Source: an uncultured Microbacterium sp.
Lineage (GTDB): Bacteria; Actinomycetota; Actinomycetes; Actinomycetales; Microbacteriaceae
DNA length: 33,914 nt
Reading direction: 5' to 3'
Assembly: GCA_947647645.1 (NCBI GenBank)
Contig: CANSLE010000003.1
Coordinates: 1 to 33,914, forward strand
Below the pieces are notes generated by a model that was not told the origin of the DNA, ran no database searches, and was given only the letters and a program-made list of their open reading frames with translations. Both the position numbers and the translations under genes were made by a program. Position 1 is the stretch's first letter, and each line of letters begins with the position of its first letter. Positions 1 to 33,914 of this stretch are shown here, piece after piece.

Positions 1-2
1 CC

Positions 3-59
3 CCGGGCTACGGCGGCTACCCGCCGGCTCCGCCCCTGCCGCCGCAGCAGCACGGCTGA
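3..59 (+). CDS. C-terminal end of a truncated CDS with Pro/Gly/Tyr-rich tail (PGYGGYPPAPPLPPQQHG*)
   Basis: Open frame from window edge to TGA at 57-59; low-complexity tail typical of actinobacterial membrane/secreted proteins. Confidence 0.45.
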   Translation, partial: PGYGGYPPAPPLPPQQHG

Positions 60-90
60 GCGCGCAGCGCGCAGCGCGTAGCGTGGAGGC

Positions 91-882
91 ATGGTGGATG
101 CCGAGCAGTGGGAACAGATTGCCGTGGACATCGCTCGGGAGGCTGGCGCGCTCGCGCGCCGGCGTCGCGCCGAGGGCGTCGCGGTCGCCGCGACCAAGTC
201 CTCGCTCGCCGACATCGTCACGGAGGCCGATCGCGAGGTCGAGCAGCTCATCCGCGACCGTCTTGCCGAGGCCCGTCCCGACGACGGATTCCTGGGCGAG
301 GAGTCCGACCCCCGGGTCGGAACGAGCGGGGTCACCTGGGTCGTCGATCCGATCGACGGCACGGTCAACTACGCCTACGGCATCCCGCACTACGCCGTGA
401 GCATCGCGGCGGTGACGGGCGAGCCCGTTCCCGGTGCTTGGGAAGCGCAGGCCGCGGCCGTCTACAGCCCGGTCATCGACGAGCTCTTCCACGCCCGCCG
501 GGGCGGGGGCGCCTGGCTCGGCGAGCGGCGTCTCGAGGTCTCCCGCGTGACGGATGCCGGGGCCCTCCTCGCGACGGGGTTCGGCTACGACCCCGCGACC
601 CACGACGGCGATCTCGCGCGCGTGCGGCGCATGATGGTGCTCGCCCGCGACCTTCGTCGTGGCGGCGCCGCGGCGCTCGATCTCGCATACGTCGCGGCCG
701 GACGGCTCGACGGCTACTTCGAACGCGGCCTCAAGCCCTGGGACCACGCGGCAGGCGCGTTGCTGGTCACCGAGGCGGGCGGGGTCGTCGGCGGTCGCCC
801 CGGCGGTGCGCCCGGCCCGGAGATGACGGTCGCCGCAGGAGCGGCGCTGTTCGCTCGGATGCAGGATCTCCTCGACGAATGA
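91..882 (+). CDS. Inositol monophosphatase family protein
   Basis: Motifs GEESDP, DPIDGTVNY and PWDHAAGALLVTEAGG of the IMPase/SuhB family. Confidence 0.9.
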   Translation: MVDAEQWEQIAVDIAREAGALARRRRAEGVAVAATKSSLADIVTEADREVEQLIRDRLAEARPDDGFLGEESDPRVGTSGVTWVVDPIDGTVNYAYGIPHYAVSIAAVTGEPVPGAWEAQAAAVYSPVIDELFHARRGGGAWLGERRLEVSRVTDAGALLATGFGYDPATHDGDLARVRRMMVLARDLRRGGAAALDLAYVAAGRLDGYFERGLKPWDHAAGALLVTEAGGVVGGRPGGAPGPEMTVAAGAALFARMQDLLDE

Positions 883-1058
883 CGTGCCCGCCGATTGACA
901 GGGATGTGGACCGCGCGTCCATGGCGTTCCCAGCGTGCAGCATGTAGTGTTTACCCGATCGTTATCTTTGTCGGCCCGAACGGCAGAGTGATCCAAAGCC
1001 CGTTGTACGTCGTCGCAGGGATATCCCCCTCCTCTGCGACCTGACGAGAGCCTGTGAT

Positions 1059-2471
1059 GTGACCTTCGACACCCCCACGGCTGATGCCGCGCCCTCGCGC
1101 CGCACAAGCCGGCGACCCGAAGCGGCCGCAACGCCGCCCGGGCTGGGTGTGATGACCCGCGCCGAGTATCGGAGGCTGCAGGCCCAGGGTGCTGCCCCGT
1201 CCGCCGACGCTCCGGCTCCGATCGACACGGCCGCGCCGGCCGAGCTCGTCGCCGTCGCGTCGGAGGAGCCCTCGCTCGCCGAGACCGTCGTCGCCGATGT
1301 GGCGGCCGCGATCGTGGCCGAGACGGTGGCGGGGGCCCAGCCCGACGACGCCTCCCGGCGACGCCTCCGCAGCGCCACCCGCGCGGTGTTCGAGACGGTT
1401 GCCGTCGACGAGGAGCACACCGTGGTCGCGGTGCCGACGGATGCCGAGACGTCCGTGATCGCTCCGGTCGAGGTTCCCGCCGCCGAGCCTCAACCGCTCT
1501 CGGTCGCCGATCAGCTCGGTTCCGACTCCGCCTTCGCGGCATCGACCGATGACTGCGACCTCGACGAGTTCGAGTTCGCCGCGCGACTGTTCTCCTTCAC
1601 CGGCGAGATGCCGGTTCAGTCCCCGGTGACCGGCGCCCCCGGGGAGCCCAGCGCCGAGGCCCACGCCGCCGTGCACGTCGCCCCGCGAGGCGGCTCGCGC
1701 GGGATGGCGATCGCCAAGCGGATGGCGGCGGCATCCTTCTCCGTCGGTGTCATGGCCGTCGTGGGGCTGCTCGCCGTCGGGACGACGACCCCGGCCGCGG
1801 CGATCGCCTCGGCATCCGACTCATCCGCATCCGCTGCGCAGCCTGCCGTTGTGACCGCCAGTCAGAAGCTGACCAAGGCCTCGCCCGAGCAGATCCAGGC
1901 GTTCGTCGCGTCCGGAACCGACGCGCCCACCGCGCTCGACCGCCCGGAGAGCTACAACGTCACCTCGATGGCGGAACTCGCCGCGGAGTCGGGCGTCCGC
2001 CTGTTCGCGAACACGTGGGTCAACGACCCGTCGGCGCCGATCCAGTATCCGTTCCCCGTCGGTGTGCCCATCTCGGCGGCCTTCGGCTCGATCGCGTACC
2101 TGTCGGAGTTCGCGACGCCGCACAACGGCGTCGACCTCACCCCGGGTGCAGGCGCGGAGATCCACGCAGTCGCCGCGGGCACCGTGCGCATCGCCACCGA
2201 GGCGGGCGGCGACTACGGCGTGACGGTCCTCATCGACCACATCATCGACGGCAAGCTCGTCTCGACCCGCTACGGTCACATGCAATACGGCTCGCTGCAG
2301 GTCAAGCAGGGTGACAAGGTCACCGCCGGTGAGGTCATCGGGCGTGTGGGACAGACCGGCAAGGCGACCGGCCCCCACCTGCACCTGGAGGTGCTTCTGG
2401 GCGGCACCACGCGCATCGACCCGATGCCCTGGCTCGCGGAGCACACCAAGCCGGGGCACACCGTCGGTTGA
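1059..2471 (+). CDS. M23 (LytM-type) metallopeptidase with long N-terminal region and TM segment
   Basis: HNGVDLTPGAGAEIHAVAAGTV...YGHM...GQTGKATGPHLHLEV motifs; TM segment near MAAASFSVGVMAVVGLLAVG; GTG start. Confidence 0.88.
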   Translation: MTFDTPTADAAPSRRTSRRPEAAATPPGLGVMTRAEYRRLQAQGAAPSADAPAPIDTAAPAELVAVASEEPSLAETVVADVAAAIVAETVAGAQPDDASRRRLRSATRAVFETVAVDEEHTVVAVPTDAETSVIAPVEVPAAEPQPLSVADQLGSDSAFAASTDDCDLDEFEFAARLFSFTGEMPVQSPVTGAPGEPSAEAHAAVHVAPRGGSRGMAIAKRMAAASFSVGVMAVVGLLAVGTTTPAAAIASASDSSASAAQPAVVTASQKLTKASPEQIQAFVASGTDAPTALDRPESYNVTSMAELAAESGVRLFANTWVNDPSAPIQYPFPVGVPISAAFGSIAYLSEFATPHNGVDLTPGAGAEIHAVAAGTVRIATEAGGDYGVTVLIDHIIDGKLVSTRYGHMQYGSLQVKQGDKVTAGEVIGRVGQTGKATGPHLHLEVLLGGTTRIDPMPWLAEHTKPGHTVG

Positions 2472-2534
2472 CCCGATTCTGTGGGACGCTCCGGCTCTGA
2501 TATTCTTTTCTGGTTGCCCCGTGAGGGTCAGCAC

Positions 2535-2606
2535 GCCCCGATAGCTCAGTGGCAGAGCACTTCCATGGTAAGGAAGGGGTCGTCAGTTCAATCCTGACTC
2601 GGGGCT
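2535..2606 (+). tRNA. tRNA-Thr (GGT)
   Basis: Acceptor GCCCCGA/TCGGGGC, anticodon stem CTTCC/GGAAG with loop ATGGTAA, T-loop GTTCAAT; CCA not encoded. Confidence 0.93.
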
Positions 2607-2641
2607 CGCAGCATCCACATCTCGCCGTGTGGGTGCGGCGC

Positions 2642-2718
2642 GGCGGGGTAGCTCAGTTGGTGAGAGCGCACGACTCATAATCGTGAGGTCGCGGGTTCAA
2701 GCCCCGCTCCCGCTACCA
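2642..2718 (+). tRNA. tRNA-Met (CAT), elongator-like, CCA encoded
   Basis: Acceptor GGCGGGG/TCCCGCT, anticodon stem CACGA/TCGTG with loop CTCATAA, T-arm GCGGG-TTCAAGC-CCCGC, ACCA end. Confidence 0.93.
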
Positions 2719-3994
2719 AACTAGTCATACTCGAACAAATGACCTTGAGATAAAGGTCCAGGCGTTCGACATAAGAAGCGTCGGAGATCTCTCCGGCGCT
2801 TTTCGTGTTGGTGGGCGTGTGGGAGCTGTTGAGGGCGGCGTCGCGGATGTCGGCGACGAGCGGCTGGAACTCGCGACCGACGTGGAGAAGGTGGCCGTCG
2901 TCGTCGACCCAGATGCGGCCGAAGAAGGCGGCGAGGAGCTTGCGCTTCACCGCCCCGGTCGCCGCTGTGAAGAGGGCGTCGGGCCTGGCCATCAGGTCGA
3001 GGTAGCTGAGGACCATTTCGGTGCGTTGTTGGAGTGACTCAGTGGTGGTGTCGAGGCCGGTGCGGACCTCGTGTTTCTTGATCTGGAGGTTGCGGAGCCG
3101 GGAGCGGAGCTTGTCGGTGGGGAGCGCACCGTCGGCAGCGAGATCGACGAGGCGTTCTTCTTGTACCTCGAGCTTCTTCAGCTCCTTCTGAAGGCAGGCG
3201 CGCTGCTCCTCCTGGCGAGTCAGGATGTGGCGCAGTGCCGCCTGGACTTCCTCTTTCGCGGTCTCAATGGACTCGGGGGAAAGACGCAGACTGGCGAACT
3301 CGCGGGTGAGGGCGCGTTCGATCTACAGTGACGGGAGGAACGGCAGGTCGCAATGACGGTCCTGTCTACCCCGGCATATGAAGTACTCGTAGATCTGATC
3401 GGCATGGTTCTTGGCCTCGGTGAAGATGAGGCGGTGCTCCTGGCCGACGTCGTGGCAGCGACCGCAGTGCAGCATGCCGCGGGCGAAGTGGTTGTGGACG
3501 CGGTCACGCTGTCCCCTCTTCACGCGGGCATCGATCACCTGTTGCACGCGGTCGAAGAGTTCGGGCGTGATGGGTGCTTCGTGCCTGCCCGGATAGAGGT
3601 GGCCTTTGAAGGTGACCATGCCGAGGTAGTACGGGTCGCGGAGGATCATGCCGAGTTGGCTGCGAGAAAGTGGCCGCTCCGGCCACTTCGTGGACTTCCT
3701 TGTGGTGAGGCCCTGTTCGGCGAGCATCGCGGCAAGCTTGGTAGTGCTGTACTCACCGGTTGCGTACTGCTCGAACGCCCACCGGATCAGCGGGGCACGC
3801 TCTTCGTCGATACCGATGGTGTTGACGAGACGTCCGTCGAAGTCTTTGCGGGCGTTGGTGTAGCCGAGTTTGGCGCGACCGACCGTGCCGCCGTTCTTCG
3901 CGTTGTTGAGGGATAGAGCCGTCCTCACGAACGTGCTCTTCCACCGGTCGCTCGCGCACCACCCTCTACATTCACGACCATGCCTCGTTCGCAT
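2675..3994 (-). pseudogene. Large serine recombinase remnant: N-terminal catalytic domain missing, in-frame amber stop, C-terminus antisense to tRNA-Met
   Basis: SLNNAKNGGTVGRAKLGYTNARK...RWAFEQYATGEYSTTKLAAMLAEQGLTTRK...ILRDPYYLGMVTFKGHLYPGRHEAPIT...C-x2-C zinc-ribbon region. Same frame continues after TAG (3323-3325) as IERALTREFASLRLSPESIETAKEEVQAALRHILTRQEEQ...VAGAGLEPATSRL*. Confidence 0.85.
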
Positions 3995-4056
3995 TCAGCA
4001 GTTCAGACAGAGAGCATTCCCCGTTCCCTGGCCGCATGTGTGAAGGAGGACATCTC

Positions 4057-4725
4057 ATGGTGCAGGGCATCATCATCCCCGCATCGGAATCGAAGGCAGT
4101 GGTCTGCGCCGAGTTCGCGACGCTCGAGGACTACCAACGACTGGTCGGCGGCTGGATCGAAGCGGTCGACATTCCAGTTCTCAATGCGACGATGTACGTC
4201 AACGAAGAAGGGCCGCTTCGGGGGCTGCCGTTCAACCGGCGTGCCACCTTCCCATTGTGGTTTCACGTGCCCGCAACTCGTGGCCGCGCGCGGCTTGTCG
4301 ACAACGCGGTACCGGTCGGGGGTGGAGAGACCGCTGGCAACCGCACCGACCTGTCGACCGCGGTATCGCAACTGCTCCTCGGGCACGGGGAACACAACGT
4401 CAGCACCCGCGAGCCGGGTGGTACGCGGTGGCGATCCGAGCCGGAGCCGCACGAGGACTATCTCGAAGCGATCATCTGGGCCACGGTGCTTCAGGAGTAC
4501 GCGCCAGGCCCGCAGGTCCGTGAGCGCCCGGTCGACGACAACTACGAGAAGCAGCGACACTCCGCACATAGCGGTGGGCACCGCAGGAATGCGAGTCCTA
4601 TGTCGGTATCCACCGCCTTTTCGATATGTGGCGCGATGACAGTTCACGCACGCCGGTCAGCCGGAGGGTCGCGCGGACGATCAGTTGGGTCAGCAAAATC
4701 GAAGCACGCCCGGCTGTGCGGCTAG
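4057..4725 (+). CDS. DUF3846-type protein (plasmid/phage accessory), C-terminus possibly degraded
   Basis: MVQGIIIPASESKAVV...DYQRLVGGWIEAVDIP...MYVNEEGPLRGLPFNRRATFPLWF...RGRARLVDNAVPVGG; RBS AAGGAGG at 4043-4049; tail after ~residue 170 looks like random-frame sequence. Confidence 0.6.
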   Translation: MVQGIIIPASESKAVVCAEFATLEDYQRLVGGWIEAVDIPVLNATMYVNEEGPLRGLPFNRRATFPLWFHVPATRGRARLVDNAVPVGGGETAGNRTDLSTAVSQLLLGHGEHNVSTREPGGTRWRSEPEPHEDYLEAIIWATVLQEYAPGPQVRERPVDDNYEKQRHSAHSGGHRRNASPMSVSTAFSICGAMTVHARRSAGGSRGRSVGSAKSKHARLCG

Positions 4726-4750
4726 CACCCTCAGTTGGAGGTACGCGGGG

Positions 4751-4758
4751 GTGTTCGG
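4751..4758. repeat. Left 8-bp target-site duplication (GTGTTCGG) of ISL3 element
   Basis: Identical to 6216-6223. Confidence 0.93.
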
Positions 4759-6215
4759 GGCTCTTCGGACATTCGGTGGGGTGAGGCTCGCCGGGTGAGG
4801 TTCGAGGGGTAGGGGTCGAGGTCCCCGAGGATCAGAAGCGCTAACTCTCTGATCGACTACGAGGACCTCGACGTGCTTCACCCTACTTCGGGGTGCGCTG
4901 ACGCGCGCTCCGCCTTCTGCCCCTGTCCCCGCTGCGACGTTCTGCTCGGCTTGGAGGGCGTCCATGTCGAGCACGTCGACCGCCGAGACGCACTGCTGAT
5001 CGTGACGGTCTCAAGCCCCGCGTTCCCGACGGGGTGCCCGTCGTGTGGGGTCCTCGCGGCCGGCGGCGGGTGCCGAAGCCGGGTGCTCCATGACGTGCCC
5101 GGCGTATCGCGAGTGCGGATCGTATGGCGGCAGCGGACATGGCGATGCGTCGACGAGGGCTGCGAGCGGAAGGCGTTCGTGGAGCAACTGCCGACTCTGG
5201 TCGCTCGGCGCGGGTCAATCACCAAGCGAGCCATCGACTGGGCGGTCGGGCAGTTGCGGCGCGAGCATGCCACAATCGCGGGACTTGCCCGTCAGCTCGG
5301 AACGTCATGGAAGACGGTGTGGCGCGCCATCGAGCCCGAGCTGGTGCGGCTCGCGGCTGACGAGTCCCGGTTCGATGGCGTCACCACGCTCGGTGTCGAC
5401 GAGCACGTCTGGCATCACGTCGACCCCCGTACGCGCGGCCCGAAGGAGCTGACCGGGATGGTCGATCTGTCCCGTGACAGTCGCGGAAAGACGCGGGCCA
5501 GACTGCTCGACCTCGTGCCGGGCAGATCGGGGAAGGCCTACGCAACTTGGCTCGGTGCACGCGGCGACGCGTTCCGAAACAACGTGAAGGTCGCCGCGTT
5601 GGATCCGTTCGCCGGTTACAAGACCGCGATCGACGACAAGCTCGACGACGCCGTCGCGGTCCTCGATGCGTTCCACGTCGTCAAGCTCGGCACCGCCGCC
5701 GTGGACGAGGTCCGCCGCCGGATCCAGCAAGACACCCTCGGGCATCGCGGCATGAAGGGCGACCCGCTCTACGGGATCCACACCATCCTCCGCGCCGGAG
5801 CCGAGAACCTCACCGAGAAGCAGCGGCTCAGGCTGGCAACGGCGCTCGAGGCCGACCCCGCGCACGACGAGGTGTTCATCGCATGGCAGTGCGCACAGCA
5901 GCTGCGTTCCGCCTACCACCAGAAGGACCTCACCGAGGGGCGACGCATCGCGGAGAAGGTCGTCGAGTCGTTCCACAGCTGCCCGATCCCCGAGATCGCA
6001 CGCCTGGGCCGCACCCTCCGCCGCTGGCGCGACGCGTTCCTGGCCTACTTCACCACCAGCCGCGCGAACAACGGCGGCACCGAAGCCGTCAACGGGATCA
6101 TCGAGCTGCACCGCCGCCTCGCCCGCGGCTACCGCAACCGGCACAACTACCGCCTCCGGATGCTCCTCGCCGCCGGCGGACTCACCCCATGACCCCACCG
6201 GATGTCCGAAGAGCC
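4759..6215 (+). mobile_element. Complete ISL3-family insertion sequence
   Basis: 23-bp IRs GGCTCTTCGGACATTCGGTGGGG (4759-4781) and CCCCACCGGATGTCCGAAGAGCC (6193-6215), one mismatch; identical 8-bp flanks GTGTTCGG (4751-4758 and 6216-6223); full-length transposase. Confidence 0.95.
4873..6192 (+). CDS. ISL3-family transposase
   Basis: Zn-finger-like CPSCGVL..., GVDEHVWHH, LDPFAGYKTAI, LDAFHVVKL, SRANNGGTEAVNGIIELHRRLARGYRNRHNYRLRMLLAAGG. Confidence 0.95.
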   Translation: MLHPTSGCADARSAFCPCPRCDVLLGLEGVHVEHVDRRDALLIVTVSSPAFPTGCPSCGVLAAGGGCRSRVLHDVPGVSRVRIVWRQRTWRCVDEGCERKAFVEQLPTLVARRGSITKRAIDWAVGQLRREHATIAGLARQLGTSWKTVWRAIEPELVRLAADESRFDGVTTLGVDEHVWHHVDPRTRGPKELTGMVDLSRDSRGKTRARLLDLVPGRSGKAYATWLGARGDAFRNNVKVAALDPFAGYKTAIDDKLDDAVAVLDAFHVVKLGTAAVDEVRRRIQQDTLGHRGMKGDPLYGIHTILRAGAENLTEKQRLRLATALEADPAHDEVFIAWQCAQQLRSAYHQKDLTEGRRIAEKVVESFHSCPIPEIARLGRTLRRWRDAFLAYFTTSRANNGGTEAVNGIIELHRRLARGYRNRHNYRLRMLLAAGGLTP

Positions 6216-6223
6216 GTGTTCGG
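6216..6223. repeat. Right 8-bp target-site duplication (GTGTTCGG) of ISL3 element
   Basis: Identical to 4751-4758. Confidence 0.93.
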
Positions 6224-6675
6224 CAGAGCGGCGATTCTGGGCTACCGCTCCCGCGGTTCCCTTCCGACCCTGACCCTGCCCCTGACGTCCGGCGCAAGTA
6301 CACTCGATGAGGCGCAGTCCTCGAAGTGGAGTTTCAGTGCTCACTCGCTTGAGCGTTCGTGCCCCCGCTGGGCCGGGCTGCTCCTTTGCCCCGTGCGCAT
6401 GGACAAACGCGCCCGACATCGCTCGGGGAGTGACTTCGGCGCGCGTTCCGTCCGGCGCCCCTTCGCGCCTGGAGAGTCTTTTTTCGCAGTTCAGTGGTAG
6501 TTTTCGTCGACGCAACAGGACTGACATCGCATCGATACCCATTCAGCGAACTCTTATGTCGCGCTTCGAATGTGTTCAGCCATGGAACTTTCGGTCGATG
6601 GCTCACGGCGCTAGGTTCGAAATGAAAGTTCACGACGCCTTCTTACGAAATCACCATTCATCATTGAGGGGTAAT

Positions 6676-7737
6676 ATGCGTGCTTTGAAGATCGGATCGA
6701 CTGAAGTTTCTGACACTTCTCCGGCGTATGTAATCGCCGAGATCGGTCACAACCACGGCGGAGATCTCGCTGCCGCCAAGGATCTGTTTGTCGCCGCCGC
6801 AGAAGCAGGTGCATCCGCGGTAAAGCTGCAGAAGCGAGACAATCAGGGCCTCTTCACTAGGGAAATGCTCGAAAAGCCGTATGGCGGTCGCAATAGCTAC
6901 GGTGCAACCTACGGTGAGCATCGGCAGGCGCTGGAATTCGGTGAACGTGAGTATCGAGAGCTTGCGAGTCTCGCCGCCGAGCTAGGGATCGACTTCTTCA
7001 CCACCGCTTTTGATGAGGTGAGCCTGGACTTCATCGTGAGTCTCGGTCTTCCCGCAATCAAGATTGCCTCCGGGGATCTCACCAACTCGCCGCTGCTCGA
7101 AGCGGCCGGCAAGACCGGCGTGCCGGTCATCGTGAGCTCCGGTGGTGCAAACCTGTCGGACGTTGTGACCGCGGTGTCCGTTCTGGACGGTGTGGGCGCC
7201 AGCTTCGCTCTGCTGCAGTGCACGGCCACCTATCCCGCACAGCCTGAGCAGCTGAATCTTAGGGTAATCGATACCTATCGACGGCTTTTCCCGAACGCCG
7301 TGATCGGATACTCCGGCCATGACGTCCTTCCTACGGCGCCGATTGCGGCGTACACGCTAGGAGCCCGGGTAGTGGAGCGGCACTTCACCCTCGACAAGGG
7401 AGCTCCGGGGAGCGACCACCACTTTTCTCAAACCCCCGCTGAGCTGAAGGCGATGGTGGAGGATCTCGCCGTAGTGCGGGTGGCGCTCGGCTCCTCGGTC
7501 AAACAGCAGCTGCCCGAAGAAGCCCCGGCCCTGGCAAAGATGTCCAAAACGCTCGTCGTTCGCGGGAATCACCGGGCGGGTGCTGTTGTGGACCGGAGCA
7601 TGCTCGTTGCGAAGACGTCAGGGCGGCCGGGGATTCGCCCGGCAGCATTGGGCGAGGTCGTCGGATCACGTCTCGCTCGAGATGTTGAGGATGAACACGT
7701 ACTCCGGTTCTCAGATCTCGTGGATGCGACGGCGTGA
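6676..7737 (+). CDS. NeuB/NANS-like sialic-acid-type synthase (PEP-dependent ulosonic acid synthase) with C-terminal SAF domain
   Basis: YVIAEIGHNHGGDL, AVKLQKRDN, EKPYGGRNSYGATYGEHRQALEF, KIASGDLTN, LLQCTATYPAQPEQLNLRVI, VIGYSGHD, VVERHFTLDKGAPGSDHHFSQ; SAF region LVVRGNHRAGAVVDRSML. Start at ATG 6676 after GAGGGG; upstream extension to 6307 lacks family similarity. Confidence 0.9.
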   Translation: MRALKIGSTEVSDTSPAYVIAEIGHNHGGDLAAAKDLFVAAAEAGASAVKLQKRDNQGLFTREMLEKPYGGRNSYGATYGEHRQALEFGEREYRELASLAAELGIDFFTTAFDEVSLDFIVSLGLPAIKIASGDLTNSPLLEAAGKTGVPVIVSSGGANLSDVVTAVSVLDGVGASFALLQCTATYPAQPEQLNLRVIDTYRRLFPNAVIGYSGHDVLPTAPIAAYTLGARVVERHFTLDKGAPGSDHHFSQTPAELKAMVEDLAVVRVALGSSVKQQLPEEAPALAKMSKTLVVRGNHRAGAVVDRSMLVAKTSGRPGIRPAALGEVVGSRLARDVEDEHVLRFSDLVDATA

Positions 7738-8519
7738 GCGCAGGAGCGCCGGTTGCGCTGATCACCGGCGCCGCCGGCGGCCTCGGGACGGGGATGTGTG
7801 AGGCGCTTCTCAAGCGGGATTGGAGGGTGCTCGCCCATGTCCGGAACGTCGAGCAGGGCCGACAGCTCGCTGCCGCGGGCGCGCATGTCCTGGCCGCGGA
7901 CCTAAGCTCGCGCACTCAGGTAAGGAGCCTTATCTCACATGTCCGACGAACGACTGCGCGGATCGACGTCCTCGTCAACAATGCCGCGCTCGGATACGGA
8001 GCTCCGGACATTACCAGGCAGGTGACGGAAGACGGCATTGAATCACGTCTCGCTGTGAACGTCCTCGCACCCCTCGCTCTCATGGAGGGACTCAAAGGTC
8101 TGCTAGGTAACGGGAGCCGTGTCCTCAATATGGCGTCGACCAATCAGGAGTTAGTCGACGTCGATGATCTTCAGCTGATCCGTTGTTGGAACCGTGAGGC
8201 CTCGTACCGACAGTCAAAGGCGCTCATGCTCGTCTTGACGCAGGTGTTCGCGGAGCGCTGGAAGCCTCTAAACGTGGCGGTGAATGCAATCCATCCTGGG
8301 ACCCGCTTGCCGACGAAGATCGTGTTGGAGAGCGGCGTCGAGCCCATGGGTTCGCTTGAACGCGGGATCGAGATTTGCGTGGATCAGCTATTGCAATCCG
8401 ATCCCGGCAAGGCGATGTTTGTCAGAGCAGGCGAGTTACCCGTGCGACTCGACGAGCTCTACCCCGTGACTGAGGAGGGGGAGGCGCTGGTCGCGAAACT
8501 GAAGGATCTTCTGGCATGA
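7734..8519 (+). CDS. SDR-family oxidoreductase
   Basis: TGAAGGLG cofactor motif, VLVNNA, YRQSK active site; GTG start overlaps upstream TGA. Confidence 0.88.
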   Translation: MSAGAPVALITGAAGGLGTGMCEALLKRDWRVLAHVRNVEQGRQLAAAGAHVLAADLSSRTQVRSLISHVRRTTARIDVLVNNAALGYGAPDITRQVTEDGIESRLAVNVLAPLALMEGLKGLLGNGSRVLNMASTNQELVDVDDLQLIRCWNREASYRQSKALMLVLTQVFAERWKPLNVAVNAIHPGTRLPTKIVLESGVEPMGSLERGIEICVDQLLQSDPGKAMFVRAGELPVRLDELYPVTEEGEALVAKLKDLLA

Positions 8520-9664
8520 CACTGAGTATCCGTGCGTGGGTCTCGACCAGGTTCTTGACGTTTTTTGTCAGCTGGGCGGTGTTCCAGTCCTACTGGGGCC
8601 TGTGGCTGGCGGACCGAGGCTTCTCGGTCAAGGAGATTGGCACTGCCGTCGCTTGTTCGCTGGTGGCGCGGTCCGTGACCGTCGCACTCATCTACCCAGC
8701 TTTGAACCGCCACGCGACACTGCTGAGGTTGAGCAGGGTGATGCCATGGTTGATCACAGCGGCCGCAGTCCCGTACATCGTCGTGACCGGCTTTCCCATG
8801 CTTGTTGTCGTCTCGGTGGTCTTCGGGCTGATCTACCCGATCATGTTGCCGCTCAACGAGACGGTCGCAACCGTCGCCGCGCGGCAGAAGCTGTTGCCGT
8901 ATGGGCCCACCCGGGCACTAGGCTCCGCTGGCTTCATGATCGGGACGCTCGTCGCGGGCTGGCTGGCCTCGGCACTTGGTACACCAGTCCTCGCTTACGC
9001 TCTTGTCGGATCATGTCTATTGATGGCGCTGATTGGCTTCATCCACCCTCGGGAAGCCGCGGCCCTCGATCTCCGAGGGTCCGGCGCGCACGGGTTCGTT
9101 GCTCTCTTCCGCAATCGTTCGTTCCTTGCCTGCCTGGCGATCGCAACGCTCGTGCAGGGCTCACACGCGGCGTACTACAGTTTCGGTGCGATACGTGCGG
9201 GAGAGATCTCCTCGCCGACCGTGGTGCCGTTGCTGCTTGTTCTCGCACCGCTCAGCGAATTCGCACTTTTCTCCCTGGCGCGTGCGAGGTTCGAAAGCCT
9301 TGGATACCAGTCGCTGTTCGCCATTGGTGCGCTGGTCGCCGCGGGACGGTGGGCACTTCTCGCCGTCGCCGGCAACTGGGAGCTTCTCGCCGTCTCCCAG
9401 CTCCTTCACGCCGGGTCCTACGCGACGACTCACATGGCATTCGCGATGTACGTCCGCGATCACATCGACGTCGACAACCAAGGCGCAGCGCAGGGGCTAT
9501 ACGCATCGCTCGCCATGGGGTTGGGCACCGCCGTGCTTACATTCGTCGCGGGGCAACAACTGAGTGCGAGTTTCTCCACTGCACTACTCACTATGGCGGG
9601 CGCAGCGGTCGTCAGCCTAATTTTCCTGCCATTGACCCGAGTCGACAGAAAGGCCGCCCCATGA
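8516..9664 (+). CDS. MFS transporter, HcaT/nucleoside-H+ symporter-like (MFS_1_like)
   Basis: ~12 hydrophobic segments; YGPTRALGSAGFMIGTLVAGWL and N-terminal FLTFFVSWAVFQSYWGLWLADRGFSVKEIG; ATGA overlap with upstream gene. Confidence 0.85.
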   Translation: MTLSIRAWVSTRFLTFFVSWAVFQSYWGLWLADRGFSVKEIGTAVACSLVARSVTVALIYPALNRHATLLRLSRVMPWLITAAAVPYIVVTGFPMLVVVSVVFGLIYPIMLPLNETVATVAARQKLLPYGPTRALGSAGFMIGTLVAGWLASALGTPVLAYALVGSCLLMALIGFIHPREAAALDLRGSGAHGFVALFRNRSFLACLAIATLVQGSHAAYYSFGAIRAGEISSPTVVPLLLVLAPLSEFALFSLARARFESLGYQSLFAIGALVAAGRWALLAVAGNWELLAVSQLLHAGSYATTHMAFAMYVRDHIDVDNQGAAQGLYASLAMGLGTAVLTFVAGQQLSASFSTALLTMAGAAVVSLIFLPLTRVDRKAAP

Positions 9665-10551
9665 CGCTGGATCTGACTGGCGCAAACACGCTCCTCGTGA
9701 CGCCATTCCACGCGGATGGTTCCATAGATGAACTCTCGCTCCGCCGACTCATCGACCATGTTATTGAGGGAGGAGCACGAGGCGTGATTCTGCTCGGTTC
9801 CACCGGAGAGTTCTTTTGTCTCACCCATGACGAGCGAATCCGTGTCACGCGGGCCGGGATCGCTCACGTCGCAGGTCGAGTCCCGGTCACCGTCGGTGTC
9901 GGTAGCGATGGTACCGCCGAAACCATCGAACTGACTGCCACCGCAGAGAATGCTGGCGCCGACTGCGTGATGGTCATTCCGCCCATCTATTTCGACAGCA
10001 GCGCCGATCCGCAGATAGCCCACTACACCGCCGTCGCCGCGTCGACGACGCTCGACGTGATGCTTTACGACGGATCAAACGGGATTCGTCTGACCGCACC
10101 GGTCCTTGAGCAAGCCAGCAGGCAGGCTCCGAACATCAAGTATGCGAAGATCGCCACCGCCGACCCCACTCTGTTCCGGATCTTCCGCGAGGCCGCGCCG
10201 AGCATCACCACAATCGTCGGAGAGGACATGATGCTGTTTCAGGGGTTACGAGCAGGCGGGAGAGGTTCTGCCACCGCGATCGGGAACATCTTGCCCCGTC
10301 AGATTGCCGCCCTACATCGGGCGCATGAGAACGGGGACGCCGAAGAGGCGTATCGGATCGCGACCTGGTTGTCTCCCGTCACGATGTTCCTGTCAGTACC
10401 CAAGGGAGGCTTCATCGCGAAGTTCAAGCACATCCTCGCGCTCGAAGGAATCATCGAGTCCGACCGGGTACGCGCCCCGCTCCTGCCCTTGACAGCCGAA
10501 GGAAGAGCGGAGATCGTCCAGGACGTCTTGCCACTTCTCGCCCGTGGATAG
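9661..10551 (+). CDS. DapA/NanA-family (class I aldolase-type) lyase/synthase
   Basis: LLVTPFHADGSID, GVILLGSTGEF, MLYDGSNG and Schiff-base Lys in IKYAKIATADP; ATGA overlap. Confidence 0.88.
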   Translation: MTLDLTGANTLLVTPFHADGSIDELSLRRLIDHVIEGGARGVILLGSTGEFFCLTHDERIRVTRAGIAHVAGRVPVTVGVGSDGTAETIELTATAENAGADCVMVIPPIYFDSSADPQIAHYTAVAASTTLDVMLYDGSNGIRLTAPVLEQASRQAPNIKYAKIATADPTLFRIFREAAPSITTIVGEDMMLFQGLRAGGRGSATAIGNILPRQIAALHRAHENGDAEEAYRIATWLSPVTMFLSVPKGGFIAKFKHILALEGIIESDRVRAPLLPLTAEGRAEIVQDVLPLLARG

Positions 10552-11227
10552 TCGCAAAATCGAAGGAGTGCTCTTCGACCTCGACGACACGCTTCTGGAT
10601 CACAGTGGTTCCGCTAAGCGCGCCTTTAGCCAGTGGGCATGCGCGAACAGGATCCAGCCCACCTCGAAAAATTGGTCCCTTTGGCGTGAAACCGAGCATC
10701 GATTTCCGCCGGAACCACACAAGAGCGTCCCCATGTCCCGTACTCGGACGAAACGAATGCAGGCGTTCTTGGCAGCCGTGCTTCCGGGGTCCGCGACATC
10801 TTCAGACCGGAATCTCCTGAAGCTCTACGACGACTACCTCCTTCGGTACAGCGAAAGCTGGAGTCTTTATCCCGACACTCTCGACTCGTTGGATCTACTA
10901 CGCGGCAGATTCCGGCTGGGGATTCTCACCAACGGCGCGACACTTATGCAGCGAAGAAAACTACGCCGCACCGGATTGAACAGCCGCGTCGAGTTTGCGC
11001 TGATCTCCGAAGAGATCGGGGTTGCGAAGCCGGCCCCAGAGGCCTTCATCATCGCGTGTGACCGGTTACGACTCCGCCCCGACGCAGTCTTGTACATCGG
11101 AGACGATCCGCAGATTGATGTCGACGGAGCCCGCAACGCAGGTCTGCACAGCACGCAAGTCCTACGAAAGACCGCCGCAGGACCAACGGCGCTACGCGAC
11201 TTGTGCGAATCCCTCTTGAAGACATAG
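10544..11227 (+). CDS. HAD-family phosphatase, YjjG/NANP-like
   Basis: GVLFDLDDTLLDHSG, LGILTNGATLMQRRKL, EIGVAKPAPEAF, LYIGDDPQIDVDGARNAGL; 8-nt overlap with upstream gene (GTG start). Confidence 0.87.
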   Translation: MDSRKIEGVLFDLDDTLLDHSGSAKRAFSQWACANRIQPTSKNWSLWRETEHRFPPEPHKSVPMSRTRTKRMQAFLAAVLPGSATSSDRNLLKLYDDYLLRYSESWSLYPDTLDSLDLLRGRFRLGILTNGATLMQRRKLRRTGLNSRVEFALISEEIGVAKPAPEAFIIACDRLRLRPDAVLYIGDDPQIDVDGARNAGLHSTQVLRKTAAGPTALRDLCESLLKT

Positions 11228-11391
11228 GGCGATGCCCTGTCGCAGCAGAGATGCTCGGCCTGCAAGCCCCCGAGGGTTCGGTGCGAAAGCGGTGCTCGGA
11301 CACGTATCGGCCAACACCAGCGTGGCTCGTTCAGTGACTCTGACTCGCCCCGGCATGTGCGGAGACATGATTCCTTGGAAGGATCTGTCTC

Positions 11392-11665
11392 ATGGGACGT
11401 CCCAGTAAGTATCCGCGCGAGCTTCGTGAGCGCGCTGTCCGTATGGTCGCCGAGGTGCGGTCCGACTACTCCAGTGAGTACGCGGCGATGACCGCGGTCG
11501 CGCAGATGCTCGGCATCGGGTCGCCGGAGACGATCCGGACGTGGATCCGCCGCAATCAGGTCGACGCCGGCGAACGCCCCGGTATCAGGACCGAAGCATC
11601 GGAGGAGATCAAGCGGCTCAAGCGGGAGAACGTGGAACTGCGGCGGGCGAACGAGGTGGCGGATT
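11392..11665 (+). pseudogene. IS3-family OrfA, truncated at 3' end
   Basis: MGRPSKYPRELRERAVRMVAEVRSDY...IRTWIRRNQVDAGERPG...EIKRLKRENVELRRANEV then abrupt loss of similarity. Confidence 0.85.
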
Positions 11666-11726
11666 CAACCGGTCAGCGCAATGGGTGCTGTGAGATGAAG
11701 CAGACGCTGATCTCGGGAGGCATCGG

Positions 11727-12177
11727 TTGCAGGGCAAGCATGGTCATCTCAGTCGCGAGCAGAAGCAGCTCGCGATCCGTCTCCACTCGAAGGGGTGGCG
11801 TCTCATCGACATCGCCCGCGAAGTCGGCTGCACGGCGCCGATGGTCGGGAAGATGGCCCGGGAGGGGCGTCACCTCGATGCGAAGCCGTTCGGGTGGGAG
11901 CCGCGGGAGGGGCATCTGACGGTCCTCGACCGCGAGCAAATACTCGTAGGGCTTGCCCGCGGTGACACACTCACCGCGATCGCGCGCAGTCTTGGGCGGG
12001 GCGGTGTCGACCGTCAGCCGCGAGGTCAAGCGCGGCGGCGGACGCGACGGGTACTCGGCGTGGCGGGCGCATGAAGACGCGCGTGAGCAGGCGCGCAGGC
12101 CGAAGCCATTCAAGCTCGACGGCGGCCGGCTACTCCATGCCGTGACCGCGGAGTTGGAGAAGCTATGGTCACCGCAG
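11727..12177 (+). pseudogene. IS30-family transposase remnant: N-terminal part, 1-nt frameshift, truncated by IS3 element
   Basis: HLSREQKQLAIRLHSKGWRLIDIAREVGCTAPMVGKMAR...LTVLDREQILVGLARGDTLTAIARSLGR | (extra G in run ~11998-12001) | AVSTVSREVKRGGGRDGYSAWRAHEDAREQARRPKPFKL...LEKLWSPQ. Confidence 0.85.
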
Positions 12178-12210
12178 GGGTCTGCCGCACCGGCAGGTGA
12201 CGGTTTGTAG

Positions 12211-13092
12211 TCATGCCGCGAGGGCGATGTTGGTGTTCATGATTGCTTCGTGCTCGATGGGGGTCAAACCGTGCAGCCGTTTCTGGCGGCGGCGTCGGTG
12301 GTAGGTGCGTTCGATCCAGGTGACGATGGCGATGCGGAGCTGTTCGCGGGTGTCCCAGGATTGCCGGTTGAGGACGTTCTTTTGCAGCAGGCTGAAGAAC
12401 GACTCCATCGCGGCGTTATCGCCCGCCGCGCCGACGCGGCCCATCGATCCGACCATCCCGTGGTGGTGCAGAGCGCGGACCATCTTGCGGGCGCGAAATT
12501 GCGATCCTCTGTCGGTGTGGACGACGCAGCCTGCGACGTTCCCGCGCCTGGCGACGGCGTTGCCCACCGCGTCGACGGCGAGACGCGCTTTCATCCGGTC
12601 GCTGATCGAGTAGCCCACGATCCGATTCGAGAACACGTCCTTGATGGCGCAAAGGTAGAGCTTGCCTTCCGCGGTCTTGTGTTCCGTGATGCCGCTGAGC
12701 CAGAGCCTGTTCGGGGCGCCCGCGGTGAACTCGCCACGCACGAGATCGTCGTGAACGGGCGGGCCGGGACGTCGGCCCTTCCCACGACGACGCTTGCCGA
12801 ACGTGGACCACCAGCCGTTGTCGCGACAGATCCGCCACGCCGTCCGCTCGGCCATGACCTCACCCGCGTCGCGGGCCTCGTCGAGCAGGAACCGGTAACC
12901 GAACTCCGGATCGTCGCGGTGCGCGTCGAACAGCGCGTTCGCACGATACGCCGCGATGAGTTCGGCATCGGTGATGGGGTTCGCCAACCACCGGTAGTAG
13001 GGCTGGCGAGCGAGCTTGAGCACCCGGCACGTCACCGCGACGGGAACACCGTCAGCGGCGAGCTCGGTCACGAGCGGGTAAAGCCTTTTCCC
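12211..13092 (-). CDS. IS3-family OrfB (rve integrase domain), expressed by -1 frameshift from OrfA
   Basis: KRLYPLVTELAADG...WRICRDNGWWSTFGKRRRGKGRRPG...LWLSGITEHKTAEGKLYLCAIKDVFSNRIVGYSISDRM...VHTDRGSQFRAR...SMGRVGAAGDNAAMESFFSLLQKN...YHRRRRQKRLHGLTPIEHE. Confidence 0.92.
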   Translation of the reverse strand, partial: GKRLYPLVTELAADGVPVAVTCRVLKLARQPYYRWLANPITDAELIAAYRANALFDAHRDDPEFGYRFLLDEARDAGEVMAERTAWRICRDNGWWSTFGKRRRGKGRRPGPPVHDDLVRGEFTAGAPNRLWLSGITEHKTAEGKLYLCAIKDVFSNRIVGYSISDRMKARLAVDAVGNAVARRGNVAGCVVHTDRGSQFRARKMVRALHHHGMVGSMGRVGAAGDNAAMESFFSLLQKNVLNRQSWDTREQLRIAIVTWIERTYHRRRRQKRLHGLTPIEHEAIMNTNIALAA

Positions 13093-13409
13093 GGCAGGTT
13101 CGCCTGCGACAGATACGCCGCCGCACGCCGCAACACCTCGACCTCCTGCTCGAGCAACCGGATCCGCTTTCGCGCCTCCCGCAGCTCGGCACCTTCGGAC
13201 CGCGTCACACCCGGCTTTGCACCATCCTCGACGGCGGCACGCCGCATCCACTTCGTGAGCGTCATCGGGTGAACACCGAAGCCGGCCGCGATCTGCTCGA
13301 TGGTCACTCCGGGCTCGCGGTTCCTGGCGACACGCACGACGTCGTCACGGAACTCACTCGGGTAAGGCTTGGGCACAATGACATCCTTCCAGGGCACCCC
13401 TCCGGGCAA
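13068..13409 (-). CDS. IS3-family OrfA
   Basis: PYPSEFRDDVVRVARNREPGVTIEQIAAGFGVHPMTLTKWMRRA...ELREARKRIRLLEQEVEVLRRAAAYLSQANLPGK. Confidence 0.9.
   Translation of the reverse strand: MPGGVPWKDVIVPKPYPSEFRDDVVRVARNREPGVTIEQIAAGFGVHPMTLTKWMRRAAVEDGAKPGVTRSEGAELREARKRIRLLEQEVEVLRRAAAYLSQANLPGKGFTRS
13086..13092 (-). promoter_or_regulatory. Slippery heptamer G_GGA_AAA for programmed -1 frameshifting OrfA->OrfAB
   Basis: Minus strand CC GGG AAA AGG C; zero frame ...LPGKGFTRS*, -1 frame ...PGKRLYPLVTEL joins OrfB. Confidence 0.8.
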
Positions 13410-13445
13410 CCCAACTCAGATGTCACCTGCCGGTGCGGCAGACCC

Positions 13446-13632
13446 GTTCGTGGACGCTAACGGGGTGCTTCGCCTTACGCTCAAGACGGGAAGCGAACGG
13501 ACGCTCGGAAGTGAAACGCCGCACGTGGAGGTCCGCCGCGAGATGGGTCACCGCATCGACCCGGCGACCGGGGAACCCACCTCGCGAAGGTCCCCAGGTA
13601 ACCACCGAGAGATAACCTGGGATTGCGAATGA
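13446..13632 (+). pseudogene. 3' stub of a probable polymorphic toxin, 5' part lost at the IS3 end
   Basis: Open frame DPFVDANGVLRLTLKTGSERTLGSETPHVEVRREMGHRIDPATGEPTSRRSPGNHREITWDCE*; compact charged C-terminus with RIDP..GEP..RRSPGNH, overlapping the next gene by ATGA. Confidence 0.55.
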
Positions 13633-14000
13633 ACTACTGGGAACTGCCCGAATTCGATGACGTCTACCTGGAGGACAGCTGGGTTCGCGACGTCCAAATC
13701 GGCGATAAGTCCATCAGGTTCACACTCGATCTTGTACTCCGCGAGAACAATCCACGGTACAAGCCCCCGCTGAGCGGTGAGCAATACTGTTACGCGCCCG
13801 CAACTCTCGAGTTCGACCATGCGACTCAAATCAGATGGATGCCGAGCGCTTTCATGCCAGCGGTAGACCCTGACGGGAGCGTCGACTTCGGCAACATCGA
13901 CAGCTTTGAGGTTGATGGAGACGTCTATCACCTCGAAGGCGACTGGGGTGAGGCAACAATTTATACGTCGACGCCGCCCCGGATCGACTTCGCCGACTGA
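13629..14000 (+). CDS. Small acidic hypothetical protein, candidate immunity protein
   Basis: MNYWELPEFDDVYLEDSWVRDVQIGDKSIRFTLDLVLRENNPRYKPPLSGEQY...; ATGA overlap with toxin-like stub. Confidence 0.6.
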   Translation: MNYWELPEFDDVYLEDSWVRDVQIGDKSIRFTLDLVLRENNPRYKPPLSGEQYCYAPATLEFDHATQIRWMPSAFMPAVDPDGSVDFGNIDSFEVDGDVYHLEGDWGEATIYTSTPPRIDFAD

Positions 14001-14074
14001 CGTTGTCGCGCCGCCTGGGATCAGAGACTACGTTGCGAGCCGGCGTTTCGGAGAGCAACGTCCGGTCTATATCA

Positions 14075-14101
14075 ATGACCCCACCGAATGTCCGAAGAGC
14101 C
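14075..14101. repeat. Orphan ISL3-family right end
   Basis: ATGACCCCACCGAATGTCCGAAGAGCC matches 6189-6215 at 26/27 positions, including the transposase stop codon; no transposase adjacent. Confidence 0.85.
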
Positions 14102-14183
14102 AGATAACCTGGAATAAGGTCGCACCGATTCGTGGGCCGAACACGTCGTGCTCATTGTTTTAGTTGAAGGCAAGATTCTCAAT

Positions 14184-14305
14184 TGGTCGGCAGACTGGGC
14201 GCGCCCCGCGAGGTCGCTCAAGCGACCCTGTGGATCGCGAGCGACCTCGCTTCCTACGTCCGCGGCGCGACGCTCCACGTGGGGGGTGGCTTCGAGCTGC
14301 TGTGA
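14184..14305 (+). pseudogene. C-terminal fragment of an SDR-family dehydrogenase
   Basis: Frame [38 protein letters not shown] matches the SDR C-terminal signature; in-frame stop near 14164 and no Rossmann domain upstream. Confidence 0.75.
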
Positions 14306-14324
14306 GTCGCGCCCACAGCTCGAA
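14291..14324. terminator. Possible bidirectional terminator hairpin between SDR fragment and APC gene
   Basis: TTCGAGCTG (14291-14299) ... CAGCTCGAA (14316-14324), 9-bp stem. Confidence 0.4.
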
Positions 14325-14359
14325 TCTCGACCCGCCCGGCGGCTCGGACGAGGCCCGCT

Positions 14360-16003
14360 CTAGTAGTACACGCCGACCGCCTTCTCTGAGGTCGCTGAGG
14401 CGAGCCAGGCGATCGAGTCCCGCCGTCCCCACGCATAGAAGGCGACGGAGATCGCGGCCACCAGTGCCGAGTCCCACGGCCCGGCGATCGTGTTCGACCC
14501 GCCGAATGATCCGAGCGCGGAGGCGGCGAGGATGAACGCCATATACGCGACGAACCAGACGCCGCGCAGGAGCAGACGAGCGGTGAACACCTCGCGGTCG
14601 CGCATCATCACGAAGACCGCGATCGGGATCGAGATCGCGAACAGGACGATGCCGAGCCACACCTGGTTCCACCCCGACCAGAACAGGACGAGTCCGGAGA
14701 TCACGAACGAGATCGGCGCCACGATGCGCATGGACCGTCCCATCCAGGGTCGCGCCTTCAGTCGAGGGTCGTGGTTGCTGACGCCGGCGGCCACGGCGAT
14801 GACGGAGTAGCCGACGGCGAAGAAGAAGCCGAGCGATGCGACGAGACCCTGCCACGACTGGAAGATGAACAGGAACACGAGCGAGATCGCCAGGTTCACC
14901 ACGAGCGCGTGAGCGGGGATCCCGGTGCGTTCGTTCACCTTCGCCACCCACCGCGGCAGAAGCCGCCCTTGCGCCATGCCATAGGTCTGACGCGCGCCGA
15001 GCCCGATGCCGAGGAGCATGCTTCCGGCGGGGGAGACGACGGCGTCGACCAGCAGCAGCTGCGTCAGCCAGCCGAGGCTCAACAGACCGGCCAGCTGCGC
15101 GAACGGCGAGGCGAAGTTGATTCCGCTCCAGCCGCCCTCCGACAACAGTCCGGAGGGGACGGTCCAGATGTAGGCGGACTGCAGCAGCACGTACACGAGG
15201 AACGCCGCACCGAACCCGACGAATGTGCCGAGGGGAATGTTGCGACGGGGGTTCTCGGCCTCGCCCGCCATGACGGCGGCAGTCTGGATGCCGCCGAACG
15301 AGTAGATCATGCCCGCGCCGATCACGGCGCTGAGAACGCCGGCGCTCCCGTAGGGAGCGAAGCCGCCGCCGGTCGTGACGTTCGACGCATCGAAGCCGGA
15401 GGCCAGCAGCAGCACGATGGTGATCAGCGGGACGACGATCTTGAAGATCGTGATCGCGTTGCTCACGCGCGCCATGAGGACGACCCCGAACCAGTTCAGC
15501 GCGGTGAAACCGACGAGCACGACCGCCGCGATGATCAGCCCTACCGTGCTCAACTTGCCGTCTGCGACGAGCCCCGGCCACCAGTTGCTCGCGTACTGCA
15601 ACAGTCCGGACGCCTCGCTGGGCAGCCCGAAAGCGGTCTGCAGCAGGAGAACCCAGCCCATCATGATGCCCATGAACGGGCCCGACAACATCGATGGCCA
15701 CCGTGTGTTGCCGCCCGCGATCGGGCGGGTCACGCCGAGCTCGATGAAGGTGAGACCCACCATCGCCGTCGCGACGGCTGCGATGACCCAGGAGACGAGC
15801 GCCGCAGGCCCGGCCATGCCGGCCGCATAGTGCGCCGCGAAGAGCCAGCCCGAGCCCACCATCCCGGTGAAGGTGAGGAGGGCGAGGGAGAGCCAGCCGA
15901 CACGGCGTTTGAAGTTCCGGTCCTGATCGTCGATGACGGCCGAGGTGAGGGTGACGGTGGAGGAGTCGTCGCCGGCGAAGCCGGGCGCAGGGGCGTGAGA
16001 CAT
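14360..16003 (-). CDS. APC-superfamily amino acid permease
   Basis: Many TM helices; LSLALLTFTGMVGSGWLFAA, SFGGIQTAAVMAGEAENPRRNIP. Confidence 0.9.
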   Translation of the reverse strand: MSHAPAPGFAGDDSSTVTLTSAVIDDQDRNFKRRVGWLSLALLTFTGMVGSGWLFAAHYAAGMAGPAALVSWVIAAVATAMVGLTFIELGVTRPIAGGNTRWPSMLSGPFMGIMMGWVLLLQTAFGLPSEASGLLQYASNWWPGLVADGKLSTVGLIIAAVVLVGFTALNWFGVVLMARVSNAITIFKIVVPLITIVLLLASGFDASNVTTGGGFAPYGSAGVLSAVIGAGMIYSFGGIQTAAVMAGEAENPRRNIPLGTFVGFGAAFLVYVLLQSAYIWTVPSGLLSEGGWSGINFASPFAQLAGLLSLGWLTQLLLVDAVVSPAGSMLLGIGLGARQTYGMAQGRLLPRWVAKVNERTGIPAHALVVNLAISLVFLFIFQSWQGLVASLGFFFAVGYSVIAVAAGVSNHDPRLKARPWMGRSMRIVAPISFVISGLVLFWSGWNQVWLGIVLFAISIPIAVFVMMRDREVFTARLLLRGVWFVAYMAFILAASALGSFGGSNTIAGPWDSALVAAISVAFYAWGRRDSIAWLASATSEKAVGVYY

Positions 16004-16197
16004 GGGAGCTCTTTCGTTCGGGTGGCGCACGTCCGACGCTGGACGACGCTCGAGTTTGCTGCAACAGTCAGTGGATGCCATCAACTATGTGTTAATTTCG
16101 ATCAAGGTATCAACAGGAAATTGAATGCCGCAACACTTTGTGTAATCCTGTGGGGAGCGCCCCGCACCGACAGTGGGCGTCGAGAGAGGGAGTCCCC

Positions 16198-16929
16198 ATG
16201 GCGAGAGCGCGCACCTCTGTCCGCGACACCGCGTCGGAGTCGTTCGACGAGCGCACGTTGCTCGTCCGCGCACTGGGCGAGCTGGTCGATGCTCTGGGTG
16301 CGGCCCTGCCGCCGGGCAGCGAGATGCTCGTGCACGACCTCGCGAAACTGCCGAACTCGGTCGTTGCCATTCACGGGGACCTGACCCATCGGCGCATCGG
16401 CGACCCGGCGACCGATCTGCTGCTCGCCGCTGCCCGCCGGGGCGATCTGCAGACCCGGGTCGGCTACGAAACCCGCCTGGCGGATGGGCGCCGGCTCCGC
16501 TCGTCGACGGTCATCGTGCGCGGGTCCGACGGCGAGCCGCTCGCCGCCGTATGTCTCAACAGTGATCTGTCGGTATGGGAGAGCATCCACCACCTCTCCG
16601 GGCTCATGCTCGCCCCCGTGAGCCTGCCCGCGCCCGGCGACGACTCCTCGGCCGACGCCTCGGAGGAGCTCTTCACCTCCGACGTCGACGAGCTCGCGCT
16701 CCACCTCATAGAGCGGGCGACGGCGGCATCCGGCATCCCGATCGAGCTCATGCGCAAGAAGCACAAGATCGAGATCGTCCGCGAGCTGGAGAGCCGCGGG
16801 TTCTTCATGCTCAAGGGTGCCGCTGACAAAGCGGCATCCGCCCTGCGGGTCAGCCGCTTCACGATCTACAACTACCTGAACGAGATCTCCGACGGCTCGG
16901 ACGCCGTCGCCGAGGAGGGGACAGCATGA
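16198..16929 (+). CDS. YheO-like PAS / DauR-type HTH transcriptional regulator
   Basis: N-terminal PAS-like region (SEMLVHDLAKLPNSVVAIHGDLTHRRIGDP) and C-terminal HTH (KHKIEIVRELESRGFFMLKGAADKAASALRVSRFTIYNYLNE). Confidence 0.85.
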   Translation: MARARTSVRDTASESFDERTLLVRALGELVDALGAALPPGSEMLVHDLAKLPNSVVAIHGDLTHRRIGDPATDLLLAAARRGDLQTRVGYETRLADGRRLRSSTVIVRGSDGEPLAAVCLNSDLSVWESIHHLSGLMLAPVSLPAPGDDSSADASEELFTSDVDELALHLIERATAASGIPIELMRKKHKIEIVRELESRGFFMLKGAADKAASALRVSRFTIYNYLNEISDGSDAVAEEGTA

Positions 16930-18095
16930 GCGATTTCGCCCGCCGCGTCGACACGACGACCATCGAGCACCTGCGTGCGACCGGCGCGACCAAGTGGTCC
17001 GCCGCCGACGACAGCATCGGTGCGTTCGTCGCGGAGATGGACTTCGGCATCGCGCCGCCCATCACCGCCGCCCTGCACCGCGCGGTCGACGACGGCGCCT
17101 TCGGGTATATGCCGAAGAGGATCGCCGCGGACCTCTCCGAGTCGACCGCGGCCTTTCTCGAGCGCCGCTACGCCTGGACGGTCGCGCCGGGCGACGTCTG
17201 GCCGATCCCGGACGTCATCATGGGGCTCGAGCTGGCGATGGAGCATTGCTCGCGCCCGGGATCGAAGATCATCGTGCCTACGCCGTCCTACATGCCGTTC
17301 CTCATGGTGCCGCCGATGCGCGGCCGCGAGGTCATCGAGATGCCGCTCGCCGTGCGAGAGGGGCGCTACGAGTTCGACCTCGACGCGCTGCAGCGGGCGT
17401 TCGACGACGGCGGTGACCTGCTCCTTCTCTGCAACCCGTACAACCCCGTGGGCCGCGTGTTCGAGCGTGCGGAGCTCGAGGCCATCTGCGCCGTGGTCGA
17501 CCGCAACGGCGGGCGGGTCTTCTCCGATGAGATCTGGGCGCCGCTGGTCTACGACGGGTCGGCCCACGTGCCGTACGCGAGCATCTCGCCCGTCGCCGCA
17601 CAGCACGCGATCACGGCGATGAGCGCCTCGAAGGCGTGGAACCTCCCCGGCCTGAAGTGCGCGGAGCTGGTGCTCACGAGCGACCGCGACCGCGAGACGT
17701 GGGAGCGCATCGGTCCGTTCTCCGGTCACGGCACCAGCAACCTGGGCGCGATCGCGAACGCGGTCGCCTTCCGCGAGGGCGATGAATGGCTGCGAGAGCT
17801 CGTGCCGTACCTGCAGGCGAACCGGGACGCGCTGCTCGACCTGCTCGGGCAGGAGGTGCCGGGCGCCTGGATGCCGCGTCCCGAAGGCACCTACGTCGCC
17901 TGGATCGACTTCCGTGACGCGGGCGGGGGAGAGCGGCCCGCGGAGCTCTTCCTTCGTGAAGCGGGGATCGGGCTGACGGAGGGCACGATGTGCGGCGCCG
18001 TCGGCGCGGGCTCGGCGCGCCTGATCTTCGCCACGCCGCGGCCGATTCTGGAGCAGATCGTGCGATCGCTCGGCGCGTCGCTTCGCGCCAGGTGA
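16926..18095 (+). CDS. MalY/PatB-type PLP-dependent aminotransferase / C-S lyase
   Basis: AMDFG-like start, LLLCNPYNPVGRVF, SDEIWAPLVY, SASKAWNLPGLKCA (PLP Lys); ATGA overlap with regulator. Confidence 0.88.
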   Translation: MSDFARRVDTTTIEHLRATGATKWSAADDSIGAFVAEMDFGIAPPITAALHRAVDDGAFGYMPKRIAADLSESTAAFLERRYAWTVAPGDVWPIPDVIMGLELAMEHCSRPGSKIIVPTPSYMPFLMVPPMRGREVIEMPLAVREGRYEFDLDALQRAFDDGGDLLLLCNPYNPVGRVFERAELEAICAVVDRNGGRVFSDEIWAPLVYDGSAHVPYASISPVAAQHAITAMSASKAWNLPGLKCAELVLTSDRDRETWERIGPFSGHGTSNLGAIANAVAFREGDEWLRELVPYLQANRDALLDLLGQEVPGAWMPRPEGTYVAWIDFRDAGGGERPAELFLREAGIGLTEGTMCGAVGAGSARLIFATPRPILEQIVRSLGASLRAR

Positions 18096-18120
18096 TCTCG
18101 ATGCCCTCGCCGCTCGTCGC

Positions 18121-18519
18121 TCAGCGGGCGAGGAGCGTCTTCTGGATCTTCTCGGAGACGGAGTCGCGCAACGGACGCACCGCATCGGCGTCCCAGGACT
18201 CGGGATTCGGGAAGGACCACTCCAGCACCTCCCCGCGCGGCGTGGATGGGAGGGTGAGGCCCGGCTTCATGAGGACCACCACATCTGCCTGGTCGAGGTC
18301 GTCCGACGTGACCGCGCGAGGCACCCGGTCGCTGATGTCCATGCCCAGCTCGGCGACCGTCGCGGCCACGGCGGGGTTCACCTCGCCCGCGGGAGAGAGC
18401 CCCGCAGACGTGGAGGTGAACCGGCCTCCGGCGAGGTGTTCCAGGAGGGCGGCGCCGAGTTGAGAGCGTCCGGCATTGTGCTGGCAGATGAACAGGACGA
18501 TCGGAGTAGTGTCAGTCAT
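18121..18519 (-). CDS. arsC: Arsenate reductase, LMW-phosphatase type
   Basis: VLFICQHNAGRSQLGAALL P-loop; ...EWSFPNPE. Confidence 0.88.
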   Translation of the reverse strand: MTDTTPIVLFICQHNAGRSQLGAALLEHLAGGRFTSTSAGLSPAGEVNPAVAATVAELGMDISDRVPRAVTSDDLDQADVVVLMKPGLTLPSTPRGEVLEWSFPNPESWDADAVRPLRDSVSEKIQKTLLAR

Positions 18520-18537
18520 GGTCTTCTCTCTGAGGGA

Positions 18538-19212
18538 TCACGGGGTGGCGAGTCGCGGGGCGAGCTCAGCGATGCGGCGCTCCAGTTCGTCGTAGGCGCT
18601 GTCGAAGGCGTCCTCGGTGCCTACTCGCACGGGGTCGGGAATCGACCAGTGCAGATGTCCGGTCACTCCGATCTCCTCATGCGCGTTGTCGCAAACGGTC
18701 ACGACGAAGTCCGAGTCCGTCAGTACCGTCTCCAACGCTCGCGGCGGTCCGTCGGGGAGGTCGAGCGCGTGGCGATCGGCCGCCGCGACCGCGCCGGGGT
18801 CGATCCGGTCCGCGGGGTGAGTGCCGCCGGAGGCGGCGGGGATGCTGCTGCGAGTCGACCACAGCGCTGCGGCCAGCTGCGATCTGGCCGAGTTCGCCGT
18901 GCAGACGAACACCACTCTGCGCGCGCGTTCCACCCGGCCGGGAAGCAGGCCCAGGAGCGCGGTCTCCGTCAGGCGGACGTAGCTGCGTCGCCTGTCGGCC
19001 TCCGACCGCGACCGAGCCACCATGCCGGCATCCTCCAGCACGTTGAGGTGATGAGCGATGAGGTTCCCCGGCACGCCGAGCACCGTCTGGATCTCGGACG
19101 GAGACAGGTCGCCCAGCGTGAGGAGATCGACGATTCGCAGGCGCGACGGGTCGCCAAGAGCCGCGTGTCGAGCAGCGCGCGCCTCGATCGTCCTCGTTAG
19201 TTCAGTGTTCAT
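18538..19212 (-). CDS. ArsR-family repressor fused to LMW-phosphatase arsenate reductase domain
   Basis: N-terminal wHTH (LGDPSRLRIVDLLTLGDLSPSEIQTVLGVPGNLIAHHLNVLEDAGMV) followed by VVFVCTANSARSQLAAALW...HWSIPDPV. Confidence 0.9.
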   Translation of the reverse strand: MNTELTRTIEARAARHAALGDPSRLRIVDLLTLGDLSPSEIQTVLGVPGNLIAHHLNVLEDAGMVARSRSEADRRRSYVRLTETALLGLLPGRVERARRVVFVCTANSARSQLAAALWSTRSSIPAASGGTHPADRIDPGAVAAADRHALDLPDGPPRALETVLTDSDFVVTVCDNAHEEIGVTGHLHWSIPDPVRVGTEDAFDSAYDELERRIAELAPRLATP

Positions 19213-19214
19213 TG

Positions 19215-19228
19215 AGTCAATCTTGACT
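19215..19228. promoter_or_regulatory. Candidate ArsR operator, perfect palindrome AGTCAA-TC-TTGACT
   Basis: Located between divergent arsR-arsC fusion (start 19212) and aquaporin (start 19261); TCAA..TTGA core. Confidence 0.7.
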
Positions 19229-19260
19229 GATCTAGGTGCGGGGGGTCAAGATGAAGCGAC

Positions 19261-20022
19261 ATGAACACCAGCATCCGCATTCATCCGGCCGCGACACGAC
19301 CGCACATACTGCGTCGAACTGCCGCCGAGTTCGTTGGGACCGGCATGCTCGTCACCGTCGTCGTCGGCTCCGGCATCGCCGCGCAGCGCCTGTCGCCGAA
19401 TGACGTCGGCCTGCAGCTCCTCGAGAACAGCCTGACCACGGCGCTCGGTCTCGCCGTGCTGATCCTCGCTCTGGGGCCGGTCTCGGGGGCGCACCTCAAC
19501 CCCGTGGTGACGCTCGTGGACTGGCTGCTCGGACGCCACGCCAGAACCGGGCTGCCGCTGCGTGACGTCGCTCCCTACCTCGCCGCACAGCTGCTCGGGG
19601 GCATCGGAGGCACCCTTCTGGCGGGAGTGATGTTCGACACCTCGCCGGCGCTGTCCGGGAATGAACGCGCAAGCGGCGGCCATCTGGTCGGCGAGGTGGT
19701 CGCGACCGCCGGGCTCGTGCTGCTGATCTTCGCCCTCGCCCGTCTCGGAAGAGGGGCGGCGACCCCAGCCGCGGTCGGCGCCTACATCGGTGCGGCGTAC
19801 TGGTTCACGAGTTCCACCTCCTTCGCCAACCCCGCCGTCACGGTCGCCCGCATGTTCACCGACACGTTCGCGGGCATCGCTCCCTCCGCTGTCGCTCCCT
19901 TCGTCCTGGCTCAGCTCGTCGGGGCCGCCCTCGGGCTCGCGCTCCTTCTCGCCCTCTACCCGACCGCCGCCCGCGCTGCCGGCGACGTCGTCGTCCCCCT
20001 GCATCCCGAAGCCACGTCCTGA
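19261..20022 (+). CDS. MIP/aquaporin-family channel
   Basis: GAHLNPVVT and FANPAVTVARMFTDTFAGI NPA boxes, FVGTGMLVTVVVGSG. Confidence 0.9.
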   Translation: MNTSIRIHPAATRPHILRRTAAEFVGTGMLVTVVVGSGIAAQRLSPNDVGLQLLENSLTTALGLAVLILALGPVSGAHLNPVVTLVDWLLGRHARTGLPLRDVAPYLAAQLLGGIGGTLLAGVMFDTSPALSGNERASGGHLVGEVVATAGLVLLIFALARLGRGAATPAAVGAYIGAAYWFTSSTSFANPAVTVARMFTDTFAGIAPSAVAPFVLAQLVGAALGLALLLALYPTAARAAGDVVVPLHPEATS

Positions 20023-20033
20023 AAGGCACCCCC

Positions 20034-21410
20034 ATGCACCTCGTCGCCATCGGCGGAAGCGATGCCGGAATATCCACCGCCCTGCGCGCTCGCGAACTCG
20101 ACCCCTCCGTCGACGTCACCGTCGTCGTCGCGGACGCCTATCCCAACTTCTCCATCTGCGGCATCCCGTATTACTTCTCCCGCGAGGTGCAGCCCTGGCA
20201 ATCCCTCGCGCACCGCACGCACGCCGACCTCGAGGCGACCGGCATGAACCTGCGCCTCGACACTCTCGCCACCAGCATCGACGTCGACGCCCGCACGCTC
20301 ACCGTGCGCGACCGCCAGGGGGCGGAGTCGACGATCGCCTACGACGCGCTCATGGTCGGCACCGGGGCGTCGCCGGCCACCGCTGGCATCGCGGGGCTCG
20401 GCGAGCTCGGCCCCGACGACGGCGTGCACCTGCTGCACTCGATGGGCGACACCTTCGCCCTGGAGCGCTACCTCGACGACCGCCGGCCCGAATCCGCCAT
20501 CATCGTCGGGGCCGGGTACGTCGGCCTGGAGATGGCCGAAGCCCTCACCGTCCGCGGCCTCCAGGTCACCCAGCTCCAGCGCGGAACCGAAGTTCTCTCC
20601 ACCCTCGACGCCGAACTGGGCGCGCTCGTCCGCGACGAGCTCACGCGGCACGGCGTCGACGTCCGTACCGAGACCCGGGTCGCCTCCATCAGCCGCGAGC
20701 GCGGTCGCCTCACCGTCGCCGGGACGCATCGTGGCGAGCCCGTCTCTCACACCGCCGACCTCGTGCTCGTCGTCGTGGGCGTACGCCCCAACACCAGCCT
20801 CCTCACCGCGGCCGGCGCGACCACGGGCGCGGGCGGTGCGGTCGTCGTCGACGAGCAGATGCGCACCGGGCTACCCCAGGTGTGGGCAGCCGGAGACGGC
20901 GTGGTCACCCACCATCGGCTGCTCGGCCTCACCTACCTGCCCCTGGGCACCACCGCACACAAGCAGGGTCGCGTCGCCGGCGAGAACGCCATCGGCGGTG
21001 ACGCGCTGTTCGCGGGCAGTCTCGGAACTCAAGTCGTCAAGGTCTTCGATGTCGTCGCCGCCCGCACGGGCCTCCGCGACCATGACGCCGCCGCGGCGGA
21101 CTATGCACCGCAGAGCCACACCGCGATCGCCGACGACCACAAGCGCTACTATCCGGGAGCCACCCCGATCAGCATCCGCATCACCGGGGACACTCGCGAC
21201 GGTCGACTGCTCGGGGCCCAGCTCGTCGGCACGCGCGGCGCAGAGATCTCCAAGCGCGTCGACACCTACGCCACCGCCGTGCACCACGGCATGACCGTCG
21301 CCGCAATGAGCGACCTCGACCTCTCCTACACGCCCCCGCTCGGCTCGCCCTGGGACGCGGTGCAGATGGCGACCCAGGCATGGGAACGGAGTTATGCCCG
21401 CCCGATCTGA
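20034..21410 (+). CDS. CoA-disulfide-reductase-like FAD/NAD(P)-dependent oxidoreductase
   Basis: N-terminal AIGGSDAGISTALRARE, NFSICGIPYYFS active-site Cys, IIVGAGYVGLEMAEAL, VWAAGDGV. Confidence 0.87.
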   Translation: MHLVAIGGSDAGISTALRARELDPSVDVTVVVADAYPNFSICGIPYYFSREVQPWQSLAHRTHADLEATGMNLRLDTLATSIDVDARTLTVRDRQGAESTIAYDALMVGTGASPATAGIAGLGELGPDDGVHLLHSMGDTFALERYLDDRRPESAIIVGAGYVGLEMAEALTVRGLQVTQLQRGTEVLSTLDAELGALVRDELTRHGVDVRTETRVASISRERGRLTVAGTHRGEPVSHTADLVLVVVGVRPNTSLLTAAGATTGAGGAVVVDEQMRTGLPQVWAAGDGVVTHHRLLGLTYLPLGTTAHKQGRVAGENAIGGDALFAGSLGTQVVKVFDVVAARTGLRDHDAAAADYAPQSHTAIADDHKRYYPGATPISIRITGDTRDGRLLGAQLVGTRGAEISKRVDTYATAVHHGMTVAAMSDLDLSYTPPLGSPWDAVQMATQAWERSYARPI

Positions 21411-21426
21411 GAGTTGAGGATCCCCC

Positions 21427-21492
21427 GACGCTTCGCCCACGGCTGCCGCAACCGGCACAACTGCCGCCTGCGCATGCTCCTCGCCGCCGGCG
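21427..21492 (+). pseudogene. ISL3-family transposase C-terminal relic
   Basis: RFAHGCRNRHNCRLRMLLAAGE vs RLARGYRNRHNYRLRMLLAAGG in 4873-6192; nucleotide similarity also clear. Confidence 0.8.
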
Positions 21493-21550
21493 AAGAGGCC
21501 GGGGAGGAGAGCGCGCCGACCGTGTCCGCCCGGCCGACGCGCCCCGATTC

Positions 21551-22636
21551 CTACCGGTCGAGGGCCTCCCGATGCAGGCGCCGCGCGTTCTGGATGAGCT
21601 CCACGCCATCGGGTCCCCACAGCAGGCGCATGAGGCGAGCCTCGTTCTCCGGGCTCTGGAAGGCGCGGATGTCGGCCTCACGCCCGGCGATGATCTCCGC
21701 GGCGGCGGCGATCGTCTCGGGGGTGCGCCCCGCGGATGCCTGCAGATTCACGGGGAGGATCGCATCCATGACGTCCAGCCACTGCTGGTAGACCTCGTGG
21801 AGGGCGTCGACCGCGATCGCGTGGCTCGGGTGCCAGTTCTGCTTTCCCACGATCTGGTACTGCTCGAGCATGTCGATGCCCGTCTCCAGATCGCGGAAGA
21901 CGCTCGCGGCGTGGCCGAAGTACGGCCAGTACTTCTCGTAGAGTGCATCGAGTTCGGCCATGGTCTCGGGAATCTCGGACTCCTCCGCTCCGACGAGTCG
22001 CAGGTACGCGCCCATCTCCCGCACGTACTGGTCTCGCTGCGCCGCGGTCAGTGGCCGCGGCGGCTCGTCGCCGTGCCACGCGAGCTTCTCGTAGACGCCG
22101 AGGATCGCATGCATCTCGGTGATCGCCGCCCACATCGCATCCCGCGGCTCTGCCGCCGCGTAGCCGCCGAGGGAGGGGTCCTCCGGATCGATCACCGGCC
22201 CCTGGACGTGACCGTGGATCCGATGCAGATGCGTGGCCATGTTCGTGGCGGTCGCCGTGTCGCCCAGCCACATCGGCGCGTGCATTCCGGAGTTGCGCTG
22301 CAAGCGCTCGAAGAAGTCGAACATGGTGAATCGGCCCGTGCGTGCCTTGCGGCTGATCGGGTCCGCATCGCGGATGCCCGCGACGATGGGCTTGTACAGG
22401 AACTGGATGCCGCCCTGAGCGGCGGATTCGAAGACGATCGTCGCGGGGTGGAGGAGAACCTCCCACGTGACGGACCCCGGGCCGAAGAGGCCGTAGTCGG
22501 GCGTTCCGTCGGCCGCGAGGGAACCGCCCGCCGGAACGACCTCGCCGAACCGTCGCCACCGGGCCGCGTCGCCGTTGAGCAGGTCCTCCGTGATGACGGG
22601 GATCTTCCGGTCTTCCGGAAGCGTGGATACGGGCAT
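21551..22636 (-). CDS. MpaB-family (DUF2236) oxygenase
   Basis: RRFGEV...GPGSVTWEVLLHPATIVFESAAQGGIQFLYKPIVAGI, LHRIHGHVQG, MWAAITEMHAILGVYEKLA. Confidence 0.85.
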   Translation of the reverse strand: MPVSTLPEDRKIPVITEDLLNGDAARWRRFGEVVPAGGSLAADGTPDYGLFGPGSVTWEVLLHPATIVFESAAQGGIQFLYKPIVAGIRDADPISRKARTGRFTMFDFFERLQRNSGMHAPMWLGDTATATNMATHLHRIHGHVQGPVIDPEDPSLGGYAAAEPRDAMWAAITEMHAILGVYEKLAWHGDEPPRPLTAAQRDQYVREMGAYLRLVGAEESEIPETMAELDALYEKYWPYFGHAASVFRDLETGIDMLEQYQIVGKQNWHPSHAIAVDALHEVYQQWLDVMDAILPVNLQASAGRTPETIAAAAEIIAGREADIRAFQSPENEARLMRLLWGPDGVELIQNARRLHREALDR

Positions 22637-22656
22637 GTGGACTCCTTTGTCAGTTA

Positions 22657-22682
22657 CGTACGAAAAGCGTACGAAAGTACGA
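22657..22682. promoter_or_regulatory. Candidate TetR operator with repeated CGTACG(AAA) palindromes
   Basis: CGTACGAAAAGCGTACGAAAGTACGA between the divergent MpaB-family and TetR genes; CGTACG at 22657-22662 and 22668-22673. Confidence 0.6.
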
Positions 22683-22747
22683 TAGGGCGCCGGGCGCGAT
22701 CTGGCAAGGACCGATCGGTATCGTGGTGACGGGAATGGGGTGGTGCC

Positions 22748-23392
22748 ATGGGTGACGTCGACGGCCGCCGGACGGGCCGGCCCCGCGACCCCCAGATCAG
22801 ATCGAGGGTGCTCCTCGCGGCTCAGCGGGTCTACGTGGCGAGCGGGCTCCCAGGATTCACCTTCGAGGCGATCGCCCGAGAAGCGGGCGTCGGCAAGCCC
22901 GCCCTCTACCGCCGGTGGGCGTCGACGGATGAGCTGATGCTCGATGTCCTCCGCTCCCACGTCCTCGAGCCGCTGACCGCTCCATCCGGAGACATCCGCG
23001 GGCAGCTGACCGAGATCGCGATGTCGATCCTGCAGCTCGCGCAGTCCGAACAGGGCGCGTTCGTCCTCCGCGTGAGCTCGGAGAGCGGCGTGCGCGAGGG
23101 TGTCTTCGACAAGTACTTCGATCGCTTGCGCGACGTCATCCACTCGAGCAACCGTGCTCTCGTCGTTGCCGCGATCGAGCGCGGCGACCTCGCCCCCGAC
23201 TGCGACCCGGACGTCCTCCTGCACTCCATCACGGGGGCCACCCTCGTGGGCGCGTTGCTGGCGATGGCACCCGCCCTCGACGAGAGCCGGGACTCCGCAG
23301 AGGAGTATTGCCGGCGGGTGGTCGACCAGGTACTCCAGGGCTCGAAGCCCCGCGCGGTCCGGTCGACGGTCCCGCCTTCCGAGACGGGGTGA
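22748..23392 (+). CDS. TetR/AcrR-family regulator
   Basis: GRPRDPQIRSRVLLAAQRVYVASGLPGFTFEAIAREAGVGKPALYRRWASTDELM. Confidence 0.92.
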   Translation: MGDVDGRRTGRPRDPQIRSRVLLAAQRVYVASGLPGFTFEAIAREAGVGKPALYRRWASTDELMLDVLRSHVLEPLTAPSGDIRGQLTEIAMSILQLAQSEQGAFVLRVSSESGVREGVFDKYFDRLRDVIHSSNRALVVAAIERGDLAPDCDPDVLLHSITGATLVGALLAMAPALDESRDSAEEYCRRVVDQVLQGSKPRAVRSTVPPSETG

Positions 23393-23488
23393 TGACGAGA
23401 TCGTCCGGGACCTTTCCGTGTCGGCACCCGGCGATAGCATGGACCGTCCCTCCCTCGCCGCAGACATCGCCCGGAGACAGGTCCCCTC

Positions 23489-25216
23489 ATGCTCGGAAAG
23501 CTCCTCGTCCGCTACCTCTGGACGTACAAGTGGTGGCTGTTGGGCGTGCTCGTCTTCCAGTTCGCCTCGGCCATGGCATCCCTCTACCTTCCCCGCCTCA
23601 ACGCCGACATCATCGACAAGGGCGTCGCCGCAGGCGACACCGCTTACATCTGGTCGCGCGGCGGATTCATGCTCGTCATCGCGCTCGGGCAGATCGTCGC
23701 CTCCGTGATCGCGACCTTCTTCGCGGCACGCGCGGCGATGAGCGCCGGCCGCGACATCCGCCGCGACGTCTACGACAAGGTCAGCGGCTTCTCCGAGCGC
23801 GAGGTCTCGTCGTTCGGCGCGGGCACCCTGATCACTCGCAACACCAACGACGTGCAGCAGGTGCAGATGCTCGCCATGATGGGCGCGACCATGCTCGTCA
23901 CCGCGCCGCTCCTCGCGATCGGCGGTGTCATCATGGCGGTGCAGCAGGATGCCGCGCTCAGCTGGCTCATCGCGGTCGCGGTGCCGTCGCTGCTCGTCAT
24001 CGCCGCCTTCATCATCAGTCGGATGGTGCCGCTGTTCCGCGAGTACCAGGGCAGGCTCGACGGCGTCAACCGCATCATGCGGGAGCAGCTCACCGGTGTC
24101 CGCGTCGTGCGTGCGTTCGTTCGCGAGCGCATCGAAGAGGCGCGGTTCCGCGTCGCCAACACCGACATCATGGTCGTCGGGCGCAAGGTCGGGTCGCTTT
24201 TCGTGATCATGTTCCCGCTGGCCATGCTGGTGCTCAACGTCACCGTCGTCGGCGTGATCTGGTTCGGCGGCATCCAGGTGGATGCCGGTGACATCGAGAT
24301 CGGCACCCTGTTCGCCTTCATGCAGTACGTGGGTCAGATCCTCATGGGCGTGCTGATGGCGACGTTCATGACGATCATGATCCCGCGTGCCGCGGTGTCG
24401 GCCGATCGCATCGGCGAGGTGCTCGACTCCACCGACGCCCTCCATCGCCCGGCGCAGCCGATCGGAGACTTCCCGGAGCCCGGCGCGGTCGAGTTCAGCG
24501 ACGTCACCTTCAGCTATCCCGGCGCCGAGTCCCCCGTGCTGGAGAACATCTCGTTCCGTGCCGAACCCGGTCAGACGGTCGCGATCGTCGGGTCCACCGG
24601 GTCGGGAAAGACCACGCTCGTCTCGCTCATCCCGCGCCTGTTCGACGTCTCCGGGGGAGCGGTGCGCGTCGGCGGTGTGGACGTGCGCGACGCAGACCTC
24701 GATGAGATGTGGCGCGGCATCGGCTACGTGCCGCAGCGGGCGTTCCTGTTCACCGGCACCGTCGCCAGCAACCTCCGCTTCGGGCGGGAGGACGCCACCG
24801 ACGAGGAACTGTGGGGCGCGCTCGAGATCGCCCAGGGACGCGACTTCGTCTCCGAGATGGAGGGCGGTCTCTCCGCCCGCATCGCGCAGGGCGGTACGAA
24901 CGTCTCGGGCGGTCAACGGCAGCGGCTCTCGATCGCGCGTGCGATCGTGCACCGTCCGCATGTCCTCGTGTTCGACGACTCGTTCTCCGCACTCGACGTC
25001 ACCACCGACGCGCGACTGCGCCAGGCGCTGTGGCGCGAGCTGCCGGAGGTGACGAAGATCGTCGTCGCTCAGCGGGTCTCCACGATCGCGGATGCCGACG
25101 TCATCGTCGTCCTCGACGACGGGAGGATGGTCGGCATCGGGACGCACGACGAGTTGCTCGCGGGCAACGAGACCTACCGCGAGATCGTCGAATCGCAGTT
25201 GGGAGTGGACGCATGA
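23489..25216 (+). CDS. ABC exporter half-transporter (permease-ATPase) with degenerate catalytic carboxylate
   Basis: Walker A GSTGSGKTT, signature VSGGQRQR, Walker B VLVFDD (D in place of catalytic E). Confidence 0.93.
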   Translation: MLGKLLVRYLWTYKWWLLGVLVFQFASAMASLYLPRLNADIIDKGVAAGDTAYIWSRGGFMLVIALGQIVASVIATFFAARAAMSAGRDIRRDVYDKVSGFSEREVSSFGAGTLITRNTNDVQQVQMLAMMGATMLVTAPLLAIGGVIMAVQQDAALSWLIAVAVPSLLVIAAFIISRMVPLFREYQGRLDGVNRIMREQLTGVRVVRAFVRERIEEARFRVANTDIMVVGRKVGSLFVIMFPLAMLVLNVTVVGVIWFGGIQVDAGDIEIGTLFAFMQYVGQILMGVLMATFMTIMIPRAAVSADRIGEVLDSTDALHRPAQPIGDFPEPGAVEFSDVTFSYPGAESPVLENISFRAEPGQTVAIVGSTGSGKTTLVSLIPRLFDVSGGAVRVGGVDVRDADLDEMWRGIGYVPQRAFLFTGTVASNLRFGREDATDEELWGALEIAQGRDFVSEMEGGLSARIAQGGTNVSGGQRQRLSIARAIVHRPHVLVFDDSFSALDVTTDARLRQALWRELPEVTKIVVAQRVSTIADADVIVVLDDGRMVGIGTHDELLAGNETYREIVESQLGVDA

Positions 25217-27267
25217 GCGCGCCGAACACCGCAGCCCTCTCCGACGAGGAACGCGAAGAGCTCGAGCTGGCAGAACAGGCCCGGCTCACCTCCGGAGACT
25301 GGGATTCCGTCGCACCGGGCAAGGCCGCCAACTTCCGCCGCAGCTTCGGCCGGATGATCGGGCTCCTCGCTCCCTACAAGTGGGCGTTCGGCTTCGTCTC
25401 GGTCCTCGGCGCGATCGGCGTGGTTCTGGCCGTCATCGCGCCCAAGGTGCTCGGCGAGGCGACGAACATCCTCTTCGAGGGCGTGTTCTCGGCATCCCTC
25501 GGCGCCCAGTTCCCCGCCGGGACGAGCCAGGATCAGGTGGTCGACGCGCTCCGGGCGGCCGGGCAGAACGATGTCGCCAACATCGTCTCGGCGATGCACG
25601 ACTTCCAGGTCGGCGCCGGCGTCGACTTCGAGCGGTTGAAGTGGGTGCTGGTCGCCGTCCTGGCGATCTACGTCGTCTCCGCCGTGCTCACCTGGGTGCA
25701 GGGCTACGTCATCAACGTCATCATGGTGCGCACGATGTGGCGTCTGCGCGAGTCGGTCGAGGCGAAGATCAACCGCCTGCCGCTGTCGTACTTCGACCGC
25801 GTGCAGCGCGGCGAGCTGATCTCCCGCGTCACCAACGACATCGACAACATCACCCAGACGATGCAGCAGGCGCTGTCCACCGCGGTCACCAACGTGCTCA
25901 CGGTCATCGGCGTGCTCGTGATGATGTTCTCGATCTCCTGGCAGCTGGCGATCGTCGCGCTCGTCGCCCTGCCGCTCATGGGTGTCATCTTCGGCGTCAT
26001 CGGGCCGAAGTCCCAGAAGGCCTTCGCGACGCAGTGGCGCAAGGTCGGCCGGCTGAACGCCCGCGTGGAGGAGTCGTTCTCCGGGCATGCTCTCGTGCGC
26101 GTCTACGGCCGCGAGCAGGACTCGCGGGAGAAGTTCGAGAAGGAGAACGAGGAGCTGTATCAGGCGGCCTTCAAGGCCCAGTTCCTGTCCGGCCTGATGA
26201 TGCCCGCGATGATGTTCATCGGCAACCTCTCCTACGTCGGCATCGCGGTGCTCGGCGGTCTCATGGTCGCGTCCGGCCAACTGCGACTGGGTGATGTGCA
26301 GGCCTTCATCCAGTACTCGCAGCAATTCACCCAGCCGCTCTCCGAGCTGGGGGGCATGGCGGCCGTGGTCCAGTCCGGCACGGCGTCGGCCGAGCGCGTC
26401 TTCGAGCTGCTCGACCAGGACGAGCAGGAGCCGGATGCCGATGACGCCCCCGCGCTGCGCGAGGGCCGCGGCGTCATCGAGTTCCAGAACGTCGCGTTCT
26501 CGTACAGCCCCGACAAGCCGCTCATCCGCGATCTCTCCTTCCGCGTCGAGCCCGGCCAGACGGTGGCGATCGTCGGCCCCACCGGCGCCGGCAAGACGAC
26601 GCTCGTCAACCTCCTGATGCGCTTCTACGAGCTCGACGGCGGTCGTATCCTCCTCGACGGCCAGGACATCTCGGAACTGACCCGCGACGATGTCCGCTCG
26701 CGCACCGGCATGGTGCTGCAGGACCCCTGGCTGTTCGCGGGCACGATCCGGGAGAACATCCGGTACGGCAACGAGGCGGCATCCGACGCGGAGATCGTCG
26801 AGGCCGCCGTGGCGACGCGCGTCGACCGTTTCGTGCACTCCCTGCCCGACGGCTACGACACTGTGCTCGACGAGGATGCCGCGAACGTCTCGGCCGGCGA
26901 GAAGCAGCTCATCACGATCGCCCGTGCCTTCGTCGCGGAGCCGAGCGTCCTCATCCTCGACGAGGCGACGAGCTCGGTCGACACGCGCACCGAGCTGCTG
27001 CTGCAGCACGCGATGTCGGCGCTGCGCGAGGGACGCACCTCGTTCGTCATCGCGCACCGGCTCTCGACCATCCGCGACGCCGACCTCATCCTCGTGATGG
27101 AGCACGGGGACATCGTCGAGAAGGGCACCCACGAGGAGCTCATCGCGGCGGAGGGCGCGTACTGGCGGCTCTACCGTTCGCAGTTCGAGCAGGCCGCGAC
27201 CACGGTCGACGAGCCCGCTGCCGACTCCTCGACGGCCGCTGACACGGTCGCCGGAACCGACGCATGA
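25213..27267 (+). CDS. ABC exporter half-transporter (permease-ATPase), partner subunit
   Basis: Walker A GPTGAGKTT, signature-position VSAGEKQ, Walker B VLILDEATSSVD; ATGA overlap with upstream gene. Confidence 0.93.
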   Translation: MSAPNTAALSDEEREELELAEQARLTSGDWDSVAPGKAANFRRSFGRMIGLLAPYKWAFGFVSVLGAIGVVLAVIAPKVLGEATNILFEGVFSASLGAQFPAGTSQDQVVDALRAAGQNDVANIVSAMHDFQVGAGVDFERLKWVLVAVLAIYVVSAVLTWVQGYVINVIMVRTMWRLRESVEAKINRLPLSYFDRVQRGELISRVTNDIDNITQTMQQALSTAVTNVLTVIGVLVMMFSISWQLAIVALVALPLMGVIFGVIGPKSQKAFATQWRKVGRLNARVEESFSGHALVRVYGREQDSREKFEKENEELYQAAFKAQFLSGLMMPAMMFIGNLSYVGIAVLGGLMVASGQLRLGDVQAFIQYSQQFTQPLSELGGMAAVVQSGTASAERVFELLDQDEQEPDADDAPALREGRGVIEFQNVAFSYSPDKPLIRDLSFRVEPGQTVAIVGPTGAGKTTLVNLLMRFYELDGGRILLDGQDISELTRDDVRSRTGMVLQDPWLFAGTIRENIRYGNEAASDAEIVEAAVATRVDRFVHSLPDGYDTVLDEDAANVSAGEKQLITIARAFVAEPSVLILDEATSSVDTRTELLLQHAMSALREGRTSFVIAHRLSTIRDADLILVMEHGDIVEKGTHEELIAAEGAYWRLYRSQFEQAATTVDEPAADSSTAADTVAGTDA

Positions 27268-28070
27268 GTGCCGCGGAGGCCACCTCGCTCCCGCGGCGCG
27301 ACTCCCGGTTCGTCCTCGCCTGTCTCGGGGTCGGTCTGGCGGCCGGGCTGCTGTCCGGCCTGTTCGGCGTCGGGGGCGGGACGGTCATCGTGCCGATGCT
27401 CGTCCTGCTGCTCGGCTTCGACCAGCGACTCGCGGCAGGCACCTCGCTCGCGGCCATCGTGCCGACGGCATCCGTGGGCGTGGTGTCCTACGCCGTGCAC
27501 GGATCGGTGGCGTGGATTCCTGCCCTGATCCTCGCCGCCGGCGCCGTCGTCGGGGCGCAGATCGGGTCGTGGCTGCTCGCCCGCATCCCTCAGAACACGC
27601 TCCGATGGGGGTTCGTCGGCTTCCTCGTCGTCGTCATCGTCATGCTCTTCATCGTCGTGCCCTCCCGTGAGGCGGTGCTCGAGCTGACGGTCGCCTCCGG
27701 TGTCGGGCTCGGCGTGCTCGGGCTGTTCACCGGCGTGATGGCGGGGCTGCTCGGCGTGGGCGGCGGTGTGATCGTCGTGCCCGCTCTGATCTTCCTCTTC
27801 GGCACCAGCGACCTCATCGCCAAGGGCACGTCGCTGCTCATGATGATCCCTACGGCCGTCTCGGGGACCGTCGGCAACATGAAGCGCCGCAACGTGGATC
27901 TCGTCGCGGCAGCGCTCGTGGGCGTCGCGGCGTGCACGACCACAGCGGTCGGCGCATGGATCGCCACGCTGCTGGCGCCGCTGGTCGCGAACATCCTCTT
28001 CGCCGCTTTCCTCACCTTCATCGCCGCCCAGATGGCCGCGCGCGCGGTTCGCGCCCGCCGCACGCGCTGA
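27264..28070 (+). CDS. TauE/SafE-family membrane protein
   Basis: GLLSGLFGVGGGTVIVPML repeated as GVMAGLLGVGGGVIVVPAL; KGTSLLMMIPTA. Confidence 0.9.
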   Translation: MSAAEATSLPRRDSRFVLACLGVGLAAGLLSGLFGVGGGTVIVPMLVLLLGFDQRLAAGTSLAAIVPTASVGVVSYAVHGSVAWIPALILAAGAVVGAQIGSWLLARIPQNTLRWGFVGFLVVVIVMLFIVVPSREAVLELTVASGVGLGVLGLFTGVMAGLLGVGGGVIVVPALIFLFGTSDLIAKGTSLLMMIPTAVSGTVGNMKRRNVDLVAAALVGVAACTTTAVGAWIATLLAPLVANILFAAFLTFIAAQMAARAVRARRTR

Positions 28071-28160
28071 CCTTTCCTCCGTCCCGATCGGCCGCCACCG
28101 GGCTTTTGATGCGGCGGCACGGGACGGAGGGGAGCACCCCGCGCTCGGTAGGATCGAGGG

Positions 28161-28610
28161 GTGTCAGTGAATCCCGAGCTGGTGGGCCGCGCGTTCCCAC
28201 CGACCGCGTCGTATCTCGTCGGCCGGGAGAAGGTGCGCGAGTTCGCGCGCGCCGTCTTCGCCGACGCCCCCCAGCACCTCGACCCCGCCGCCGCCCAGGC
28301 CCTGGGCTACCGCGACGTGGTCGCACCGCCCACGTTCGCGATGGTCATCCAGGACCTGACGATGCAGCAGCTGCTGGCCGTCGAGGACTCCGGCATCGCG
28401 CTGGAGCGCACCGTCCACGCCGAGCAGCGCTTCCGCTACTCCCGCCCGATCGTCGCCGGTGACGAGCTGACGGCACAGCTGAGCATCACCGGCATCCGTC
28501 CGTTCGGGGCGGGTGCGATGGTCACCAGCGAAGCCGAGATCACGGACGTCGACGGCGCCCATGTCGTCACCGCCACGTCGGTGCTGCTGATCGGAGGCGA
28601 GGTCGCATGA
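28161..28610 (+). CDS. MaoC-like (FAS1-type) dehydratase, HadA-like
   Basis: SVNPELVGRAFPPTASYLVGREKVREFARAV...VVAPPTFAMVI...LERTVHAEQRFRYSRPIVAGDELTAQ. Confidence 0.85.
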   Translation: MSVNPELVGRAFPPTASYLVGREKVREFARAVFADAPQHLDPAAAQALGYRDVVAPPTFAMVIQDLTMQQLLAVEDSGIALERTVHAEQRFRYSRPIVAGDELTAQLSITGIRPFGAGAMVTSEAEITDVDGAHVVTATSVLLIGGEVA

Positions 28611-29020
28611 CGACGTCAGAACTCGAGGTCGGGACGGTCGTCGCGGAGCGCACCGTGCACCTCACGCGCGCGGCGCTCGTGCGCTACGCGGGCGCCTCAG
28701 GGGACTTCAACCCCATCCACTACCGCGACGACGTCGCCGAGCGCGTGGGCCTTCCGGGTGTGCTCGCGCACGGCATGCTCACCATGGGCCTCGCCGTCGA
28801 GACGATCGTGGCGTGGCTGGGCGACGCGGGCCGGATCCTCGAGTACGGCGTGCGGTTCACCCGTCCCGTCGTCGTGGATGCCGAGAGCGGAGCCGACCTC
28901 GTCGTCTCGGCGAAGGTCGGCGCGCTCGACGAGGACACCGCCCGCATCGATCTCACCGTGACGTTCGGCGAGACGACGGTCCTCGGCAAGGCGCAGGTGC
29001 GCGTGCGCCGGCAGGCGTGA
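28607..29020 (+). CDS. MaoC dehydratase, HadB-like
   Basis: LVRYAGASGDFNPIHYRDDVAERVGLPGVLAHGMLTMGLAVE hydratase-2 motif. Confidence 0.88.
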   Translation: MTTSELEVGTVVAERTVHLTRAALVRYAGASGDFNPIHYRDDVAERVGLPGVLAHGMLTMGLAVETIVAWLGDAGRILEYGVRFTRPVVVDAESGADLVVSAKVGALDEDTARIDLTVTFGETTVLGKAQVRVRRQA

Positions 29021-30156
29021 TGGCCGAGATCACACCGGTGCCGCTCGCGCGGCTCACGACGCTGCGCGTCGGGGGAACCCCGGAGCGGATGGTCGAGGCG
29101 CGCACGCGCGACCAGCTCATCGAGGCGCTTCGCGAGGTGTGGGCCCAGGGCGATGCGTGGCTCGTTCTCGGCGGGGGATCGAATCTCCTCGTGGGTGACG
29201 AGCTCATCGAGGGCACGGTCGTGCTGATCCGCACGAGCGGCATCACGCGCGTCGAGAGCGGCCGCGCCGGCCGCGTGCGTCTGCGCGTGGAAGCCGGTCA
29301 CGACTGGGACGACCTCGTCGAGTACACCGTCGCGGCCGGGCTCGCCGGCATAGAGGCGATGAGCGGCATCCCCGGCTCGGCCGGTGCCGCGCCGATCCAG
29401 AACGTCGGTGCCTACGGTCAGGAGATCGTCGAGACGCTCGTCGAGGTCGAACTGCTCGACGAAGCGACGGGTGACGTCGAGACGGTGCCCGCCCGCGATC
29501 TCGAACTGGGCTTTCGCACGTCGGTGCTCAAGCAGCACTACGGCCGCGGAGCGCGGCGCTCCGGCGTCATCGTGTCGATCACCCTGGAGCTGGACGAGGT
29601 CGGCCACGGTGAGGTGCCGGTCCGTGGCGCCCAGCTCCGTCAGGCCCTGCGACTGGCTCCGGATGCCGCCGTCTCGCTCCGGTGGATCCGCGAGACCGTG
29701 CTCGCGACGCGCGCGGCGAAGGGCATGGTCCTCGACGATGCGGATCCCGACACGCACAGCGCCGGCTCGTTCTTCCAGAACGCGATCGTCTCGGCATCCT
29801 TCGCCCGGACGCTGCCGCCGGAGTGTCCCCGCTGGCCGCTCGCGATCGAGGTCGACCCGGTGACGGTCATCCCGCTCGCGTCCTTCGACGGCGTGGTGCC
29901 GCCGCCGGTGTCGGCCCCGCCCGACGTGAAGGTCAGCGCCGCCTGGCTCATCGAGCACTCCGGACTCGGCAAGGGGTTCCACCTGCCGCGCTCGCGTGCT
30001 GGACTGTCGACGAAGCACGCGCTCGCCCTCACCAACCGCGGCGGCGCCACCGCGGGAGAAGTGGCGGAGCTGGCTCGCTACATCCAGCACCGCGTGCAGT
30101 CCGAGTTCGGCCTGCTGCTGCAGCCCGAGCCGGTGCTCGTCGGCGTCGAGCTCTAG
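29020..30156 (+). CDS. murB: UDP-N-acetylmuramate dehydrogenase
   Basis: LTTLRVGGTPERMVEA, LVLGGGSNLLVGDE, GIEAMSGIPGSAGAAPIQNVGAYGQEI, DADPDTHSAGSFFQNAIV. Confidence 0.93.
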   Translation: MAEITPVPLARLTTLRVGGTPERMVEARTRDQLIEALREVWAQGDAWLVLGGGSNLLVGDELIEGTVVLIRTSGITRVESGRAGRVRLRVEAGHDWDDLVEYTVAAGLAGIEAMSGIPGSAGAAPIQNVGAYGQEIVETLVEVELLDEATGDVETVPARDLELGFRTSVLKQHYGRGARRSGVIVSITLELDEVGHGEVPVRGAQLRQALRLAPDAAVSLRWIRETVLATRAAKGMVLDDADPDTHSAGSFFQNAIVSASFARTLPPECPRWPLAIEVDPVTVIPLASFDGVVPPPVSAPPDVKVSAAWLIEHSGLGKGFHLPRSRAGLSTKHALALTNRGGATAGEVAELARYIQHRVQSEFGLLLQPEPVLVGVEL

Positions 30157-30929
30157 ACGTCGCCGCGGCGGCGGGGCCCCGGTACGGACTCGACCGGCGC
30201 GGGAGGGGGTACCTCCCGCAGAAACGGAACGAGGGGCATGGTCATCCGCGTCCAGATGATGCGGGCGGCGGGGAAGACGCCCAGCACCCACAGGACGGAG
30301 GCCAGGGCGTCCGAGGGGTAGTGGACCCCGATGACGGCCACCGAGACCGCCACCAGGGCGACGAGGAAGGTACCGAGCACGATCGCCGGCCGATGCCACC
30401 GCGAGCCCCTGAGCATGACGATCACCGTCACGGCCAGCGCGGTGACGAACACGACGTGGCCGCTGGGATATGACGGATCCACCGGCATGTTCGCGACCGG
30501 ATGCGGCAGCAGCGTGGCATCGGGTCGGGGCCGGTCGACGGCGATCTTGACGATCTCCGCGGGGATCCAGGTGAGCGCAATCGTCCCGGCGAAGGCCACG
30601 GCGAGGGCGACCCGGCCCGTCAGGGCCCAGATGAGCCCCGTCACGATGACCGTGAGGATGATCGCCGGGATCGGCGAGAAGAGATCGTAGACCAGCGCCG
30701 TCACCATGCCCACGCCGTCGACGTGCCACCCGTTCATCGCACGGGACAGATCGGCGTCGATGGGCGCCGCCCGCAGCGCCAGTCCGACGCTGATCATGAA
30801 GACGATGGTCGCCAACCCCACGACGAGCGTGGTCGCGGGACGATCGGACGGGGCGAGCAGCGCATTGCGCGGACGCCGCGCCCTGCGCGACGTCGAGGCG
30901 GGGGAGAGGGACGACAGACGCATGTGCAC
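30153..30929 (-). CDS. PAP2-family phosphatase
   Basis: KIAVDRPRPD, PSYPSGHVVF, GVHYPSDALAS. Confidence 0.9.
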   Translation of the reverse strand: MHMRLSSLSPASTSRRARRPRNALLAPSDRPATTLVVGLATIVFMISVGLALRAAPIDADLSRAMNGWHVDGVGMVTALVYDLFSPIPAIILTVIVTGLIWALTGRVALAVAFAGTIALTWIPAEIVKIAVDRPRPDATLLPHPVANMPVDPSYPSGHVVFVTALAVTVIVMLRGSRWHRPAIVLGTFLVALVAVSVAVIGVHYPSDALASVLWVLGVFPAARIIWTRMTMPLVPFLREVPPPAPVESVPGPRRRGDV

Positions 30930-30986
30930 TGATCGTCCCCCTTCCGCCTATGTGCTGTCTGAGGATGAGGTGGTGTGTCGATCCGG

Positions 30987-32192
30987 TCAGGCCGCGTCGA
31001 ACAGACGCTGCAGACGCCGCACGCCCTCGAGCAGATGGTCGTCGCCCAGGGCGTACGACAGGCGCAGGTAGCCCGACGGGCCGAACGCCTCACCCGGCAC
31101 CACGGCGACCTCGGCCTGTTCGAGGATCAGGTCGGCGAGCTCGAGCGACGTGTCGACGCGCGTGCCGTTCCACTCGCGGCCGAGCAGGCCCGTGACGTCG
31201 GGGTACACGTAGAAGGCCCCGAGCGGGTTCGGCACCGTCACGCCCGGGATCTTGGCGAGTTCCGAGGCGATCAGGCGCCGGCGGCGATCGAACGCCTGCC
31301 GCATCTGCTCGGCCTCGTCCTGGGATCCGGTGAGGGCGGCCAGCGCGGCCCGCTGTGCGATGTTGTTGACGTTCGAGCTGAGGTGCGACTGCAGGTTGCC
31401 GGCGAGCGTGATCGCGTCGGTCGGACCGACCATCCAGCCCACGCGCCAGCCCGTCATCGCGTAGGTCTTCGCGACACCGTTGACGAGGATCGTCTGACCG
31501 GCGAGTTCGGGCACGGCCTCCACGATCGACACGGCACGCGTGCCGTCGTAGACGAGGTTCTGGTAGATCTCGTCGCTGATCACCCAGATGCCGTGCTCCA
31601 GCGCCCACTGGCCGATCGCGGTCGTCTCTTCGGGCGTGTAGACCGACCCGGTCGGGTTCGACGGAGAGACGAAGACGAGCGCCGTCGTCTTGTCCGTCCG
31701 GGCCGCCTCGAGCTGTTCGACGGTGACCTTGTAGTCCTGCTCGGCCCCGGCGAAGACCTCGACGGGGATGCCGTCCGCCAGCGCGATCGCCTCGGGATAG
31801 GTCGTCCAGTACGGCGCGGGCAGCAGCACCTCGTCGCCGGGGTTCACGACCGCCTGGAAGGCCTGGTAGACGGCCTGCTTGCCGCCGTTGGTGACGATGA
31901 TCTGGGACGGCGCGACCTCGAGCCCCGAGTCGCGGAGCGTCTTGGCGGCGATCGCCTCGCGCAGCACGGGCAGGCCGGCCGCGGGGGTGTAGCGGTAGTT
32001 CGCGGGGTCGTGGAGGGCGTGCGCGGCGGCATCCACGATGAACTGCGGCGTCGGGAAATCGGGTTCACCAGCCGCGTACGAGATCACCGGTCGGCCGGCC
32101 GCCTGCAGGGCCTTCGCTTTCGCATCGACCTTGAGAGTCGCGGACTCGGCGATGGCGGACAGCTTGCGGGACAGGGGAGCGCGTTCGGTCAC
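30987..32192 (-). CDS. Class I PLP-dependent aminotransferase (aspartate-aminotransferase type)
   Basis: [59 protein letters not shown]. Confidence 0.92.
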
Positions 32193-32262
32193 AGGGGAAA
32201 GCGTAGTGGTCGCGGCCCTCCGGCGGCACGGGCCGGCCCCTCGTCTGCGCTAACGTGACGAC

Positions 32263-33558
32263 GTGACAGGAGACCCACGAGACCAGCCACCTCGTCGCCT
32301 GGCCGGGCTCTGGGGACTCGCGCGTCTGGGGCTCGCCACGCTCGCCGTCGGTATCGCGACGGGTCTGGCGGTGCTGCTGCTGGTCGCGATCGTGCACTCG
32401 GTCGAGCACCTGGTGTGGGGGACCGCCGAGGGGCCCTTCCTCGACGGGCTCGCGCTGCCCTCCCCGTGGTGGATGCCGATCGTCAGCCTGAGTGCCGCCG
32501 GCGTGATCGCGGCGGTGGGCTGGTATCTGCTGCGCCGGTTCGGCCGGCGCATCTCGAGCGTGGAGGAGGGCGTCGCGGGAAAGCGGATGCCGGCGCTGGA
32601 GACCCTGGCCGACACCGTGATCCAGGTGACCTCGGTAGGACTCGGCGCGTCGATCGGGAAGGAGGTCGCGCCGCGTGAACTGTCCGCGATGGCGGGATCG
32701 AAGCTCGTCGGCTGGTTCCGCATCGACACGCGCTGGTCGATGATCCTCGTCGCCTCCGCTGCCGGCGCGGGTCTCGCCGCCGTCTACAACGTGCCGCTCG
32801 CCGGAGCCCTGTTCGCCATCGAGATCCTCCTCGCCCGCTTCAGCGCCGGAGCGGCCGTCGTCGCGCTCTCGGTGAGCGCCATCGCGACGACCGTCGCGCG
32901 TCCGTTGGTCTCCGACGCCTCGCTCTACCAGGTCGCGCCGGTCGCGGTGAGCCCGTCGTTGATCGTCGCCGCGCTCCTGATCGGTCCGCTGATGGGCTGG
33001 GGGGCGACCAGCTTCTCCGCGGTCACCGCTCGTCTCTCGCGGCGGCGCCCGACGGGCTGGAGACTGCTCGTGGTCCTCCCCCTGGCCTTCGCGGCCGTGG
33101 GCGTGCTCGGGGCGTTCTTCCCGCTGATTCTCGGTAACGGACGCGCGCTCGCCACGGCGGGCTTCGACCTCGCCCAACCCGCCTATCTGCTCCTCGCGCT
33201 CGCCGTCATGAAGTACGTCGCGACCTCGATCTCGCTCGGCTCGGGCGCGATCGGCGGCACCCTGCAGCCGTCCGTGGCGATCGGCGCCGCGCTCGGTGCG
33301 GCGGCCGCGGCGGGGTGGGCGTTCATCTGGCCGGGAGCCGACGGGACCGCTCTGGCGATCGTCGCGGCCGGCGCCTTCCTCGCCGCCAACATGCGCGCAC
33401 CGTTCACCGCGATCGCCCTCATCATCGAGTTCACCGGCACCGGGTTCACGCTGCTGGTACCGATCTTCCTGGCGGTCGCGGGCTCACTGGCCGCGTCACG
33501 TCTGACGACCGGGGGAGGGCTGCGCCGGTTCGCCCCCGTCGACCCCGGTCGCGAGTGA
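32263..33558 (+). CDS. ClC-family chloride channel/transporter
   Basis: GLGASIGKEVAPRELSAM, AGLAAVYNVPLAGALFAIEILLAR, SLGSGAIGGTLQPSVAIGAALG. Confidence 0.88.
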   Translation: MTGDPRDQPPRRLAGLWGLARLGLATLAVGIATGLAVLLLVAIVHSVEHLVWGTAEGPFLDGLALPSPWWMPIVSLSAAGVIAAVGWYLLRRFGRRISSVEEGVAGKRMPALETLADTVIQVTSVGLGASIGKEVAPRELSAMAGSKLVGWFRIDTRWSMILVASAAGAGLAAVYNVPLAGALFAIEILLARFSAGAAVVALSVSAIATTVARPLVSDASLYQVAPVAVSPSLIVAALLIGPLMGWGATSFSAVTARLSRRRPTGWRLLVVLPLAFAAVGVLGAFFPLILGNGRALATAGFDLAQPAYLLLALAVMKYVATSISLGSGAIGGTLQPSVAIGAALGAAAAAGWAFIWPGADGTALAIVAAGAFLAANMRAPFTAIALIIEFTGTGFTLLVPIFLAVAGSLAASRLTTGGGLRRFAPVDPGRE

Positions 33559-33560
33559 CG

Positions 33561-33914
33561 TCAGGCGGGCCAGCTCGACAGCATGCGGTCGAGGCCGGCG
33601 ACCAGCTGTGCGAAGCTCTCCTCCGTGCTGACGGGGATCGCGAAGCCGCCGCCGTTCTCCAGCGCGCAGAAGCCGTGCAGTGCCGCGCGGAGCGCCCGAG
33701 TCGCATCGATCAGCTGGCCGTCGGAGATGTCGTAGCCGCGGAGCGTCGCAGAGACGACCGCTTGCACGTCCTCGGCCGCCGCCGCATGAGCCGTGTCACG
33801 GCGCTCGCCGGGCAGGGGGGCGCGCTGCGTGGCCGCGTAGCGTCCGGGATGGCGCAGGGCGTACCCGCGATACGCGTGACACAGGCGGCCCAGGGCCTCG
33901 GTCCGCGAGACGCC
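33561..33914 (-). CDS. TetR-family regulator, C-terminal WHG-type domain, 5' end outside window
   Basis: Open to window edge: GVSRTEALGRLCHAYRGYALRHPGRYAATQRAPLPGERRDTAHAAAAEDVQAVVSATLRGYDISDGQLIDATRALRAALHGFCALENGGGFAI... Confidence 0.75.
   Translation of the reverse strand, partial: GVSRTEALGRLCHAYRGYALRHPGRYAATQRAPLPGERRDTAHAAAAEDVQAVVSATLRGYDISDGQLIDATRALRAALHGFCALENGGGFAIPVSTEESFAQLVAGLDRMLSSWPA

Follow-up and report, generated by a model that had tools for sequence, protein, structure and literature searches.

Synthases of the NeuB type are commonly interpreted as enzymes that make CMP-activated surface sugars. In the closest described systems, the NANS plus NANP route and the bacterial Kdn-9-phosphate pathway, a phosphoenolpyruvate (PEP)-dependent synthase works with a HAD phosphatase, and the Kdn version needs no ManNAc-making epimerase. 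The reaction of Man-6-P with PEP to Kdn-9-P has been demonstrated for a Kdn-9-P synthase (PMC6200933). The same synthase/phosphatase pairing recurs in a five-gene operon of an uncultured Microbacterium sp., which we analyzed within a stretch of 33,914 nucleotides (the window; contig CANSLE010000003.1). The reading that we prefer, with a probability of about one half, is that this operon is an accessory, island-borne cassette that makes a free 3-deoxy-ulosonic acid derivative as part of specialized metabolism.

A coupled operon under constraint

Five intact ORFs run head to tail on the forward strand at 6676-11227 (Table 1). Adjacent genes overlap at every junction, with GTGA at 7734, ATGA at 8516 and 9661, and 8 nt at 10544; the coordinates and overlaps given in an earlier, sequence-only reading of this DNA were thus confirmed, and the genes are one coupled unit. 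Junctions 1 to 3 also overlap in the corresponding operons of Microbacterium sp. VKM Ac-2870 (locus L002) and of another uncultured Microbacterium (L073), the second junction of L073 being GTGA versus ATGA in the window. The overlapping GTG start of the HAD gene is retained in VKM Ac-2870 and replaced by a different start in L073.

The three operon copies are free of stops, and dN/dS is 0.05-0.24 in all ten comparisons (five genes, window against VKM Ac-2870 and against L073). Within each pair, dS is alike for the five genes (0.60-0.79 with VKM Ac-2870 and 1.7-2.2 with L073), as expected if they travel together. The unit is under constraint and co-inherited. GlmU, taken as a single yardstick, gives dS of 0.68 and 0.76 for the respective hosts. 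Divergence of the L073 copy thus exceeds that of its host GlmU, which, with one gene compared and dS values near saturation, hints at a separate acquisition.

Table 1. Features of the operon and its surroundings in the window.
Feature	Position	Strand	Details
Truncated serine recombinase, integrative-element remnant	3323..3994	-	PF07508 without resolvase domain
Complete ISL3-family IS	4759..6215	+	PF01610, 171.7 bits; inverted repeats at both ends; 8-bp TSD
Upstream leader, kept in VKM Ac-2870; left limit of cassette homology	6532..6675	+	blastn
NeuB-fold PEP-dependent ulosonate synthase	6676..7737	+	353 aa; PF03102, 239.8 bits
SDR	7734..8519	+	261 aa; GTG start; 4-nt overlap; PF00106
MFS transporter, MFS_1_like / HcaT-like	8516..9664	+	382 aa; 4-nt overlap; PF12832, 100.7 bits
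DHDPS/NAL-superfamily class I (Schiff-base) aldolase or dehydratase	9661..10551	+	296 aa; 4-nt overlap; PF00701, 184.7 bits
HAD-IA phosphatase, YjjG-like	10544..11227	+	227 aa; GTG start; 8-nt overlap; PF00702
Downstream IS, rve integrase core	12211..13409	-	PF00665

A NeuB-fold synthase outside the sialate synthases

All five proteins score far over the Pfam cut-offs of their families, and the best-matching NCBIfam equivalogs for the NeuB, MFS, DHDPS, and HAD proteins all fall under their curated cut-offs. Families and motifs agree with the earlier assignment of a PEP-dependent ulosonate synthase and a HAD phosphatase. Membership of the synthase in the NeuB superfamily is established by its PF03102 match and by its conserved catalytic residues, whereas the sialate synthase equivalog TIGR03569 (267.1 bits; cut-off, 399.65) and the pseudaminic acid synthase model TIGR03586 (188.6 bits; cut-off, 340.25) are not reached. 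K53, K129, H215, H236, and D247 (Neisseria meningitidis numbering), which we take to be the catalytic residues of N. meningitidis NeuB, are all conserved. At three further positions with presumed roles in that enzyme, the window synthase has Asp for E134, Ala for N184, and the segment KTSGRPG around Arg314. Its predicted model (pLDDT, 93.5) superposes over the full length on N. meningitidis NeuB 1xuu with a TM score of 0.91.

A tree was built from the window synthase, 83 relatives, and three PDB references, legionaminic and pseudaminic synthases not being among the sequences. In this tree the window synthase groups with an actinobacterial clade (support, 0.997) and is separated from SpsE, from the Leptospira synthase, and from two ordinary Microbacterium NeuB genes. 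A place among spore-coat, pseudaminic, or legionaminic synthases, which the sequence-only reading had named, in combination with a complete CMP-sugar pathway elsewhere, as evidence against itself, was thus not found: the enzyme stands apart from SpsE and the Leptospira synthase, and the pseudaminic model is under its cut-off. Judged by its residues, the synthase is catalytically complete, in a clade separate from the sialate synthases.

The motifs that had been likened to NANS (EKPY..NSYG.TYGEHR..LEF and LQCT..YP) are present, but they are invariant or nearly so over the whole surrounding clade, including members that adjoin CMP-sugar synthetases, and are therefore not diagnostic of a NANS pathway. 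Most NeuB relatives reside in two other kinds of cluster. Those in MAGs combine NeuB with KdsC-like HAD, SDR, ALDH, CMP-synthetase-family, and transketolase genes, and those in actinobacteria combine it with SDR, transketolase, ALO oxidase, and class IV aminotransferase genes. Of the 82 clustered loci, 33 carry members of three shared HAD families.

The accompanying proteins

The DHDPS fold comprises dehydratases as well as aldolases. In the DHDPS-family protein, K163, the Schiff-base lysine, is invariant across the five operon members, as are Y136, S47, and Y110. Scores are below the cut-offs of the dapA equivalog (160.2 bits versus 206.15) and of NanA (TIGR00683; 99 bits versus 382). A housekeeping DapA was rejected on the grounds of this equivalog score, the absence of DapA Arg138 from the alignment, and the presence of another DapA-like gene (264-268 bits) in each Microbacterium carrier. 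The predicted model is of moderate confidence (pLDDT, 80), and YagE, DapA, and sialate lyases all resemble it in fold (TM about 0.9), the last including the Corynebacterium glutamicum N-acetylneuraminate lyase 5c54, so that an aldolase and a dehydratase are both compatible with it.

The TGxxxGxG, NNA, and YxxxK motifs of the SDR and the DxDxT and GDDxxxD motifs of the HAD protein are intact, the latter protein scoring 114.2 bits against TIGR02254 (YjjG; cut-off, 159.9). HAD and SDR enzymes are promiscuous, and the phosphate step is therefore one that we infer. The MFS protein reaches 209.6 bits against PRK11128 (cut-off, 259); being HcaT/LacY-like, it could act as an importer.

Occurrence in few actinobacteria

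The neighborhood search proposed in the sequence-only reading yielded the identical five-gene order in two other Microbacterium genomes, VKM Ac-2870 and the uncultured carrier of L073, whose NeuB proteins are 93% and 76% identical to that of the window. Close relatives of the DHDPS protein are encoded in 3 of 298 Microbacterium genomes. Among 396 genomes sampled evenly from the class, the only match was the genome of the window itself, and among 301 Streptomycetaceae and 251 Pseudonocardiaceae (families deduced from the names of the query strains) there was no match beyond the query genomes. The operon is thus rare and patchy, with five carriers found, i.e., three Microbacterium, Streptomyces coacervatus (L020), and Saccharothrix sp. 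ALI-22-I (L006). No description of the gene set was found in the open-licence papers searched.

In S. coacervatus and Saccharothrix the order is rearranged to MFS-SDR-DHDPS-NeuB-HAD. The DHDPS (47-48%), SDR (37-39%), and NeuB (55-56%) proteins are homologous to those of the window, the MFS protein did not match that of the window, and the HAD protein belongs to another, beta-PGM-like family. Recurrence of a phosphatase despite this change of family suggests that dephosphorylation is required. In S. coacervatus the rearranged set adjoins genes for a sugar phosphate cyclase of the DHQ_synthase family, a DegT aminotransferase, HAD-IIB and Gfo/Idh proteins, and two glycosyltransferases. These neighbors suggested a link of the hikizimycin type, in which kanosamine is joined with a long-chain sugar, but no relevant paper was found in the open-licence literature, and the link is no more than an idea. 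TetR and AvrD genes lie upstream of the L073 operon. The specialized-metabolite context is known from the relatives and is not visible in the window itself.

Island carriage

At 61.1%, the GC content of the operon is below that of the remaining window (68.4%), in line with the lower GC noted earlier. blastn aligned window positions 6532-11209 with L002:7856-12534 at 82% identity, and a second patch of homology to VKM Ac-2870 covers window positions 3910-4169. In VKM Ac-2870, the operon is surrounded by genes for a serine recombinase, a replication-relaxation protein, Lsr2, and MT-A70; in the window, the truncated serine recombinase is near tRNA-Thr and tRNA-Met (2535-2718). Carriage of the operon on a genomic island is supported. 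A plasmid search with the DHDPS protein at E 1e-50 returned no match.

IS elements do occur on both sides, as had been claimed, with ISL3 upstream and the rve-core element downstream. The ISL3 element, of which an 84% copy exists elsewhere in the genome, is bordered by a perfect 8-bp TSD (GTGTTCGG, 4751-4758 and 6216-6223), which makes it a separate insertion rather than the arm of a composite transposon. The downstream element, with 34-nt inverted repeats at 12168-12201 and 13422-13455, belongs to a different family. A composite transposon was rejected on both counts; of the mobile cassette proposed earlier, island carriage stands and the composite-IS architecture does not.

Pathway genes in the carrier genomes

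The window genome (G000) is a 2.6-Mb draft that is 81% complete, and absences were therefore judged mainly on the operon genomes G726/G728 (VKM Ac-2870; G726, 100% complete) and G083 (99%). For a CMP-nonulosonate synthetase, PF02348 matched GlmU only in G000, G728, and G083, which favors a free acid. UDP-GlcNAc 2-epimerase (PF02350) was absent from G726 and G083 and matched twice in G000, and NanE (PF04131) was absent from G000, G726, and G083. This search for ManNAc supply covered two families, PF02350 and PF04131. The mannose-6-phosphate isomerase profile PF01238 gave no information, as it matched in only 2 of 14 control genomes.

The canonical sialic acid pathway is disfavored by the lack of these three functions in near-complete carriers. 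The earlier suggestion of a free Kdn- or Neu5Ac-like or novel acid keeps its free product, no CMP-sugar synthetase having been found, and loses Neu5Ac, which is unlikely because both the 2-epimerase (NeuC) and NanE are missing from two near-complete operon genomes. The missing genes argue against Neu5Ac or a surface sugar and favor a free product derived from a common sugar phosphate. The NANS/NANP interpretation as a whole is partly supported.

Discussion

In the proposed route, NeuB would condense PEP with a phosphorylated aldose to a 3-deoxy-2-ulosonic acid phosphate, from which the HAD enzyme would remove the phosphate. Remodeling of the free acid would fall to the SDR and to the Schiff-base enzyme of the DHDPS family, and the MFS protein would then move the product, or possibly a substrate. 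With no CMP activation step to follow, the product would stay free instead of becoming a cell-surface sugar. We infer the phosphorylated substrate, the order of the steps, the identity of the product, and the directions of the aldolase and of transport. A small-molecule role is preferred because of the context in relatives, namely, the S. coacervatus cluster, the L073 neighbors, and the VKM Ac-2870 region. A bolder form of this proposal, which we hold to be quite unlikely, is an undescribed free higher-carbon sugar acid that is built by two pyruvate-unit C-C steps (PEP synthase and class I aldolase), exported, possibly autoregulator-controlled, island-borne among actinobacteria, and reused as a building block in a cyclitol-containing natural product cluster of S. 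coacervatus.

Among the alternatives, free Kdn fares best, although we still rate it as unlikely. NeuB would convert Man-6-P and PEP to Kdn-9-phosphate, the HAD enzyme would release Kdn, the DHDPS-family lyase would control its level, the MFS protein would export it, and the SDR would add minor tailoring. Absence of NeuC and NanE from near-complete operon genomes fits this route, as do the Ala at N184 and the altered Arg314 region of the synthase and the demonstrated precedent for the Kdn-9-P synthase reaction (PMC6200933). However, pairing a synthase with a lyase in the same operon would make a futile cycle, the SDR is left unexplained, and the comparison of the window synthase included no characterized Kdn-9-P synthase.

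A precursor route to a wall or surface polymer of the teichulosonic-acid type, with the activating enzyme encoded elsewhere or of unknown family, is very unlikely. A CMP-synthetase-family gene is present at 33 of the 82 clustered loci around NeuB relatives, and ordinary NeuB genes occur in Microbacterium as well, one of them (L084) next to a NeuA-like ORF. Yet G728 and G083 (99% complete) hold GlmU and no CMP-nonulosonate synthetase, the Microbacterium operon is without a glycosyltransferase, and its rare and patchy presence fits a polymer role poorly.

Sugar remodeling, in which PEP condensation and oxidation or epimerization by the SDR are followed by retro-aldol loss of pyruvate and export of a changed aldose, is highly improbable. 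It would account for the joint presence of a synthase and a pyruvate aldolase-type gene, a combination with an RraA-like version in some related actinobacterial clusters, but such a cycle would be costly and would depend on an aldolase that works in the cleaving direction, and we know of no precedent of this kind. Least probable of all is that the operon serves to take up an ulosonic acid from outside and degrade it, with the MFS protein as importer and the DHDPS protein as lyase. The HcaT/LacY-like MFS and the NAL-like aldolase fold (C. glutamicum 5c54 included) speak for it; against it stand a biosynthetic, PEP-consuming NeuB as the first gene, the absence of NanE, and an operon without a kinase.

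The five genes are compact enough to be cloned as a single fragment, so that the product can be tested directly. Compared with the NANS plus NANP and Kdn-9-phosphate pathways, the window operon adds an SDR, an MFS transporter, and a DHDPS-family enzyme and has no CMP synthetase; the clade of its synthase yielded no characterized member in the present comparison. With N. meningitidis NeuB (1xuu, 2wqp) the synthase shares its catalytic and metal residues and, in the predicted model, the fold over the full length, C-terminal antifreeze-like domain included (TM, 0.91), and it differs by an overall identity of 26% (structural alignment) and by the E134D, N184A, and Arg314-region changes. The DHDPS protein resembles N-acetylneuraminate lyase, DapA, and YagE in Lys163, Tyr136, Ser47, Tyr110, and fold (TM about 0.9) but carries YDG instead of the YN.P motif. 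The wider NeuB clade is common to the window operon, to the MAG clusters with KdsC-like HAD and CMP-synthetase genes, and to the actinobacterial clusters with ALO oxidase; in place of the transketolase, ALDH, CMP synthetase, aminotransferase, and ALO oxidase of those clusters, the operon has DHDPS and MFS genes. Together with its relatives in biosynthetic-type clusters, it points to a NeuB branch that feeds free or small-molecule products.

Genomic setting and NeuB relatives

Upstream of the same five-gene order in another uncultured Microbacterium (L073) lie an AvrD-family gene, which matches PF05655 at 185 bits, and a TetR gene; together, these genes may place that operon under autoregulator control. 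In the window, a 24-nt end of the ISL3 element recurs as a solo copy at 14078-14101, possibly the remnant of an older copy.

Features of the loci
Feature	Location	Context
AvrD-family gene and TetR gene	L073:5817-7452	Upstream of operon, uncultured Microbacterium
ISL3 element including perfect 8-bp TSD	window 4751-6223	
Cluster with NeuB/DHDPS/SDR/HAD/MFS set	L098:700-18564, L097:17713-19781	Streptomyces coacervatus

The S. coacervatus cluster further encodes a DHQ_synthase-family cyclase, a DegT aminotransferase, a HAD-IIB phosphatase, Gfo/Idh, glycosyltransferases, and MATE, glyoxalase-domain and cupin proteins. Other actinobacterial loci (L003, L005, L007, L010, L019, L023, L046, L059 and others) group NeuB with an SDR, a transketolase, an ALO-type FAD oxidase and a class IV aminotransferase, in some cases also with an RraA-like aldolase and an ATP-grasp L-amino acid ligase. 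These clusters appear to encode a pathway not yet described, leading to a polyhydroxy amino acid or a comparable compound. Clusters of NeuB, KdsC-like HAD, SDR, ALDH, CMP-synthetase-family and transketolase genes (L024, L036, L045, L047, L061, L066, L067, L077 and others) are widespread; they span many phyla and include one in an archaeal MAG (L034).

The window genome carries a third DHDPS-family gene (L120, G000:C78:2923-3789; 98.8 bits). In another Microbacterium genome, an ordinary NeuB adjoins an ORF resembling CMP-sialate synthetase (L084:5-1495); thus, the usual NeuB arrangement also occurs in this genus.
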